From: Alphaproteobacteria bacterium
GTDB lineage: Bacteria; Pseudomonadota; Alphaproteobacteria; Rhizobiales; Xanthobacteraceae
Assembly (NCBI GenBank): GCA_005884685.1
Contig: VBAH01000072.1
Coordinates: forward strand, 62,001 to 126,000
Direction of reading: 5' to 3'
DNA length: 64,000 bases
A program made the position numbers and the translations under genes. Positions 1 to 64,000 of this stretch are shown here, piece by piece (within the stretch, counting starts at the first letter, position 1; every line of letters begins with the position of its first letter). Under the pieces are notes generated by a model. The model ran no database searches and had not been told where the DNA came from. It saw only the letters and a program-made list of their open reading frames with translations.

Positions 1-282
1 CTCGGCGAGAAGCTTGTGCGTATCGCGGGGGCGGATTTCTCGGCGCCGATCGTGCACCAGAGGAAACCCGCAGCCCCTGTCGCCGCCGGCGGCGCCGCGG
101 TTCCCCTCCCCGTCCGCGGAAAACGAGACGGCGGAGCCGGGGCGGGGGATAAGCCGAAGCGCGAAAAGCGCCCCGTACAAGACAAGAAATTCCAGCGCCC
201 GCGCCGCGGCGAAGGCGCGCGCCCCTCATTTGAGGATCGTGCGCCCAAGCGCGGCGGGCGGTCGCACCGCGGAAAGCGTTAG
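1..282 (+). CDS. RNA pseudouridine synthase (RluB-like), C-terminal end, partial
   Basis: The reading frame is open from the first base to a TAG at 280-282, so the gene starts upstream of the window. The visible 93 codons begin with a short stretch (LGEKLVRIAGADFSAPIV) and continue as a low-complexity Arg/Lys/Gly-rich tail. Alphaproteobacterial RluB/RsuA-type 23S rRNA pseudouridine synthases commonly carry such basic tails, and rsmD is a frequent downstream neighbour. The catalytic Asp and the S4 domain are outside the window, so the identification rests on the tail and on rsmD starting at the very next base. A different basic RNA-binding protein is possible. Confidence 0.6.
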   Translation, partial: LGEKLVRIAGADFSAPIVHQRKPAAPVAAGGAAVPLPVRGKRDGGAGAGDKPKREKRPVQDKKFQRPRRGEGARPSFEDRAPKRGGRSHRGKR

Positions 283-837
283 GTGCGCATCGTCGGCGGG
301 CGATTGCGCGGGCGCGCGCTTGCGGCGCCGAAGTCGCAAGGCATCCGGCCGACCGCCGATCGCTTGCGCGAGTCGCTGTTCAACATCCTCGCTCACGCCC
401 ACGGCGACCCCGTCCCCGGCGCGCGCGTGCTCGACCTGTTCGCCGGGACTGGCGCACTCGGACTGGAGGCGGTCTCGCGCGGCGCGGCCTTCGCGTTGTT
501 CGTCGATGACGCCGCCGAAGCGCGCGCACTGCTGCGGCAGAACGTCGAGGCGCTGGGTGTTGCGGCGGTCACGCGCATCTTCCGCCGCGATACGACCATG
601 CTCGGACCGGCGCATCCGGTCGAGCCGTTTTCGCTCGTGTTGCTCGATCCCCCTTATGGAAAGGGCTTGGCGGAGCAGGCGCTCGCGTCTGCACGCGAGG
701 GCGGATGGCTGACGAACGAGGCGCTGATCGTCGTCGAGGAAGCCGCTGGGGCATTCAAGGTGCCGGCGGGATTCGAAGAGGTGGAACGGCGCGCCTATGA
801 TGATACGGAGTTTGTTTTTCTTCGATGCGTCGAATGA
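283..837 (+). CDS. rsmD: 16S rRNA (guanine(966)-N2)-methyltransferase RsmD
   Basis: This 184-residue protein uses S-adenosylmethionine to methylate G966 of 16S rRNA during 30S subunit assembly. Visible signatures are the N-terminal MRIVGGRLRGR segment, the SAM-binding motif DLFAGTGALGLEA (residues 51-63) and the N-methyltransferase catalytic motif DPPYG (122-126). The length is normal for the family. The GTG start lies directly after the stop of the preceding gene with no gap, which implies translational coupling to the pseudouridine synthase. The product is cytoplasmic. Identification is secure. Confidence 0.96.
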   Translation: MRIVGGRLRGRALAAPKSQGIRPTADRLRESLFNILAHAHGDPVPGARVLDLFAGTGALGLEAVSRGAAFALFVDDAAEARALLRQNVEALGVAAVTRIFRRDTTMLGPAHPVEPFSLVLLDPPYGKGLAEQALASAREGGWLTNEALIVVEEAAGAFKVPAGFEEVERRAYDDTEFVFLRCVE

Positions 838-838
838 A

Positions 839-966
839 CTCCGCTGTCATCCCGGACGGCCCGCAGGGCCGATCCGGGACCCACGTATCACGAAACAATC
901 ATGGGACTCGATGCGGGGTAGATGGGTCCCGGCTCTCGCTGCGCTCGGCCGGGATGACACTGGAGT
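839..966. repeat. Palindromic intergenic repeat between rsmD and mutL
   Basis: Nearly the whole interval between the convergent rsmD and mutL genes is one imperfect inverted repeat. It opens with CTCCGCTGTCATCCCGG and closes with the matching CCGGGATGACACTGGAG. Internal complementary blocks (GGGACCCA / TGGGTCCC) extend the stem. As RNA it would fold into a long hairpin and could end transcription from both sides. Confidence 0.8.
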
Positions 967-969
967 TAT

Positions 970-2760
970 TTATCTCCTCCCAAACAGCCGCTCGATATCG
1001 CCGAGTTTCAGCTCCACGTAGGTCGGGCGGCCATGGTTGCACTGACCGGAGTTCGGTGTCGCCTCCATCTCGCGCAACAGCGCGTTCATCTCGTCGCCCT
1101 TGAGCCTTCGTCCGGCACGCACCGAGCCATGGCACGCCATGGTGGCGGCGACATGCATCAGACGGCGTTCGAGCGGCAGCGCCTCGTCCCATTCGGCCAT
1201 GTGCTCGGCGAGATCGCGCACCAGCGCCTGTGCGTCGGTTTCGCCGAGCAGCGACGGGGTTTCCGACACCGCGACCGCGCCGGGGCCGAAGGCTTCGAGC
1301 ACGAGCCCGAATTTCGCGAGCTCTTGCGCGCGCGCGGTCAGCCGCTCCACGTCCGCCTCGTCGAGCTCGACGATCTCCGGGATCAGCAGGATCTGCCGCG
1401 CGACGCCGGACCTTTCCATCGCCCCCTTCATGCGCTCGTAGACGATGCGCTCGTGTGCGGCGTGCTGGTCGACGATCACGATGCCGTCGCGTGTCTGCGC
1501 CACGATATAGGTCTCGTGCAACTGCGCGCGCGCGGCGCCGAGCGGGCGATCAATCAGATCGGGCGCGGATTCCGCCTCGGCGCGCACATCGGCGAGCGGC
1601 ATGCCGGTGTCGAAGGCCGCCTGCGCGGCTTCGGCGAAGCCCGCGAGTGCCGTGGCTCCTTGCGTCGGGAAGGCGGGCGAGTTGTGCCAGTCCCAGCCGC
1701 GGCGCGCAACGTTTGGGCGAAACGCCGCGATGGTCGCTTGGCCGCCCGTGGTCGCGGCGCGCTGCGCATCGCGCGCGAGCGCATCCTGGAGGGCGCGCAC
1801 GATCGACGAACGGACCAGGCCTGAATCGCGGAAGCGTACCTCGGTCTTGGCGGGATGGACGTTCACGTCGACCTCGCGCGGCTCGATCGTGACGAACAGC
1901 GCCACCACCGGATGGCGGTCGCGCGGCAGGTAGTCGGCGTAGGCGCCGCGCACCGCGCCGAGCATCAGCCTGTCGCGCACCGGGCGGCCGTTGACGAAGA
2001 GATACTGCGAAAGCGCGTTGCCTTTCGTGTAGGTCGGCAGCGCCGCGTAGCCCTCGATGGCGAGCCCCTCGCGGCCGCCGCGCACCTCTACGGCGTTGGC
2101 GCGAAAATCCGCGCCGAGCACATCGCCGAGCCGCGCCAGCCGTCCGGCAGGCCCGGGCGGCGCCGCACCCCATGTGACGGCTAAGCGCTCCTCGCCGGCG
2201 AGCGTGAACGCGACGTCGGGCCGGCTCATCGCGAGGCGGCGCACCACGTCGCGGATCGCTTCGCCCTCGGTGCGGTCGGTCTTCAGGAATTTCAACCGCG
2301 CGGGCGTGGCGTAGAACAGGTCGCGCACCTCCACGCGCGTACCTTCCGAAAGCGCGGCCGGCTTGACGGGGGATTTCTCGCCGGCATCGACCTCGATCGC
2401 CCAGGCGTGCGCCTCGCCGGCATGGCGCGTCGCGATCATCAGCCGCGCGACAGACCCGATGGAGGGCAGCGCCTCGCCGCGGAAGCCGAGCGTGTCGATC
2501 GCCAGCAGGTCGTCGTCCGGCAGCTTCGAGGTCGCGTGGCGCTCGACCGCGAGCGCCAAATCGGCGCGCGTCATACCGGAACCGTCGTCGGTGACGCGGA
2601 TCAGCCGCCGTCCACCGCCGTCGGTGACGATCTCGATGCGCCGCGCACCCGCGTCGAGCGCGTTTTCGACCAGCTCCTTCACGGCGCTCGCCGGACGCTC
2701 GACCACCTCGCCGGCGGCGATGCGGTTGACGATGGTTTCGGCCAGCTGGCGGACGGGCAT
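970..2760 (-). CDS. mutL: DNA mismatch repair protein MutL
   Basis: MutL links mismatch recognition by MutS to strand excision. The 596-residue protein has the GHKL ATPase motifs at the N-terminus: [16 protein letters not shown] and RGEALPSI. Its C-terminal domain carries the metal-binding endonuclease motif beginning [12 protein letters not shown], plus ACHGSVRAG and CNHGRPT. It is therefore the nicking type found in bacteria without MutH. The start is set at ATG 2758-2760 ([19 protein letters not shown]), the usual family N-terminus; an upstream in-frame extension is only translated repeat sequence. No mutS is visible nearby. Confidence 0.97.
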
Positions 2761-2825
2761 CGGGCGACTCGGAGTGTTCGGAGGCAAATTTAGGGGATTT
2801 TGCGCCGCGGCGCCCCGCCCCTCCT

Positions 2826-2944
2826 CCGTCATGCCCGGCCTTGTGCCGGGCATCCACGACTTTCTGATGCCGCAAGCAAGACGTGGATGGCCGGGCATCA
2901 GGCGTTTACGCCCGTCTTCGACGGGCTATGCCCGGCCATGACGG
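2826..2944. repeat. Composite palindromic repeat (ATGCCCGGC family), copy 1
   Basis: Several nested inverted repeats occupy the gap between mutL and arfB. CCGTCATGCCCGGC at the left matches GCCCGGCCATGACGG at the right. Internal blocks are CCACGACTTT / AAGACGTGG and GGCGTTTACGCC. The right half (about 2888-2944) recurs inverted at 3377-3434 on the other side of arfB. A third relative lies between groES and groEL. Confidence 0.85.
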
Positions 2945-2948
2945 AGCG

Positions 2949-3374
2949 CTAATCCAGCACCGGCTTCGACCGGCGCAACCCTTTGATATTGGAGCGTACT
3001 TTTTTCCCCTCCAGCCGCTTTTCCTTCGACGCCCTAGTTGGCCTGGTGGCGCGGCGCGGCACCGGCCGCACGGCGGCCTGCTGAATCAGCGCGACCAGCC
3101 GCGCCAGCGCCTCGGCGCGGTTGCGCTCCTGCGTGCGGTGGTTCTGCGCGACGATCACCAGCACGCCGTCCTTGGTCAGGCGCTTGCCCGCGAGGCGCAT
3201 CAGGCGGATGGCAACGTCGTTCGGCAGCGAGGGCGAACCGCGCACGTCGAAGCGCAGCTGCACCGCGGTCGAGAGCTTGTTGACATTCTGCCCGCCCGGA
3301 CCGGAGGAACGCACGAAGCTCTCGTCGATCTCGCGCTCGTCGAGACTGATTTCGTTTGTGACTCGGATGGTCAT
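2949..3374 (-). CDS. arfB: Alternative ribosome-rescue factor ArfB (peptidyl-tRNA hydrolase)
   Basis: ArfB enters stalled ribosomes lacking a stop codon and hydrolyses peptidyl-tRNA. The 141-residue protein has the release-factor motif SSGPGGQNVNK with GGQ at residues 27-29. It ends in a Lys/Arg-rich tail, the part known to insert into the empty mRNA channel. The chosen start is ATG 3372-3374 (MTIRVTNEISL), which matches the family N-terminus. Two further in-frame ATGs upstream (3381-3383, 3396-3398) fall inside a repeat copy and are unlikely to be native. No clear Shine-Dalgarno sequence precedes any of the three. Confidence 0.93.
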   Translation of the reverse strand: MTIRVTNEISLDEREIDESFVRSSGPGGQNVNKLSTAVQLRFDVRGSPSLPNDVAIRLMRLAGKRLTKDGVLVIVAQNHRTQERNRAEALARLVALIQQAAVRPVPRRATRPTRASKEKRLEGKKVRSNIKGLRRSKPVLD

Positions 3375-3376
3375 GT

Positions 3377-3434
3377 TCGTCATCGCCGGGCATAGCACGT
3401 CGCAGACGGGCGTAAACGCCCCGATGCCCGGCCA
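3377..3434. repeat. Inverted partner copy of the ATGCCCGGC-family repeat
   Basis: The reverse complement of this stretch closely matches about 2888-2944, including the shared GGCGTTTACGCCCGTC block and the flanking ATGCCCGGC units. arfB is thus bracketed by inverted copies some 430 bp apart. The copy begins two bases upstream of the chosen arfB start and supplies spurious in-frame start codons. Confidence 0.8.
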
Positions 3435-3474
3435 TCCCGCTCAGGTGGGCATTGATCGTGCGTCCCCTGTCGGG

Positions 3475-3497
3475 GTCGCCGGGTCAAGCCCGGCGAC
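3475..3497. terminator. Hairpin downstream of pgi
   Basis: GTCGCCGGG and CCCGGCGAC form a perfect 9-bp stem around the loop TCAAG. It lies just past the pgi stop codon, between pgi and the arfB 5' side. There is no U-tract, so termination is inferred from position and stem strength only. Confidence 0.5.
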
Positions 3498-3502
3498 GAC
3501 GA

Positions 3503-4825
3503 CTAACCATCGGCCAAATACCGCTTCGCCAGCACCTTGCCCTCTTCCACCGCCGGCTGATCGAACGCGTCGACGCCGAGCAGATGCGCGGCGATCATCG
3601 TCTCGAGAAAAAAATGCATCATCAGCGCGCCGAGGCTCGTCTCGTCGAGCCGCGGCAGGTGGATGGTGCGCACCGGGCAGCCATTCTTCGCCAGGGTCTC
3701 GGCCGTGGCGCGCCCCTGTGCGGCGACGAGGTCGCCGATGGTATGGCCGGAAAAATCCGGCTCGCCCGCGCGCTCGGCAAGCGCGCCGTCGATGCGCGGC
3801 CCCTGTCCCTCGGTCGCAACCGTGATCACGGTGAACAGTTTGTCGCGCGGGCCCGCGATGAACAGCTGCAATTGTGAATGCTGGTCCACCGGCCCGAGCG
3901 CGCCGAGCGGCGTCGTGCCTTTGCCATCCTTGCCGAGACTCTCGGCCCAGAGCTGCACGAACCAGCGCGAAAACCGCTCCAGACGGTCGGCGTAGGCCAT
4001 CAGCACCGCGATGTTTTTGCCAGCCTCGGCGGCCGCGATGTTGAGCGCGGCGCCGACCGCGGGCGCGACCGTCGCCGCCGGATCGCCGGCGAGCAGCGGC
4101 GCCAGGGTCATCGCGGCGCCGGCGCGCAGCGCCTTGATGTCGAGGCCGAGGATCGCGGCGGGCAGCAGCCCGACATTGGAGAGGCCCGAATAGCGCCCGC
4201 CGATGCGCGGATCGTGCTCCAGCACCGCGACCGAGGAGCCGAGCAGATCGCGCAACCCGTTGGACTTGCCCGGATTCGCGCTTTCGCTGATGCCGAAGAA
4301 CAATTCGCCGGTGCGTGCGTCGAGGCCCGCTCGCTTCACCGCCGCGAGCGCCGCCGCCGTTTGCATCAGCGTTTCGCCCGTGCCGCCGGACTTGGAGATC
4401 GCGATGAAGCGCGTCGTCGCGAGCGGCAGCTTGCCCAGCAGCGTCCCGTAGGTGCCGGGATCGAGATTATCCATGAAGTGCATGCGGGGTGGCGCGCGAA
4501 ACGCCTCCGCACCGCGCACGCCGACGTCGGCAAGCTGCGCGATCGTCTGGCCGCCGAGGCTGGAGCCGCCGGTGCCGAGCACGACCACATCGGTCGCGCC
4601 CGTGCGCAGCCGCCCGGCGATGCGCTCGATATCGGCGAGATCGTCGGTGCGCGCCGGAAGGCGCAGCAGCGGCAGGGTTTCTTCCACGTGCGCGTTGCGC
4701 AGCGATTCGAGCGCCGCCCCAGAGCGGCGCAACGCATCTTCGAATGCCGCCGCCCGGACGCCGTGCGTGCCGATTGTCTCTGCGCGCGCGCGCTCGATGT
4801 TTTGCTGGAAAGGCATGCCGCTCAT
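3503..4825 (-). CDS. pgi: Glucose-6-phosphate isomerase
   Basis: Pgi interconverts glucose-6-phosphate and fructose-6-phosphate. The 440-residue protein has the family's sugar-phosphate-binding motifs VLGTGGSSLGGQ (about 82-93) and ISKSGGTGET (143-152), and the C-terminal stretch VDAFDQPAVEEGK. It is shorter than the enterobacterial enzyme of about 550 residues and matches the compact form seen in several alphaproteobacteria. It starts at ATG 4823-4825, 44 bp after the M16 gene, on the same strand, and probably forms the 3' end of that transcript. The product is cytoplasmic. Confidence 0.93.
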   Translation of the reverse strand: MSGMPFQQNIERARAETIGTHGVRAAAFEDALRRSGAALESLRNAHVEETLPLLRLPARTDDLADIERIAGRLRTGATDVVVLGTGGSSLGGQTIAQLADVGVRGAEAFRAPPRMHFMDNLDPGTYGTLLGKLPLATTRFIAISKSGGTGETLMQTAAALAAVKRAGLDARTGELFFGISESANPGKSNGLRDLLGSSVAVLEHDPRIGGRYSGLSNVGLLPAAILGLDIKALRAGAAMTLAPLLAGDPAATVAPAVGAALNIAAAEAGKNIAVLMAYADRLERFSRWFVQLWAESLGKDGKGTTPLGALGPVDQHSQLQLFIAGPRDKLFTVITVATEGQGPRIDGALAERAGEPDFSGHTIGDLVAAQGRATAETLAKNGCPVRTIHLPRLDETSLGALMMHFFLETMIAAHLLGVDAFDQPAVEEGKVLAKRYLADG

Positions 4826-4869
4826 TGACTGCGTTGCAGCAGAAACGTTCCACGCCTCATTGCGAAAAG

Positions 4870-6192
4870 CTAGTTCGTTTTGGTGGGCCCCTGCGCGCGG
4901 CCGACAACGAGCGTCAGCATCTTGGTGTCGAGCAGCCGTTTCGCAACGCGCCTTGCGTCCGCGAGCGTGACCGCATCGAGCATTGCGTTGCGACGCTCCG
5001 GATAGTCGATGCCGAGCTTGTCGAGCTGGATCTGCACCAGTTGCCCGGCGATCTTGCTCGAAGTGTCGAAGCCGAGCGCGTAGGACCCCTTCAGGTAGGC
5101 CTTCGCCTTGTCGAGCTCTTCCTGCGTCGGGCCCTCGGCCCCCATGCGTCTCGTCTCTTCGTCGATCAGCGCAAGCGACTCGGTTGCACGGTCGGAGCGG
5201 GTCGCGGTGGCGCCGCTCATGATGTTGGCGTGATCCATCCAGATCAGGCGGGTATAGATGCCGTAGGCAAGGCCGCGCTTCTCGCGCACCTCGTGATAGA
5301 GCCGCGAGGTCATCGACCCGCCGCCATAGATGTGGTTCACGACATAAGCGGTGAAAAAATCCGGATCGTTACGGGCGAGGCCCGGGCCGCCGAAGCTGAT
5401 CACGGTCTGCGGTATGTCGAGTGCGACCACGATGCGCTCGCCGCGCCCTTGCATCGCAACGTCCGGCACCGGCGCGAGCGTAGCCTTGGCGGGAAGCGCG
5501 CCGAAGATACGGTCGATCAGCTCGCCGGCACCGTCCGCATCGATATCGCCGACGATGCCGATCGTAAGCGTGTCGCGCGCAAACGTGTTGCGCACATAGC
5601 CTTTCAGGTCATCGACCGTGATCGCGGCGAGCGACTCCGTCGTGCCTTGGCTCGGACGGCCATAGGGATGATCGGGGAATGCCGCCGCCCACCAGCGCTT
5701 GTTGGCAATGTCATTCGGATTTGTCGTCCCGCGCAGCACTTGCGCCTGCAATTGGTCGCGGATGCGCTGGACCGGCTCTTCATCAAAGCGCGGCGCGGTC
5801 AGCGCAAGGCGCAGCAGGTTCACGGCCTCGTCGAGATTGGCCGACAGCGAGCGCAGCGAACCGCGGAACTGGTCGCGTGCCGCGGTGAAGCCGAGCTGGA
5901 TCGCCTTCTCCTCCATGCGCTCCTGGAAGGCACGCGAATCAAGCTCACCCGCCCCTTCATCGAGCAACGCCCCGACCATGTTGGCGACGCCCGGCTTGTC
6001 GGCCGGATCGGCGTTGGCACCGCCGGTGAATGCGTAATCGAGCGCCAGCAGCGGCACGGTCTTGTCGCGCACCAGCCAGGCCTTGATGCCGCCCGGCGAG
6101 ACGATTTCCTCGATCTTGCTCGCGGCCGATGCGAAATCGGCACAGGCAAGCGTCAGTGCGAAGCCGAGCGCCGCGGCGAAAAGCCTGCTCAC
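4870..6192 (-). CDS. M16-family peptidase-like protein, non-catalytic partner
   Basis: A signal peptide (ending near FASAAS) precedes a full-length M16/insulinase-like protein of 440 residues that should act in the periplasm. The zinc motif HxxEH is missing: the equivalent region reads GVANMVGALLDEGAGELD. In two-gene M16 systems one subunit carries the zinc site and the other closes the chamber and holds substrate, and this protein fits the second role. The GTG start overlaps the stop of the upstream active partner by four bases (GTGA), so the two are translationally coupled and probably assemble as a heterodimer. Confidence 0.88.
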   Translation of the reverse strand: MSRLFAAALGFALTLACADFASAASKIEEIVSPGGIKAWLVRDKTVPLLALDYAFTGGANADPADKPGVANMVGALLDEGAGELDSRAFQERMEEKAIQLGFTAARDQFRGSLRSLSANLDEAVNLLRLALTAPRFDEEPVQRIRDQLQAQVLRGTTNPNDIANKRWWAAAFPDHPYGRPSQGTTESLAAITVDDLKGYVRNTFARDTLTIGIVGDIDADGAGELIDRIFGALPAKATLAPVPDVAMQGRGERIVVALDIPQTVISFGGPGLARNDPDFFTAYVVNHIYGGGSMTSRLYHEVREKRGLAYGIYTRLIWMDHANIMSGATATRSDRATESLALIDEETRRMGAEGPTQEELDKAKAYLKGSYALGFDTSSKIAGQLVQIQLDKLGIDYPERRNAMLDAVTLADARRVAKRLLDTKMLTLVVGRAQGPTKTN

Positions 6193-7574
6193 GATTTCTT
6201 CTCCTCGCGCGGCGTGCCTTCCCGGATCAGGTACCCGGTCACGGAGCGGCGCTTGTCGAGATAGCGGCGCGCTGCCTCGCGCACCTGATCGGCGGTGACG
6301 GCCCGCAGGCGCTCGGGCCGCGCCAGCACCGCCTCGACGCTCGAGCCCGTGGTGAGCGCCGCCCCGTACTGGCGCGCCAGGGTGGACTGGTTGTCCTGCG
6401 CGTAGACGTAATCCGCGATCATGCGGCTCTTCGAGCGTTCCAGTTCCTCGGACGTGACGCCCTTGTCGAGCAGCCGTTCGATTTCGGCATCGATCGCGCT
6501 CTCGACGCGCTCGAGCGAGCTTCCCGCGGCAGCCGTCGCATAGACGCCGAAGCGCGTATCGTCGAGCGAGGTGCCCTGAAACCAGGCGCCGGTATTGGTC
6601 GCAAGGCGCTTCTCCACCACCAGCGCGCGGTAGAGCCGGCTGTTGGACCCGCCGCCGAGGACATAGGCCAGCAGGTCGAGCGCCTCGGCTTCGTCGTCCT
6701 TGGCGGTCGTGTACGACGGCACCAGGTAGCTGCGCTGCAGGCTCGGCTGCGTGACGCGCAGGTCCGCGAAGGTCACACGCCGCTCGGCGATCTGCGGCGG
6801 CTCCTGCGGGCGGACGCGCGGGCCGATGGCGCCGCGCCGCTCGATCTTGCCGTAGGTTTTCTCGGCGAGCGCCTTCACCTCGTCGGCGGTCACATCGCCC
6901 GCCACGATGAGCACGGCATTGTCCGGCTGGTAGTAGCGCCGGTAGAAATTAAGCGCGTCCTCGCGATCCAGCGTCTCCATCTCGTGGCGCCAGCCGATCG
7001 TCGGCCGGTGGTATGGATGATTGAGGTATTGCGCGGCCTGCAGCTGCTCGCCCAGCCGCGCGGACGGCTCGTTGTCGATACGCTGGTTGCGCTCCTCCAG
7101 GATCACGTTGCGCTCGGAGGCGACGACATCGTCGGTCAGTACGAGCCCGGTCATGCGGTCTGCCTCGAACTCCATCAGCGTGCCGAGGTGCTCGCGCGAC
7201 GTGCGCTGGAAGTAGCCGGTGTAATCGTATGAGGTGAACGCGTTCTCCTGCCCGCCCACGGCGGCGAGTTGCTGCGAGAAACGCCCGGCGGGATTTTTCG
7301 CCGTGCCCTTGAACAGCAGATGTTCGAGAAAATGCGCGATGCCGGACTTGCCGTTGACTTCGTCCGCCGCGCCGACGCGATACCACAGCATGTGCGTGAC
7401 GACCGGCGTGCGATGATCCGGTACGACAACGACGGAAAGTCCATTCGCGAGCTTGAACTGCGTGACCGCGGGCGCGGCCGACACGGTCGGCGCCGACAGC
7501 GCAAGGCAGACGGCGACAAGAGCGGTAAAGCGGGTCAATACCGACAAGGTGATACTCTCAAGGTTCCGGCGCAT
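6189..7574 (-). CDS. M16-family zinc metallopeptidase, catalytic subunit
   Basis: A 461-residue secreted protease. A signal peptide (about residues 10-33, ending TVSAAP) precedes the mature domain. The inverted zinc motif HFLEH is at 81-85, and the downstream acidic pair in NVILEERNQR (about 160-161) supplies the third ligand. Family members degrade peptides in the periplasm; PqqL and processing-peptidase-like enzymes are relatives, but the substrate cannot be read from sequence. It is first of the coupled pair with the inactive partner at 4870-6192. Order and spacing suggest one operon from the secreted protein at 8.3 kb through pgi. Confidence 0.92.
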   Translation of the reverse strand: MRRNLESITLSVLTRFTALVAVCLALSAPTVSAAPAVTQFKLANGLSVVVVPDHRTPVVTHMLWYRVGAADEVNGKSGIAHFLEHLLFKGTAKNPAGRFSQQLAAVGGQENAFTSYDYTGYFQRTSREHLGTLMEFEADRMTGLVLTDDVVASERNVILEERNQRIDNEPSARLGEQLQAAQYLNHPYHRPTIGWRHEMETLDREDALNFYRRYYQPDNAVLIVAGDVTADEVKALAEKTYGKIERRGAIGPRVRPQEPPQIAERRVTFADLRVTQPSLQRSYLVPSYTTAKDDEAEALDLLAYVLGGGSNSRLYRALVVEKRLATNTGAWFQGTSLDDTRFGVYATAAAGSSLERVESAIDAEIERLLDKGVTSEELERSKSRMIADYVYAQDNQSTLARQYGAALTTGSSVEAVLARPERLRAVTADQVREAARRYLDKRRSVTGYLIREGTPREEKKS

Positions 7575-7625
7575 CGCGCCGGCGGCCGCTCAATGGTGCG
7601 GCAAAAGGCCAACCGGCGCGCGCCA

Positions 7626-8333
7626 CTACTCGCGCCCGACCGCGCGTTCCAGGATGTTCGGGATTTTCCAGCCGCTGCCTTTGTCGACGCCGGCGCCATA
7701 GGCATAGTTCGGCGACGGGGTCTGGTATCCCGGTGGCGGCTGGGTGAGCGAGCCGCGCGTCGGCTCGCCGTTGAACTGGGCCTGCTCGTTCAAATGCGTG
7801 CCCATCAGGGCGTTCCAGTTGAAGATGCTGGAGGACCCGAGCTGGCTCGGGGGCACCGGGCGACCGATGTTCGCCTCCTCGACCGAGCCCGTCGTCTGCG
7901 ACGGGTCGGTCACGCGGCCGGCGCGCGGATTGGTACCGCGGCGGAGTTCGTCCGGATTCAACACCGAGTCCGTTCCGGGATCCTCGGGAGTCGCGCGCGC
8001 ATTCGGTCTGCTGCGCACGACGACCTTGCGGTCCGGTTCGCGCGGCCAGGCCGGATTGCGCACCGCGGTGCCTGCCGCCTGCGGCGGCGGCAGGTCGAGG
8101 CTCGGCGGAATCACCAGCGGGGAACGCTCGCGGTAATCGATGCCGGGCTGGCCGACATTCACGCCCATGCCGCCCAGGATGTTCTTGATGATCCTCTGCT
8201 CGAAGGTGTCCTCATCGTCGTCCTGCGCCTGTTGCGCGGACGCCGCTACCGGCAGCGCCAGCAGCATGCCGCTGAGGCAGGCCAACAGCGCCCGGCGCAT
8301 GCTCCTTGACGGCTCATTCGGCATGGCACTCAT
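7626..8333 (-). CDS. Secreted proline-rich protein of unknown function
   Basis: The 235-residue protein has a signal peptide (MRRALLACLSGMLLALPVAASA within the N-terminal region). An acidic patch follows (QQAQDDDEDTFEQRI), then a low-complexity, Pro/Asn-rich body with no recognisable catalytic motif. It sits between lspA and the M16 pair, and I recall a protein of this kind in that position in related alphaproteobacteria. The start is taken at ATG 8331-8333; an upstream TTG (8346-8348) is less likely, and ATG 8298-8300 would begin directly at the signal peptide. It may be an envelope accessory of the M16 proteins, inferred from location only. Confidence 0.7.
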   Translation of the reverse strand: MSAMPNEPSRSMRRALLACLSGMLLALPVAASAQQAQDDDEDTFEQRIIKNILGGMGVNVGQPGIDYRERSPLVIPPSLDLPPPQAAGTAVRNPAWPREPDRKVVVRSRPNARATPEDPGTDSVLNPDELRRGTNPRAGRVTDPSQTTGSVEEANIGRPVPPSQLGSSSIFNWNALMGTHLNEQAQFNGEPTRGSLTQPPPGYQTPSPNYAYGAGVDKGSGWKIPNILERAVGRE

Positions 8334-8396
8334 CGGTTTACGGTCCAAATGTCACGGTCAGCGGCCGCCCCCACGCGGCCAATCGGCCAACCCCCT

Positions 8397-8924
8397 TCAT
8401 CCGGGGGGATCGGGGCGCTTTTGCGGCGTGTCCCCGAAGAAGGACTCATACAAGAGTCCAACGACCCCGGCAACGATGGCGGCATCCGCAAGGTTAAATA
8501 CGTACCAGGTGAAATTGAAGCCCGGCGTCGTGATGTGGAACAGCACGAAATCGGCCACCGCGCCATAGGCCAGGCGGTCGATCGCGTTGCCGAACGCCCC
8601 GCCGATGATCAGGCCGAGAGCGAGCGCCGTGAGGCGGGATTCCGCCCGCGCGAGCCAGACCCACAGGATCAGGACCGCGCCGGCTTTCAGCGCCAGCAGC
8701 ACATAGCGGCCGAGGTCGCCCTCCTGCGGGAACAGGCCGTAACTGATGCCGGTGTTCCAGGTGAGCACCAGATCGAGAAACGGCGTGAGGTGCACGATCC
8801 CGCGGTTGGCGAGGTCGAACACGTTGAGCAGCCAGAGCTTTGCCGCCTGATCGATGGCGCAGACGATGAGCGCGACGATAAGCCCGTAGCGGGTCAGCGG
8901 GCCGAAGAGGTAGCGCGCGAGCAC
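8397..8924 (-). CDS. lspA: Lipoprotein signal peptidase
   Basis: LspA cleaves the signal peptide of diacylated prolipoproteins in the inner membrane. The 175-residue protein has four hydrophobic segments. The two catalytic Asp motifs are visible: NAIDRLAYGAVADF and FNLADAAIV. The start is a GTG at 8922-8924 ([14 protein letters not shown]) whose first base is the last base of the ileS stop codon, so translation is coupled to ileS. This ileS-lspA order is common in bacteria. At least one lipobox protein in the window (53394-53945) would be a client. Confidence 0.95.
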   Translation of the reverse strand: MLARYLFGPLTRYGLIVALIVCAIDQAAKLWLLNVFDLANRGIVHLTPFLDLVLTWNTGISYGLFPQEGDLGRYVLLALKAGAVLILWVWLARAESRLTALALGLIIGGAFGNAIDRLAYGAVADFVLFHITTPGFNFTWYVFNLADAAIVAGVVGLLYESFFGDTPQKRPDPPG

Positions 8925-11900
8925 TACTCCGCCGCCCTGGGGATGGCATCCCATTCGCGCAGCGCCTGCGCGTCGCGCGGCGTCACATCGGGATAGTCCG
9001 GATCGGAGCCGACGGCGCCCGAGATTTTCCACGAGCGCGCGCACTTTTTGCCCTCGGCGAGCTTCGGCACCACCGCGACACCCGGCACGTCGGGGAGTCG
9101 GAACGCCTCTGCGGGCCCCTCGCCTTCGACCAGGGTCGCGGCCGACGTGATCGACACCTCGGCGAGATCGACGTCGACCAGCGCGGCGAACAGGTCGACG
9201 TCGGACACATAGACGATCGGCGCCGCCTCGAGCGACGACCCGATGCGCTTGGCGGCGCGTTCCAGTTCGAGCGCACCGGTGACGACGCGGCGCACCTCGC
9301 GCACCTTGCGCCACTTCTCGGCGAGCGCCTCGTTGCGATAGTCCGCCGGAATCTCGGGGAACATTTCGACATGCACCGAGCTCTCCGCCCCCGGATAGCG
9401 CGCGAGCCAGGCCTCTTCCGTCGTGAAGCACAGCATCGGCGCAAGCCATGTGACGGTGCAACGGAAGAGCTGGTCGATCATCGTAAGCGCGGCCTTGCGC
9501 GTCGCGGACGAATACGGATCGCAGTAGAGCGCATCCTTGCGGATGTCGAAGTAGAACGCCGAGAGATCGACGGTCATAAACGCATTGAGCGCCGCAAAAA
9601 TGCGCTTGTAGTCGAACTCGGCGTAAGCCTGGCGCACAAGCGCGTCGAGCTCGGCGAGCCGGTGCAGCATCAGCCGCTCAAGCTCCGGCATGTTCTCCGC
9701 CGCGACGCGATCCTCGGGCCGGAAATGCGCCAGGTTACCGAGCATCCAGCGCAGCGTGTTGCGCAGCTTGCGGTAGGTGTCGGTGAAGTTCTTCAGGATC
9801 TCCGGCCCAAAGCGGATGTCGTCGGTGAAGTCGGAGGCGACCACCCACAGCCGCAGGATGTCGGCGCCGTGCGTGCGCATCACGTCCTGCGGCGAGATCG
9901 TGTTGCCGCGCGACTTCGACATCTTGTCGACGCCCTTCTCGTCGAGGATGAAGCCGTGGGTCAGCACGACGTCGAACGGCGCGACGCCGCGGGTGCCGCA
10001 GGATTCGAGCAGCGAGGACTGGAACCAGCCGCGATGCTGGTCGGACCCTTCCAGGTACATCACCGTGTCGGAGCCGCCATCCTTGCGGCGCTTGATGCCG
10101 GCGAGCGTCGGGAAATGGCGCGGGTCCTCCAGCACGAAGGCATGCGTCGAGCCCGAGTCGAACCAGACGTCGAGGATGTCGTCGACTTTCTTCCAGTCCT
10201 CATTGGCACGGCTGCCGAGGAAGCGCTCGCGCGCGCCCTCTTTGTACCAAGCGTCGGCACCCTCGGCCTCGAACGCCTCGCCGATACGCCTGTTGACCGC
10301 CTCGTCCTGCAGGATCTCGACCGAGCCGTCGCCCTTCTCGCGCACGAACACCACGATCGGCACGCCCCAGGCGCGCTGGCGCGAGATCACCCAGTCGGGC
10401 CGGCTCTCGATCATGCCGTTGATGCGGTTCTCGCCCTGCGGCGGGACCCATTTGGTTGCCTCGATGGCCGACAGCGCGCGGTGCCGCAGCGTGTCGTTTG
10501 CCTCTCCCCGCTCATTCCCGCGTAAGCGGGAATCCAGTTCTTGTTGCTCTGGGTCCCCGCCGGAGCCTGTCATCGGGCCGGCCGAAGGCCGGACCCGTTG
10601 GCGGGGACGAGCGGAAAAGATTGGCTTGTCCATCGCGATGAACCATTGCGGCGTATTGCGGAAGATCACCGGCTTCTTCGAGCGCCACGAATGCGGATAC
10701 TGGTGCTTCAAGCGCCCGCGCGCGATCAGCATGCCGTTGTCGGTCAGCACCTTCATGACAATACCGTTGGCGTCGCCCTTCTCACCTTTGTCGTTGAGCA
10801 CGCGCGCGCCGGTGAAACCCGGCGCGTGATCCGTGAAGGCGCCGTTCTCGTCAACGGTATACGGGATAGCCGTGTTGATGCCGCGCGATTCCAGCTCGCG
10901 CGCGTTCGCGGTCCACACGTCGAAGTCCTCGCGGCCGTGACCGGGCGCCGTATGCACGAAGCCGGTGCCGGCATCGTCCGATACATGGTCGCCGGCAAGC
11001 AGCGGCACGATGAATCCGTAACCTCGCGCGTGACCTTTAAGCGGATGGCTCGCGCCAAGCATCGCGAGGTCTTCGGCCGGGACCGTTCTCACCTTTTCGA
11101 ACGCGGTGACGCGTGCCTGCTTGAATACGTCCTCGGCGAGCTTGTCGGCGAGGATCAAGAGATCGCCCGCTTTCGCCCAATTGTCCGAAGGCGCATCCAT
11201 GACTCTGTAAAGTCCGTATGCGATCTTGGATGAATAGCTGATCGCGCGGTTGCCCGGGATCGTCCACGGCGTGGTCGTCCAGATGACGATCGAGGCATTC
11301 CAGTACGCCTTGTTCAGCGTCTTGAAACACTGATTATCCAGCGCGTGCGTTACCGGAAACTTCGCCCAGATCGTATCGGAGGTGTAATCCTCATACTCCA
11401 CCTCGGCTTCCGCGAGCGCGGTCTTCTCCACCACGCTCCACATCACCGGCTTCGACCCTCGGTACAATGTGCCGTTGGCGGCGAACTTCATCAGCTCGCG
11501 CGCGATCTGCGCCTCGGCGGCAAAGCTCATCGTGGTGTACGGACGCGCCCAGTCGCCCTCGACGCCGAGCCGCTTGAACTCCTCGCGCTGTACGCCGAGC
11601 CAGTGCTCGGCGAAGGCGCGGCACTCGGCGCGGAATTCGTTGATCAGCACCGCATCCTTGTTCTTGCCCTTGGCGCGGTATTCCTCCTCGATTTTCCATT
11701 CGATGGGCAGGCCATGGCAGTCCCAGCCCGGCACATAATTCGAGTCATAGCCGAGCATCTGCTGCGAACGCGTCACCACGTCCTTGAGGATCTTGTTGAG
11801 CGCGGTGCCGATGTGGATGTGGCCGTTCGCGTAGGGCGGGCCGTCGTGCAGCACGAACTTCACACGCCCGCGCGCGGCATCGCGCAGGCGGTGATAGAGG

Positions 11901-12016
11901 CCGAGCCGCTCCCAGCGCGCAAGGATTTCCGGCTCCTTCTGCGGCAGGCCGGCGCGCATCGGAAAGTCGGTTTGCGGCAGGAACAGCGTCGCGCTGTAGT
12001 CGCGGGCATCGGTCAT
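8924..12016 (-). CDS. ileS: Isoleucyl-tRNA synthetase carrying an in-frame repeat insertion
   Basis: IleRS charges tRNA-Ile. The 1030-residue class I enzyme shows HIHIG at 66-70 and KMSKS at about 698-702, and it keeps the PQWFIAMDK and [15 protein letters not shown] blocks. Between those blocks, residues about 467-503 (bases 10508-10618) have no counterpart in the normal family pattern. They are the translation of a palindromic repeat that is otherwise intergenic in this window. The frame is kept throughout. Near the C-terminus (KCARSWK onward) only one of the expected zinc-ligand cysteines remains. The start is ATG 12014-12016. ribF, the usual upstream partner, is absent here and lies at 50 kb. 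Confidence 0.95.
10508..10618. repeat. Palindromic repeat inserted in frame within ileS
   Basis: This stretch has the same ends and internal landmarks as the intergenic repeats at 44381-44483 and 47977-48079. On the minus strand it reads TCCGCTCGTCCCCGC, then GGGGACCCAGAGC, GAACTGGATTCCCGC and finally GGGAATGAGCGG. Its middle holds a further hairpin (GGTCCGGCCTTCGGCCGGCCC). At about 111 bases, a multiple of three, it adds roughly 37 codons without a stop. Confidence 0.9.
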
Positions 12017-12228
12017 GGCGGATCGCTTGAATTTTCAGGGTTGCGCGGAGAGGCTCGGCGTCCCGGCGCCCGGCCTGAAATTTCAGGCGGAGGCCGGGTC
12101 CGTAATGAGGATCACCGGGCCAGCAACGCTGGATATCACGAGGCGCGCGTTCATGGCGGGCCTTCTAGCAGGCCATCCAGAGCGAGGAAAGTCCGGATTT
12201 CGCAGTCCTCGGGCCGGTCGGCAATTCC

Positions 12229-12948
12229 CTAGGCAAACAGCGCGTCGATCTCGTCCTGCGAGGCGTGGCCGGCATCGCCCGCGATCTTCGGGCCGTTCAC
12301 CAGCTTCGCATCGCCTTCGCGCGCGGCGATCTGCTCGGCCTCGATGCCCTTGAACGCTTCGAGCCCGCCCCAGATCTCCATCATGCGCACGATGTGCGTC
12401 TCGATGAACTTCAGGGTCGAGACCACCTTGGTGATGCGCTGGCCGGTCAGGTCCTGGAAGTTGCACGCCTCGAAGATCTTGATGACGCGCTCCTGCATGT
12501 CCGCCACCAACGCCTGGTCCTGCTCGCTCTTCAGGCGCGGTCCCAGCGTGTGCGCCATCTGGTCGATCTCCTCGGCGTTCGCGAGGATTTGCTCGGTCGC
12601 GCTTTCGGTGCCGCCGACGATGGCGTCGAGCTCGTTGGTGACGCGCGTCATCTCCGGTCCTTCGAAGCCGGAAAGATGCACGGTCGCGATCTCCTGCTTG
12701 GTCCGGTTGATCGCGTCATAGATCAGGTCGAGCTCGGTCTTGAGCTTCTGCGCCTCGGCGATTTGCGCCTTGTAGCCGTCGATGATCTGAGCACTGACCT
12801 GTTCGGCCGGCTTGACCAGCGCGTGCAACGCACGCAGCTCGGTCATGATCTCATCGTGCGGGAAATGATGCGCGTAGCCGTTCGCATGGCCGTTCACGCG
12901 CACCCGATCCATCGTCTCGACGCGAAAAGGCTTGCGCCGCGCCAGCAT
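12229..12948 (-). CDS. CheZ-like protein phosphatase
   Basis: A 239-residue, largely helical cytoplasmic protein. It contains FEACNFQDLTGQRITKVV, which matches the active-site helix of CheZ, whose Asp and Gln (in FQDLTGQ) attack the phosphate of CheY-P. The C-terminus (ASQDEIDALFA) resembles the CheY-docking peptide of CheZ proteins. The start is ATG 12946-12948, preceded by GGGGGGCGGAC. A second paralogue lies at 48086-48721 beside a cheY, so this copy stands alone. The partner receiver is unknown; that CheY is a candidate. Confidence 0.85.
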   Translation of the reverse strand: MLARRKPFRVETMDRVRVNGHANGYAHHFPHDEIMTELRALHALVKPAEQVSAQIIDGYKAQIAEAQKLKTELDLIYDAINRTKQEIATVHLSGFEGPEMTRVTNELDAIVGGTESATEQILANAEEIDQMAHTLGPRLKSEQDQALVADMQERVIKIFEACNFQDLTGQRITKVVSTLKFIETHIVRMMEIWGGLEAFKGIEAEQIAAREGDAKLVNGPKIAGDAGHASQDEIDALFA

Positions 12949-13207
12949 GTCCGCCCCCCAACAATCTGCGACAATCCGTACCGAGTCGGATTTAAGAACA
13001 CGTTCATTGGCGGCAAGCTGCACGATGGCACGCCGCGTTAACCATGCCCCTTTGCGCAAAATAAACCGTAACATGACGAACGGAATCTGAAGCGACGTGA
13101 TTAACGCAGCCCGCGCGTTTCGTTTACCAAACGGTCGAGTTTCTGACGTGTGATGGCACGCGAAGCCGGACGGCTTCGTTGTGACGATCATGTTCGAGAG
13201 TACGTCA

Positions 13208-13987
13208 ATGTCCCGCCACGCCCTTCCCCTCACCGTCATCAGTCTGTTCGCCGCGGTGCCTGCCGCCGCGCAGTCTCAATTCTACCCGCCGCGCGTCTAC
13301 GCGACGCAAGTGGAGACACCTTCAAACGTCCGTTATGCGGCGGCGCCGCGGCAGAGCGGCGGCGGCTTCCTCGAATTCCTCTTCAACAACACTGGAGAAG
13401 CGCCGCGCGCGCGACGCGCCGTGCCGGCCGATCCTTACGTGCGTGATCCTTACGTGAACCGCGGCTACGATCCCGGTCCCGCGCTCGCCTCACGTGGCTC
13501 GCTGTTCGGTTATCCGCAGGGAGAGCCCGCGCAGCCCGCGATGGACCCGCGCTACCTGCCGCAGACCGTCGCCTACGGCGGCAAGCATGCGCCCGGCACG
13601 ATCGTGATCGATACGCCGAACAGGTTCCTCTATCTCGTCGAGGAAGGCGGCAAGGCGCGGCGCTACGGCATCGGCGTCGGCCGTCCGGGCTTCACCTGGG
13701 CCGGCGTGAAGAGCATCACGCGCAAGGCCGAGTGGCCAGACTGGACGCCGCCGCCCGAAATGCTCCGGCGCCGTCCCGATCTGCCGCGCCACATGGTCGG
13801 CGGCCCGGAGAATCCGCTCGGCGCGCGCGCGATGTACCTCGGCTCCACGCTCTACCGCATCCACGGCTCGAACGAGCCCTGGACCATCGGCACGCAGGTG
13901 TCGTCCGGCTGCATTCGCATGCGCAACGAGGACGTCACCGACCTCTACAATCGCGTGCGGGTGGGAACGAAGGTCGTCGTGATCTGA
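13208..13987 (+). CDS. L,D-transpeptidase (YkuD family)
   Basis: A secreted 259-residue enzyme. A signal peptide (residues 1-22, ending AAAQS) leads to a Pro/Arg/Tyr-rich linker and a YkuD domain (about 130-259). The domain holds the catalytic motif with His219 (IHGSNEP) and Cys235 in SSGCIRM. Such enzymes form 3-3 cross-links in peptidoglycan or attach proteins to it. ATG 13208 is chosen because it places the signal peptide at the N-terminus. A strong hairpin terminator follows. The gene is divergent from the cheZ-like gene across about 260 bp. Confidence 0.92.
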   Translation: MSRHALPLTVISLFAAVPAAAQSQFYPPRVYATQVETPSNVRYAAAPRQSGGGFLEFLFNNTGEAPRARRAVPADPYVRDPYVNRGYDPGPALASRGSLFGYPQGEPAQPAMDPRYLPQTVAYGGKHAPGTIVIDTPNRFLYLVEEGGKARRYGIGVGRPGFTWAGVKSITRKAEWPDWTPPPEMLRRRPDLPRHMVGGPENPLGARAMYLGSTLYRIHGSNEPWTIGTQVSSGCIRMRNEDVTDLYNRVRVGTKVVVI

Positions 13988-14010
13988 CCGCCACGTGCGA
14001 CGAAAACACG

Positions 14011-14038
14011 AAGGCCGCCGTGGTGACGGCGGCCTTTT
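14011..14038 (+). terminator. Rho-independent terminator after the L,D-transpeptidase gene
   Basis: AAGGCCGCCG pairs with CGGCGGCCTT around the loop TGGTGA, followed by a short T run. It lies 23 bp beyond the stop codon. The stem may also serve the convergent DUF2076 gene. Confidence 0.8.
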
Positions 14039-14062
14039 GGGTTTGATCGAGGCGAGCCGCCG

Positions 14063-14857
14063 TCACGCCGTGTCGCTGTCGCCCCCGTCGAAGCCGCTGT
14101 CGTCGCCGTCGTCCCCGCTGTCGTCGAAATCCGAGTCGTCCTCGGTATCATTCTGCGCCGAATCGAATAGCCCCGCGCGTTGCGCGCCGCCCGAACCGGA
14201 CCCGCCCGCGATGTCATCGAGGCCGGCCTGACGCGACAGGTCGCTGCCCGCCGCGCTGCCGCCCCACGGTGTGCCTTCGCCGCGGCCGGTGAGCGAATCG
14301 AATGCGCCCGAGGCCGGGCTGCCGGCGCCGTGCCCGCCCATCGCCGAGCGGATGCCGCCCATCAGCAAGGAGCCGCCGATCATGCCGGCTGCTGCCGCTG
14401 CCGCCGTGCCGAGGAAAGAACCGCCGCCACCCGGTTGGGGCGGGGCCTGCATCGGGGCGCCCGGCTGGTAGCCGCCTTGGCCGCCCTGCCCCCACGGGTC
14501 CTGGCGATAGCCGGGCGGTGCCCCCAGCGGGGCGCCGCCTTGCGGCACGCGCGGAACCGAGCCGCGCGGCTCCTCGCGGCCGAACAGGCTGTCGCGCATG
14601 TTGTCGAGGAAGCCGCGCGGCTGCTGCTGCTGTTGCGGCGCGCCGGTCGCCTGCTCCAGTTCCTGGATATGCGCATTGGCGGCTTTGAGCGCCTCGTCCT
14701 GCAGTAATACGGTCTGCACCAGCGCGTAGGCGGCGTTCGGGGCGCGGCGGAATCCTTCGCGGATCATTGCTTCGGCGTCGGGATCGCGCGGCGCATTTTC
14801 CAGGGTGGCAAGGCGATCGAACAGCTGCACCATCAGCTGGCGTTCCTGCGGCGTCAT
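14063..14857 (-). CDS. DUF2076 domain protein
   Basis: A 264-residue protein. The N-terminus (MTPQERQLMVQLFDRLATLE) and the helical first 80 residues match the DUF2076 family. A Gly/Pro/Gln-rich linker follows, then a small hydrophobic Ala/Gly segment (FLGTAAAAAAGMIGGSLLMGG, with the GG-rich flank), and finally a very acidic Asp/Ser/Gly tail. The function is unknown; members are thought to be periplasmic or membrane-associated. The start is ATG 14855-14857 rather than an upstream in-frame codon because the family begins MTxQE. It is a single gene with no obvious operon partner. Confidence 0.8.
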   Translation of the reverse strand: MTPQERQLMVQLFDRLATLENAPRDPDAEAMIREGFRRAPNAAYALVQTVLLQDEALKAANAHIQELEQATGAPQQQQQPRGFLDNMRDSLFGREEPRGSVPRVPQGGAPLGAPPGYRQDPWGQGGQGGYQPGAPMQAPPQPGGGGSFLGTAAAAAAGMIGGSLLMGGIRSAMGGHGAGSPASGAFDSLTGRGEGTPWGGSAAGSDLSRQAGLDDIAGGSGSGGAQRAGLFDSAQNDTEDDSDFDDSGDDGDDSGFDGGDSDTA

Positions 14858-14956
14858 GGCGTCCTCCTCATCCCCGTTGGGACAGGCGTGATATGGGGCG
14901 GCGTATAGGCCCGTGGAATGGCACAACGATGAAATGTTGTCGCAGGCCGAATTGTT

Positions 14957-15787
14957 TCAGTTCAGTGTCAAATCATGTGTTTTCAGCGCAGTGGGAAAGG
15001 CATCACTGCAAAAATAGTCGTATTCGCGTTGGCGCAAGGTCGTAAGCGGGTCGAGCCGCTCAAGTTCGGCATCGACATGGCCGGGGTGGCACATGACGAG
15101 GCCGCCAGCCGGCAACCCTTCGAGAAATGACGGAAAAAGAGCGGCAAAGTCCGCGTTGGCGCGGAATGTGTAGGTGCCGGCGAAGGCCGGGTTGGTGGCG
15201 ATACCGAGCCTGGTGGCACGAGCGCGGAATTCGCGGCTGAGCCAATCGATCAGCAGGCCCTTCGGGTCGGTGAGCCGGCGGCGCAGCGGCAACGCGCTGC
15301 CGCATTGACGCATCCAGGCTTGCGGCGCGATCCAGCTTGTCGACTCGAGCGCGGCCTGACGTACCTGCGGAAACAAATGCACATGCTGATGCCCGTCGAC
15401 GAAGTCCGGCGGACGGCCGAACGCCGCCGCGAAGACCTCGAACTGCGCGCGGATTTCCGCCGCGAGCGCGGTCATGTCGAGGCGCTGCTGCATCGCGAGG
15501 CGCAAGGTCGTTGCGAGGGGGAGAAACGCGCCGTCGGCGAGCGGCGCGTAGCCGGAAGTGAGCGGCCTGAGCGGCCCGGTCAGCGTGAGATGCAGCCCGA
15601 TCGCGACGCGCTGCTTCTCCGCGTTGAGTGCGGAGAGCGCGTTCGCCTCCGCGGACGAAAAGCTCGGCGCCACCACCATCACGGACGTGGCGTTGAGCCG
15701 GCCGCGCGATACGAGATCGCGGACGCCGGTGTCCACGCCGGGCGCAATGCCGTAGTCGTCGGCGCACAGCCAGATGCGCCGCATCAT
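14957..15787 (-). CDS. ChbG/HpnK-type carbohydrate deacetylase
   Basis: A 276-residue YdjC/ChbG-family enzyme expected to remove an N-acetyl group from a sugar or glycolipid. Metal-site motifs are visible: CADDYG (8-13), the His in IGLHLTLTG (66) and DGHQHVH (131-137). The family includes ChbG (chitobiose) and HpnK (hopanoid glycolipid). Its stop-start overlap of four bases with the glycosyltransferase at 15784-16770 indicates co-translation, so a lipid-linked sugar is a more likely substrate than chitobiose. This is inferred from context. The product lacks a signal peptide. Confidence 0.87.
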   Translation of the reverse strand: MMRRIWLCADDYGIAPGVDTGVRDLVSRGRLNATSVMVVAPSFSSAEANALSALNAEKQRVAIGLHLTLTGPLRPLTSGYAPLADGAFLPLATTLRLAMQQRLDMTALAAEIRAQFEVFAAAFGRPPDFVDGHQHVHLFPQVRQAALESTSWIAPQAWMRQCGSALPLRRRLTDPKGLLIDWLSREFRARATRLGIATNPAFAGTYTFRANADFAALFPSFLEGLPAGGLVMCHPGHVDAELERLDPLTTLRQREYDYFCSDAFPTALKTHDLTLN

Positions 15788-16770
15788 TCCGCCGCCGTGC
15801 GCGTCGCGCCGGTCTCGTCCTCGGCCGCCTTCACGCTGTGCTCGGCAATGAAATAAATCGGCCGCGCCTTCTGCTCGGACAGGATCTTGCCGACGTACTC
15901 ACCCAGTACGCCGATCATGATCAGCTGTACGCCGCCCAGCACCATCAGGCCGACCACGACCGAGGGATAGCCCGGCACGGCGACGCCGTAGACCACCACT
16001 TCGAACAGCATGCTCACACCGAAGAGCAGCGCGCTGAAGGCAAGCAGCACGCCGAGCAGGCTCGCCAGCCGCAGCGGCGCAACCGAGAACGAGGTGAGCC
16101 CTTCGATCGACAATCCCAGCAGCGAGGCCCAGCCGAACGCTGTCGCGCCGTGCAAGCGCTCGGCCGGCTCGTAGTCGACGCGGATTTGGCGGAAGCCGAT
16201 CCAGCTCGCGAGCCCTTTGAAGAAGCGGTTGCGCTCCGGCATCTGGCGCAGCGCGAGTGCGGCTCGCGGCGAGAGCAGGCGGAAGTCGCCGGCATCCTCC
16301 GGAATTCTTTGCCGCGCGCCCCAGTTGAGCAGCGCGTAAAACGTCTTGCTGCCGAGCCGGCGCAGCGCGGATTCATTTTCGCGGTGCGCCTTGGCGGTGT
16401 AGACCACGTCGTAGCCGCCATCGAGCCAGTGCGCGACCAGCGTTTCGATCAGCGCCGGCGGGTGCTGCCCGTCGCCGTCCATGAACAGAACGGCGGCGCG
16501 GGCCGCGTGGTCAAGCCCTGCGGCGAGTGCCGCCTCCTTGCCGAAATTGCGCGACAGCGCCAGCACTTGCACGTCGAGCGCTGCTGCCGGCAGTGCGCGC
16601 GCGATCTGCAATGTGCCGTCACGGCTGCCGTCATCGACGTAAACGACTTCGACCGACAGGTCGCGCGCCGCGGCGAGCTTGCGCGCCACGTCGGCGAGCT
16701 GCGCATGCAGCCGCGCGAGGCCGTTCGCCTCGTTGTAGAGCGGAACCACGATGGAAAGCCCGGCCTTCAT
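15784..16770 (-). CDS. Family 2 glycosyltransferase (polyprenyl-phosphate glycosyltransferase type)
   Basis: A 328-residue membrane enzyme. A GT-A domain begins at the N-terminus (SIVVPLYNE, VDDGSRDGT) with DGD at 98-100 as the nucleotide-metal site. Two C-terminal transmembrane segments (about 229-251 and 263-285) follow. This layout is shared by ArnC, GtrB and DPM-type enzymes that move a sugar from a nucleotide donor to polyprenyl phosphate. It is coupled to the ChbG-like deacetylase and divergent from a GtrA-family gene 75 bp away, matching the usual GtrA/GtrB partnership. The start is ATG 16768-16770. Confidence 0.9.
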   Translation of the reverse strand: MKAGLSIVVPLYNEANGLARLHAQLADVARKLAAARDLSVEVVYVDDGSRDGTLQIARALPAAALDVQVLALSRNFGKEAALAAGLDHAARAAVLFMDGDGQHPPALIETLVAHWLDGGYDVVYTAKAHRENESALRRLGSKTFYALLNWGARQRIPEDAGDFRLLSPRAALALRQMPERNRFFKGLASWIGFRQIRVDYEPAERLHGATAFGWASLLGLSIEGLTSFSVAPLRLASLLGVLLAFSALLFGVSMLFEVVVYGVAVPGYPSVVVGLMVLGGVQLIMIGVLGEYVGKILSEQKARPIYFIAEHSVKAAEDETGATRTAAE

Positions 16771-16845
16771 GGCCGCGCTTATAGCCCATCGGACCGCCGA
16801 ATTGAATTGGTCGCGCCCGCGCATACGCCGTGCTAAGCGGGCCGC

Positions 16846-17310
16846 ATGAGCCTGCCCGCTCCGCTCGCAACGTTGTACGAGCGCGCCCACGCCGCGTGGC
16901 GCGAGCGCGCCGTGGCGCTCAAGGCTCTCTCGTTTGCGCTGGTCGGGCTGATCAATACGGCGGTCGATGCCGCGATCTTCTTCCTGCTGCTCGGCTACGC
17001 CACGTCATCGCTCGTGATCGCCAACGTGACCGCGTGGTTCGTGGCGAACACCGGCTCATATGTGATGAATTCGCTGACGACGTTCTCGGCCGAGACCGGC
17101 GGAAGGCTGCGGGCAAAGGATTACGCGGGCTTCGTCGGCTCGGGCCTGGTCGCGGTCACCGCGTCGACCATTACCGTCGTGATCGCCGCCCGGTTCATGC
17201 CGGTGTGGGCCGCCAAGGCGATCGCCATCCTGGTGAGCTTCGCGGTGAATTTCTCGATCACGCATTTCGTGGTGTTCCGGCCGCGCGGGTCGACGGAGAC
17301 GCAAGGCTAG
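16846..17310 (+). CDS. GtrA-family membrane protein (putative polyprenyl-linked sugar flippase)
   Basis: A 154-residue protein with four hydrophobic segments and the GtrA-type pattern (ALVGLINTAVDAAIFFLLL early, FAVNFSITHFVVFRP at the end). GtrA proteins are thought to move polyprenyl-phosphate sugars across the inner membrane for later transfer to lipid A, O-antigen or teichoic acids. The divergent neighbour is the matching GtrB-like glycosyltransferase, and a ChbG-like deacetylase is coupled to that. Together they probably decorate a surface glycolipid. Confidence 0.88.
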   Translation: MSLPAPLATLYERAHAAWRERAVALKALSFALVGLINTAVDAAIFFLLLGYATSSLVIANVTAWFVANTGSYVMNSLTTFSAETGGRLRAKDYAGFVGSGLVAVTASTITVVIAARFMPVWAAKAIAILVSFAVNFSITHFVVFRPRGSTETQG

Positions 17311-17330
17311 ATTGCGCCTCTTCCTTCAAT

Positions 17331-17344
17331 GAGGTAATTACCTC
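17331..17344. promoter_or_regulatory. Perfect palindrome upstream of the toxin-antitoxin pair
   Basis: GAGGTAATTACCTC is a perfect 14-bp palindrome whose last base is one base before the toxin ATG at 17346. The sequence CAATGAGG is also repeated on both sides. Toxin-antitoxin operons are usually autorepressed at such sites, so this is a candidate operator, by inference. Confidence 0.5.
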
Positions 17345-17345
17345 A

Positions 17346-17678
17346 ATGAGGGTATTGCGCCCGGCCAATTTCGATCGCCGCGCCAAACGGGCAGGTCTTG
17401 AAGAGGACGATATCGCCGAATTGATCAGAGCCTTGATCGAACGGCCGCAGCTTGGCCCGGTGATCCCAGGCACCGGAGGCGCGCGCAAGATGCGCATCAG
17501 ACTTCCGGGGAGAGGCAAGAGCGGCGGCGCTCGTGTCATCTACGCAATTGTGCTGCGCGCAACTGCGCTGGCGTTGCTCGATGTATATACGAAGGCGGAC
17601 AAGGACAATCTGACGCCCGCAGAGTGCAAGACAATCACGAAACTCATCCGCTCCATCGAAACGGACTCAGAACAATGA
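17346..17678 (+). CDS. RelE/HigB-type toxin
   Basis: A 110-residue protein with the features of the RelE/ParE superfamily in its HigB-like branch. It has a basic central strand pair (KMRIRLPGRGKSGGARVIYAIV) and a C-terminal segment LALLDVYTKADKDNLTPAE. HigB-type toxins cleave mRNA on the ribosome. Toxin-first order and a four-base overlap (ATGA) with the helix-turn-helix gene are typical of higBA-like modules. The start is ATG 17346; the frame is open further upstream, but that portion overlaps gtrA. Confidence 0.87.
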   Translation: MRVLRPANFDRRAKRAGLEEDDIAELIRALIERPQLGPVIPGTGGARKMRIRLPGRGKSGGARVIYAIVLRATALALLDVYTKADKDNLTPAECKTITKLIRSIETDSEQ

Positions 17679-18019
17679 CGACCAAAGCCAAGCCTTCCCG
17701 GAGAACCTCGACTGCCGTGGGGCGGTCGATCATCCGCTCACTCAAGGAAATTCGTGCGTGGCAGCGCGGCGCCGGAAAGGTGGCTGTCACCGAAGTTCCG
17801 GCCCCGATTGCGCCAACCCGTATCAAGGCGATCCGAAGGAAGGCGGCTCCTTCAGTCAGGATCTTTTCCGAGCGCTTTGGTCTGCCCGCCAAGACGGTTC
17901 AGCAGTGGGAACAGGGTGCGCGCCGCCCCGACGCGGCCAGTTCATTGTTACTCGAAGTGATTGACTCAAATCCCGACGTCGTCGCTGCGGCAGCGAAGCG
18001 GCGAGAACGCGCAGCCTGA
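17675..18019 (+). CDS. HTH-type antitoxin (HigA/NadS-like)
   Basis: A 114-residue protein. A basic N-terminal part is followed by a C-terminal Xre-like helix-turn-helix (about 68-105, including FSERFGLPAKTVQQWEQGARRP and the following LLLEVIDSNP). Antitoxins of this kind bind and inhibit the toxin and repress the shared promoter. It overlaps the toxin gene by four bases. Its stop at 18017-18019 is followed within a few bases by the first copy of the duplicated hisG end, which has not damaged it. Confidence 0.85.
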   Translation: MTTKAKPSRRTSTAVGRSIIRSLKEIRAWQRGAGKVAVTEVPAPIAPTRIKAIRRKAAPSVRIFSERFGLPAKTVQQWEQGARRPDAASSLLLEVIDSNPDVVAAAAKRRERAA

Positions 18020-18025
18020 ACTGAT

Positions 18026-18440
18026 CCAGCCCGCGAGCCCCTGCTCCAGCTTGGCGAACAGCGGATTGTCGCGCGTGAAGACGTCGTCGATGTCGGCGAC
18101 GGTGACGCTGTCGGCGTCCTCAGTTCGTAGGGCGCAATAAGTGAGCGCAGCGAACGCATTGCCGTCCGACGGCGAGGCGGCGCAATGCGCTTCGCCCCGC
18201 CTTCGCGGGGGCATGCTTATTGCGCCCTACCCCTAGCCCGTGAGCCCCTGCTCCAGCCTGGCGAACAGCGGATTGTCGCGCGTGAACACGTCGTCGATGT
18301 CGGCCACGGTGATGCTGTCGGCGCCCTCAGTTCGTAGGGCGCAATAAGTGAGCGCAGCGAACGCATTGCGCCGTCCGACGGCGAGGCGGCGCAATGCGCT
18401 CCGCCCCCGCCTTCGCGGGGGCATGCTTATTGCGCCCTAC
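18026..18440. repeat. Two tandem units of hisG 3' end plus GTAGGGCGCAATAAG palindrome
   Basis: Two consecutive units each hold about 95-98 bp matching the last 30 codons of hisG (18026-18120 and 18233-18330). Each is joined to a palindromic element beginning GTAGGGCGCAATAAG and ending CTTATTGCGCCCTAC (18127-18230 and 18334-18440). The hisG-like parts read on the minus strand and still encode the [16 protein letters not shown] block; the outer copy has lost the stop codon (TAG to TGG). Both carry Asp where real HisG has Tyr (VADIDYVF), so they have diverged together. Confidence 0.92.
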
Positions 18441-18469
18441 GCATCACCCCCGCCCGCCAACAAGCCGGC

Positions 18470-18577
18470 CTACTTCGTCTCCGGCGGGGGCTGGTTGCGC
18501 TTGCTGTACCAGATCGCGGCAACAACGCCGACGACCACGACAATCCAGAAGGCCTGCGCGCCCCACCCGAAGTCCAT
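18470..18577 (-). CDS. 35-residue membrane micro-protein
   Basis: Translation from ATG 18575-18577 gives MDFGWGAQAFWIVVVVGVVA and then a short basic/Pro-rich tail ending PPPETK. One transmembrane helix spans about residues 9-24. A Shine-Dalgarno GGAG lies 6 bp before the ATG, formed by the stop codon region (TAGGAG) of the upstream micro-protein gene, so the two should be translated together. I do not recognise the family. It resembles in size the small subunits that stabilise membrane complexes such as KdpF or CydX, but the sequence does not match either as I know them. Confidence 0.65.
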   Translation of the reverse strand: MDFGWGAQAFWIVVVVGVVAAIWYSKRNQPPPETK

Positions 18578-18586
18578 CGTCGGCTC

Positions 18587-18727
18587 CTAAAAGTGCACGG
18601 TGGACTTGAGTGCGACATATGCGATCAGGATGATGATCGACCACGCGATGATGTCGCCGACGATGAACCCGAGCCGCATCAGAGGATCGCGCGGATAGGG
18701 ATAATACGGCTGTTCACTGAGGCTCAT
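18587..18727 (-). CDS. 46-residue membrane micro-protein
   Basis: Translation from ATG 18725-18727 begins MSLSEQPYYPYPRDPLMRLG and continues into a hydrophobic helix (about 20-39), ending KSTVHF. AAGGGG lies 6 bp upstream as a ribosome-binding site. The N-terminal tail, rich in Tyr and Pro, should be on the opposite membrane face from the short C-terminus. The stop codon is part of the next gene's ribosome-binding site. The family is not recognised. It lies downstream of the KdpDE-like genes on the same strand but 247 bp away, so co-transcription is uncertain. Confidence 0.65.
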   Translation of the reverse strand: MSLSEQPYYPYPRDPLMRLGFIVGDIIAWSIIILIAYVALKSTVHF

Positions 18728-18974
18728 GAAATCCCCTTAGCCGACCCTGAGCCCGGCCAAAGTCGGCGCCCGCGCGGCCTGGAATGTCTTGCTGGGTGAC
18801 AAATATCGGCGTCGCGGCACGTGTGACCGTCAGGGAACGAAGCTGAGAGACTCGCGACAATACCGATTGGTCCTGTAAACGTTCGCGCAGCTAAAGGCCG
18901 GTCCGATGTAAATTCCGCGTAAACAGGGCAAGACCGGAACCGGGACTACCGCAATCCGGCCGCAGCCCTGTTCA

Positions 18975-19679
18975 TCAACGCGCTTCCGAATCGCTCGCCA
19001 GCCGGTAACCGACGCCGAGCTCGCTCACCAGGATGCGCGGCTGCTTCGGATTCTGCTCGATCTTTCCACGCAGCTTGCGCACCAGAATGCGCAGATAGTG
19101 CGAATTGTGCATGTGGCGGGCGCCCCAAACCTCGCGCAGCAGGATGTTGTGGGTCACGACATTGCCGGCGTGCTGCGCCAGCACCTGCAACAGCCGGTAT
19201 TCCTTTGGCGACAGAACGACGCGCGAGCTCTCGACGAACACGGCGCGTGCGGCGAGGTCGATCGTCAGGGAGCCAAGCCTGACGACGGGTTCCCCCTGCG
19301 CACCGCGCGCCTGCCGCCGAAGCGCCGTGCGCGCACGGGCGAGAAGCTCCGCCATGCTGAACGGCTTCACCACGTAATCGTCGGCGCCGCTTTCGAGCAG
19401 CCGCACTTTATCCGCGTCGCTTGCCCGCACCGAGAGAACGATGATCGGGACGGTCGACCAGGCGCGGAGCCGCTCCACGATGCTCGCGCCATCCATGTCG
19501 GGCAGATTGAGATCGAGCACGATCAGGTCGAGCGGACGCAGCGTGGCGGTGCGCAGGCCGGCTTCGCCGGTTTCCTCTTCGAGCACGGTGAAGTGCTCAA
19601 GATCGAATCCGGCGCGCAGGAAGCGGCGGATCTGCGGCTCGTCGTCGATGACGAGAACGACCGGCGACAGATCACTCAT
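18975..19679 (-). CDS. OmpR/KdpE-type response regulator
   Basis: A 234-residue two-component regulator. The receiver domain has the acidic pocket Asp12-Asp13, phospho-acceptor Asp56 (LIVLDLNLPDMDG) and Lys105 (VVKPFS). The C-terminal winged helix (about 130-230) has the OmpR pattern LSPKEYRLLQVLAQHAGNVV with LRILVRKLRGKIE and a typical end GVGYRL. It is closest in style to KdpE. The start is ATG 19677-19679, overlapping the kinase gene by eight bases. No kdpFABC genes are in the window, so the regulated promoter is unknown. Confidence 0.9.
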   Translation of the reverse strand: MSDLSPVVLVIDDEPQIRRFLRAGFDLEHFTVLEEETGEAGLRTATLRPLDLIVLDLNLPDMDGASIVERLRAWSTVPIIVLSVRASDADKVRLLESGADDYVVKPFSMAELLARARTALRRQARGAQGEPVVRLGSLTIDLAARAVFVESSRVVLSPKEYRLLQVLAQHAGNVVTHNILLREVWGARHMHNSHYLRILVRKLRGKIEQNPKQPRILVSELGVGYRLASDSEAR

Positions 19680-20790
19680 CGGCGTCGTCCTCGGAAGCCG
19701 GCTGGGTGTCGACCGGCAGGGTAATGGAGAACCTGGCACCGTGTCCCGGGCCCGCGCTGAAAGCGCGGATGGTCCCGCCGCTGGCCTGGATCAGCGCCCG
19801 CGCGATCCAAAGTCCAAGTCCCGATCCTGACACGGCGCCGGCATGGCGCGGACTGCGATAGAACCGGTCGAAAACCCGCTCCACCTCGTCGCCAGCCAGC
19901 CCTTCGCCTTGATCCACGACCTCGATGTCGATCGACTTGCCGCTGTGTCGCGCGATGACGGACATTGATGCCTGTGATGGAGAGTACTTGGCCGCGTTCT
20001 CGATCAGTTGACCCAGCGCGCTCTCCACCAGCGACGGGTCGACATAGATCAGCGGCAGGTCGTCGGCGACGGCAAGCATGACCTCCCGATCGACGAGCAA
20101 GTGCCGCTTGCGCGCGAGTGCTCCACTGACGACGTCCTCGGGATCGACCCACGCAAGGTGCGGCCGGATGCCTTCGCTGCTGATGCGCGTCGCGTCCAGC
20201 AGGTTCTGGATGTCTCCATTGAGCCGTTCCGCTTCCTTGCGCACGACGCGGACGAGCGAGGAGAGATGCTCATCGCGTTCGACGATCGGTGACTGTGCCA
20301 GCACCGAGGTCGACCCGACAATCGCGGCGAGCGGCGTGCGCAACTCGTGTGAGACGGAGCCGATCAGCGCATCGCGCAGGCTTTCCGCCTGCGCGCGCAT
20401 GCGGGCGTGACGCACGGTGACCGCCATGCGGCCGGTGATGGCCGCGACAGCGACGAACAAAACGATGTCCGCAACCTGTGCCGGACTCTGCACCCGGAAA
20501 TCATACAGCGGCGCATAAAAAAAGAAGGCCGGGAAGGCGATGCCCGAAATTCCCGCGAACAACGCCGGGACGGCGCCCCAGCGCAGCGCTGCCAGGATGA
20601 CCGGGATCAGGTACACGATCGTGACATGTTCGATCGGAAATAGCGCGGATGCGGCGGCGAGCAGAACCGTAACGACGGCAACCAGGAGCAGCGCAAACAG
20701 GACGCCGATCGTCCGGGTGCCGGCCGCACCGAACAACGAATTGCTGCCCCACACTAGACGCAAGCGAAGCTGCTCCCATGGTCCGGCCAA
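19672..20790 (-). CDS. Sensor histidine kinase with DUF4118-type membrane domain (KdpD-like C-terminal half)
   Basis: A 372-residue kinase. Four closely spaced hydrophobic segments (about 25-120) form a DUF4118/KdpD-type membrane module. They are followed by the phosphorylated His148 (GSVSHELRTPLAAI) and an ATPase domain (LIENAAKYSP, GSGLGLWIARALI). The N-terminal KdpD and universal-stress domains of true KdpD are absent, so potassium sensing should not be assumed. The start is uncertain: 20788-20790 is TTG, no ATG is nearby, and another TTG at 20763 follows a better GGGAG. The 5' end comes within 70 bp of the truncated repeat at 20857. Confidence 0.85.
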   Translation of the reverse strand: MAGPWEQLRLRLVWGSNSLFGAAGTRTIGVLFALLLVAVVTVLLAAASALFPIEHVTIVYLIPVILAALRWGAVPALFAGISGIAFPAFFFYAPLYDFRVQSPAQVADIVLFVAVAAITGRMAVTVRHARMRAQAESLRDALIGSVSHELRTPLAAIVGSTSVLAQSPIVERDEHLSSLVRVVRKEAERLNGDIQNLLDATRISSEGIRPHLAWVDPEDVVSGALARKRHLLVDREVMLAVADDLPLIYVDPSLVESALGQLIENAAKYSPSQASMSVIARHSGKSIDIEVVDQGEGLAGDEVERVFDRFYRSPRHAGAVSGSGLGLWIARALIQASGGTIRAFSAGPGHGARFSITLPVDTQPASEDDADE

Positions 20791-20856
20791 TACTTATCGC
20801 AAACGGCGGGCGGGCGCTGCAGCCGGGCGGGCGCGGACGACATTGGGTCCGCCCGG

Positions 20857-21130
20857 GACGGCGAGGCGGCGCAATGCGCTGCGCCCCGCCTTCGCGGGGG
20901 CATGCTTATTGCGCCCTACCCCCTAGCCCGCCAGCCCCTGCTCCAGCCTGGCGAACAGCGGGTTGTCGCGCGTGAACACGTAGTCGATGTCGGCCACGGT
21001 GACGCTGTCGGCGCCCTCAGTTCGTAGGGCGCAATAAGTGAGCGCAGCGAACGCATTGCGCCGTCCGACGGCGAGGCGGCGCAATGCGCTCCGCCCCCGC
21101 CTTCGCGGGGACATGCTTATTGCGCCCTAC
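20857..21130. repeat. Truncated palindrome, third hisG-end copy and full palindrome beside hisG
   Basis: Reading away from hisG, a full palindrome (21024-21130) is followed by a hisG 3' copy of about 98 bp (20923-21020). That copy is intact to its own TAG and carries the same VADIDYVF codons as the real gene. A second palindrome is cut off after about 63 bp (20857-20919). Beyond the cut lies unrelated DNA with the kinase gene. These units match those at 18026-18440 in order and direction. Confidence 0.92.
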
Positions 21131-21132
21131 CC

Positions 21133-22110
21133 CTAGCCCGTGAGCCCCTGCTCCAGCCTGGCGAACAGCGGGTTGTCGCGCGTGAACACGTAGTCGATGT
21201 CGGCCACCGTGACGCTCTCGGCGCCCTCGCCGCGCAGGAAGCTCGCGAGCGAGTGCACCTGGCCCGGCGGACAGTGCAGCGTGATCATGCCGGACGAGGT
21301 CGGCCCGCCGAACGGCGTCGCGACGCCGAAGCGCTGCTTCGCCTCGGCCAACACCTTGTCGTCGATGCCGGGGGCGCGCGTGCGCACCTCGCGGAAGGCG
21401 CGCGCGCGTCCCTGCGCGGCGATGCGGTCGAGGATCAGCCGCGCGGTCTCGCGTTCCGTCGCGCCCCATTCGGCGGCGCGCGCCGCGATCAGGTTCGCCT
21501 CCGAGCGCAGCATGATGCCGTCGTCGAGCACCTTCAGGCCGTTCGCCGCAAGCGTCGTCCCGGTGGTGGTGATGTCGACGATCAGCTCGGCGGTGCCGGC
21601 CGCAGGCGCGCCCTCGGTCGCGCCGAGGCTCTCGACGATGCGGTAGTCGATGATGCCGTGCGCGGAAAAGAACTGCCGCGCCAAGTTCACGTATTTCGTC
21701 GCAACGCGCATCTTGCGGTCATGCGTGGCGCGGAACGCGGTCGCGACATCGTCGAGGTCGGCCATCGTGCGCACGTCGATCCAGGCCTGCGGCACCGCGA
21801 CCACCACGTTCGCCTCGCCGAAGCCGAGCCGGTCGATCAGCACGACGCGCGCCTCGGCGTCGGAATACATCTCGCGGATCTGGTCCTCGCCGGTGACGCC
21901 GAAATGAACCGCGCCCAGACCGAGCTGCGTCGTGATGTCGGACGCCGACAGATACGCCACTTCGACGCCCGGAATATTGGCGATCGTGCCGCGGTACTCG
22001 CGCGCGCCGCGCGGCTTGACGAGTTGCAGCCCGGCGCGCGCGAAGAACGCCTCGGCGTTCTCCTGCAGCCGGCCTTTCGAGGGCACCGCGAGCACGAAGG
22101 GCGCGCTCAT
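21133..22110 (-). CDS. hisG: ATP phosphoribosyltransferase, catalytic subunit
   Basis: HisG joins ATP and PRPP in the first step of histidine synthesis. The 325-residue protein has the HisG patterns [12 protein letters not shown] at the N-terminus, FGVTGEDQI and the PRPP-binding stretch [14 protein letters not shown]. It overlaps hisZ by four bases (ATGA), so both subunits are made together. The final 30 codons ([14 protein letters not shown] motif region to the stop) are the portion that has been copied three more times downstream. The intact gene itself looks normal to its stop at 21133-21135. Confidence 0.95.
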
Positions 22111-23246
22111 GTTGCGTTCCTTGGGGCCGCCCCGATCTCGTTCAGCCGCTCGATCCAGACCGCGAAGCCGACCGCCGGGATCGGCGCGCCTGCGCCGAGG
22201 CGCGTCAGCAATTCGTCATAGCGCCCGCCGGCGACGAGCTGGCGGTCGACGCGCATCTCCTTGTCGTGCAGCTCGAACACGAAGCCGGTGTAATAATCGA
22301 GCCCGCGCCCGAACGCGGTGGAAAACTTGATGCGCGACACCTCCACGCCCTGCGCGGCGAGAAAGCCGGTGCGGCTCTCGAACAGGTCGAGCGCGGTGGA
22401 CAGATCGAGCTGCGCTTCCGCCGCGAGCGTGCGCAGCGCGTCGGCCGCTTCGTCCGGATCGCCAGAGATGGCGAGGAACTGCTCGATCAGCGCGCGCGTC
22501 GCGCGCGGCAGGCCGGAGCTTGCGCCGAGCGCCGCCTGTTCGAGGAAACGATCCGCGATTTCGCCCACCGAGCGCCCGCCGACCGCCGTAATGCCGGCAA
22601 TCGACAACAGATCGGTGACGAGCGCGTGCGCGGCTTTCGGGTCGGAGCCGGCGAGCGCGGTCAGTACGCCCTGATATTCCGGCCGCTCGCTCGCGGCCGC
22701 GCTGACCAGGCGGTCGAGGTCATGCGCGAGGCTGCCCTGCCGGTTGAAGTCCTTCACGAGGCGGCGCTTCCACGCGGGTGCGAGGTCGAGCGCGGCGATC
22801 AGCGCGGAGAACAGCCCGACATCCCCCATGCGGATGTCCGGCGCATCGATGCCGTAATGCGTCGTCGCTTCGAGCCCGAGCGAGAGCATCTCGGCATCGG
22901 CGGCGGCGGTGTCGCGCCGGCCGAACGACTCGATGCCGGCCTGGACGAATTCGGACGGCCCGTCGGCGCGATGGCGGAACACCGGCGCCAGATAGCAGAA
23001 GCCGAGCGCCTCGCCGACCTCGGGCGAGGCGAGATAATCGCGCGACACCGGAATGGTGAGGTCCGGCCGCAGGCAGAGCTCCTGGCCGTCCGGATCGGTG
23101 GTGAGGAACATGCGGCGGCGGATGTCCTCGCCGGAGAGATCGAGGAACGGCTCGGCCGGCTGCAGGATCGCGGGGGCAACGCGCGCATAGCCCGCGCGCT
23201 CGTAATGCGCGGCGAGCGCCTCCGCCCGTGCGTCGGGCGCGGTCAT
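22107..23246 (-). CDS. hisZ: ATP phosphoribosyltransferase regulatory subunit
   Basis: HisZ is a class II aminoacyl-tRNA-synthetase-like protein that activates HisG and mediates histidine feedback; it has no tRNA-charging role. The 379-residue protein shows the HisRS-like core ([35 protein letters not shown]) and lacks the C-terminal anticodon-binding domain present in the real HisRS encoded at 25.5 kb. It is first of the hisZ-hisG pair. The start is ATG at 23246. A region of 170 bp to the transglutaminase gene holds its promoter. Confidence 0.93.
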
Positions 23247-23416
23247 GGCTGGAATTTCCGTGCGTCGGTCGTGCGCATGGCGCGGCGCTGCTGGTCCAAT
23301 TCGCGCGGGCCTTTAGCACGCTGCCGTTAAGGTTTCGATTGCGATCGCCGCGCGGGCTTAACGGGCGGCCGGCGGGGGCAGCAACATCGCGCCCAATATA
23401 GTGTCCGATCAATGGT

Positions 23417-24292
23417 TTAGTCCGAATGCTCCTCGTGCACCGTCACCGCAACATCGAGGCCGACGAACGCACCCTCCCCGGCAAAGCTGCCCGAGACCGG
23501 CAGCGCCTGGCTCGGGTCGCGCGTCACCGCGACGCGGATCAGGTTCTCGCCCGCGATCAGCGCGTTGGTCGGATCGAACTCGACCCAGCCCGCGCCCGGC
23601 AGATAGATGTCGGCCCAGGCGTGCGTCGCGCCCGCGCCCTGCATCGCCGCGCCGCCGTCGAGCGCCGGATCGTAGAGATAGCCGGTGACGAAGCGCGCGC
23701 CGAAGCCGAGCGAGCGCGCCGCCTCGATGAACAGCAGCGCGAAGTCGCGGCAGGTGCCGCTCTTCTTCGCGAGCGTCTCGACCGGCGACTGCGTGCCCTC
23801 CTCCTCGCGCGCGCGGTATTCGAACGAGCCGCGCATCGCGGCATTCATGGTGGCGAGCAGGTTGAAGGTGTTGGTGGGCGTCTCGAGCACGAACTGGCGC
23901 GCCCATGCTTCCACGACGCCGTGCGGATCGGGATAGTGGCGTTCGCGCAGGCGCCCGAGATCGGAGCGGTCGTCGGCCGAATGCATGAACGGGTAATTCT
24001 CGGCCTCCGGCGCGATCGGAACGTCGAGCTTCTGCAGCGCGTAGCGCTCGATCTTCAGGGTCGAGACGATGGCCAACTCGGCCGCCGCCGCGGAGAAATC
24101 GACGAGCGCGACCGAATTGCCGAACACGTCGTGCATCCAGCGCACGGTGCCGGGCGGCGAGAGCAGCAGCTCGGCCTCGACCAGGCGCAGGTCGTGGCTG
24201 TCGCGCGGGCGCAGCATCAGCCGGTGCTGGCCGAAGCTGACGGGCGCCGAATAGCGGTAGGTGGTGGCGTGGCGGACGGTGAGGAGTTTCAT
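23417..24292 (-). CDS. Transglutaminase-like cysteine protease-fold protein
   Basis: A 291-residue protein without a signal peptide. An N-terminal beta domain (KLLTVRHATTYRYSAPV), typical of bacterial transglutaminase-like proteins, precedes the core with Cys181 (GTCRDFA), His224 (THAWADIYL) and Asp240 (EFDPTN), which form a complete triad. Family members act as cytoplasmic peptidases or amide-modifying enzymes; in several bacteria they sit beside alpha-E and circularly permuted ATP-grasp genes, none of which is present here. The start is ATG 24290-24292, giving the standard MKLLTVRH start. The substrate is unknown. Confidence 0.87.
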   Translation of the reverse strand: MKLLTVRHATTYRYSAPVSFGQHRLMLRPRDSHDLRLVEAELLLSPPGTVRWMHDVFGNSVALVDFSAAAAELAIVSTLKIERYALQKLDVPIAPEAENYPFMHSADDRSDLGRLRERHYPDPHGVVEAWARQFVLETPTNTFNLLATMNAAMRGSFEYRAREEEGTQSPVETLAKKSGTCRDFALLFIEAARSLGFGARFVTGYLYDPALDGGAAMQGAGATHAWADIYLPGAGWVEFDPTNALIAGENLIRVAVTRDPSQALPVSGSFAGEGAFVGLDVAVTVHEEHSD

Positions 24293-24336
24293 GGTGCCTT
24301 CATGTAACATCGCCCGGTCAGAATCGGGAGAACCGC

Positions 24337-24891
24337 ATGCGACTTGCCATCATTCTCGCCAGTACTTTCGTTGCCACATCCGCGTTCGCGCAGGACATGC
24401 CGTCACGCAAGGCGGGTCTGTGGGAGATGACCATGACCTATGAGGGGCGCGGCGCGCCGCCCCAGACGATGCAGCAATGCATCGATGCCGCGACCGACAA
24501 GGCGATGCAGGACATGAGCGCCGGCCCGCGCGGGCAAAGCTGCTCGAAACGCGAGACCAAGAAAGTCGGCAATACCATCGTGTTCGATACCGTGTGCAGC
24601 ACGGGGACCGGCACCATGACCTCGCACGGCGTCGCGTCCGGCGATTTCAACTCCGCCTACACGGTCAAGATCAACGCGAAGCGCGAAGGCGGGCCTGCCA
24701 TCCCGAACATGCCGCCGGAGACGAACATGACCGTGGAATCGAAATGGCTCGGGCCGTGCAAGGCGGATCAGAAGCCGGGCGACATCATCATGGCCAATGG
24801 GTTGAAGATGAACATCAACGACAGGACGCCGGGCCGGGCCGGCGGGCCGGGCGCGATGCCGCCGGGCATGCCGGGCGGGATGAAGAAGTAA
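24337..24891 (+). CDS. DUF3617 secreted protein
   Basis: A 184-residue protein with a signal peptide (cleavage near AFAQD, residue 19). The DUF3617 pattern follows: KAGLWEMTMTYEG, the Cys-containing QQCIDAATDKAM, and paired Cys residues suited to disulfides in the periplasm. The C-terminus is Gly/Pro/Met-rich and low in complexity. The molecular role of the family is unknown. It is divergent from the transglutaminase gene with only 44 bp between starts, so the promoters overlap. Confidence 0.85.
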   Translation: MRLAIILASTFVATSAFAQDMPSRKAGLWEMTMTYEGRGAPPQTMQQCIDAATDKAMQDMSAGPRGQSCSKRETKKVGNTIVFDTVCSTGTGTMTSHGVASGDFNSAYTVKINAKREGGPAIPNMPPETNMTVESKWLGPCKADQKPGDIIMANGLKMNINDRTPGRAGGPGAMPPGMPGGMKK

Positions 24892-24927
24892 AGAGAGAGG
24901 CGGAGGACGGGCGGCACGCTCCGATCG

Positions 24928-24977
24928 ACCCTCTCCCCTTGGGGGAGAGGGTCGCCGCGAAGCGGCGAGGTGAGGGT
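24928..24977. repeat. CCCTCTCCCC-GGGGAGAGGG palindrome, left of the DUF559 gene
   Basis: CCCTCTCCCCTTGGGGGAGAGGG is split by a two-base loop and followed by GCCGCGAAGCGGC and GAGGTGAGGGT. Members of the same family lie at 25347-25408 in the opposite direction and at 25464-25529. Confidence 0.8.
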
Positions 24978-25040
24978 ACCGTTGCTAACGCGCCGCACCA
25001 TCAATCGGTCAAACCACGCCTACGCAAGCATGCGCGCGCA

Positions 25041-25347
25041 ATGCGACGTATTCCAACCGAGGCTGAACTCCAGCTCTGGTTCTTGCTGCGTGATCGCCGT
25101 CTGGACGGGACAAAGTTTCGCCGACAAGTCCCGTTCAAGACCTACATTCTTGATTTCGTGTGCTTCGAGCGGAAGCTGGTTGTCGAGGTCGATGGCGGGC
25201 AACACAGCGAATCCAGAACCAATCGCAATCGCGACGCTTTTGCTCGCCTCCGAAGGATTTCAGGTCGCCAGATATTGGAATCACGACGTGCTGCGAAACC
25301 CCGAAGGCGTTTTGACGGACTTGCTCGATAAGCTTGCGCTGAAGTGA
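25041..25347 (+). pseudogene. DUF559 (Vsr-like endonuclease fold) protein, frameshifted
   Basis: The first part reads in one frame (MRRIPTEAELQLWFLLRDRR ... FKTYILDFVCFERKLVVEVDGGQH). It has the DUF559 core, including the Asp of LDFVCF and the acidic residues of VEVDGGQH expected at a nuclease active site. After the codons for RDAF the correct continuation (LASEGFQVARYWNHDVLRNPEG) is in the next frame. One extra base at about 25241-25243 (GACGCTTTTGCTCGCC) explains the shift. Alternatives are a sequencing error or recoding. It starts at ATG 25041 and is framed by inverted CCCTCTCC/GGTGAGGG repeats. The function of DUF559 is unproven. Confidence 0.82.
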
Positions 25348-25408
25348 CCCCTCACCCGATCATCCTCGCGGAAATTCCGAGTAGCCCTCTCCCACAGGGG
25401 GCGAGGGC
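25347..25408. repeat. CCCTCACC...CCCTCTCCC repeat, right of the DUF559 gene (inverted)
   Basis: It begins ACCCCTCACCC directly at the DUF559 stop and ends with CCCTCTCCCACAGGGGGCGAGGG. Relative to the left copy (24928-24977) it is reversed, so the two copies bracket the gene. Confidence 0.75.
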
Positions 25409-25463
25409 GCAAATGCATTTGCGGTGTTTGCGGCCGCGCCGCTCGGTGCGGTCTTGGTTATTG

Positions 25464-25529
25464 TGCCCTCTCCCCTTGTGGGAGAGGGCATCGCAGGAAT
25501 CTCAACGTACTCGGTTGGGTGAGGGGTAA
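25464..25529. repeat. Third CCCTCTCCCC-family repeat, before hisS 3' end
   Basis: GCCCTCTCCCC pairs with GGGAGAGGGC around TTGT. Sequence ending GGTTGGGTGAGGGGT follows. It is in the same direction as the left copy and lies just past the hisS stop, where the stem could act as a terminator. Confidence 0.75.
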
Positions 25530-25534
25530 TCGCC

Positions 25535-27034
25535 CTACTCCCACTTCACCCCATGGCGCGCGAGCACCTTGCGCACGCCGTCGACGAGCTGCTCTTCCGG
25601 CACGGCGAATTGCGAGTCGGCTTTCGCCTTCAGATACGCCTCGCGATCCTTGATGTCGGAAATCGTCGCGCCGAGGATCAGGTCCTTGATCTGCACTTCG
25701 CCTTTGGCCTTTTCGTCGCCGCCCTGGATGACGGCGCAAGGGCTGCCGCGCTTGTCGGCGTATTTCATCTGCGCGCCGAATTTGCCGCTCCCGAGATAAA
25801 GCTCGGCGCGGATGCCGGCGCCGCGCAGCGCCGCGACCATCTTCTGATAATCCGCGATGCGATCGGCATCGAACACCGTGACGACCACCGGGCCGGCTTC
25901 CGCCTGCGTGTCGATCTTCTTTAAATGCCGCAGCGCCGCCATCAGGCGCGACACGCCGATGGAAATGCCGGTCGCCGGGATGTTTTCGCCGCGGAAACGC
26001 CCGACCAGCCCGTCATAGCGCCCGCCGCCCGCGACCGAGCCGAAGCGCACCGGCTTGCCGTCATCGCCCGCGATGGGGAAGGTCAGTTCAACTTCGAACA
26101 CCGGGCCGGTGTAGTATTCGAGGCCGCGGACGACGGAAGGATCAATACGGATGCGATCTGCCTCGTAGCCCGCAGACCGAACTAAGGTCTGAATCATATC
26201 GAGTTCATCGACGCCGGATTGAAAAGATTGGCTCGCCGTTCGAATGCTTCGGCCATCGGGCAATGCCGGCGCGATAGTCAGAACGCCGATCCCAGCATCA
26301 TCACCTTGCGCGGTCGTCTTTAGCACTAATTCGGACTGCCAATCCTTCAGTCCCGCACCTTTCGTGAAGTCGCCACTTTCATCTTTGCGGCCGGGACCAA
26401 GCAACAGACGCACACCCGCTTCACCAAGCCGATCCAACTTATCAATCGCCCTCAGCACGGTCAGCCGCTGTTGAGTAGATATCTCGGCAGCCTCCATCAC
26501 GCCGTCGAGCACTTTACGATTGTTCACCTTGACGACGTAGTTTCCACCCAGCCCCAGCTCCTCCATCGTGTCGGCGATCATCATGCAAACCTCGGCATCC
26601 GCCGCCATGCTGGGACTCCCGACCGTGTCGGCATCGAACTGCATGAACTGGCGGAAGCGCCCGGGTCCCGGCTTCTCGTTGCGGTAGACATAGCCGAAGC
26701 GATACGAGCGATAGGGCTTCGGCAGCGCGTCGAAGTTCTCGGCCACATAGCGCGCCAGCGGCGCGGTCAGGTCGTAGCGCAGCGAGAGCCACTGCTCGTC
26801 GTCGTCCTGGAACGAGAACACGCCCTCGTTCGGGCGGTCCTGGTCGGGCAAAAACTTGCCGAGCGCGTCGGTGTATTCGATCTGCGGCGTCTCGACCGGC
26901 TCGAAGCCGTAGCGCTCGAACACGCGCCTGATCGTCTCGAGCATGCGCCGCGTCGCGGCGATCTCGGCCGGGCCGCGGTCGGCGAGCCCGCGCGGCAGGC
27001 GCGCCTTGAGCTTGTTCGGCTTGTCGGTCGACAC
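25535..27034 (-). CDS. hisS: Histidyl-tRNA synthetase
   Basis: HisRS charges tRNA-His. The 499-residue class II enzyme shows motif 2 ([13 protein letters not shown]), the histidine-specific block [12 protein letters not shown] and motif 3 ([15 protein letters not shown]). A C-terminal anticodon-binding domain follows (about 405-499). The start is a GTG at 27032-27034 ([16 protein letters not shown]) with GGAG seven bases upstream; the frame extends further up, but without family similarity. It is divergent from the substrate-binding protein at 27227. The window thus holds both the HisRS and its regulatory paralogue HisZ. Confidence 0.95.
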
Positions 27035-27226
27035 GGGGACACTCCGCGGGGTTGGCGTCGGGAGTAACCGAACGCCCGGCAGCCGGCAAGCGCCGCTCAA
27101 ACCCTTCGCCGGCAAGCGGATTTGCCGCGCCGCAGCGGCGTTTTTCACCATTCGTTAAGCATTCCTTTACTGGGAACTCGCATCTTCCGGAGGCGGCGAA
27201 CCGTCGCCGAAAGCCTGGGGGATTCC

Positions 27227-28396
27227 ATGCAATTGATGCTTCGCGGCACGCTTGCCGCCATCGCGCTCGGCGCGATCCTCGCCGGTCCGGCCTGCGCCGA
27301 AGACGGCGTCACCGCCGACACCATCACGTTCGGCCAGGCCGCCGTGCTGGAAGGGCCGGCCTCCGCGCTCGGGCTCGGCATGCAGCTCGGCCTCAACGCG
27401 GCTTTCAACGAGGTCAACGCCAAGGGCGGCGTGCACAGCCGCAAGCTCAAGCTGATCAGCGTGAACGACGGCTACGAGCCGGACCGCGCGATCGTAGCGA
27501 CCAAGAAGCTGATCGAGGAGGACAAGGTGTTCGCGCTGATCGGTCCGGTGGGCACCCCCACGTCGGCCGCCGCGCAGCCGATCGCAACCGCCGCGAAGGT
27601 GCCGTTCATCGGCGCGTTCACCGGCGCCGGCTTCCTGCGCAACCCGAAGCTCGAAAACGTCATCAATGTGCGCGCGAGCTACGACGCCGAGACCGAGGCG
27701 TGGGTCAAGCACCTCACCGAGGACCTGAAGATCTCCAAGATCGCGATCTTCTACCAGGACGACGCGTTCGGCCGCGCCGGCCTCTCCGGCTTCAAGAAGG
27801 CGATGGACAAGCGCAACATGGCGATCGCCGCCGAGGCGACCTATGAGCGCAACACCGTGGCGGTGAAGTCCGCGCTGCTCGCGCTGAAGCGCGCCGAGCC
27901 GGAAGCGGTGGTGATCGTCGGCGCCTACAAGCCGGTCGCCGAGTTCATCAAGCTCTCACGCAAGACCGGCTTCAACCCGGTGTTCGTCAACATCTCGTTC
28001 GTCGGCGCGAACGCGCTCGCCAAGGAGCTCGGCCCGGAGGGCAAGGGCGTGATCGTGAGCCAGGTCGTGCCGTTCCCGGGCGACGCCTCGCTCAAGGTGG
28101 TCGCGGACTATCAGGCGGCGATCAAGCAGGCGGGCGGCGAGCCCGAGTTCGTCTCGCTCGAAGGCTATCTCGCCGGCCGCCTCGCGATCGCGGCGCTGGA
28201 GAAAGCGGGCTCGGACGTGACGCGCGAAAGCCTGCTCAAGGCGATCAAGGACACCGGCAAGTTCGACATCGGCGGCCTGCCGATGACGTTCTCGGCGGAG
28301 AAGAACGAGGGCCTCGACAAGGTGTTCATGACCATCATCGAGGCGGACGGCTCGTTCAAGCCGATCGAGAAGATGGTCAGGGTGTCGAGCAACTGA
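27227..28396 (+). CDS. Branched-chain-amino-acid-type ABC transporter substrate-binding protein
   Basis: A 389-residue periplasmic protein with a signal peptide (cleavage near PACAED, about 24). A type I periplasmic-binding fold of the LivJ family follows (ITFGQAAVLEGPASALGLG, INVRASYDAETEAWVKHL, FYQDDAFGRAGLSGF). Such receptors bind amino acids, amides, urea or aromatic acids, and the ligand cannot be told from sequence. No Liv permease or ATPase genes are nearby. The next gene downstream is a chemoreceptor, so it could feed a chemosensory as well as a transport role. The start is ATG 27227. Confidence 0.9.
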   Translation: MQLMLRGTLAAIALGAILAGPACAEDGVTADTITFGQAAVLEGPASALGLGMQLGLNAAFNEVNAKGGVHSRKLKLISVNDGYEPDRAIVATKKLIEEDKVFALIGPVGTPTSAAAQPIATAAKVPFIGAFTGAGFLRNPKLENVINVRASYDAETEAWVKHLTEDLKISKIAIFYQDDAFGRAGLSGFKKAMDKRNMAIAAEATYERNTVAVKSALLALKRAEPEAVVIVGAYKPVAEFIKLSRKTGFNPVFVNISFVGANALAKELGPEGKGVIVSQVVPFPGDASLKVVADYQAAIKQAGGEPEFVSLEGYLAGRLAIAALEKAGSDVTRESLLKAIKDTGKFDIGGLPMTFSAEKNEGLDKVFMTIIEADGSFKPIEKMVRVSSN

Positions 28397-28416
28397 CAAC
28401 GCGAGGTAGATCCGTT

Positions 28417-28519
28417 TCCGCTCGTCCCCGCGAAAGCGGGGACCCAGCCCCCACCCTACCCTCCCCCGCAAGCGGGGGAGGGATAAAGGGAGGGGGCCAC
28501 TTTCGCGGGCATGAGTGGA
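28417..28519. repeat. CTCGTCCCCGCGAAAGCGGGGACCCA family repeat, copy 1
   Basis: It begins TCCGCTCGTCCCCGCGAAAG, forming a tight stem with CGGGGACCCA. An internal CCCTCCCCCGCAAGCGGGGGAGGG hairpin follows, and it closes with CGCGGGCATGAGTGGA. It fills most of the gap between the receptor gene and the chemoreceptor gene. The same ends occur at 44381, 46981, 47977, 62624 and inside ileS. Confidence 0.85.
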
Positions 28520-28574
28520 GGCGGTTTTGGGGGCACAAGGCGGCGCCAGCCGCCGGGGTTTTGGGGGATTGTCC

Positions 28575-31100
28575 ATGAGTGAGGTTGCGCCGAAAGCCGC
28601 CAGGTTCGGCATCAAGGTGCGCCTGCAGGCCGCCTTCGGCGCGGTCGCCGTCACCACGGTGGTGGCCGCCGCCGTCGCGATCATGTCGTTCTCGGAAACC
28701 GAGCGCGGCTTCGAGCGCGTCTCGACGCGCGAGGTGCCGATGATGACCGACGCGCTGCGCCTCTCGGTCGCCTCGGGCGAGATCTCGGCGGCCGCCGCGC
28801 GCTACGTCTCGGCCAAGTCGACCGACGACCGCAAGCTGATCGCCGCGCAGATCGCGACCCGCTCGCGCGACCTCGACCAGATCATGGACCGGCTGCGCGT
28901 CGGCCAGAGCGACGCCGGCGGGTTCTCCATTGCCGAGCCGATGGCGCAGCGCCTGAAGGAAAACCTCAAGGCGCTGGAGCAGGCGATCTCCGAGCGCACC
29001 GAGATCCGCGACATCCTCGACGCGCGCCTCGCGGCGCTGCACCGCGCGCACAACAAGATCAGCGACAAGCTCACCCCGATCGTCGACGACTCCTACTTCG
29101 AGGTCGTCACCACGGCGGAGGACGTCGGCCAGAGCGGCGACATCACGGTGCGCACGCTGATCCAGGGCGGCATGCAGGTGATGCAGGCGATGGTCGAGGT
29201 CGGGGCCGAGACCAACCTGGTCACTGGGCTGCTCACCGCCGGCGCGCTCACGTCATCGCCCGCGATCCTGGCGATGCTGGAGGACCGCTTCACGGCGTCG
29301 GCGCGGCGCGCCGAAAAGCAGCTCGCCAAGCTCCCTGCCGGCACCAAGTTCGAACCGCTCAAGGAAAAGGTGCGCGGCCTTGCCAAGCTCGCCGACTTCA
29401 AGCCGCAAACCGGCGCGAGCGGGCAGGACCGGCTGAACCACGTCTTCCGCGCACACGAGCAACTGTCCAACCTGCTGATCAGCCTGATCGACGACCTCAA
29501 CTTCGACGTCGTGACGCAAAGCGAGGACGCGGTGAAGCGCACCAGCAAGATGGTGAAGGACCTCGTGGCGGTGCAGATCACGGGGCTGCGCAGCGCACTC
29601 GAAGTCGCCGCGCAAACCCATCTGGTCACGAGCCTGTTGAGCGAAGCCGCCGTCGCCAAGGATTCCAATGCCCTGGTGCCGATGCAGGACCGCTTCAAGG
29701 CCGCCACCGACCTGCTCGAGAAGGCGGCCAGGACGCTCACCAACCAGGATATCAAGACTGCGATCGACGAATTGATCGTCTATGGCCAGGGCGACAACAG
29801 TCTGTTCGCGCTGCGCAACCGCGAGCTGGCAGCCATTGCGGGCGCAGACCGCACGATCGACGAGAACGTCACCATCCAGCGCTCGCTCGACCGCGCGGTC
29901 GCGGTGCTGGTGGGGGATGCGGAAAAGTCGATGCAGGGCGGCTCGATCAAGCTGGTCGAGGACCTGTCGCGCAACCGCATGCTGCTGCTGATCGTCGCGG
30001 CGATCAGCGTGCTGGTCGCAGGCGCGATCGGCGTGTTCTACGTGCAGCGCCGCCTGGTGCGCCGGCTCACCTCGGTCGGCGACGCCATGCGCCGGCTGTC
30101 CTCCGGCGAGACCGATCTCGCGGTTCCGGCCGCGGCCGACCGCGACGAGATCGGCGAGATGGCGCGCTCGCTCGAAGTGTTCCGCGCCGGCGAGATCGAC
30201 CGGCGCGAAATGGCGGACCGGCGCGAGGCCGAGGAGGCCGCGCAGCGCCAGCGCGCGGCCAGCATCGAGCAGATGGTCAACGACTTCCGCGCGACCGTCA
30301 CCGCGGTGATCGCGGCGGTTACCGACAACGTCTCGCGCATGGAAACCACCGCGCGCACGCTCTCGAGCATCGCGGCGGAGGCCGACAACCAGGCGCGCGC
30401 GGCGTCTCAGTCGTCGGAGCAGACATCGTCGAACGTGCGCAGCGTCGCCGGCGCGACCGAGGAGCTCGGCGCCTCGATCCTCGAGATCAGCGATCAGGCG
30501 AGCCAGGCCAACGGCGTGGTCGAGCGCGCGGCCGACATCGCGCAAAACGCCGACCAGCTGGTCGGGCAGTTGTCGAGCGGCGCGGCGCGCATCGGCGACG
30601 TCGTGAAGCTGATCCGCGCGATCGCCGAGCAGACCAACCTGCTCGCGCTCAACGCCACCATCGAGGCGGCGCGCGCCGGCGAAGCGGGGCGCGGCTTCGC
30701 GGTGGTCGCATCGGAAGTGAAGACGCTCGCGAGCCAGACCGCCAAGGCGACGGAAGAGATCGCGACGCAGATCGGCGCGATCCAGGGCTCGACCGCGCAG
30801 GCGGTCGAGGCGATCCGCCAGATCTCCGGCGTGATGGGCGACATCAGCCGCTTCACCTCGACGATCGCGGCCTCGGTCGAGGAGCAGAGCGCGTCGACGC
30901 AGGAGATCGGCCGCAACGTGCACGAGGCCGCCACCGGCGCGCGCGAGCTTGCCGGCAACATGGCGACCGTGACCGAGGCGATCGAGGAGACCAACCGCTC
31001 GGCGACGCACGTGCTCGACGCATCGAGCGCGCTCACCGCCCAGGCGGGAACGCTGCAGCAGGCGGTCGACGAATTCCTCGAGCGGGTGGCGGCGGCTTAA
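28575..31100 (+). CDS. Methyl-accepting chemotaxis protein with duplicated sensor module
   Basis: An 841-residue chemoreceptor. A first transmembrane helix (about 17-38) is followed by a long periplasmic region (about 40-468), a second helix (469-490), a HAMP domain (491-543) and a signalling domain (about 560-838). The CheA/CheW-contact tip [20 protein letters not shown] starts near 685. The periplasmic part contains two related segments beginning at residues 171 and 306 (FEVVTTAED / FDVVTQSED, and matching LVTGLL / LVTSLL blocks). The start is ATG 28575. Its stop shares the palindrome TTAA with the stop of the convergent gene. The ligand is unknown. Confidence 0.93.
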
Positions 31101-31726
31101 GTCTTCGCCGCCGGGCCGGACGCAACGAGGCGATCCAGCATCGCGCGCGCCGCATCGGCTTCGCCGTGCTGAGCGGCAACCAGCACACGCGCCACCAGCC
31201 CGAGCGGGTCGTCGTCGGAGGTGATCAGCGCCGCGTGGCGCGCCGCCCCTGCGGCGTCATTCGCCACATAGGCGGCGAGGAACAGCAGGAACTCCTGCAC
31301 GGCGGGACGCGCGCGCGATGAGTCCTGCACGCCCGCGCCCGCGCGGCACGCCGGCGCAGCGGCAGGAACGCTGCGGCGGAACACCGGCACATAGCTTCCG
31401 AGCGGCAGGTCGATCTGCACCGGGTCCTGCCTGCCGCCGTTTTCGTAATAGCGGTTGAGCGCGCGGCGCAGCCGTGTCGCCTCGACGCGCACGATCGGGT
31501 CGTCCTGCGGATCGAAATTTTCGGAGCGCCCGAGCGCCTCGACCGCAATGGTGTAGCCCTTGATGCGATCCTGTTCGCCGCGCAGCGTAGCCTCGACGAC
31601 ATAGCGCAGGAACGCGACCAGTTGCGGCGATCCGCGGAACGCTTCGCTCGCCGCCATATGGCAGAGCGCGTCGCGGACTTCATTCGCGTTCGGATGTCCG
31701 TCGTCTTGCGCAGCGATGACCGGCAT
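31097..31726 (-). CDS. Short protein with the N-terminal DNA-binding-like domain of TPR adenylate-cyclase-type regulators
   Basis: A 209-residue protein. Residues about 25-110 ([62 protein letters not shown]) match the N-terminal winged-helix-like segment of large proteins often labelled adenylate cyclase or TPR protein. The cyclase and TPR arrays are missing; only about 95 residues follow, Ala-rich and helical with one pair of repeats at best. It is either a truncated relative or a stand-alone form. It converges on the chemoreceptor gene. The start is ATG 31724-31726. Confidence 0.7.
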
Positions 31727-32063
31727 TGCGCTGCCGCTTTCCCCTGCCGAATCCCCTGTGGTTTTCCAGGATTGTCGGCGCACGCGCGTATGAACTCAAC
31801 GCAACGCCCTGCAATACAGCCATACTCCAAATGCAACCGTATTAAAAGTTGTTTTCGCCCTGCAATTTGCAATAGACACAGGCAATTGTCGCGGGATGAT
31901 TGCTGCGGCGGGGCTGTTCCGCCTCGCCAAATTTGCGGCGGACAACACAGGTTCAATTGATGATTGTTCCGCGCGACCCGGCATTCCGTACCTCCCGATT
32001 GGCTGATATGAGAGCGCCAAGGGCCCGCTCGCCCGCCGCCAACTCCGTCCGCAGGAGAACGCC
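31727..32063. other. Divergent intergenic region, AT-richer
   Basis: This 337-bp gap separates the divergent regulator and aminotransferase genes. It is visibly richer in A and T than its surroundings (for example CGTATTAAAAGTTGTTTTCG near 31839) and contains no convincing reading frame. It presumably holds both promoters. No clear operator or -35/-10 pair was identified with confidence. Confidence 0.6.
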
Positions 32064-33407
32064 ATGCCGCTTGCCACCCGCCCGCTCGCGCCGACCGTTC
32101 CGAACGATCTCGAGGCATTCTGGGTGCCGTTCACGCCGAACCGCGCGTTCAAGAAGAACCCGCGCCTGATCGCGCGCGCCAAGGACATGCATTACTACAC
32201 GGTGGACGGCAAAGCCGTGATGGACGGCTCGGCCGGCATGTGGTGCTGCAACGCCGGCCACAACCGCGATCCGATCGTGGCGGCGATCCAGCAGCAGGCG
32301 GCCGAGCTCGACTATCCGCCGGCGTTCCAGTTCTCGCATCCCAAGGCGTTCGAGCTGGCAAGCCGCATCGCGGCGCTGGCGCCGGGCGATCTCGATCACG
32401 TGTTCTTCTGCAACTCCGGCTCCGAGGCGGTCGACACCGCGCTCAAGGTTGCGCTCGCCTACAACAACGTGCGCGGCGAGGCCTCGCGCGTGCGCCTGAT
32501 CGGGCGCGAGCGCGGCTACCATGGCGTCGGCTTCGGCGGCATCTCGGTCGGCGGCATCGTGGCCAACCGCAAGATGTTCGGCACCGCGCTCGCCGGCGTC
32601 GACCACCTGCCGCACACCTACAACCGCGAGCAGCAGGCCTTCACCAAGGGCGAGCCCGAATGGGGCGCGCGCCTTGCCGACGATCTCGACCGGCTGGTCG
32701 CGCTGCACGATGCCTCCACCATCGCGGCCGTGATCGTGGAGCCGATGTCGGGCTCGACCGGCGTGCTGCCGCCGCCGAAGGGCTATCTGCAGCGGCTGCG
32801 CCAGATCTGCGACAAGCACGGCATCCTGCTGATCTTCGACGAGGTGATCACCGGATTCGGCCGGCTCGGCACCGCGTTCGCGGCCGAGCGCTACGGCGTC
32901 ATCCCGGACATGATCACGTTCGCCAAGGGCGTCACCTCCGGCACCGTGCCGATGGCCGGCGTGATCGTGCGCAAGGGCATCTACGACGCCTTCATGCGCG
33001 GGCCCGAGCACGTGATCGAACTGTTCCACGGCTACACCTACTCGGCGCATCCGCTCGCCTGCGCGGCCGGCATCGCCACGCTCGACGTCTATCGCGACGA
33101 GGACCTGTTCGGCCGCGCCGCCAAGCTCGAAGGCAAATGGGCCGACGCCGCGATGTCGCTCAAGGGCACGCCCGGCGTGCTCGACATCCGCACGCTCGGC
33201 CTGGTCGCCGCGATCGATCTCTCCTCGCGCCCCGACGCGTTCGGCAAGCGCGCCTACGACTCGATGGAAAAAGCCTTCCATGAGCACGGGCTGATGTTCC
33301 GCATCACCGGCGACACCATTGCGCTCTCGCCGCCGCTGATCATCTCGGAGAACGAGATCGGCGAGATCTTCGAGAAGGTCGGCAAGGTCATCCGGCAGGT
33401 GAACTGA
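32064..33407 (+). CDS. Omega-amino acid--pyruvate aminotransferase (beta-alanine:pyruvate type)
   Basis: A 447-residue class III PLP aminotransferase that probably moves the amino group of beta-alanine or another omega-amine to pyruvate. Visible features are the PLP phosphate site NSGSEAVDTALK, the cofactor-contacting Asp in LLIFDEVITGFGR, and Lys288 (FAKGVTSG), which forms the Schiff base. The N-terminus (LEAFWVPFTPNRAFK) is typical of the beta-alanine:pyruvate group. GCAGGAG precedes ATG 32064. It is a single gene followed by an unrelated toxin-antitoxin pair. Exact substrate preference needs assay. Confidence 0.88.
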   Translation: MPLATRPLAPTVPNDLEAFWVPFTPNRAFKKNPRLIARAKDMHYYTVDGKAVMDGSAGMWCCNAGHNRDPIVAAIQQQAAELDYPPAFQFSHPKAFELASRIAALAPGDLDHVFFCNSGSEAVDTALKVALAYNNVRGEASRVRLIGRERGYHGVGFGGISVGGIVANRKMFGTALAGVDHLPHTYNREQQAFTKGEPEWGARLADDLDRLVALHDASTIAAVIVEPMSGSTGVLPPPKGYLQRLRQICDKHGILLIFDEVITGFGRLGTAFAAERYGVIPDMITFAKGVTSGTVPMAGVIVRKGIYDAFMRGPEHVIELFHGYTYSAHPLACAAGIATLDVYRDEDLFGRAAKLEGKWADAAMSLKGTPGVLDIRTLGLVAAIDLSSRPDAFGKRAYDSMEKAFHEHGLMFRITGDTIALSPPLIISENEIGEIFEKVGKVIRQVN

Positions 33408-33426
33408 GGGCGGCCCACCCGTCACC

Positions 33427-33468
33427 GCTATATGGCTGTTGACACCATATAGCTCCTGACACCATAAT
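33427..33468 (+). promoter_or_regulatory. Promoter with overlapping operator for the TumE/TumA pair
   Basis: TTGACA (33439-33444) and CATAAT (33463-33468) are 18 bp apart. A perfect inverted repeat GCTATATGG / CCATATAGC (33427-33435 and 33445-33453) surrounds the -35 hexamer. The -10 ends only eight bases before the ATG at 33477, so transcription would begin at or next to the start codon, giving a leaderless or nearly leaderless mRNA. Repression by the helix-turn-helix partner is the natural inference. Confidence 0.7.
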
Positions 33469-33476
33469 GCCTGGGC

Positions 33477-33764
33477 ATGAAGGCCGATCTGCTGTTTCAT
33501 CAGCGCATCGACTATGACGACGGCGCGATTGTCGAAATGGTGCTTTGGCGCGTTCCAATGTCGGTTCCGCCGTCGACTCATGGCCTGAAGTATTCGCTGT
33601 TCTATGGCCGTCCTGGCGTGCGGGAGGTCGGCTATGACAACGAGCGCGGCAAGGGAGATCATCGGCACTTCAAGGGCCGCGAGATGCGATACGCATTCAC
33701 CAGCGTGGAGCAGTTGATGATCGATTTCTGGACCGACGTGAATTCCTTGCGAGGCGACAGATGA
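33477..33764 (+). CDS. TumE-family toxin (DUF6516)
   Basis: A 95-residue protein matching the DUF6516/TumE pattern: MKADLLFHQRIDYDDGAIVE at the N-terminus, then LKYSLFYGRPGVREVGYDNERGKGDHRH in two blocks (the GKGDHRH motif is the most conserved), then FTSVEQLMIDFWTDV. Members are paired with small DNA-binding proteins and act as type II toxins. The biochemical target is not established, to my knowledge. It overlaps the next gene by four bases. No ribosome-binding site is visible, in keeping with the promoter position. Confidence 0.85.
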   Translation: MKADLLFHQRIDYDDGAIVEMVLWRVPMSVPPSTHGLKYSLFYGRPGVREVGYDNERGKGDHRHFKGREMRYAFTSVEQLMIDFWTDVNSLRGDR

Positions 33765-34111
33765 GCGGCGTGAAAATCACGGTTGGCGGTGCGTTCGAGC
33801 AAGAGGCCTCGCGCAGATTCGTCGATGCCTGGCATCGTGCCGAGCGCGGCAAGAAATTTCGCGAACGCCATCTGGCGTTCGAGAGCTGGGATACCCTTGC
33901 GCGCGTTATGACGGCGAAGCGAATGGAGCTGTTGCGATACGTACGCCGGCACAAGGTCCCGAGCGTCCGCATGCTTGCCAAGGCGCTGGGGCGCGACTAC
34001 AGCAATGTCCATGCCGACGTTCAGGCTTTGACGTCCGCCGGCCTGCTGGAGACGACCGACGGCGGCATCCGTGCCGACTACGATGCGATCGAAACCCGGA
34101 TCGCGATCTGA
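33761..34111 (+). CDS. TumA-type antitoxin (HVO_A0114-like winged helix protein)
   Basis: A 116-residue protein with a winged helix (about 50-105: KRMELLRYVRRHKVPSVRML, then the recognition helix in RDYSNVHADVQALTSAGLL). It is like the DNA-binding partners found next to TumE/DUF6516 toxins. It should neutralise the toxin and bind the GCTATATGG inverted repeat upstream. The four-base overlap ATGA couples it to the toxin. The toxin-first order is the same as in the HigBA-type module at 17.3 kb. Confidence 0.82.
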   Translation: MSGVKITVGGAFEQEASRRFVDAWHRAERGKKFRERHLAFESWDTLARVMTAKRMELLRYVRRHKVPSVRMLAKALGRDYSNVHADVQALTSAGLLETTDGGIRADYDAIETRIAI

Positions 34112-34123
34112 TCGCGATCAGGC

Positions 34124-35557
34124 TTACGGGATCCGCCGAAACCACACGCCGGCCCAGACCGCGCCCGCGACACCCGCGCCGTAGACCGCGAGCGCCAACC
34201 CGATCGCGACGAACATCCACGCCAGCGAGCCGGTGAGCTTGAGCGCGAGCCAGCCCCCGCCGATCGCGAGCGCCATGCGGGCAAAGCCCGCGAGCAGCGG
34301 CCAGAGCAATTTGCCCGCGCCCTGCGAGGCAAAATAGAGCGCAAGTCCGAAGCCGAAAAACCCATAGAACGGCCCGACCGCGCGCAGATAGGCGCTTCCT
34401 GTTGCCAGCATCGCGGGATCGGAACCGAACAGGCGCAGCCACGCGGCCGGATAGAGCGCCGCCGCAACGCCGATCGTCTCGCACAACACGAAGGCGATTG
34501 CGGCGCCGATCCAGGCGATGCGCAGCGCACGCGCGCGATTGCCGGCGCCGACATTGGTGCCGACCAGCGCGACCAGCGGCCCGCCGAGGCCGAACACCAA
34601 GGGTACCAGCAGGTATTCGAGCCGCGCCGCGGTGCCGAAGCCAGCGACCGCCGCAGGCCCCGCCGCCGCGCCGACCAGCGCGGTCGTGAGCGCGATCGTC
34701 ACGTTGGTCTGCACCGAGGAGACCGCCGCGACCGCGCCGACGCGCAGGATGTCGCGCGCCGGATGCCAGCGCAGCGGCGCGAGGTGCAAGCGTGCGATGT
34801 TGCGGCCGGACAGAACATACCAGCCGAGCACGGCGGTGCCGCCGATGTAGAACAGCACCAGCGCGAGGCCGCCGCCCGCGATGCCCATCGCGGGGATCGG
34901 CCCGAGCCCGAAGATCAGGAGCGGCGACAGCGGCACCAGCGCGAGCGCGCCGGCGCAGATCACCAGCGCGGGAAACAGCATGTTGCCGGTGCCGCGGATC
35001 ACGCTGGCGAGGCCGTTCATCACCCACAGCAGCACGTTCCCGCCGAACACCACGTTGGAATAGATGAGGGCTGCTTCGAGCGAAGCGCCCTCCCCGCCGA
35101 GCAGCGCATAGAGCGGCCGGCCGAAAGCGAGCACCAGCGCCGCGAAGGCCGCGCCGAGTGCGACGTTGATGACGATCGCGTGCAGCACCAGCGCGTCGGC
35201 GTCCTCGCGTTTGCCGGCGCCGAGCGCACGCGCGATCGCCGAGGAGATGCCGCCGCCCATCGCGCCGGCCGAGATCATCTGCATCAGCATCACGCCGGGA
35301 AACACCAGCGCCATGCCGGCGAGCGCGTCGGTGCCGAGCTGGCCCACCCAGTAGGTCTCGATCAGGCCGGTTGCGGCCTGCGCGAACATGATGATGACGT
35401 TCGGCCAGGCGAGCCGCAGCAGCACCGGCACGATCGGACCCTGCAGCAGCGCGCGCGTGCGCGGATTCATGATCTTTGGAGGCTCCGCCTCCGGGGGCGG
35501 CGCGGGCGCGACGGCGACGGGCGTCGCCTCTTTGGGGGGCTCTTGACGGATGTTCAT
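34124..35557 (-). CDS. MATE-family multidrug/metabolite efflux transporter
   Basis: A 477-residue membrane protein with about 12 transmembrane helices in two halves, as in NorM/DinF-type antiporters that expel cationic compounds in exchange for Na+ or H+. The first half begins GPIVPVLLRLAWPNVIIMFAQ, and the second starts near the segment AGFGTAARLEYLLVPL. An N-terminal Pro/Ala/Glu-rich extension of about 35 residues is unusual but short. The start at ATG 35555-35557 overlaps the stop of the HxlR regulator gene by four bases, so the regulator and pump are one operon. The substrate is unknown. Confidence 0.9.
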   Translation of the reverse strand: MNIRQEPPKEATPVAVAPAPPPEAEPPKIMNPRTRALLQGPIVPVLLRLAWPNVIIMFAQAATGLIETYWVGQLGTDALAGMALVFPGVMLMQMISAGAMGGGISSAIARALGAGKREDADALVLHAIVINVALGAAFAALVLAFGRPLYALLGGEGASLEAALIYSNVVFGGNVLLWVMNGLASVIRGTGNMLFPALVICAGALALVPLSPLLIFGLGPIPAMGIAGGGLALVLFYIGGTAVLGWYVLSGRNIARLHLAPLRWHPARDILRVGAVAAVSSVQTNVTIALTTALVGAAAGPAAVAGFGTAARLEYLLVPLVFGLGGPLVALVGTNVGAGNRARALRIAWIGAAIAFVLCETIGVAAALYPAAWLRLFGSDPAMLATGSAYLRAVGPFYGFFGFGLALYFASQGAGKLLWPLLAGFARMALAIGGGWLALKLTGSLAWMFVAIGLALAVYGAGVAGAVWAGVWFRRIP

Positions 35558-36054
35558 GCGGCGCCCGCTTCGACCTTGCGCCGCGCGTAGCGCTTGCGGA
35601 TGCGCGCATTCGCCGCCGGCCCCGGCACCATCGCGTAATCCGGCGCCGCAATGGGCCTGCCGGTCGCGCGGTCGAACACGCCGATGTCGGCCGGTTCGCC
35701 GGTCCGCGTGTCGACGACATGGACCATCGCGCCTTCCGGCGCGAAATGCCGGTTGCCGAACGCCATCAGGCTGAGCAGCACCGGGCGAAAGTCGCGCCCG
35801 CGCTCCGTCGGCACATATTCGTGGCGCGGCGGGTGCGCGCTGTACTGGCGCTTCTCGAGGAAACCGGCCTCGACCAGCCTGGCGAGCCGCACCGCCAGGA
35901 TGTTCGGCGCGACGCCGAGGCTTTCGCGGAATTCCTCGAAGCGGGTGTAGCCGTGCAGCGCGTCGCGCAGGATCAGGATGCTCCACCACTCGCCGACGCG
36001 GTCGAGGCTGCGGGCGATCGGGCAATGCATCTTCTGCAGGCTTTTCCGGCGCAT
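35554..36054 (-). CDS. HxlR-family transcriptional regulator
   Basis: A 166-residue winged-helix protein. The HxlR signature is clear: MHCPIARSLDRVGEWWSILI followed by LRDALHGYTRFEEFRESLGVAPNILAVRLARL, and a single conserved Cys near residue 11 that some members use for redox or electrophile sensing. An extra C-terminal part of about 55 residues follows the DNA-binding domain. The start is taken at ATG 36052-36054; a GTG one codon earlier is possible. It is coupled to the MATE pump and lies just downstream of a perfect 33-bp palindrome, so autoregulation and control of the divergent flavodoxin-like gene are likely. Confidence 0.9.
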   Translation of the reverse strand: MRRKSLQKMHCPIARSLDRVGEWWSILILRDALHGYTRFEEFRESLGVAPNILAVRLARLVEAGFLEKRQYSAHPPRHEYVPTERGRDFRPVLLSLMAFGNRHFAPEGAMVHVVDTRTGEPADIGVFDRATGRPIAAPDYAMVPGPAANARIRKRYARRKVEAGAA

Positions 36055-36066
36055 CACGGAATGATG

Positions 36067-36099
36067 GGCCAGTCACTTGCATCATGCAAGTGACTGGCC
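36067..36099. promoter_or_regulatory. Perfect 15-bp-arm palindrome, probable HxlR operator
   Basis: The left arm GGCCAGTCACTTGCA (36067-36081) is exactly complementary to 36085-36099 across the 3-base centre TCA. It sits 12 bp before the HxlR start codon and about 100 bp before the divergent gene. The core ACTTGCA/TGCAAGT resembles binding sites of dimeric winged-helix regulators. It has no U-tract and lies in a divergent promoter region, so an operator is more likely than a terminator. Confidence 0.75.
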
Positions 36100-36199
36100 G
36101 GCGCGGCACCCATGCGGATTTGCCGGGGCGCGCGGTGCGCGCGATCCTCGGAACGCGCGGCAGCGTCAGGTGTTATCGGAGGTTAACGGAGCGCCGCAC

Positions 36200-37276
36200 G
36201 TGCCGTCTCCCGACATCCGCAAGGGCATGCCGCCGGTCAAGCTGACGCGGGAGGAATTCGAGCGCCGCTTCAAGTCGCGCTTCGTCGACCCGGCCTTCGA
36301 CCCGCTGGAGCAAGAACTGCAGACAATCACCGACGCGGCGTGGGAAGCCTACGCCGACAGCCGCAAGGCGCCGCACACGCGCAAGGCCGGTCCCGGCTTC
36401 GCCGATCCCGACTACGATCTCTCGGTCGATTGGCTTGCGGCCCGCGACGCGATCGGAGAGGCGCAGCGGCGCCACGAGAATCCCGCCGAGCCCTCGCGCA
36501 TTCTCCTGATCAACGGCTCGGCGCGCTCCGAGCACACCTGTCCCGGCGAAATGTCGAAGACATGGCGGCTGGTCGAACTGGCGCGCCACGCGGTCGAAGC
36601 CGGAGGCTTCCGCACCGATGTGCTCGATCTGAGCCGCACCACATCAGAGTTCGGCAGGACGATCCATCCGTGCAAATCCTGCGTCTCGACCGCAATGGCG
36701 CTCTGCCATTGGCCGTGCAGCTGCTATCCGAACTACGCGCTCGGGCAGGCGCCCGACTGGATGAACGAGATCTATCCGCTGTGGGTCGCGGCGCACGGGA
36801 TCATGATCATCACGCCGGTGAACTGGTACCAGGCGCCCGGGCCGCTCAAGGCCATGATGGATCGCCTGGTGTGCGCCGACGGCGGCAACCCCGATCCGAC
36901 CTCGACCCACGGCAAGAAGGCCGCGGAGGCGAAGGCGCTGGAGCTCGCCGGCTGGTCCTACCCGCGTCATCTTGCCGGGAGGCTGTTCGCGGTCGTCGTG
37001 CACGGCGACACCGTCGGTGCCGAAACGTTGCGGCAAGCCATGGTGGACTGGGCGCACGACATGCACCTGATTTCCGCAGGCGCGAACGGCGAACTGGATG
37101 CCTATGTCGGCTACTACGAGCCGTATGCGACCAGCCATGAGGCGCTCGACCGCGACGCCGCGTTTCAGGAGGAGGTGCGCAACGCCGCGCTCACGCTGAT
37201 GGAAGCCGTGACGGGCAAGCGCGAGGGCCGCCTGGTCGCGGCCGGTGCGAGGCTCAAGGACCCGCGGCCGAAGTGA
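36200..37276 (+). CDS. Flavodoxin-fold NADPH-dependent FMN reductase-like protein with Cys cluster
   Basis: A 358-residue protein. After about 95 residues of poorly conserved lead sequence, a flavodoxin-like domain starts with ILLINGSARSEHT, the FMN phosphate loop pattern, and includes TPVNWYQAPGPLKAMMDRL. Between them lies a Cys cluster at residues 158, 161, 169, 173 and 175 (PCKSCVST ... CHWPCSCYP) that could bind an iron-sulfur cluster, as in iron-sulfur flavoproteins. The start is GTG 36200 with GGAG eight bases upstream; ATG 36227 is the alternative. It is divergent from the HxlR-MATE operon and probably shares its control. The substrate is unknown. Confidence 0.8.
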   Translation: MPSPDIRKGMPPVKLTREEFERRFKSRFVDPAFDPLEQELQTITDAAWEAYADSRKAPHTRKAGPGFADPDYDLSVDWLAARDAIGEAQRRHENPAEPSRILLINGSARSEHTCPGEMSKTWRLVELARHAVEAGGFRTDVLDLSRTTSEFGRTIHPCKSCVSTAMALCHWPCSCYPNYALGQAPDWMNEIYPLWVAAHGIMIITPVNWYQAPGPLKAMMDRLVCADGGNPDPTSTHGKKAAEAKALELAGWSYPRHLAGRLFAVVVHGDTVGAETLRQAMVDWAHDMHLISAGANGELDAYVGYYEPYATSHEALDRDAAFQEEVRNAALTLMEAVTGKREGRLVAAGARLKDPRPK

Positions 37277-37459
37277 CCGCGCGGAACCCTCGATCCATCA
37301 TACGAATTTCAGACGCGGGGCTGGGAGAATCGGCCATAAAAACCGCACATCGGGCGCGCACACGCGAATCGGTTCGCCTGCCCGAGAAGCGCTCGCGCCG
37401 ACCCTCTTTACTTGTTGCGTGCGTCGCCCAATACCATCAACGCACACAGGGGCTCCGTT

Positions 37460-39664
37460 TTGCTTAGTCAACAGCCGCAACACCCGCAATCGACCGAAAC
37501 ACTGTTCGAAGCCGTTCCCGAGACGCCGTTCTACATCCCGGCGATGGGCACGCCGTCGCGGCCGCGCCGCTCGCTCAAGCATGGCGACTGCTTCGCCGTG
37601 CTCGACAGCTTCGGCGACCTCGGTGCCTCCTCGGGCGGGCCGGACGGCATCTTCTATTGCGACACGCGCCATCTCGGGCAGCTCGAGCTGAAGATCAACG
37701 GCATGCAGCCGCTGCTGCTCGGCTCCAACATGCGCGACGACAACTCCATGCTCACGGTGGACCTGACCAATCCGGATTTCTATTTCGAGGACCGGCTGGT
37801 GCTGCCCAAGGACACGCTGCACATCGTGCGCACGCTCTTTCTCTGGCAGGCGACCGCCTACCAGCGGCTGCGCATCCGCAATCACGGCGACCGCGCCGCG
37901 CACCTGAACCTGTCGCTCGGCTTCGGCAGCGACTTTGCGGATCTGTTCGAGGTGCGCGGCCTGCGCCGTGCGCATCGCGGCCGGGCCAGCGCCACCGCGG
38001 TCGCGGCGGACAAAGCCGCGCTCACCTACCAGGGCCTGGACGGCAAGCCGCGGCGCACCGAGCTCACGTTCAACCCGCCGCCGGAACAGCTGTCGAATAC
38101 CGAAGCGTCCTACTCGGTCGAATTGGCGCCGGGCGCGAGCGCGACCATCTATGTTTCGGTCGAATGTTGCGTCGGTAGCGGCGAATGCCGTTCGCTGCCG
38201 TTCCAGAAAGGCATCCGCGCCGCGTTCCGCGAGCACCGGGCCGCCACGCAACGCCGTACGACGGTCGCGACCTCGAACGTGATCTTCAACGAGGTGCTGT
38301 GCCGCGCGATGGCCGACATCTCGATGCTGACTACCATGACGCCGCAGGGGCCGTACCCCTACGCCGGCATTCCCTGGTACTCGACCACGTTCGGCCGCGA
38401 CGGGATCGTCACGGCGCTGCAGATGCTGTGGTGCGACCCGCGCCTCGCGCGCGGCGTGCTGCGCCGCCTCGCCGCCTACCAGGCGACGGAGTACGACCCG
38501 CTCGCCGACGCCGAGCCGGGCAAGATCCTGCACGAGATGCGTGGCGGCGAGATGGCCGCGCTGCGCGAAGTGCCGTTCGGACTTTATTACGGCAGCGTCG
38601 ACTCGACGCCGCTGTTCGTGCTGCTCGCCGGCCTCTACGCCGAGCACACCGGCGACCTCGACACGCTGCGCGAGCTGTGGCCGAACATCGAGGCCGCGCT
38701 CTCCTGGATCGACGGCCCGGGCGACCCCGACCGCGACGGCTTCGTCGAATATCACCGCGCCGACGAGAAGGGACTGGTGAACCAGGGCTGGAAGGACTCG
38801 CACGACGCGATCTTCCACGCCGACGGCACGCTCGCGGTCGGGCCGATCGCGCTGTGCGAGGTGCAGGGCTATGTCTACGCGGCGAAGCGGCTCGCCGCGC
38901 GCTGTGCGCGCCGGCTCGGCAAGAACGAGCTCGCGGACCGGCTCGACGCCGCCGCGATGAAGCTCGCGGCGCAATTCGAGGCGGCGTTCTGGTGCGCCGA
39001 CATCGGAACCTATGCGCTCGCACTCGATGGCGCGAAGCGGCCCTGCCGCGTGCGCAGCTCCAATGCCGGCCAAGTGCTGTTCAGCGGCATCGCGGCGCCG
39101 GAGCGCGCCGCGGCTATCGCGCACGACATGCTGCGGCCCTCGTTCTTCTCCCGCTGGGGCATTCGCACGATTGCGCGCGAGGCGGCGCGCTACAATCCGA
39201 TGTCCTATCACAACGGCTCGGTCTGGCCGCACGACAACGCGCTGATCGCGGCCGGTTTCGCGCGTTATGGCCACAAGGCCGCGGTCGGCCGCGTGTTCGG
39301 CGCGCTGTTCGATGCCGCGAGCTACATGGAGTTTCGCCGGCTGCCGGAATTGTTCTGCGGCTTCCAGCGCAACCGCGCGCGCGGGCCGACGCTCTACCCG
39401 GTTGCGTGCGCACCGCAGGCCTGGGCCGCCGGCACCCCGTTCATGCTGCTGCAGGCAACCCTCGGGCTCGAGTTCGATCCCGACCGCCACGAGATTCTGC
39501 TGCGCTCGCCGGCGCTGCCGGCGTTTCTCGACGAGGTCACGCTGCGCCACTTGCAGCTCGGTGATTCCAGCGTCGACCTCACGGTGCGGCGGCACGGCGC
39601 CGACGTCTCGCTGCAGATCCTGCGCAACGAGGGGCAGATCCGCGTAGCGGTGGTCTATTCGTGA
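37460..39664 (+). CDS. Glycogen-debranching-type glucosidase (amylo-alpha-1,6-glucosidase family)
   Basis: An enzyme of about 734 residues with two parts. An N-terminal beta-rich domain (FAVLDSFGDLGASSGGPDGIFYCDTRHL) is typical of bacterial glycogen-debranching N-terminal domains. A C-terminal (alpha/alpha)6 barrel has YPYAGIPWYSTTFGRDG, NQGWKDSHDAI and the block SYHNGSVWPHDNALIA, where acidic catalytic residues sit in family GH63/GH15-like folds. It probably acts on alpha-glucosides or trehalose/maltose-like polymers. The start is uncertain: TTG 37460 has AGGGG seven bases upstream and is preferred over TTG 37412; the first ATG (37544) would cut the domain. Confidence 0.85.
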   Translation: MLSQQPQHPQSTETLFEAVPETPFYIPAMGTPSRPRRSLKHGDCFAVLDSFGDLGASSGGPDGIFYCDTRHLGQLELKINGMQPLLLGSNMRDDNSMLTVDLTNPDFYFEDRLVLPKDTLHIVRTLFLWQATAYQRLRIRNHGDRAAHLNLSLGFGSDFADLFEVRGLRRAHRGRASATAVAADKAALTYQGLDGKPRRTELTFNPPPEQLSNTEASYSVELAPGASATIYVSVECCVGSGECRSLPFQKGIRAAFREHRAATQRRTTVATSNVIFNEVLCRAMADISMLTTMTPQGPYPYAGIPWYSTTFGRDGIVTALQMLWCDPRLARGVLRRLAAYQATEYDPLADAEPGKILHEMRGGEMAALREVPFGLYYGSVDSTPLFVLLAGLYAEHTGDLDTLRELWPNIEAALSWIDGPGDPDRDGFVEYHRADEKGLVNQGWKDSHDAIFHADGTLAVGPIALCEVQGYVYAAKRLAARCARRLGKNELADRLDAAAMKLAAQFEAAFWCADIGTYALALDGAKRPCRVRSSNAGQVLFSGIAAPERAAAIAHDMLRPSFFSRWGIRTIAREAARYNPMSYHNGSVWPHDNALIAAGFARYGHKAAVGRVFGALFDAASYMEFRRLPELFCGFQRNRARGPTLYPVACAPQAWAAGTPFMLLQATLGLEFDPDRHEILLRSPALPAFLDEVTLRHLQLGDSSVDLTVRRHGADVSLQILRNEGQIRVAVVYS

Positions 39665-39838
39665 AGCATGCGCGGTATTAATTCTGCTGCCGGCACCTGA
39701 CATTTTATTCCAACACAAACGCGTGAATGGAAAATAGCGCGTGCACATTGTCTGCCGACGACTGCTGGAATAGGCTGCGGCGCGTTTTCGGTGGCCTTAG
39801 CACCGTCCGCAGCACGCCAAAAAATTCGGAGGACAGAC

Positions 39839-40798
39839 ATGTTCGAAATCTCACGCCGCGACCTGATCGTCGGCGCGGCCGGTGCCTATGCGGCATTCGG
39901 CCTTGACCGGCCGCTCGCGTTCATCGGCGCCGCGCAGGCGCAGACCACGCCCGCCGCGCCGGGCTTCAAATCGACCAAGGTCGGCGACCTTGAGGTCATC
40001 TCGCTTTACGACGGCGTGTGGGAGAAGCCGCACGACGAAAACTTCATCAAGGGTGCCAACGTCGAGCAGACCAAGGCCGAGTTGAAGGCCGCGGGCCTTC
40101 CCGACGGCTTCGTGCCGATCCCCTTCACCATGGTTGCGGTGAGGTCGCCGAGCGGCGTGGTGCTGATCGATTCAGGCACCGGCGGCCAGACCGGCGGACC
40201 GAAAGCAGGTCTCGCGATGCAGAGCATGCAGGCTGTCGGGATCGCGCCGAAAGACGTGAAGACCATCGTGATCTCGCACTTCCACGGCGATCACATCTTC
40301 GGCCTCAAGGCGAAGGACAGCACCGCGCAGGTCTTCCCCGATGCCGAGATCATCGTGCCGGCGGCCGAGCTGAAGTGGTGGACGCAGCCGATCGACTCGA
40401 TCCCCGCGCCGCGCCGCGGCAATGCGCAGGCGGTGCAGAACACGTTGCAAACCTGGAAGAACGTCAAACCGGTCGACGGCGAAGCCGATCTCGCGCCCGG
40501 CATCCGTGCGATCCCGGCGTTCGGCCATACGCAAGGGCACACCGCCCATCTGGTGAGCTCCGGCGGCAAGCAGCTGCTGGTCTCGGGCGACATCACCAAC
40601 ATCTACTCGCTGTTCGCCAAGCATCCGGACTGGCAGGCGCAGTTCGATCACGTGCCGGATCTCGCGGTCGAGACGCGCAAGAAGATGTTCGAGCGCGCCA
40701 TCGCCGAAAAGTGGATGGTGGCCGGCTATCACTGGGGCCTGCCGAACGTCGGCACGATCTCCAAGGACGGCAGCGGCTACGCATTCACCGCGGCATAA
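39839..40798 (+). CDS. Tat-exported metallo-beta-lactamase-fold hydrolase
   Basis: A 319-residue protein. The N-terminus carries a twin-arginine signal (ISRRDLIVGAAG), which suggests export in folded, metal-loaded form. The metal site HFHGDH is at residues 147-152, with later ligands in GHTQGHT and SGDITN. The layout is that of MBL-fold lactonases and hydrolases (AHL lactonase or methyl-parathion-hydrolase-like groups), but the substrate cannot be assigned. GGAGGACAGAC gives a strong ribosome-binding site before ATG 39839. It is a single gene, and its 3' side is closed by a palindromic repeat. Confidence 0.88.
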   Translation: MFEISRRDLIVGAAGAYAAFGLDRPLAFIGAAQAQTTPAAPGFKSTKVGDLEVISLYDGVWEKPHDENFIKGANVEQTKAELKAAGLPDGFVPIPFTMVAVRSPSGVVLIDSGTGGQTGGPKAGLAMQSMQAVGIAPKDVKTIVISHFHGDHIFGLKAKDSTAQVFPDAEIIVPAAELKWWTQPIDSIPAPRRGNAQAVQNTLQTWKNVKPVDGEADLAPGIRAIPAFGHTQGHTAHLVSSGGKQLLVSGDITNIYSLFAKHPDWQAQFDHVPDLAVETRKKMFERAIAEKWMVAGYHWGLPNVGTISKDGSGYAFTAA

Positions 40799-40809
40799 CC
40801 GGCGTTGAT

Positions 40810-40885
40810 GTAGGGCGGGCAAAGCGCGGTAGCGCGTGCCCGCCACGTCGGGATGGGCGGGCACGCTTCGCTTTGCCCGCCCTAC
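40810..40885. repeat. GTAGGGCGGGCAAAGCG palindrome, likely bidirectional terminator
   Basis: GTAGGGCGGGCAAAGCG at the left pairs with CGCTTTGCCCGCCCTAC at the right, and the inner GCGTGCCCGCC pairs with GGCGGGCACGC. It fills the gap between two convergent genes and begins 11 bp after one stop and four bp before the other. It is related in style, but not in sequence, to the element beside hisG. Confidence 0.85.
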
Positions 40886-40889
40886 GGAT

Positions 40890-41831
40890 CTACGGCGTGC
40901 GCCGCTCGGCCTCCGTCTCCTGAACGATGTAGCTCGGGCGCCTGCGCGTTTCGCGCAGGATGCGCCCGACATATTCGCCGATGATGCCGAGCACAAGCAG
41001 CTGCGCGGCGCCGAGGATCGCGATCACGGCGACCAGCGACGACCAGCCCGCGACGGTGTGCTGCACGAACAGGAAACTCACGATCGCGTAGACGATGAAC
41101 AACAGGCTGAGCAGCGCGAAGCCGAGCGCGAGCCAGATCGCGAAACGCAGCGGCCGCACGCTGTGCGCCGCGATGCCGGTGAGCGCAAGCTCCACCATGC
41201 GGGCCGCCGAGAACGAGCTTTCGCCGGATTGCCGCTGCCCGCGCGTGTAGGGAATGGTGACGAGCGGAAAGCCGAGCCAGCGCACCAGCCCGCGCAGGAA
41301 GATGTCCTGGTCCTCGATGCCGTTGACGACGTCGACCACCGCGCGGTCGAGCAGCATGTAATCCGCGCTGCCCGGCTCGATGCGCACGTCGCCGATCGCG
41401 TCGAGCACACGATAGTAAAGCTGCGAGCTGACGCGCTTGGCGGCCGCGACGCCGTCGTCGTCGCGCCGCGTCGCGACGATCTTTGCGCCCTCCTTCCAGC
41501 CCGCGATCAGCTTGGGGATCAGTTCGGGCGGGTGCTCGAAGTCGGCGTCCATCACGATCACGGCGCGGCCTTTCGCGTGGCGCAGCCCCGCGCGCAACGC
41601 CGCCTGATGGCCGAAGTTGCGCGTGAACGAGAGATAGCGGATCGCCGGATCGCGCGCCGCGCCGCGGATCGCCGCGAGCGTGCCGTCGCTCGAGCCGTCG
41701 TCGACGAAGATGATCTCGTATGAGCCGGCGAGCGCCATCGCCTGCGCGATCGCGGCCGCGATCGGTGCGATATTGCCGGCCTCGTTGTGGGCCGGCAGCA
41801 CGATCGAGATATCGGGCCCCGCAGCCCCCAT
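40890..41831 (-). CDS. Family 2 glycosyltransferase (undecaprenyl-/dodecaprenyl-phosphate sugar transferase type)
   Basis: A 313-residue membrane enzyme with a GT-A domain (ISIVLPAHNEAGN, FVDDGSSDGT, DAD at 95-97) and two C-terminal transmembrane helices (about 226-250 and 258-285). It is a paralogue of the enzyme at 15784-16770. It is divergent from a GT39-type transferase with a 113-bp gap. Such pairs (ArnC/ArnT; RgtE with RgtA-D in Rhizobium) load a sugar on polyprenyl phosphate and then move it to lipid A or core sugars. A similar task is likely here. The start is ATG 41829-41831. Confidence 0.9.
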   Translation of the reverse strand: MGAAGPDISIVLPAHNEAGNIAPIAAAIAQAMALAGSYEIIFVDDGSSDGTLAAIRGAARDPAIRYLSFTRNFGHQAALRAGLRHAKGRAVIVMDADFEHPPELIPKLIAGWKEGAKIVATRRDDDGVAAAKRVSSQLYYRVLDAIGDVRIEPGSADYMLLDRAVVDVVNGIEDQDIFLRGLVRWLGFPLVTIPYTRGQRQSGESSFSAARMVELALTGIAAHSVRPLRFAIWLALGFALLSLLFIVYAIVSFLFVQHTVAGWSSLVAVIAILGAAQLLVLGIIGEYVGRILRETRRRPSYIVQETEAERRTP

Positions 41832-41944
41832 GCATGACCTTCCGGCAATGACAAACAGTTGACGGCAGCCGCCTGCCCGGCTCTCATCCCCTCGGCGACG
41901 CAATCTAGGCTGATCCTCTTGCCGCGTACAACGGACAAGCCGGC

Positions 41945-43474
41945 ATGACCGGCGTCGCTGCTTCCCCGCCGCGGTTCGCCGCACTGGTGGACTACGCGCG
42001 GCGCGAGCCCGGCAAGCTCCTCGGCGTGGTGCTGGCGCTGCACCTCGTGATCTGGACGGCGCTGCCGGCGCTGCTGTCGCACAATCTGCAGCTCGACCTG
42101 GTCGAGGACCTCGCGCTCGGGCGCGAATGGCAGCTCGGCTACTGGAAGCATCCGCCGCTGCCGTGGTGGGCGGCCGATGCGGTCTACCGCCTCGCCGGCG
42201 ACGTGCACGCGGTCTACCTGCTCGGCCCGCTCGCCGCCGTCGCCTGCATGTATGTCGTGTGGCTCACCGGCCGCGACATCGTCGGCGGTTTCCAGTCGCT
42301 GATCGCGGTGCTGGCGCTCGAAGGCATTCACTTCTTCAATTTCTCGGTGCCGAAGTTCGCGCACGATCAGATGCAGCTTCCCTTCTGGGCGTTGACCGGG
42401 TTGTTGCTCTATCGCGCGTTCACGCGCGCGAGCCCCGGCTACTGGATGCTCGCCGGCGCCGCGCTCGCGCTGGCCTTCTGGTCGAAATACGCGGCCTTCG
42501 CGCTGGCCGGGAGCATCGCGCTGTTCCTGCTGTTCGATCCGGCGGCGCGGCGCACATTGCGCACGCCCGGGCCGTGGCTGATGGCGCTCGCATTCCTCGT
42601 CGTGATCGCGCCCAATCTGACATGGCTGGCCGACACCGGCTTCATGCCGTTCCGCTATGTCGATGCCCGCGCCAAGATCGCGACGCACTGGTATCAGGTG
42701 TTCACCTTTCCGCTGCAATGGACCGCGAGCCAGCTGTTCTTCCTCGCACCCGCGATCGGCCTGCTGGCGCTCGCGCTGATCGGGCGTTCCACGGCGCGTG
42801 TGCCGGTGGACGAAAAGACCGCCTTCGCGCGGCGCTATCTCGCGATGCTGGCGCTCGGGCCGTTCCTCGTCACCACGCTGGTCGCGCTCGTCACCGGCCG
42901 CCTGCCGGTCGCGATGTGGGGCTATCCGCTCTGGATCTTCGCGCCGCTCGCCGCCGTGGCATGGCTCGGCCCGGTGGCCGGGCCGGTGCGGCTGCGCCGC
43001 TACGCGGCGGGCTTCCTTGCGATCTTCATCGCGATGCCGCTTGCCTATGCGTTCGTGGAGGGGCTCGAGCCGGTGCTGCGCGACCGGCCGAAGGCGACGC
43101 AATTTCCCGGCCGCCTGCTCGCCGACACCGTCACGCGCAGCTGGCGCACCAGGTTCGGCAGCGCGCTCCCCTACGTGGGCGGCGGCGAATTCGCCACCAA
43201 CAACATCGCGGTCTATTCGGCCGACCGGCCGCGCGTCATCGTCCACGCCGATCCCGCGCTCAGCCCATGGATCGACCGCGAGGAGCTGCGCCGCCGCGGT
43301 GCGGTGATCGTGTGGGAGGACGGCCAGATCGATGCGCGCGCGCTCGCGCAATTGCGCTCCGATTACCCGGGACTCGACGTGCAGGAACCTCTCACTTTGC
43401 CGCGCCAGACTTTCGTCACGCACAACGTCCAGCCGGTGCGCGTGCATTACGCCTTCGTGCCGCCGCGGCCGTGA
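41945..43474 (+). CDS. Family 39 (ArnT-like) membrane glycosyltransferase
   Basis: A 509-residue integral membrane protein. Multiple transmembrane helices fill residues 20-370 and a soluble C-terminal domain covers about 375-509. The first periplasmic loop has the acidic pattern LDLVEDLALGREWQLGYWKHPPLPWW, which corresponds to the catalytic Asp/Glu and the HPP motif of GT39/ArnT proteins that use polyprenyl-phosphate sugars. It acts on the periplasmic face, probably on lipid A, core or another envelope glycan. It is divergent from the matching GT2 enzyme. The exact sugar is unknown. Confidence 0.88.
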   Translation: MTGVAASPPRFAALVDYARREPGKLLGVVLALHLVIWTALPALLSHNLQLDLVEDLALGREWQLGYWKHPPLPWWAADAVYRLAGDVHAVYLLGPLAAVACMYVVWLTGRDIVGGFQSLIAVLALEGIHFFNFSVPKFAHDQMQLPFWALTGLLLYRAFTRASPGYWMLAGAALALAFWSKYAAFALAGSIALFLLFDPAARRTLRTPGPWLMALAFLVVIAPNLTWLADTGFMPFRYVDARAKIATHWYQVFTFPLQWTASQLFFLAPAIGLLALALIGRSTARVPVDEKTAFARRYLAMLALGPFLVTTLVALVTGRLPVAMWGYPLWIFAPLAAVAWLGPVAGPVRLRRYAAGFLAIFIAMPLAYAFVEGLEPVLRDRPKATQFPGRLLADTVTRSWRTRFGSALPYVGGGEFATNNIAVYSADRPRVIVHADPALSPWIDREELRRRGAVIVWEDGQIDARALAQLRSDYPGLDVQEPLTLPRQTFVTHNVQPVRVHYAFVPPRP

Positions 43475-43538
43475 CCGGCCCTTGCGGCGCGGGTCGGGCG
43501 CAGGCATCGTTGCGCCGACGCAATGCGAGGAGCGCACC

Positions 43539-43775
43539 ATGAAGATGCTGATTGCCGCCGCCGTCGTCAGCCTCGGCGGGCTGGGTCTTGCGCAGGCGAT
43601 GCCGGTCGCGCCGGCGCCCGCCGATGGCATTGTCACGCTGGCGGCGCAGGGCTGTGGGCCGGGCTTCCATCGCAACCCCGCCGGACACTGCGTTCCCGAC
43701 GAGCCGGTCGTGCGCGGCTGCCGGCCCGGCTTTCGCCGCGACGCGCTCGGCCGCTGCGTTCCCGACCGCTACTGA
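43539..43775 (+). CDS. Small secreted Cys-motif protein (GCG-type repeats)
   Basis: A 78-residue protein with a signal peptide (cleavage near AQAMP, about 20). Two tandem units follow: GCGPGFHRNPAGHCVP and GCRPGFRRDALGRCVP. Each has a pair of Cys residues about 12 apart, likely forming disulfides. Small secreted proteins with GCGPGxHR...CxPN-type repeats are frequent in Rhizobiales; their role is unknown. GAGGAGCGC precedes ATG 43539. It is 65 bp after the GT39 gene and may share its transcript. Confidence 0.78.
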   Translation: MKMLIAAAVVSLGGLGLAQAMPVAPAPADGIVTLAAQGCGPGFHRNPAGHCVPDEPVVRGCRPGFRRDALGRCVPDRY

Positions 43776-43881
43776 GCCTTCGCGATTTGGCCCTGCCGTC
43801 GCGCCCGCACGCGGCGCGATGGACCCAATTTGCGCGCCGGCGATTGTAGGATGACCGGCGTGTAGCAGCAGCATCCTGCCA

Positions 43882-44367
43882 ATGAACAAGTCTCTTCAAG
43901 CAGCGGCCGAAGACCTCGTCGCGCGCGCGGCGCGCGAGAAGCTGACCGTCATCACGGCGGAATCCTGCACGTCCGGCCTGCTCGCAACGGTGCTGTCGGA
44001 AGCACCGGGCGCGGGCACGATCCTGCACGGCGGCTTCGTCACCTATACCAAGGAGCACAAGCGGGTCGCGCTCGGCGTGCCCGAGCAACTGTTGCGCGCG
44101 AAGAGCGCCGTTTGCCGCGAGGTCGCCTGCGCGATGGCGCAAGGTGCGCTCGAGCGCTCGACCGCCGATCTCGCCGCCGCCATCACCGGCGTGGCAGGTC
44201 CCGAGCCGGACGAGGACGGCAATCCGGTCGGGCGCGTCTACATCGCGGCCGCGCGGCGCGGCGGCACGGTGGACTGCTTCGAGAAGAACTACGGCGCGCT
44301 CGGGCGCGACGCGGTACGCGAGGCGGCGATCGCGGATGCCATCGCGGCGCTCAAGCGGCTGATTTAA
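43882..44367 (+). CDS. pncC: Nicotinamide-nucleotide amidohydrolase PncC (CinA C-terminal type)
   Basis: A 161-residue enzyme that deamidates NMN to NaMN for NAD salvage. It corresponds to the C-terminal domain of CinA, with the motifs TAESCTSGLLA, GGFVTYTKEHK and ITGVAGPEPDEDG. The N-terminal CinA domain is absent, as in many stand-alone PncC proteins. The start is ATG 43882 in an AT-light context with weak GCATCC upstream, so the ribosome-binding site is poor. It is a single gene followed by a palindromic repeat. Confidence 0.92.
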   Translation: MNKSLQAAAEDLVARAAREKLTVITAESCTSGLLATVLSEAPGAGTILHGGFVTYTKEHKRVALGVPEQLLRAKSAVCREVACAMAQGALERSTADLAAAITGVAGPEPDEDGNPVGRVYIAAARRGGTVDCFEKNYGALGRDAVREAAIADAIAALKRLI

Positions 44368-44380
44368 AGCGATCCCATGT

Positions 44381-44483
44381 TCCGCTCGTCCCCGCGAAAG
44401 CGGGGACCCAAGGGCCACGAAGAAGAAAGAACTGGATTCCCGCTGAGCCTGTCCCCGCGCAGGTGGGGACGGGAATGAGCGGA
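44381..44483. repeat. CTCGTCCCCGCGAAAGCGGGGACCCA family repeat, copy 2
   Basis: It runs from TCCGCTCGTCCCCGCGAAAG to GACGGGAATGAGCGGA. Internal landmarks GAACTGGATTCCCGC and CCTGTCCCCGCGCAGG are also present in the copies at 47977 and in ileS. It separates the convergent pncC and DUF6496 genes. Confidence 0.88.
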
Positions 44484-44490
44484 GAGCGTG

Positions 44491-44694
44491 CTAGCTCTTC
44501 TTCTTGCGTCCGCCTTTCTTTCTCTTCGGGACTTTCTTGCCCTCCTTGCGCGCTTCGGACAGCCCGATCGCGATCGCCTGCTTGCGGCTTTTCACCGTCT
44601 TGCCGCTGCGGCCGCTCTTGAGCGTGCCGCGCTTGCGCTTGTGCATCGCGCGTTTGACTTTCTTCGCTGCCCCCTTGGAATATTTTCGAGCCAT
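44491..44694 (-). CDS. DUF6496 small Lys/Arg-rich protein
   Basis: A 67-residue, extremely basic protein (MARKYSKGAAKKVKRAMHKR, then RKRGTLKSGRSGKTVKSRKQAIAIGL, ending in Lys-rich GGRKKKS). The pattern fits the DUF6496 family. The composition suggests nucleic-acid binding, perhaps a small nucleoid- or RNA-associated protein, but this is inference. The start is ATG 44692-44694; an in-frame codon 15 bases earlier is possible. Confidence 0.8.
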   Translation of the reverse strand: MARKYSKGAAKKVKRAMHKRKRGTLKSGRSGKTVKSRKQAIAIGLSEARKEGKKVPKRKKGGRKKKS

Positions 44695-44849
44695 GCTGGA
44701 TTTCCTCAATCGCTCTGCGCGGTTAGGCGCGGATACTCAGGTGGACAGGGTCCTAACGTGAGGACCGCGCAGGCAGTTCCATGAGCGGAGGCGCCATCGC
44801 GCGACCCCGCGCAGCACTCCCGGTGCTGCAAACGCCCTACGATTTCTCC

Positions 44850-44878
44850 TTGTATCGATCCTACTTTTGTTCTATATT
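44850..44878 (+). promoter_or_regulatory. Promoter-like sequence before the structured region
   Basis: TTGTAT (44850-44855) and TATATT (44873-44878) are separated by 17 bp, close to the sigma-70 consensus, in a local AT-rich patch. A transcript would start near 44885 and run into the structured stretch at 44.89-45.31 kb. Confidence 0.6.
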
Positions 44879-44884
44879 CCTAGA

Positions 44885-45312
44885 ACCCTGCTCGCCGAGG
44901 GGCGCCATCATGAGGCGTCTTGGTGGCGGAGCAGGCCGGAGGCGGCGCCGGAGAACGGGCGCGGTCCTCCGGTGGCGGGCGCCCGGCAATTCCGGGCCTT
45001 CGCCGGTGCGGCGCCCGCGGGCGTGCTGACGCACAGCACGCACTCGGGCGGCGTCGGGGCTCCGCCCGGGGGTACTACGGCCCCCTGCCAGGAGCTGGCT
45101 GATGGCAGCGCGTCAAGCGCGTTGCTGAAAGCGCGGCCCGATGCCGTAAGGAAAACGCCGCCGCAGAGCGCCGAGAGGCGCGCCGGCCTCCGTCAATGGC
45201 CGGTCATCTCTGGCCGAATTTTCCGGAGATGGGCCCAACCGCGAGGCGGCCACCGGGTGCGGCGATCCGCACCAGCGCCTGTCGGCGCTCTGCTCCCCTC
45301 TTTTTTCGGGGA
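44885..45312 (+). ncRNA. Candidate structured RNA (unidentified)
   Basis: This stretch lacks a recognisable protein gene but is full of hairpins. Two perfect stems with four-base loops lie back to back: GGTGCGG-CGAT-CCGCACC (45256-45273) and AGCGCC-TGTC-GGCGCT (45274-45289). Then CCCC/GGGG encloses a T-rich loop (45295-45311). Further pairings occur upstream (CGGCC / GGCCGG near 45185-45208; ATCTC near 45206 with GAGAT near 45226). A promoter-like sequence precedes it. A 39-codon Arg-rich frame (44910-45029, MRRLGGGAGRRRRRRTGAV) with GAGG upstream could be a leader peptide. A 182-codon frame (44867-45412) also spans it but looks compositional. It is not tmRNA, RNase P or SRP RNA as far as I can see. 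Confidence 0.4.
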
Positions 45313-45509
45313 ACGGAAAATGGACAAAGGGCACCCGCCGCCCTCCTCGAAGCGGGCGGCGCAGCATTGGCTCAAAGCATTGGCTCAACAAGCAAACCAC
45401 AAGGTCGTATGACGATGCGCTTGCGCGAAATCCGCCGCTCATGGACAGTGATCGAGGCAGGCCGCGCGCGCGATTCGCGGCGCAGCCGCGGCGGACCAAG
45501 GGTCGGACT

Positions 45510-46964
45510 ATGGGGCGCCTGAGCGCCGTCTTCATCGCGTTCTGCATGTTGCTGATCGCGGCCTCGATCGGCGCCGTCACCTATTTGTCGTTCGGCTTCA
45601 CCGCAATGGAAGCGACGGTCGTTGCCGTCGCGGTGCTCACCGCGCTGGTGATGGTCAACTCGGTAACCAGCCGGCAGCGCGACCGCTCCGACATCGGCAG
45701 CCAGATATCCGACCTCTCGCGCGCCACGGCCGACATCGGCCGCCACGTCTCCGAGCTCGATCGGCGCATCGTCGCGGTGGAGCAGGATGTCGCGGACGCG
45801 GCCGACAGGAGCCGCGCCACCACCGAGCCGCTCACCGCCGAGATCGACGAGCTCGGGCAGCTGGTGAAGGAACTGGCCGATGCGGTCGCCGCCCACGAGC
45901 ACATGCTCGAGTCGGCGATCAACAACGCGGCGCCCGCGCGCGCCGAGCCGATGCGGGCGCCGGCCTTCGCGCCGGAGCCGGTCACGCGCGCCGATGCGGC
46001 CGACAAGGCCGAACTTGGGGAGCCGGAGCGCCCCACCGGGCGCCCGCTCAGCGGCCCGTTCCAGGGGATGGAGCACGCGGCGATCGTCGCGCAGATCGCG
46101 CGCGCCGTCGAAGCCAATCGCGTCGACCTCTTCCTGCAGCCGATCGTCACGCTGCCGCAGCGCAAGGTGCGCTACTACGAGGCGCTGGCGCGGTTGCGCG
46201 ACGACGACGGCACGCTGTTTGCGCCGGAGGATTTCCAGAGCTACGCCGAGAACAGCGGGTTGATGCCGGCGATCGACAATCTGATGGTGTTCCGCTGCGT
46301 GCAGGTGGTGCGGCGGCTCTCGAGCAAGAACCGCGATGTCGGGCTGTTCTGCGCCATCTCCGGCTCGACTTTGGTCAACGCGCTCACCTACCGCGAGATC
46401 GCGGATTTCCTCGAGGCGAACCGGGTGCTCGCGCCGCATCTGGTGCTCGAGCTCTCGCAGTTCGCGGTGCGCGCGATGAGCCCGATCGAGCAGGAATGCC
46501 TCGCCACGCTCGCCGAGCTCGGCTTCCGCTTCTCGATGGGCCACGTCGCGGATCTGCGCGTCGAGCCGCGCGAACTCGCCGAGCGCGGCTTCCGCTTCAT
46601 CAAGGTGCCGGCGCCGCTGCTGCTCAGCCGCGCGGCCGCGGCGGGTGACATCCATCCCGCGGATTTCTCCGACCTGCTCGGCCGCTTCGGCATCGACCTG
46701 ATCGCCGAGAAGATCGAGGGCGAGACCACGGTCGTGGACCTGCTCGATTACGATGTGCGCTTCGGCCAGGGCTTCTTGTTCTCGCCGCCGCGCCCGGTGC
46801 GCGCCGAGGTGCTGCAGGGACTGGCGGAACGGGCGGCGTCCACGAAACTATCCGAGCCGGCCGAGATGGCTGCGCCGCCCTCCCCGGCGGAGCCGCGTGC
46901 GGCCGCCCCGCGCGCCGGCATGGCGCAGCTCGCGCGCGGTATCGTGCGCCGCGCGCAAGGCTAA
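45510..46964 (+). CDS. Membrane-anchored degenerate EAL-domain protein
   Basis: A 484-residue protein. Two N-terminal transmembrane helices (about 5-27 and 33-50) are followed by a likely coiled coil (60-125), a Pro/Ala linker, an EAL domain (about 195-455) and a Pro/Ala-rich tail. EAL domains hydrolyse c-di-GMP. Here YEALARL (Glu224) is kept, but the essential DDFGxG loop is replaced by FSMGHVADL (near 343), and the ELTE-type motif reads ELSQ. Catalysis is therefore unlikely; a binding or scaffold role fits better. The start at ATG 45510 gives a proper first helix. Confidence 0.85.
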   Translation: MGRLSAVFIAFCMLLIAASIGAVTYLSFGFTAMEATVVAVAVLTALVMVNSVTSRQRDRSDIGSQISDLSRATADIGRHVSELDRRIVAVEQDVADAADRSRATTEPLTAEIDELGQLVKELADAVAAHEHMLESAINNAAPARAEPMRAPAFAPEPVTRADAADKAELGEPERPTGRPLSGPFQGMEHAAIVAQIARAVEANRVDLFLQPIVTLPQRKVRYYEALARLRDDDGTLFAPEDFQSYAENSGLMPAIDNLMVFRCVQVVRRLSSKNRDVGLFCAISGSTLVNALTYREIADFLEANRVLAPHLVLELSQFAVRAMSPIEQECLATLAELGFRFSMGHVADLRVEPRELAERGFRFIKVPAPLLLSRAAAAGDIHPADFSDLLGRFGIDLIAEKIEGETTVVDLLDYDVRFGQGFLFSPPRPVRAEVLQGLAERAASTKLSEPAEMAAPPSPAEPRAAAPRAGMAQLARGIVRRAQG

Positions 46965-46980
46965 TCACATGCGATGTGTT

Positions 46981-47084
46981 TCCGCTCGTCCCCGCGAAAG
47001 CGGGGACCCATCCCCCACCCTACCCTCCCCCGCAAGCGGGGGAGGGATAAAGAGAGGGGGCCCGCTTGCGCGGGAATGAGCGGA
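46981..47084. repeat. CTCGTCCCCGCGAAAGCGGGGACCCA family repeat, copy 3
   Basis: It is almost identical in layout to the copy at 28417-28519, including the internal CCCTCCCCCGCAAGCGGGGGAGGG hairpin. It ends CGCGGGAATGAGCGGA. It lies between the EAL gene and the HAD gene, 17 bp before the latter's start. Confidence 0.88.
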
Positions 47085-47101
47085 AAGAAAACTGATACTC
47101 A

Positions 47102-47965
47102 ATGACACTCCCGGTCCTGACCGATCATTTCGCCGCGCTTGCGCCGGACTACGACGCGATCCTCTCCGACGTGTGGGGCGTGATCCACAACGGCGTCGCG
47201 TCGTTTCCGGCGGCGAGCGAGGCGCTGACGCGGTTTCGCGCGCAAGGCGGCACGGTGGTGCTGATCTCGAACGCGCCGCGCCCGGGCGCGCAGGTCACGC
47301 GCCTGCTCGATCACCTGCACGTGCCGCATTCGGCCTACGACGCGATCGTCACCTCGGGCGACGTAACGCGCGATTGCGTCGCCAAACGGGCCGGCGAGCC
47401 GGTATTCCACATCGGCCCCGAACGCGACCTCACGATCTTCACCGGCCTCGACGCGCCGTTCGGGCCGCTCGAGACGGCGCGCTACGTGATCTGCTCGGGA
47501 CTGTATGACGACGAGGTGGAGACGCCGGACGACTACCGCGAGCTGATCGGCAAGATCCGCGCGCGCAACCTGTTCATGGTATGCGCCAATCCGGATGTGG
47601 TGGTCGAGCGCGGCGATCGCCTGGTGTATTGCGCGGGCGCGATCGCGGATCTCTATGCCGAACAGGGCGGCGAGGTGTTCTATGCCGGCAAGCCGTACCG
47701 GCCGCTCTACGAGCTCGCGCTTGCGGAGGTCGCGCGCGCACGCGGCAGGCCCGCGCCGCTGGAGCGTGTGCTGGCGATCGGGGATTCGGTGCGCACGGAT
47801 CTCAAAGGCGCGCACGATCTCGGCGTCGACTGCCTGTTCGTCACCGCCGGCATCCATGCCGAGGAGCTTGGCCACCGCGACGATCCGGATCCGGCCGCGC
47901 TGCGCGCGATGTTCGCCGCCGCCGGGCAGATGCCGAAGGCGGTGACGCGCAGGCTGGTGTGGTGA
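47102..47965 (+). CDS. HAD-superfamily phosphatase, TIGR01459 (class IIA)
   Basis: A 287-residue cytoplasmic hydrolase. The nucleophile motif is LSDVWGVIHNG with Asp23; the second Asp of the usual DxD is Trp in this subgroup. The motif ISNAPRP supplies the Ser/Asn, and GDSVRTDLKGA supplies the acidic C-terminal motif. This matches the alphaproteobacterial TIGR01459 group related to NagD-like sugar phosphatases. The substrate is not known. The start is ATG 47102, directly after a repeat element, with no strong ribosome-binding site visible. Confidence 0.88.
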   Translation: MTLPVLTDHFAALAPDYDAILSDVWGVIHNGVASFPAASEALTRFRAQGGTVVLISNAPRPGAQVTRLLDHLHVPHSAYDAIVTSGDVTRDCVAKRAGEPVFHIGPERDLTIFTGLDAPFGPLETARYVICSGLYDDEVETPDDYRELIGKIRARNLFMVCANPDVVVERGDRLVYCAGAIADLYAEQGGEVFYAGKPYRPLYELALAEVARARGRPAPLERVLAIGDSVRTDLKGAHDLGVDCLFVTAGIHAEELGHRDDPDPAALRAMFAAAGQMPKAVTRRLVW

Positions 47966-47976
47966 AGAATCTTGGC

Positions 47977-48079
47977 TCCGCTCGTCCCCGCGAAAGCGGG
48001 GACCCAGAGCCACCAAAAAGGAAGAACTGGATTCGCGCTGGAGCCTGTCCCCGCGCAGGCGGGGACGGGAATGAGCGGA
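47977..48079. repeat. CTCGTCCCCGCGAAAGCGGGGACCCA family repeat, copy 4
   Basis: It runs from TCCGCTCGTCCCCGCGAAAG to GACGGGAATGAGCGGA, with GAACTGGATTCGCGCTGGAG and CCTGTCCCCGCGCAGGCGG inside. It is the closest match to the copy at 44381. It separates the convergent HAD and cheZ-like genes. Confidence 0.88.
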
Positions 48080-48085
48080 TAAGAC

Positions 48086-48721
48086 CTACGGAAACATCTC
48101 GTCGACCTTGGCCTGGTCGACACCGCCGCCCGCGAGCTGCGGGCCGTGCAGCATGAATTTCTCCTTGCGCTCGGCGCGCTCGCGTTCCTGCTCGGTGAGG
48201 AAACCGTCGATGTCCTTCGCGTTCATCACGTCGGCGAAGCGCGAGACGCGCTCCTCGATGTGCTGCAACGTCTCGACCACCTTGGCGATACGCTGGCCGG
48301 TGATGTCCTGGAACGAACAGGCCTCGAAGATCACCAGCATCTTCTCCTCGACCAGCGCCTTGTAGGCGGCCGGGTCGCCCGCGTCGGCAGCCATCACCGC
48401 CTCGGCGCACTCCATGATGGTGTTGGTTGCGGCTTCGGTCGCCTGCACGATCGCGTCCAGCTCCTCGCCGGCCGCCGGAATGCGGGTGTTCTTCAGGTCG
48501 TTGACTTGTAGCGCCCCGATCTCATGGCGCATGGACTCGATATAGCCGGCGATCTCGCGCAGCTCGCGATAGACCTTGGCATCCATCGCCTGGAAGAAGC
48601 TCTGCAGCGACTGCGCGGAGACCTCGGCCAGCGCGATGATGTCGTGGAACGTGACGCTCTCGCGCTTCTGCTTGAGAAAATCGACCAGCCGGTCGAAATG
48701 GCTCGCATCCGCCAGCGCCAT
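48086..48721 (-). CDS. CheZ-like protein phosphatase next to cheY
   Basis: A 211-residue helical protein with FEACSFQDITGQRIAKVVETL, the CheZ active-site helix (Asp and Gln of FQDITGQ). The C-terminus VDQAKVDEMFP resembles the CheY-binding peptide. It lies 87 bp downstream of a cheY gene on the same strand, so its substrate is probably that CheY-P. A paralogue is at 12229-12948. Alphaproteobacteria often lack classical CheZ and use phosphate-sink CheYs, so two CheZ-like proteins in one window is notable. The start is ATG at 48721. Confidence 0.87.
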   Translation of the reverse strand: MALADASHFDRLVDFLKQKRESVTFHDIIALAEVSAQSLQSFFQAMDAKVYRELREIAGYIESMRHEIGALQVNDLKNTRIPAAGEELDAIVQATEAATNTIMECAEAVMAADAGDPAAYKALVEEKMLVIFEACSFQDITGQRIAKVVETLQHIEERVSRFADVMNAKDIDGFLTEQERERAERKEKFMLHGPQLAGGGVDQAKVDEMFP

Positions 48722-48808
48722 GGCTGAACTCCTGCCGTCACCCGCGCGCGGCGGGCCTGCCGCACCCCGTTCGTCCGCGATGTTCTCGTTTTGCGCGGAC
48801 GGTTTGCA

Positions 48809-49192
48809 CTATTCGGCGAACACCGCCTCGATCTTGGTCTTGAGCGTCTGCGCGTTGAACGGCTTGACGATGTAGTTGTTCACGCCCGCCTTCTTCGCCG
48901 CGATGACGTTCTCGGTCTTGGATTCGGCCGTCACCATGATGAACGGCGTCTTGTTCAGGCCGGGATCGGCGCGCACTTCCTTGAGCAGCTCATAGCCGGT
49001 CATCGGCTCCATGTTCCAGTCGGAGATCACCAGCCCGTATTTCTTCTCGCGCAGCTTGCTGAGCGCGGCCGAGCCGTCGGAGGCATCGTCGATGTCCTCG
49101 AAGCCGAGCTGCTTCAGGAGATTGCGGATGATGCGGATCATCGTGTTGTAGTCGTCAACAACGAGTACCGGCATCGACATGTCGACAGCCAT
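48809..49192 (-). CDS. CheY-like single-domain response regulator
   Basis: A 127-residue receiver domain. The acidic pocket is in VLVVDDYNTM, the phospho-acceptor Asp in LVISDWNMEPMTG, the Thr in IMVTAES and the Lys in YIVKPFNAQTL, all matching CheY. There is no output domain. GGGAGCAGGTC precedes ATG 49190-49192. It forms a two-gene unit with the downstream CheZ-like phosphatase, separate from any cheA/W/R/B cluster in the window. It probably controls the flagellar motor or another CheY target. Confidence 0.92.
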   Translation of the reverse strand: MAVDMSMPVLVVDDYNTMIRIIRNLLKQLGFEDIDDASDGSAALSKLREKKYGLVISDWNMEPMTGYELLKEVRADPGLNKTPFIMVTAESKTENVIAAKKAGVNNYIVKPFNAQTLKTKIEAVFAE

Positions 49193-49480
49193 GACCTGCT
49201 CCCGTAGGCATGAGCGGGCGCCAAGCGCGCCCGGCACCGCTGATCAACCGGATTGGAGGGCGTCCACCCCTGCTCCCCGAACTCGGCGGACCGTAACAGG
49301 GGCGATTGAATATCCGGTTAATCCGAGCGATTTGCGCCACTTATGCGCGGTCGCACGGCAATCGGCCGGGCGCCGGAAAGGCGAATCCGGTCAGGCCGGT
49401 AGCCCTTCCCGTCGAAAGTGCTATTGCGCGGCGGCGCGGAACGCCCCCTTGTCGTGCCGCGTTAACGCCTGGTTACCTCC

Positions 49481-49948
49481 ATGACCGCCCGCACCCAGCC
49501 CATCGTCGATCCCCGCATGCTCCGCCTCCTCGACTTCGAGGACCTGCACGTCGGCATGCGCGAAAGCCTGATGAAAACCGTGATGGATTCCGACGTGGTC
49601 GGCTTCGCGCGGCTCTCGGGCGACGACAATCCGTTGCATCTCTGCGACGTCTACGCGGCCGATACCCGGTTCGGACAGCGCATCGCCCACGGGCTCTACA
49701 CCGCGAGCCTGATTTCCGCTGTGCTCGGCACGCGCCTGCCCGGCCCCGGGGCGGTCTACCGCTCGCAGACGCTCAACTTCCATGGCCCGGTGAAGATCGG
49801 CGACGTGGTCGAGGTGGGGGTCGAGGTCGTCGAGTTGGTGGCAAAGGGCCGCATCGTCCGCCTGGACTGCGACGCGCGCGTTGACGGCAAGCTGGTGCTC
49901 GACGGCGAGGCCGTTGTCTCGGTGCCGGCACGGCGGTCAGCTCCTTGA
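49481..49948 (+). CDS. MaoC-family (R)-hydratase-like protein
   Basis: A 155-residue hotdog-fold protein. The hydratase-2 motif is visible as FARLSGDDNPLHLCDVYA, with the catalytic Asp/His pair, followed by FGQRIAHGLYTASL. Members hydrate trans-2-enoyl-CoA to (R)-3-hydroxyacyl-CoA or related thioesters. It is 47 bp upstream of ribF in the same direction; I recall a MaoC gene at this place in related Hyphomicrobiales. The substrate is unknown. Confidence 0.88.
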   Translation: MTARTQPIVDPRMLRLLDFEDLHVGMRESLMKTVMDSDVVGFARLSGDDNPLHLCDVYAADTRFGQRIAHGLYTASLISAVLGTRLPGPGAVYRSQTLNFHGPVKIGDVVEVGVEVVELVAKGRIVRLDCDARVDGKLVLDGEAVVSVPARRSAP

Positions 49949-49995
49949 CGGTCGGCTTGACTTGAGGCTGCCGCGCGCCGCACGTTCCCCCGCCC

Positions 49996-51018
49996 GTGAC
50001 ATACCCTTCCGACCCAACTCGGCCGCTGATCGCGCCGTCCAGGCGAGACGAACCTCTGCTCGTGGTGCGCGACGATGCGCCCGCTGTCGCGCGCTTCAAC
50101 GGCGCGGTCGCGGCGATCGGGAATTTTGACGGCGTCCATCGCGGCCACCGTGCGGTGATCGATGCTGCCGTCGCGCGCGCCGCAACGCTCGGTGCGCCGG
50201 CAATCGCGGTGACGTTCGAACCGCATCCGCGCAAGATTTTGCGCCCGTCCGATCCGATTTTCCGCCTCACCGACGAAACCTCGAAGCTGCGGCTGCTCGC
50301 CGGGACCGGGCTCAACGGCGCGCTCGTGCTCACGTTCGATGAACATTTCGCCGCGCTGACGGCCGACCAGTTCGTGACGCGTATTCTGGTCGGCCGGCTC
50401 GGCATCCGCGCCGCCACCATCGGGTTCGATTTTCATTTCGGCCACGAGCGCGGCGGTTCGCCCGCGTTCCTCGCCGAACAGGGCGAGCGTTACGGCTTCA
50501 CGGTCGAGACCACAGCGCCGCTCGAGGACGAGGGGCGGCCGGTGTCGTCGTCCTCGATCCGTGGGGCGCTGGCCGAAGGGCGCGTTGTCGAGGCGGCCGA
50601 GCTGCTCGGCTATCCGTGGTTTGCCGCCGGGATGGTGATCAAAGGGGATCAGCGCGGACGCGATCTCGGATTTCCCACCGCGAATATCGCGCTCGATCCG
50701 GACTGCGCCCTGAAGCACGGCATCTATGCGGTGCGCGTCGGCATCGGCGGATTGATCCGCGATGGCGTCGCGAGCTTCGGGACGCGGCCGACATTCGACG
50801 ACGGCGCGCCGCTGCTCGAAGTGCATGTGTTCGATTTTTCCGGCGACCTGTACGGCGCGCCGATCGACGTGGCGTTTATCGGCTGGATCCGGTCGGAGGC
50901 GAAATTCGATTCGGTCGACGCGCTGGTGCGCCGCATGGAGGAGGACGCGCGCCTTGCACGATCTGCACTCGCGCGCGCGGGGGATGTGTTTCCGCCGCTC
51001 GGCGAAATCGAATTGTGA
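49996..51018 (+). CDS. ribF: Bifunctional riboflavin kinase/FAD synthetase
   Basis: RibF phosphorylates riboflavin to FMN and then adenylates it to FAD. The 340-residue protein has an N-terminal FAD synthetase domain (AIGNFDGVHRGHRAVIDAA, the nucleotide-binding HxGH-like site; FEPHPRKIL) and a C-terminal riboflavin kinase domain (KGDQRGRDLGFPTANI, GTRPTFDD). The start is GTG 49996. In many bacteria ribF is followed by ileS and lspA. Here the next gene is a convergent MFS transporter three bases away, and ileS lies 38 kb off. Confidence 0.95.
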   Translation: MTYPSDPTRPLIAPSRRDEPLLVVRDDAPAVARFNGAVAAIGNFDGVHRGHRAVIDAAVARAATLGAPAIAVTFEPHPRKILRPSDPIFRLTDETSKLRLLAGTGLNGALVLTFDEHFAALTADQFVTRILVGRLGIRAATIGFDFHFGHERGGSPAFLAEQGERYGFTVETTAPLEDEGRPVSSSSIRGALAEGRVVEAAELLGYPWFAAGMVIKGDQRGRDLGFPTANIALDPDCALKHGIYAVRVGIGGLIRDGVASFGTRPTFDDGAPLLEVHVFDFSGDLYGAPIDVAFIGWIRSEAKFDSVDALVRRMEEDARLARSALARAGDVFPPLGEIEL

Positions 51019-51021
51019 GCG

Positions 51022-52206
51022 TCAGCGGCGGACCAGCGTAAAGCAAACCAGCGACACGACGGCGAATGCGGCCGCGACGCCGAGCGCGACCGGATCGGAC
51101 GCGCGTTCGGCGACGAAGGCGATCACCACCGGCGCAACCGCGGTGATCACCAGTGCGGGCCGCGCGATGCGGCCGATGGTGAGCCCGTACCCCGCCGGTC
51201 CGAACAGCGCGAGCGGCACCGCGCCGCGCGCGATGGTGCAGAGCCCGTTCGCAACGCCGAACATGATCGCAAAGGCGATCGCGGCGGCGGTGGAAAACCC
51301 GAACAACCACAGCAGCACAAACGACAGCAACAGCAGGCTGACGGCAAAGCGCACCATCACCAGCGGATGGACGTTGCGCGCGAAGATGAACTCGCACAGC
51401 CGGGCGGCAACCTGCGAAGGGCCGAACAGCGCGCCGATCAGCACCACCGTCGCGGGCTCGATGCCGGCGCGCTGGAAGATCGCCAGCAGGTGGGCCGAGA
51501 GCCCGGACGGGATGAACGAATAGGCCGCAAAGGCCGCGACCAGCAGCCCGAAGACCGTCCCCGCTGCCGGTCGGACCCGAGCCGGCGCCGCCGCGCCTAG
51601 GCTGGGAACCAGATCATGCGCGGCGCGCGTGCGCGGCAGCGCAAACGCATGCAGCGGCGCCGCCACGAAGGCGAGCAGCGCGGCGTAAACCAGATACGTG
51701 CCCTGCCAGCCGAGGGGCTGGAGCAGCGCGTAGGTGGCGGGCCAGCTCACCGTCGATGCGAAGCCGCCGGCGAGAGTCAGCACCGTGATCGGCTGGCGCG
51801 CCTTCGCGCCGAAGATGCGCCCGAGCGTGGCGAAGGCCGGATCGTAGAGCGAAGCGGCCATTGCGACGCCGAGCAGCCCCCAGACCGCGAAATAGGCGGC
51901 CGGATGCGTCGCATACGTGAGTGCGACGAGACCGGCCGCACCGGCAAGCGAGCCGACCGGCATGACGCGGTGTCCGCCGTAGCGGTCGATCAGGCTGCCG
52001 ACCGACGGCGAGACGAAGCCGGCCGCGAGCAGCCCGGCCGAAAAACCACCCATCGCGAAGGTGAAGGAAAAGCCGCGCTCCGCGGCGATCAGCGGCACCG
52101 TCATGACAGGCGGGTAGAACACCGCGCCCCACGCCAGGATCTGGGTCACGCCGAGCACCGCGACCGCGCGCCACGGGCCAACAACCAATTCGCGGAGAGA
52201 GGGCAT
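51022..52206 (-). CDS. Major facilitator superfamily transporter
   Basis: A 394-residue membrane protein with 12 hydrophobic segments. The cytoplasmic loop between helices 2 and 3 has the MFS motif as GSLIDRYGGHRVMPVG. It resembles bacterial MFS proteins of the oxalate/formate- or monocarboxylate-like type (WGAVFYPPVMTVPLIAAERGFSF near the N-terminus), but substrate and direction cannot be given. It converges on ribF with only three bases between stops, an arrangement that would be expected at a rearrangement junction. Confidence 0.86.
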   Translation of the reverse strand: MPSLRELVVGPWRAVAVLGVTQILAWGAVFYPPVMTVPLIAAERGFSFTFAMGGFSAGLLAAGFVSPSVGSLIDRYGGHRVMPVGSLAGAAGLVALTYATHPAAYFAVWGLLGVAMAASLYDPAFATLGRIFGAKARQPITVLTLAGGFASTVSWPATYALLQPLGWQGTYLVYAALLAFVAAPLHAFALPRTRAAHDLVPSLGAAAPARVRPAAGTVFGLLVAAFAAYSFIPSGLSAHLLAIFQRAGIEPATVVLIGALFGPSQVAARLCEFIFARNVHPLVMVRFAVSLLLLSFVLLWLFGFSTAAAIAFAIMFGVANGLCTIARGAVPLALFGPAGYGLTIGRIARPALVITAVAPVVIAFVAERASDPVALGVAAAFAVVSLVCFTLVRR

Positions 52207-52464
52207 GCGGCGCGGGCAGTTCCTTTACCGGCAAGGCTAGCACGAACCAGAGCGCGCCCGTCGCTTGACGGCAAGGAGGGCTGCGCCTTTTCACCACCGC
52301 AAGCAGGGGTTGCGAATTGAACACAAACTCACATGCGCCCGCAATCGACAACGCCCCGTCAGCGATCCCTTAACCGGGAAAGATGGAATTCCGGTCGCGA
52401 ACACGCTCGTTAAATGCGCACCGCTATACGTAGTCTCCCCGATCCACGCTTCGAGGAAAACGCC

Positions 52465-53076
52465 GTGTCGGCAGCCACACTGTTTGAACGCCGCTCGATC
52501 GATCTACGCCTCGGTGGGCGTTACAGCCTCGCGAACCGGCGCGACGTGCAAGGCAATCGCCGCGAGTTCGCCTGCCGCACCACGCGCGTGTCGCCGTACC
52601 AGATGATGATCACCGTGCCGGTCATCGGCGCCATCGGCGAGCGCGTCATTTCGTACTTCGGCGAATTCGGAAAACTCGACGGCTGGGTGTGCGAGCACGC
52701 CGAGGGTGGCTTCCTCGTGGACCTTGCCGTGCCAAAGGAGAAACGAGAGCAGCTTGCGGGCAAGCTGTCGTGGCTGCAGAAGCAGCAGAAGGACTCAGTC
52801 CGCGACGGGCGCAGCCAGGAGCGGATCATTCCCGAGAACCCGCACTCCACGCTGATCTTCGCTGACGGCTCGACGCTCGGCTGCTTCGTGATCGACATGT
52901 CGGCAACGGGCGCCGCGGTGTCGGCCGACGCCCAGCCTGCGATCGGCTCACCGCTCGCGGTCGGCCGCAGCGTTGGCCGTGTCATCCGGCATTTTCAGGA
53001 AGGCTTCGCGGTCAAGTTCATCAAGCCGGTCGACCGCGATTGTCTCGACCATTTGATCATCAAGCCGGCCGCGTAA
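52465..53076 (+). CDS. Double PilZ-domain protein (c-di-GMP effector)
   Basis: A 203-residue soluble protein with two PilZ-like regions. The first (about 8-95: FERRSIDLRLGGRYSL, RREFACRTTRVSPY) keeps Arg residues suited to c-di-GMP but lacks a clear DxSxxG. The second (about 118-200) has FVIDMSATGAAVSADA, a canonical DxSxxG loop. Such proteins couple c-di-GMP to motility, secretion or polymer synthesis. The start is GTG 52465 with GAGGAAAA about eight bases upstream. The degenerate EAL protein at 45.5 kb is another c-di-GMP-related gene nearby. Confidence 0.83.
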   Translation: MSAATLFERRSIDLRLGGRYSLANRRDVQGNRREFACRTTRVSPYQMMITVPVIGAIGERVISYFGEFGKLDGWVCEHAEGGFLVDLAVPKEKREQLAGKLSWLQKQQKDSVRDGRSQERIIPENPHSTLIFADGSTLGCFVIDMSATGAAVSADAQPAIGSPLAVGRSVGRVIRHFQEGFAVKFIKPVDRDCLDHLIIKPAA

Positions 53077-53086
53077 CGCCGGAAGC

Positions 53087-53305
53087 CTACTGCTTCGGCG
53101 CAGGTTGGCCGGGCGCAACCGGCGTCATGACCGGAACGGTGTTGAGCGCCGCCGGCGGGTTGTAGCTCGCGGTCCGGTACCTGGTGCTCGCGGCGTTCAC
53201 GAGGAAGATCCCGCCTGCCACGACAATCACGGTAACCAGCGTCGCGACGAGCGTGAGATCACGCTCCTCGACAGTCGGCACGCCCTCAGCGTCTTCGATC
53301 TTCAT
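53087..53305 (-). CDS. Small single-helix membrane protein
   Basis: A 72-residue protein. An acidic N-terminus (MKIEDAEGVPTVEERD) is followed by one transmembrane helix (about 17-38) and a Pro-rich tail ending PGQPAPKQ. The family is not recognised. It is convergent with the PilZ gene, ten bases between stops. The N-in topology is suggested by charge but is not certain. Confidence 0.6.
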   Translation of the reverse strand: MKIEDAEGVPTVEERDLTLVATLVTVIVVAGGIFLVNAASTRYRTASYNPPAALNTVPVMTPVAPGQPAPKQ

Positions 53306-53393
53306 GGGGCTACCTCCAATGGCCTCGGATAACGACCATCCGCTACGGAAGTTCCTGCGGCCGCGGGCGCGGCATCCGGCCCGGCGCTCGGCT

Positions 53394-53945
53394 TCAGCCC
53401 TTTTTCGCCCCGGTTTTCGTGCCCTTCGGACGCGGACCGGTTTCGGCCCCGCAGCGGACGTAGACGCTGGTGCCGTAGCGGCCGGCGATTTCCGGGTCGG
53501 TGAAGCGTGTGATCAGCACGCGCCCGTCGAACGCGACGATCTCGCGATCGCGCGCGCCGCCGGCCGGATCCTCGGCCGGCCCGATGTAGTTCTTGCCGTC
53601 CGGCCCGCCTTTGAGGCTGAGCTCGGTCGGCTGCGCCTGATCGGCCAGATGCATGATCACGCCGCCGCTCGGACCGCGGCTGATGTTGTAGGGCTGCCGG
53701 CATTGGCCGCGCGCCGCGAGCTCGGTGCGCGGGCGGTCTTCTTCCTTATGATACGCCGCCAGTCCCCAGCGTCCGACCAGGTCCTGCGCCGGAATGCTTG
53801 CCGGCAGCGGCGCGGCGACCGGGGGCGGCTCCGGTGCCGGCGAGCCGCCGAGGCCAAGCGAGAACTGCTGGGATGCGCAGCCGGACAGCGCGAGAGCGAC
53901 GATCACACTCAGCGCCGCAGCCGGCACATGCAGGCGAATGGACAT
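53394..53945 (-). CDS. Outer-membrane-type lipoprotein of unknown function
   Basis: A 183-residue protein with a lipoprotein signal: hydrophobic segment 8-20 and lipobox LSGC (Cys at about 23), followed by SQQ, with no Asp at +2. It is therefore probably sorted to the outer membrane. A Pro/Ala linker leads to a domain beginning LVGRWGLAAYHKEEDRPRTE, with Cys residues at two places that may form a disulfide, and a Lys/Gly-rich end. LspA encoded at 8.4 kb would process it. No function is recognised. Confidence 0.78.
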   Translation of the reverse strand: MSIRLHVPAAALSVIVALALSGCASQQFSLGLGGSPAPEPPPVAAPLPASIPAQDLVGRWGLAAYHKEEDRPRTELAARGQCRQPYNISRGPSGGVIMHLADQAQPTELSLKGGPDGKNYIGPAEDPAGGARDREIVAFDGRVLITRFTDPEIAGRYGTSVYVRCGAETGPRPKGTKTGAKKG

Positions 53946-54136
53946 GAGCGCCCCCTCCTCGTTCCCTTACCCACACAAGCTACGCGCGTCCTGCCTGCAC
54001 CTTCCATAACGGACCGGATGCGGCGGCGGACTTGTGTCACGGCGTTAACCTAACCCGAGCGCAATAAAGAGACGTAAACACGGCAGGATCGCGCGCAGCC
54101 GCACGATCGCGGTTAAAGCCGGCGCGTCGCCATGCC

Positions 54137-54165
54137 TTGACAGAGGGGGGCGCAGGCCGTTAATT
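54137..54165 (+). promoter_or_regulatory. Candidate groESL promoter
   Basis: TTGACA (54137-54142) is followed 17 bp later by TTAATT (54160-54165). The start point would fall at about 54172, placing the inverted repeat described next at the beginning of the transcript. A sigma-32 type promoter was not clearly seen. Confidence 0.5.
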
Positions 54166-54174
54166 GCCGCCCGC

Positions 54175-54200
54175 CTGGCACTCCTCAGAAAGAGTGCTAA
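54175..54200 (+). promoter_or_regulatory. CIRCE-like operator of groESL
   Basis: CTGGCACTC and GAGTGCTAA form the CIRCE inverted repeat that HrcA binds. The spacer is eight bases (CTCAGAAA) where nine is standard, and the left arm departs from TTAGCACTC at its outer positions. It is 38 bp before groES. Heat-shock control by HrcA is inferred; hrcA is not in the window. Confidence 0.8.
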
Positions 54201-54238
54201 GCTCCTATCCCTGCACAGTTTTCAGTTTTGAGGAACCG

Positions 54239-54535
54239 ATGGCCAAATCACGCTTTCGTCCCCTGCATGACCGCGTCGTGGTCCGCCGCATCGAGGCGGA
54301 CGAAAAGACCAAAGGCGGCATCATTATTCCCGACACCGCCAAGGAGAAGCCCTCCGAAGGCGAGATCATTGCGGTCGGCCCCGGTGGGCGCGACGAAAAC
54401 GGCAAGCTGATCCCGATGGACCTCAAGGCCGGCGACCGCGTGCTGTTCGGCAAGTGGTCGGGCAACGAGGTGAAGCTCGACGGCGAGGACCTCCTGATCA
54501 TGAAGGAGTCCGACGTCATGGGCGTGATCGCCTAG
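54239..54535 (+). CDS. groES: Co-chaperonin GroES
   Basis: The 98-residue subunit forms the seven-member lid of the GroEL chamber. The sequence is standard: [20 protein letters not shown], the mobile loop [13 protein letters not shown], and [30 protein letters not shown] gives the ribosome-binding site before ATG 54239. It is followed by groEL on the same transcript, but with a 133-bp gap holding a palindromic repeat. Confidence 0.98.
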
Positions 54536-54549
54536 CCGAAATCCATCCA

Positions 54550-54638
54550 CCGTCATGGCCGGGCTTGCCCCGGCCATCCACGTCTTCGTCTCAAAGTGAG
54601 CAAGACGTGGATGCCCGGCACAAGGTCGGGCATGACGG
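54550..54638. repeat. Palindromic repeat between groES and groEL
   Basis: CCGTCATGGCCGGGC at the left matches GTCGGGCATGACGG at the right, with inner arms CCACGTCTT / AAGACGTGG. It is of the same family as the repeats flanking arfB. In the groESL mRNA it would form a long hairpin between the two coding regions, ending 30 bases before groEL. Confidence 0.85.
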
Positions 54639-54662
54639 AGAAACACAAATTCATCGGAGTAA

Positions 54663-56315
<1,653 letters not shown>

Positions 56316-56344
56316 TCCTGCCACCCGGCTGCAGGGAAGCGAAG

Positions 56345-56370
56345 GGGCCGCAGCGATGCGGCCCTTTTTT
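56345..56370 (+). terminator. Rho-independent terminator of groESL
   Basis: GGGCCGC pairs with GCGGCCC around AGCGAT, directly followed by six T residues. It lies about 30 bp beyond the groEL stop. Confidence 0.92.
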
Positions 56371-56399
56371 CGTCAAAAGCAGGGCGCGCACGCCGGAAC

Positions 56400-56786
56400 C
56401 TAGTGCGCGGCGAGCCGGAAGCGCAGCGGCTTCGCACCCGTGAGCGTCACCACATCGCCGCGCAGGCTCCAGTTCGTCACCGCAGAGAGCACCGCGAGCA
56501 TCTCCTCGTCGGCCTGCGCGCGTTCCGGCGTGCACGGCTCATCGTTCATCGTGCCGATCGCAAGCGCGATGGTATCCCCCGAAATCGCCGCTTGCCCCTG
56601 CCCGCGCTTGCACCACAGATCGATCTGCGCGCGGCCATCCGCGCCGATTGCCAGCACCGGTACGCGCTTGCCGCCGCGCATCGGACGGGCGTCGAGCACC
56701 ATGTCACGCTCGTAGGGGAATCCGGTTTGGGCCAGCGCGGCGCCCGCGCAAGCGAACGCAAGAACACAGGCAAAGCGGCGACGCAT
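56400..56786 (-). CDS. Secreted META/HslJ-like protein
   Basis: A 128-residue protein with a signal peptide (cleavage near ALAQT, about 20). The C-terminal part (EEMLAVLSAVTNWSLRGDVVTLTGAKPLRF) resembles the last strands of META/HslJ domains, which occur in heat-shock or envelope proteins. Two Cys residues (in LWCKRG and EPCTPE) could pair in the periplasm. The family assignment is tentative. It converges on groEL across the terminator. Confidence 0.65.
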   Translation of the reverse strand: MRRRFACVLAFACAGAALAQTGFPYERDMVLDARPMRGGKRVPVLAIGADGRAQIDLWCKRGQGQAAISGDTIALAIGTMNDEPCTPERAQADEEMLAVLSAVTNWSLRGDVVTLTGAKPLRFRLAAH

Positions 56787-56825
56787 GAACAGCTCCGATC
56801 AGAATTGCGGCCAAGTGAAAGGCGA

Positions 56826-57446
56826 TCAAAGTGGCGGAAGATTGAGCCAACTGCCGAGCGCAGACAGCACCGTGTGCACGGCGAGCGCGACCAGAATCAT
56901 GCCCATCACGCGGCTGATGATGCTGATCCCGGCATCGCCGATCAGGCGCGCGATCGGCGCCGCAAGCGATAGCACGAGCAACGTCACGATCAGCACGACA
57001 GCGAGCACAGCCGTGGTCAGCGACAATTGCACGACGTCGAACCGATGGTCGTCGGTCAGCAGCACCACCGTGAGCATCGTGCCGGGCCCGGCGAGCTTGG
57101 GGATCGCGAGCGGGTAGATCGCAACCGAGCTGGCCTGATCGGCGTTCGCGGCGGTTGGCGGCGCATAGCTTGCACCGCGCACCATGTCGAGGGCGACCAG
57201 AAACAGGATGATACCGCCGGCGATCTGAAACGAGCGCAGCGAGATGCCCATCTTCTCGAGCACGAAGCCGCCGCCGATGATGAAACAGACGAGTACGCCG
57301 AACGAGACCAGCACGGCGATGAGGGCGACGCGACGCCGCGTCGGTGCGTCGAACCCCTGCGTCACCGCGAGGAACATCGGCAGCGCGGAGAACGGATTGA
57401 CGACGATGAACAGCGTGACGAATTCGCTCAGACGTTCCTGCCACAT
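56826..57446 (-). CDS. MarC-family membrane protein
   Basis: A 206-residue integral membrane protein with six hydrophobic helices and the MarC pattern (FIVVNPFSALPMFLAVTQG at the first helix; IPKLAGPGTM in the middle, the NAAT-like loop). Annotated as NAAT transporters, these proteins have no firmly established substrate, and the once-supposed link to multiple antibiotic resistance has not held up. The start is ATG 57444-57446. It is a stand-alone gene. Confidence 0.9.
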   Translation of the reverse strand: MWQERLSEFVTLFIVVNPFSALPMFLAVTQGFDAPTRRRVALIAVLVSFGVLVCFIIGGGFVLEKMGISLRSFQIAGGIILFLVALDMVRGASYAPPTAANADQASSVAIYPLAIPKLAGPGTMLTVVLLTDDHRFDVVQLSLTTAVLAVVLIVTLLVLSLAAPIARLIGDAGISIISRVMGMILVALAVHTVLSALGSWLNLPPL

Positions 57447-57598
57447 CGGCGCTCCCCCCGAATCGCCGCAACCTGCGGTCTGCCCGCAGTCTTGGGGGAG
57501 CCCACCGCGGGCGCAAGGCCGTCAGGCACGAAGCGCCGTCGCATGACATGGATTTTCGGGTGGGCCTCGCGAGGCGCCGCCCATCATGCGGGTTCTCG

Positions 57599-58591
57599 TC
57601 AGTTCACCACCGCGCCCGACATCTTGATGATCGGCGCCCATTTGGCGAGTTCGGCGTTGATGAAATCCGCCGTCTCCTTTGGGCCGCGGCCGAGCGTCGG
57701 CTCGACGCCGGCCTCCTGCAGCCGCTTGAACACGTTCGGGTCGTCGAGGCCGGTTTTGATCGCGTCGGCAAGCTTGTCGATGATCGGCTGCGGCGTCCCG
57801 GCGGGCGCGAGGATCGCGTTCCAGGTATAGCACTCGAAGCCTTTCAGCCCCTGCTCCTGCAAGGTCGGCATGTCCGGCATCTGCTTGATGCGCTGCGCCA
57901 TGCCGGCGCCGAGCGCACGGATCGCGCCCGATTTGGCCTGCGGCATCGCCGTCGGCGTCGCGTCGAACGCCATCGAGATCTGGCCGCCGACCAGATCGCC
58001 CATCATCGGCGCCGAGCCGCGGTATGGTACGTGCTGGATGTCGAGCCCGCCGGCGAGCGCCTTGAACTGCTCGCCGCACAGATGAAGGATCGAGCCGAGC
58101 CCGGATGAGCCGTAGGTGTATTTGCCGGGATTCTCCTTGATCAGCGCGATCAGGCTTTTGATGTCCTTCGCCGGCACCGAGGGGTGCACGCCGAGCATCG
58201 TCGGCGTCACGCCGACCTGTGCGATCGGCGCGAAATCCTTCACCGGGTCGTACGGCATCCTCGCGTAGAGGCCGGGGTTGATCGCGTGGGTCGACACCGT
58301 CGCGACCAGCAGCGTGTAACCGTCAGGCGCGGACTTCGCCACCTGGTCGGCTCCGATATTGCCGCCGGCGCCGACCTTGTTCTCGACAAAGAACTGCTGA
58401 CCCAGCAGCTCGGACAGTTTTTGCGCGATAACGCGCCCGACAATGTCGGTCGGCCCGCCGGCCGAGAACGAGACCACGATGCGGACGGGGCGCGAGGGAT
58501 ATTGATCTTCGGCGTTGGCCGGTGGGCCGGGCAGCCCCAGCGTCGCAAGCGCTGCCAGCAAAATGAGCGTGCGTCTGCTCCGTGTCGCCAT
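57599..58591 (-). CDS. Bug-type tripartite tricarboxylate receptor protein
   Basis: A 330-residue periplasmic receptor with a signal peptide (cleavage near ANAED, about 27). Bug patterns follow: YPSRPVRIVVSFSAGGPTDI, FFVENKVGAGGNIGADQVAKS, HVPYRGSAPMMGDLVGGQIS. Bug proteins bind carboxylates or other small acids for TctAB transporters, or act as extra-cytoplasmic sensors. No tctAB genes are nearby. The start is ATG 58589-58591. The divergent SDR gene 185 bp away may share its regulation and substrate pathway. Confidence 0.92.
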   Translation of the reverse strand: MATRSRRTLILLAALATLGLPGPPANAEDQYPSRPVRIVVSFSAGGPTDIVGRVIAQKLSELLGQQFFVENKVGAGGNIGADQVAKSAPDGYTLLVATVSTHAINPGLYARMPYDPVKDFAPIAQVGVTPTMLGVHPSVPAKDIKSLIALIKENPGKYTYGSSGLGSILHLCGEQFKALAGGLDIQHVPYRGSAPMMGDLVGGQISMAFDATPTAMPQAKSGAIRALGAGMAQRIKQMPDMPTLQEQGLKGFECYTWNAILAPAGTPQPIIDKLADAIKTGLDDPNVFKRLQEAGVEPTLGRGPKETADFINAELAKWAPIIKMSGAVVN

Positions 58592-58637
58592 CGTGATCCT
58601 CCCAGATCTCAACATGGCCGGAATAGGCGTGATAAGA

Positions 58638-58750
58638 GTAGCCCGGATGGAGCGAAGCGCAATCCGGGTCTAGACTCTATCATCCCGCGTTTCGCGGAGT
58701 TTATCCTTGGGCGCGCCGCCGGCGCGACCCGAGGGCTCCATGCGGGCTAC
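58638..58750. repeat. GTAGCCCGGATGGAGC family repeat, copy 1
   Basis: GTAGCCCGGATGGAGCGAAG at the left with CGCAATCCGGG forms the first stem, and the element ends in GCGGGCTAC, which pairs with the GTAGCCCG start. It lies between the divergent Bug and SDR genes, ending 26 bp before the SDR start codon. Confidence 0.82.
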
Positions 58751-58776
58751 GGCCAAAGACTGGGGGGACACCGCAC

Positions 58777-59541
58777 ATGCTTCTGGACAATCACATCGCC
58801 GCCGTGACCGGCGCCGGCTCCGGCATCGGCCGCGCGATTGCGATCGGCTATGCGCGCGAGGGCGCGCGCGTCGTCGTGCTCGACGTCAATGCCGATGCGG
58901 CCGCCGAAACCGTGCAGCAGATCCTCAATGCCGGCGGCAAGGGGCAGGCCTATTCGCTCGACGTGACCGACCGCGATGCCTGCCGCCTGATGGCGACGAA
59001 GGTCGCCGGCGAAGTCGGCAACATTTCAATCCTGGTGAACAATGCCGGCATCAACCGCCGCAATGCCTTCACCGCCGACCCGGACGCCGTGGTGAAGGAC
59101 TGGCAGGACATCATCGCGATCAATCTCAACGGTGTGTTCAACGTGACGCACGCCTTCGTCGAGCAGCTGCGCGCCACCAAGGGGCGCATCGTCAACATCG
59201 GCTCGATCCAGTCATTCATGCATGTGCGCACGCCGAATTCGCCCGCCTACACCACCTCGAAGCACGGCGTGCTCGGCTTCACCCGCGCGCTCGCGGCCGA
59301 GCTCGGCAAGGACGGCGTGCGCGTCAATGCGATCGGGCCGGGCCTGATCGAGACGCCGCTCAACGCGGCGGTGCGCGCCAACAGTCCGGAGCTGATCAAG
59401 ACGTTCATGGACCACACGCCGCTCGGCCGCGCCGGCAAGCCGGAGGACATCGTCGGCCCGGCGATCTTCCTCGCCTCCGACCTGTCCGCCTACGTCACGG
59501 GATCGATGGTGATGGCGGACGGCGGCTACCGGACGGTGTGA
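58777..59541 (+). CDS. Short-chain dehydrogenase/reductase
   Basis: A 254-residue classical SDR. It has the NAD(P)-binding motif TGAGSGIGRA (about 11-20), an acidic residue after strand 2 (VLDVNAD, favouring NAD), NNAG, the catalytic Ser in VNIGSIQS and YTTSK as YxxxK. Relatives oxidise sugar acids or secondary alcohols (gluconate 5-dehydrogenase or 3-oxoacyl reductase types). It pairs divergently with a Bug receptor, suggesting uptake and oxidation of one compound. TGGGGGGAC precedes ATG 58777. Confidence 0.92.
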   Translation: MLLDNHIAAVTGAGSGIGRAIAIGYAREGARVVVLDVNADAAAETVQQILNAGGKGQAYSLDVTDRDACRLMATKVAGEVGNISILVNNAGINRRNAFTADPDAVVKDWQDIIAINLNGVFNVTHAFVEQLRATKGRIVNIGSIQSFMHVRTPNSPAYTTSKHGVLGFTRALAAELGKDGVRVNAIGPGLIETPLNAAVRANSPELIKTFMDHTPLGRAGKPEDIVGPAIFLASDLSAYVTGSMVMADGGYRTV

Positions 59542-59564
59542 GCGGAGCGCGAATGGCGCTCCGC
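59542..59564 (+). terminator. Hairpin directly after the SDR stop
   Basis: GCGGAGCGC and GCGCTCCGC pair perfectly around GAATG, starting at the base after the stop codon. There is no U-tract, so Rho-independent termination would be weak. Confidence 0.5.
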
Positions 59565-59601
59565 GCCGCGAAGAATTAAGCGATATTGGAAATCGTCGCG
59601 G

Positions 59602-60189
59602 CTACTTCGTATCCTTCTTCTTTCTCTTGCTCGCAACGGCGAGGTCCGAATCGATCGCGAGTGCATGAATCAGCGCGGCCGCTTTCGGATGCGCCGCGTC
59701 GCGCTCGGCGAGCAGGAACACGGTGAGGCGGATGTCGCCGGTATTTTTCGCGCGGTACTTGAGTTGCACCAGCACCTCTTTCTCGCTCGTCTTCTTGAAC
59801 CGCGTAATGGTCTGCTGGTCGTTCACGTTGACCATCAGCAGGCCGCCGGCACCGTCTTCGGCGGTGATCGAGGCGGTGAGGACGAACGTCGTGTTCACGT
59901 CCTTGCCGGTGACCGGGATCACGACCGAGAGCACGTTGGTGCCGACCAGCGCCGTGTCGCTGGTGTTGGCTCCGACCGCGGCTTCGAACGCGGGGTTGAA
60001 GGTGATGGTGAACGCCTTCTTGTCGTCGCTCAGCGAATATTGAATGTTGTTGGAGCTCTGGAAGACCGGCTTGTCACCGTAGGTCGTCCCGCCTGCAGTG
60101 GCCGGCGCCGCGACGGCTCCGCTTCCGACCGGTAGCAATACAAAAGCCAGCAGACTGAGTGCCGCGCCAATGGTCTTGATCGCCGTCAT
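59602..60189 (-). CDS. Secreted beta-rich protein of unknown function
   Basis: A 195-residue protein with a signal peptide (about 1-27, ending AVAAP). A mostly beta mature part follows (NNIQYSLSDDKKAFTITFN, ALVGTNVLSVVIPVTGKD, TTFVLTASITAEDG), and then a basic Lys-rich C-terminus. No Cys residues or catalytic motif are seen. I do not recognise the family; the pattern is loosely like secreted DUF4360-type proteins, but this is not secure. It is convergent with the SDR gene. Confidence 0.65.
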   Translation of the reverse strand: MTAIKTIGAALSLLAFVLLPVGSGAVAAPATAGGTTYGDKPVFQSSNNIQYSLSDDKKAFTITFNPAFEAAVGANTSDTALVGTNVLSVVIPVTGKDVNTTFVLTASITAEDGAGGLLMVNVNDQQTITRFKKTSEKEVLVQLKYRAKNTGDIRLTVFLLAERDAAHPKAAALIHALAIDSDLAVASKRKKKDTK

Positions 60190-60312
60190 TTCGGCCTCCC
60201 GATGTTTGATTGAGACCGAGATATAGCAAAATTCAGGATTGAGTTCCAGCCCGCGCGCACCAGGCCTCGGTTGTCGAAAGACTTCTCGGTTGTGACGAGG
60301 GCGCGGGTCGCT

Positions 60313-60579
60313 CTAGGCAAATCTCTCACGCGCCCTGGCGCGCGCCTTCTCTGCCTCGATCGCCCGGTCGCGCGCGGGCGCGTGGGTGTGCAGCGACGTC
60401 AGCAGCTTGCGCGCGGCCTGCGCGACTTCGTCAACGGCAAGCTCGAATGCCTCGGCGTTCGCCGCCGACGGCCGGTTGAAGCCGGAGAGCTTGCGCACGA
60501 ACTGCAGCGCCGAGGCATGGACTTCATCCTCGGTCGCGGGCGGCTCGAAATTGAACAGCGTCTTGATGTTGCGGCACAT
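60313..60579 (-). CDS. DUF2277 protein
   Basis: An 88-residue cytoplasmic protein beginning MCRNIKTLFNFEPPATEDEV, the hallmark N-terminus of DUF2277, with a helical, basic C-terminus (AIEAEKARARARERFA). The function is unknown. The Cys at residue 2 and the nearby Arg/Asn are invariant in the members I know. CAGGAGATC precedes ATG 60577-60579. It is divergent from a DUF2188 gene. Confidence 0.88.
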   Translation of the reverse strand: MCRNIKTLFNFEPPATEDEVHASALQFVRKLSGFNRPSAANAEAFELAVDEVAQAARKLLTSLHTHAPARDRAIEAEKARARARERFA

Positions 60580-60697
60580 GGTTGAGATCTCCTGATCCAA
60601 CGATCCTGCTGATCGCGCCGGGGCACTGGTGCAAGCATAGCGGCTCGGCGCATTTCCTTGTAGTCTCGCCCGCGGGCATCCCGAGGCAGGAGCGAGC

Positions 60698-60946
60698 ATG
60701 TCCCACGTGATCTATCGGATCGTCGAACACGACGGCGGCTGGGCCTACAAGGTGGACGACGTGTTTTCGGAGCCGTTTCCGAGCCACGCCGCAGCGCTCG
60801 CGGCGGCCAAAGCCGCCGCCGCCGAGCAACGCGTGCCCGGCCAGACCGAGGCGATAGAATGGGAGGACGCGAGCGGGCGCTGGCACAGCGAAACCGCGAG
60901 CGGGCGCGATCGCCCGGACACCGAAGTAAAGGACAGCGCGGGCTGA
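60698..60946 (+). CDS. DUF2188 protein
   Basis: An 82-residue protein with the DUF2188 pattern: VIYRIVEHDGGWAYKVDDVF, an aromatic beta hairpin, then an Ala-rich helix (SHAAALAAAKAAAAEQR) and a polar tail. The function is unknown; members are small and often stress-related by annotation only. GGCAGGAGCGAGC precedes ATG 60698. Confidence 0.82.
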   Translation: MSHVIYRIVEHDGGWAYKVDDVFSEPFPSHAAALAAAKAAAAEQRVPGQTEAIEWEDASGRWHSETASGRDRPDTEVKDSAG

Positions 60947-60965
60947 ACCGGCAAATGACTTAAGG

Positions 60966-61115
60966 GTAGCGCGGCAACGCCCGAGGTAATGCAGGTGCTG
61001 CCGGAGTTGCGGGAGCGCAGCGAAACCCGCAGCGCTTGACGCACGATCGGGCATGTTACGGAATTTATCCCCGGGCGCGCGAAGGGCGCGTCCCGAGCGC
61101 TTGATGCGGGTTAGG
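60966..61115. repeat. Degenerate GTAGC...GCGGGTTAG repeat
   Basis: It is a diverged relative of the GTAGCCCGGATGGAGC family: it starts GTAGCGCGGCAACGCCCGAG and ends TTGATGCGGGTTAG. The end covers the stop codon of the minus-strand gene at 61111. Confidence 0.55.
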
Positions 61116-61323
61116 ATTTTTTCCTGGCGGCCTTCTTCTTGACCGGCTTCGGCACTGCGGGAGCCTCCGCTTCGGCGGCCTCGCGCTCCAGACGCAGCGC
61201 GCGCAGCCGTGCCGTATTGGCGTCGACGGCGGCGGCGGCCGCGTGATATTCGGCAGTCGCCTTCTTGGCGTCCTCGGCCTTCTGCAGCTTGGCGAGCGGG
61301 TCGTTCGGTTTCCTGTCGGTCAT
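61111..61323 (-). CDS. Small helical protein with Lys-rich tail
   Basis: A 70-residue protein. A central helix of Ala, Lys, Glu and Arg residues (AKLQKAEDAKKATAEYHAA onward, probably a coiled coil) ends in PKPVKKKAARKKS, a basic tail like those of nucleic-acid-binding proteins. The family is not recognised. Its stop codon lies in the end of the repeat at 60966-61115. Confidence 0.62.
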   Translation of the reverse strand: MTDRKPNDPLAKLQKAEDAKKATAEYHAAAAAVDANTARLRALRLEREAAEAEAPAVPKPVKKKAARKKS

Positions 61324-61367
61324 GACCGATAATATAGAGGCTGAACGGCGTCGAGGCGAGCCCCGCG

Positions 61368-61859
61368 CTACTTCGCGCGCCGATACCGGTTGCTTGCGCT
61401 GCCCCTGCCGCCGGCCACATTGGGATTGGTGTTGACGAATTCATCGGCCGTGAGTCTGTCGACGGTGCGCGTCTGTGCCTCGCCCTCCCAGTTGGGAAAC
61501 GTGCTCGATACGATCTTGTAGGTCACGGTGTTCTTCTCCTCATCAACCGTGTAGGTGCCGAACACCGCCAGGCTGCGACGATTGATGTCGGCGTATTCCT
61601 CCGGCGTGCCGGTGAGGCGGTTGCCGGAGGCGAATTTCGGTACGTCGCTCGCCACGTGGATTTGCGCGAAGCGCCCGTCCGGCGTGAAGATCAGGACGCC
61701 CTTCGGGGTTTCGCCGAACGGGAAGGATTGCTTGCCGTCGGGCGCGCTCACCTCCGCGACGACGAAATCCCACGTGCCGACGATGCGTTCCTTCAGGCTT
61801 TGCGCCGCAGCGCCGTCGGCCAGCAGCGCAAGCGCGGCAATCAATGAGATCCGTTTCAT
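61368..61859 (-). CDS. Secreted lipocalin-like domain protein
   Basis: A 163-residue protein with a signal peptide (MKRISLIAALALLADGAAAQ). A beta-barrel-like domain begins LKERIVGTWDFVVAEV and includes KGVLIFTPDGRFAQIHVASD and FGTYTVDEEKNTVTYKIVSS. This matches the lipocalin-like family common in Rhizobiales, which is expected to bind a small hydrophobic ligand in the periplasm. Ligand and role are unknown. The start is ATG 61857-61859. Confidence 0.82.
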   Translation of the reverse strand: MKRISLIAALALLADGAAAQSLKERIVGTWDFVVAEVSAPDGKQSFPFGETPKGVLIFTPDGRFAQIHVASDVPKFASGNRLTGTPEEYADINRRSLAVFGTYTVDEEKNTVTYKIVSSTFPNWEGEAQTRTVDRLTADEFVNTNPNVAGGRGSASNRYRRAK

Positions 61860-61994
61860 GACGTTCCTCGTGTGTTGGGTTCTCAAGCTAGCCCGAAATC
61901 GGCGGCTGCGCGTCACCCCGCTTCCGAGCGGCCTGGCGCTCTGGTAGCCTCAGGCGCGTCATTGCTCGCAATAACAACATTCGGGAGGATTTTC

Positions 61995-62609
61995 ATGAAA
62001 CGCTGGCTCGCTCTCGCGGCGCTGCTCGCAGCCGCCGTCGCATTCTGGCCCGCGCAGCAGGCGCCCGCCCAGGGCGGCACCGTGCTGTTCGATGGCAAGA
62101 CTCTCGATCACTTCAACACGATCGGCGACGCCAATTGGCGCATCGAGGACGGCGTCGTGGTGGCCGATAAGGGCAACGGCTTCCTGGTGACGAAGGAAAG
62201 CTACGGCGACTTCCAGCTGCGCGTGGAATTCTGGGTCGGCCCGGACGCCAACAGCGGCATCTTCATCCGCGCGACCGATCCGGCGAAGCTCACCGCCACC
62301 AATGCCTACGAGGTCAACATCTGGGACGACCGTCCCGAGAAGGACTACGCGACCGGCGCGATCGTCGGCGTGGCGAAGGTCGACCCGATGCCGAAGAGCG
62401 TCGGGCAATGGAACGTGTACGAGATCACCGCCAAGGGCGACACCTTCACCATCGTGCTCAACAACAAGCAGACTGTCGTGGGCAAGGACGCCAAGCACGC
62501 CAAGGGTCACATCGGGCTCCAGCACGGGCTCGGCAACAAGGACGCAGCCGGCGTCGTCAACGACAAGGGCGTGGTGAAATTCCGCAAGGTCGAGATCAAG
62601 GCGCTGTAA
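61995..62609 (+). CDS. Secreted DUF1080 (3-keto-disaccharide hydrolase-like) protein
   Basis: A 204-residue protein with a signal peptide (ending near APAQG, about 26). A DUF1080 jelly-roll domain follows: VLFDGKTLDHFNTIGDANWR at the start, GDFQLRVEFWVGPDANSGIFIR in the middle and VVKFRKVEIKAL at the end. Some DUF1080 proteins hydrolyse 3-keto-glucosides or bind glycans. GGGAGGATTTTC precedes ATG 61995. It is divergent from the lipocalin-like gene. The substrate is unknown. Confidence 0.88.
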   Translation: MKRWLALAALLAAAVAFWPAQQAPAQGGTVLFDGKTLDHFNTIGDANWRIEDGVVVADKGNGFLVTKESYGDFQLRVEFWVGPDANSGIFIRATDPAKLTATNAYEVNIWDDRPEKDYATGAIVGVAKVDPMPKSVGQWNVYEITAKGDTFTIVLNNKQTVVGKDAKHAKGHIGLQHGLGNKDAAGVVNDKGVVKFRKVEIKAL

Positions 62610-62623
62610 GGGCGCGAAATTCC

Positions 62624-62694
62624 TCCGCTCATGCCCGCGAAAGCGGGCATCCAGGGCCAAGAACTGGGTCCCCGCTTTCGCGGGGACGAGCGGA
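62624..62694. repeat. Short member of the CTCGTCCCCGCGAAAGCGGGGACCCA family
   Basis: It starts TCCGCTCATGCCCGCGAAAG and ends TTCGCGGGGACGAGCGGA. The two ends are reverse complements of the family ends, and it lacks the middle hairpin. It lies between the convergent DUF1080 and Bug genes. Confidence 0.82.
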
Positions 62695-62712
62695 ACGCGA
62701 GCGCGGCGAACC

Positions 62713-63687
62713 TCAGTTCAGCTTGATGTTCACCTCCTTGACGATGCGCGCGTATTTCTCCGAGTCGGCGCGCGCGAGCTTTCCGAGCCGTTCCGTATCG
62801 CCGCCGACCGGCTCGGTCGCCGCCTTGAACAGCGCGTCGCGTGTCGCCTTGTCGGCGAGCGCCTTGTCGCACGCGGCGTTGAGCTGCGCGATCGCGGCGG
62901 CCGGCGTGCCGAGCGGGGCGAACACCGCAAACCACGATTCGAGCGTGACACCCTGATAGCCGACCTCCTGCAGCGTCGGCAGATCCGGCATCGAGGGCGA
63001 GCGCGCGTCGCCGGATTGCGCCAGCAGCCGGATCGTGCCGGCTTGCGCATGCGGCAGTGGCGCGGTCGGCCCGAGGATCGCGAACTTCACATGCCCGGCG
63101 ATGAGATCGTTGATCGCCTGTCCGGCGCCGCGATACGGCACGTGCTCCAGCTTGATGTCCGCCGCCTTGGCGAACCACTCCATCAGCACGTGCTGGTTCG
63201 AGCCGACGCCCGAGGTCGCGCAGCCGAGGCTCGACAGCTTCCTCGCCGTCGCCACGAGTTCGGCGACCGATTTGACCTCCAGCGACGGATGAACCGCGAG
63301 CACCTGCGGCTGACGGCCAAGCAGGCTCACCGGCGCCAGGTCCTTGAGGAAATCGACGTTGAGTCTCAGCACATGCGGTGAGCTCGCCACGTTGTCGTTG
63401 CAGACGAGGAAATTATAGCCGTCCGGCGTGGCCTTGATCCCGGCATCGATCCCGATCGTGCCGCCTGCGCCGCCGGTGCGGTTCTCGATGAATACCTGCT
63501 GGCCGAGGCTGCGCGAGAGGTGCTCGCCGACGAGCCGTGCGATGAAGTCGAGCCCGCCGCCTGCCGCAAGATGCACGATGAAGCGCACCGGACGGGTCGG
63601 CCAATCCTGTGCGCGGGCGATCTGCGGCGAAAACAGCGTGCTGGCAGCTATGCCTTTGACGAAAGTGCGGCGCGCGATACGTCTCAT
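62713..63687 (-). CDS. Bug-type receptor protein with a Tat-like signal
   Basis: A 324-residue periplasmic receptor. The N-terminus has twin arginines (IARRTFVKGIAAS), suggesting Tat export. Bug motifs follow: WPTRPVRFIVHLAAGGGLDF, FIENRTGGAGGTIGIDAGIK, HVPYRGAGQAINDLIAGHVK. It is a paralogue of the receptor at 57599-58591, with distinct binding-loop residues. The adjacent upstream gene on the same strand is a polysaccharide-deacetylase-type enzyme of the kind often found with catabolic Bug proteins, so a nitrogen-containing acid could be the ligand; this is inference. Confidence 0.9.
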   Translation of the reverse strand: MRRIARRTFVKGIAASTLFSPQIARAQDWPTRPVRFIVHLAAGGGLDFIARLVGEHLSRSLGQQVFIENRTGGAGGTIGIDAGIKATPDGYNFLVCNDNVASSPHVLRLNVDFLKDLAPVSLLGRQPQVLAVHPSLEVKSVAELVATARKLSSLGCATSGVGSNQHVLMEWFAKAADIKLEHVPYRGAGQAINDLIAGHVKFAILGPTAPLPHAQAGTIRLLAQSGDARSPSMPDLPTLQEVGYQGVTLESWFAVFAPLGTPAAAIAQLNAACDKALADKATRDALFKAATEPVGGDTERLGKLARADSEKYARIVKEVNIKLN

Positions 63688-63719
63688 ACCTTGCTCCCTT
63701 CAAACTTTCGATTTTGTTT

Positions 63720-63806
63720 GTAGCCCGGATGGAGCGCAGCGCAATCCGGGGCCGCTGTGGCGAATTGCGGCAGTTCCCGCATTTCGCTTCGCGTCATGCG
63801 GGCTAC
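63720..63806. repeat. GTAGCCCGGATGGAGC family repeat, copy 2
   Basis: It starts GTAGCCCGGATGGAGCGCAG and ends CATGCGGGCTAC. Its last four bases hold the reverse complement of the TAG stop of the upstream gene (63803-63805). Confidence 0.82.
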
Positions 63807-64000
63807 AAGGTTTGCGCCTGGTACCAATCCAGAATGGTCGCGCCGTCCCAGGCCGCCACACCGGGCCGCGCCAGCACCTCCTCGAACGCGCGGCGCACGT
63901 GATCGATCCGGTGCGGCACGCCGGAGAGATAGGGATGCATCGCGACCGCCATGATCTTCGGGCGCTCGGCGGATTCGGCGTAGAGGCACTCGAACTGGTC
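63803..64000 (-). CDS. Polysaccharide deacetylase-family protein, C-terminal part (partial)
   Basis: The minus-strand frame is open from the window end to TAG at 63803-63805, giving 65 visible residues. IMAVAMHPYLSGVPHRIDHV and the following FEEVLARPGVAAW, ending ILDWYQAQTL, match the C-terminus of NodB-type deacetylases related to allantoinase PuuE, where the His of HPYLSG is a conserved active-site residue. The N-terminal metal-binding part is outside the window. It is upstream of the Bug receptor on the same strand. The stop codon lies in a repeat. Confidence 0.8.
   Translation of the reverse strand, partial: DQFECLYAESAERPKIMAVAMHPYLSGVPHRIDHVRRAFEEVLARPGVAAWDGATILDWYQAQTL

Follow-up and report, generated by a model that had tools for sequence, protein, structure and literature searches.

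To our knowledge, palindromes inside genes have mostly been described as individual cases. Among the closest described systems are the Rickettsia palindromic elements (RPEs; in particular RPE-4 and RPE-6), whose insertions are in frame according to the available texts of PMC2229807 and PMC10969869, the former with guanylate kinase as a tested case. The available part of PMC3767692 counts the beta subunit of phenylalanyl-tRNA synthetase among the RPE hosts, places RPE peptides in solvent-exposed areas, describes different RPE groups close together in some orthologous genes, and raises the possibility that RPE-4, -6, and -7 insert at hotspots. Intragenic REPs are reported for several species in PMC3733652, as far as its text is available, many of them in repair genes and others in tRNA synthetase genes, the latter in X. 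oryzae, E. litoralis, and S. alaskensis. In the same text, recB of two Xanthomonas species shares a REP site at approximately the same place, other genes of the category of recB carry REPs at differing sites, and REPs of the CGTC-1 type are stated not to be associated with a tyrosine transposase gene. The remark in the preliminary description of our locus that such inserts are rarely noted outside Rickettsiales was too strong, as several of the species in PMC3733652 are non-rickettsial. The name ileS is absent from the main text of that paper in its available form. The titles and abstract openings listed in literature searches yielded no palindromic repeat in ileS, and the supplementary list of tRNA synthetases with REPs in PMC3733652 may include it. 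The repeats Br-REP1 and Br-REP2 of Bradyrhizobium are located in 3'-UTRs and intergenic regions, and the available text of PMC5082802 contains no in-frame insertion of either.

The window, i.e. the whole stretch of 64,000 nucleotides analyzed here, is part of a genome of 5.39 Mb in 107 contigs (G000) and contains an ileS gene that harbors a palindromic repeat element (Table 1). The element keeps the reading frame of ileS and contains no stop codon. RPEs are characterized as palindromes of ~100-150 bp that interrupt conserved protein genes without shifting the frame, and this was also found for the ileS element. It appears to work like an RPE; in both cases short palindromes lie in frame within conserved genes. 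In contrast to the rickettsial case, the host is a 5.4-Mb genome of the Hyphomicrobiales (an order deduced from named relatives), the repeat is found mainly between genes, the 30 copies seen including one in a clear conserved host gene, and several repeat groups use one ileS site across many genera. The likeness described here concerns the mode of insertion.

Table 1. Features of the ileS locus and further dimers of the element family in the window
Feature	Position	Strand	Description
ileS, isoleucyl-tRNA synthetase (IleRS)	8924-12016	-	1030 aa; KMSKS at residues 697-701
Linker PIFSARP...EAND	10493-10624	-	44 residues (464-507), between FIAMDK and TLRHRAL
Palindromic repeat element in ileS	10506-10615	-	pair of hairpin units in inverted order, with the GCTC heads at the outside and the CCAG tails at the inside
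First unit	10549-10613	-	GCTC-GTCCCCGC ... GCGGGGAC-CCAG, enlarged loop
Nested third palindrome	10561-10600	-	GGGTCCGGCCTTCGGCCGGCCC inside; fills the loop of the first unit
Second unit	10509-10537	+	CGCTC-ATTCCCGC-GTAA-GCGGGAAT-CCAG, CGTC-1-like
Dimer	28411-28520		between periplasmic binding protein gene (27068-28393) and MCP gene (frame from 28515)
Dimer	44379-44484		just downstream of cinA (43855-44364), which lies upstream and is the only one of the two neighbors recognized by Pfam
Dimer	46975-47085		between EAL-domain gene (45150-46961) and HAD hydrolase gene (47096-47962)
Dimer	47975-48080		between HAD hydrolase gene (47096-47962, +) and CheZ gene (48089-48808, -)
Short dimer	62620-62697		between 3-keto-disaccharide hydrolase gene (61848-62606, +) and TctC gene (62716-63699, -)

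On the minus strand the second unit reads CTGG-ATTCCCGC-TTAC-GCGGGAAT-GAGC. CGTC-1 REPs have an 8-bp stem with A and T as the first bases, a 4-nt loop, and an unpaired CCA tail, and the second unit likewise possesses an 8-bp stem starting with AT (ATTCCCGC/GCGGGAAT), a GTAA loop, and a CCAG tail. As described in the available text for CGTC-1 REPs, the ileS family forms dimers, attains a high copy number, and is mostly intergenic. In contrast, the terminal CGTC (often TGTC or CCTC) of these REPs was not present; the tag was GCTC in the 24 aligned second-unit copies of 30 loci. In addition, the stem of the first unit (GTCCCCGC/GCGGGGAC) begins with GT and encloses the nested 40-bp palindrome, and the loop of the first unit is enlarged in the ileS copy. 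Because of the GCTC tag, the element is termed REP-like here and is not filed as CGTC-1 despite its resemblance. The comparison with RPEs in the preliminary description was nevertheless apt, since the available text of PMC3733652 equates RPE-6 of R. conorii with a CGTC-1 REP. The nested palindrome is multi-copy by itself, as evident from genome matches confined to query positions 65-127, 72-127, and 79-124. The ileS element folded with z values of -5.5 (DNA) and -5.3 (RNA), none of 200 shuffled sequences (0/200) folded equally well, and Rfam gave no match at the element. Br-REP1 and Br-REP2 are comparable as intergenic palindromes from the same order as the ileS host.

The linker of IleRS comprises 7-13 residues in most of the relatives compared, 12 in the congener G002 and 13 in the congener G001. 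In a solved bacterial IleRS (PDB 8c9e), the two aligned blocks are separated by 3 residues, as against 48 in the window protein. Across the order, the linker is hypervariable in both length and sequence. The insert had been described as an in-frame, stop-free sequence of about 111 bases between conserved IleRS blocks. Frame, absence of stops, and location were all borne out, but the net gain over G002 is 32 residues or 96 bp, and the 37 residues or 111 bp apply only relative to relatives with 7-residue linkers. We take the linker to connect the CP1 (editing) module, at its end, with the catalytic core. An AlphaFold2 model of the window IleRS, calculated from an alignment of 29 rows (the window protein and proteins of related loci), was too poor for placing the loop (mean pLDDT 70, pTM 0.57, low values in the catalytic core too). 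Residues 467-503 were indeed missing in relatives: all 29 relatives in which the site was readable lacked the element. They comprised a fragment from G001 and 28 of 29 further loci. An empty site from the same species was not seen, so that a target duplication is not definable.

Searches with the ileS element showed that 39 other places in its own genome match at E <= 5.8e-12, with a DNA identity of 75-98% over ~40-150 bp. This number rests on 40 of 290 first-look candidates being scored, all 40 of which matched, the ileS site included. When the ileS flanks were kept in the query as a built-in control, the only rows restricted to the flanks were the ileS genes of G001 and G002; beyond ileS itself, the remaining rows lay on the insert, two of them extending 20-30 bases into the flank. 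Members of the element family occur in both congeners, yet outside their ileS genes. The window itself holds six dimers, including the ileS copy. Their positions were read as 10509-10613 (ileS), 28419-28517, 44383-44481, 46983-47082, 47979-48077, and 62626-62692. The three intergenic copies named earlier (at 44381, 46981, and 47977) were all recovered, and two more, those at 28411 and 62620, had been missed. All five lie just outside genes bearing Pfam domains, and seven stop-free frames crossing four of the five contained no Pfam domain. Together with the 39 genome matches, these dimers confirmed that the insert belongs to a repeat found elsewhere mainly between genes. Given how strongly the linker varies among relatives, in length as well as in sequence, an ordinary variable loop could in principle resemble a repeat by chance. 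With 39 further matches at the identities given and the whole two-unit anatomy preserved, we assign this explanation a negligible probability. It was rejected on the basis of the genome matches, the flank-control search, and the near-consensus state of the copy described below.

In an alignment of second units, 3 of 57 bases of the ileS copy deviated from the consensus of the family, the individual copies ranging from 1 to 7. The consensus was derived from 24 copies (ileS and 23 of 29 other copies of the own genome; 6 were not alignable and the spacer was not counted), which had been selected for their likeness to the ileS copy. Accordingly, either the ileS copy is of no great age within its family, or uniformity is maintained among the copies. 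The earlier proposal that the element is mobile, or was so recently, gains indirect support from this near-consensus copy and from the presence of the family in the congeners but not in their ileS. The suggested search for copies inside other coding genes returned ileS and no second clear Pfam host among the 30 best copies of the genome. Fourteen of these 30 (ileS and 13 others) are situated in a stop-to-stop ORF with at least 50 codons on each side. In one (L016), a Pfam permease domain lies ~200 residues downstream of the repeat; another (L026) is associated with a TetR protein, the domains of which start after the repeat, and the other repeat-spanning frames among the 30 showed no Pfam domain. 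Only in ileS was the repeat seen within a Pfam-recognized protein and flanked on either side by conserved sequence, and ileS is hence the sole clear host among the 30 best copies. Further hosts may exist among genes that lack Pfam domains. Another palindrome family, CCGTCATGGCCGGGCTTG..., is present in the window at 54550-54640 and 2824-2943 and has a distant inverted partner.

Contigs of several draft genomes end at the ileS linker (G017, G100, G132, G154, and G206), as expected where a repeat breaks an assembly. The linker is thus a place where assemblies fail, and where ileS of a draft genome shows a gap or ends with a contig, a repeat may be the cause. These breaks could also speak for an assembly or sequencing artifact, and a decaying ileS gene would be a related explanation; we regard both as barely credible. 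The window copy is in frame and internal to a 237-kb contig, inserts were also found in the single-contig genomes G148 and G780, and short single-unit inserts occur in the isolates Rhodopseudomonas pseudopalustris DSM 123 and Afipia sp. OHSU_II-C1. As for decay, the window IleRS departs from near-invariant columns (>=98.5% conserved) at one position only, as judged from 169 full-length rows representing 159 distinct genes, and a decaying gene was ruled out on this ground. No second IleRS row of G000 was present among the matches listed down to an E value of ~6e-17, and the gene in the window appears to be the only IleRS gene of its genome.

Different palindromic repeats were found in frame in the same IleRS linker of many other genera. 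Among 80 named loci, inspection by eye revealed a repeat-type linker in seven (L084, L088, L094, L101, L136, L139, and L156), three of which (L084, L136, and L156) did not fold significantly. In a survey of the family, 371 of 391 genomes matched a 101-residue query spanning the linker of G002, and 31 genomes, that of the window included, gave at least two matches. The other 30 split genomes and 7 low-scoring ones were re-examined by eye; the resulting counts therefore take in split or low-scoring genomes, and shorter inserts bridged by one alignment (L043, L094) fall outside them. A readable repeat-type insert was present in 20 of these 37 genomes, and in 19 of the 20 it folded with z <= -3 (L207, -1.2; for G007, G120, and G237 the value was taken from a second copy of the locus). 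In one further genome, G241, an additional ileS copy (contig C108) carried a repeat-type insert, and in four a repeat-like sequence reached the contig end (G017, G021, G206, and G245). The linker was cut by a contig end, leaving its class unreadable, in five (G100, G132, G154, G189, and G328), was long and not repeat-like in six (G024, G083, G087, G113, G123, and G351), and was normal in one (G334).

A survey of the order yielded matches in 362 of 397 genomes, and all 19 genomes outside the family with at least two matches were re-read. Five linkers folded with z <= -3 (L234, L241, L242, L244, and L245), six looked repeat-like with weaker or no z values (L231/L250, L233, L236, L239, L243, and L249), five were long and not repeat-like (L232, L235, L237, L238, and L240), and G655, G755, and G570 represented duplicates or contig ends. 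The long linkers lacking repeat character, six within and five outside the family, indicate that the linker grows by other routes too. A sample of 106 genomes drawn from the whole class included 104 from outside the order, of which 100 gave a match; G780, a single contig, and G778 were split by inserts of repeat-like appearance, and G829 had a longer linker that was not repeat-like. The prediction that the site tolerates an added loop is strongly supported, because other repeats fill the same linker in many other species.

The inserts were assigned by eye to repeat or non-repeat and to groups A, B, and C, the groups being set from the peptides before a tree was calculated; group C is a loose set of repeats of the GEG/GGGE type, in which several families may be combined. 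Br-REP2 ends with CCCCGGAATGA, similar to group A inserts. One insert of each group with its own ileS flanks was searched against five genomes per group. The numbers of matches per genome, in which a palindrome can count on both strands, were 80, 63, 63, 75, and 77 for group A, 24, 47, 6, 12, and 45 for group B, and 56, 66, 69, 49, and 31 for group C. Thus all 15 genomes searched hold further copies of the insert; even the lowest (G120, 6 matches) has three places besides ileS, and G195 (12 matches) has seven. Apart from the five ileS rows in each search, the rows listed, which for groups A and C were a part of all rows, were on the insert or no more than ~11 bases off it, except for one group B row extending 26 bases past the insert.

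Of 198 loci (170 distinct), 41 distinct ones had linkers of at least 30 residues; z values <= -3 were obtained for 27 of the 41 as compared with 0 of 79 control windows from the same genes, and values <= -2 for 30 of 41 and 2 of 79, respectively, in a set where loci were partly picked for a long linker and related genomes were counted separately. Repeat-type linkers range from 14 to 78 residues. The reading phase used was open in all 28 repeat-type inserts inspected, as reading requires, and 26 of the 28 have a stop in another forward phase. Comparison of near relatives showed that native linker DNA was replaced as well as lengthened. At residues 464-508, 34 of the 169 full-length IleRS rows contain at least 15 extra residues; elsewhere, protein ends aside, extensions of this size occur at ~224-230 in seven rows, at 371 in two, and at 770 and 879 in one each. 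Repeat-like inserts at other places of ileS were seen in L213 and L153 (~224), L244 (~770), and L159 (~879), the genome with L213 (G071) having two repeat-like inserts within one ileS. The linker is therefore not the sole tolerant place of the enzyme.

A FastTree tree was calculated for 174 IleRS rows with the linker excised. The distribution of repeat versus none requires at least 25 changes, and starred branches alone force 15 changes for group C, 6 for B, 3 for A, and 7 for long non-repeat linkers, a change being a gain or a loss without distinction. Five rows were too short for the tree (L217, L218, L219, L225, and L229), and four of its row pairs represent the same gene twice; further pairs among the loci are L235/L252, L237/L251, L238/L253, and L241/L255. 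In Rhodopseudomonas-like rows, full dimers, single units, and empty linkers are neighbors. Inserts thus seem to come and go.

Several repeat groups enter the same short stretch, different groups are found in sister rows (L037 with B beside L214 with C), and single units alternate with full dimers in neighboring Rhodopseudomonas-like rows (L043 and L136 versus L206 and L208). Such a pattern might arise from targeted insertion, by which a mover, or recombination with residual repeat units, prefers the linker DNA and the hotspot is not due to selection alone. Hotspots for RPE-4, -6, and -7 are indeed one of two possibilities given in the available text of PMC3767692. For the ileS linker we consider targeting improbable: the groups are unlike in sequence and ends, which renders a common DNA target unlikely, the exact insertion points vary by some codons, no clean target duplication was seen, and a protein that is conserved apart from one short, tolerant loop would yield the same pattern.

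The recurrence within an essential gene, the strong RNA hairpin (z -5.3), and four related genomes with much the same insert (L203, L206, L208, and L209) would also agree with exaptation, i.e. with an added loop or mRNA hairpin that tunes IleRS activity or ileS expression and accounts for the repeated insertions at the site. This appears very unlikely, because the peptides of the different groups have nothing obvious in common, some close relatives are without any insert (L148 and L154 beside L206; L113, L056, and L096 beside L215), and the length of repeat-type linkers varies severalfold, as given above.

From sequence comparison, we are fairly confident that the ileS insert is a REP-type dimer that landed in frame in a permissive loop, that its peptide is tolerated, and that the hotspot arose by selection. 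Non-coding palindromic dimers of the REP type would proliferate and insert widely through the genome, carried by a putative enzyme acting in trans. Insertions in conserved genes would normally be purged by selection; the IleRS linker would tolerate tens of extra residues when the element brings an open frame, and the resulting peptide would be translated and tolerated rather than useful. Copies would accumulate in the linker and later decay or be replaced, and the hotspot would be a product of selection. More broadly, and with some reservation, one may speculate that the IleRS linker is a conserved safe harbor in the Hyphomicrobiales, and sporadically beyond (G780, G778), which several kinds of small palindromic elements have colonized, lost, and recolonized, possibly with some targeting. 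If so, the sequence of IleRS would preserve a record of past repeat activity in each lineage.

GTAG-type repeats like the RAYT-linked REPs and REPINs occur in the same genome and in the window; the ileS element differs from them in sequence and tag and is not of the GTAG kind. In the window, GTAG-type palindromes (GCGCAATGCGCT...TTATTGCGCCCTAC) form clusters at 18023-18449 and 20850-21349, and similar units surround the sole PF01797 (RAYT-like) gene found in G000 (L257, G000:C83:233081-233365). This gene had been considered as the mover of the element and was dropped, the repeats around it being of another kind.

In-frame intragenic palindromes were known before; what appears to be new, as far as sequences tell, is that one linker of one essential gene has been invaded repeatedly. 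The ileS linker seems to be a site where repeat DNA naturally settles, and because the site is common to the repeats of many lineages, the significance of the finding exceeds that seen in the preliminary description. That repeats of several kinds have entered an essential enzyme at one and the same site in dozens of genomes amounts to a replicated natural experiment, and near relatives with and without an insert open the insertion step to dissection. The shared site suggests that palindromic repeats are still spreading in these Alphaproteobacteria. Whether an insert is tolerated, targeted, or useful is directly testable with a single soluble enzyme.

Two loci from two genera, L196 (1414-1515) and L201 (625-726), have long, non-palindromic, less G+C-rich linkers at the same ileS site with a common peptide, GG..D.AWN...GR....F.ALD.N..PS..WDTLRKRAL, which may perhaps stem from an exchange of a gene segment. 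Furthermore, the class I HIGH motif of the window IleRS reads HIGT, the last histidine being replaced by threonine (11804-11806, minus strand). The same motif was present in 43 of the 169 aligned full-length rows, or 41 of the 159 distinct genes, and is possibly a natural active-site variant.
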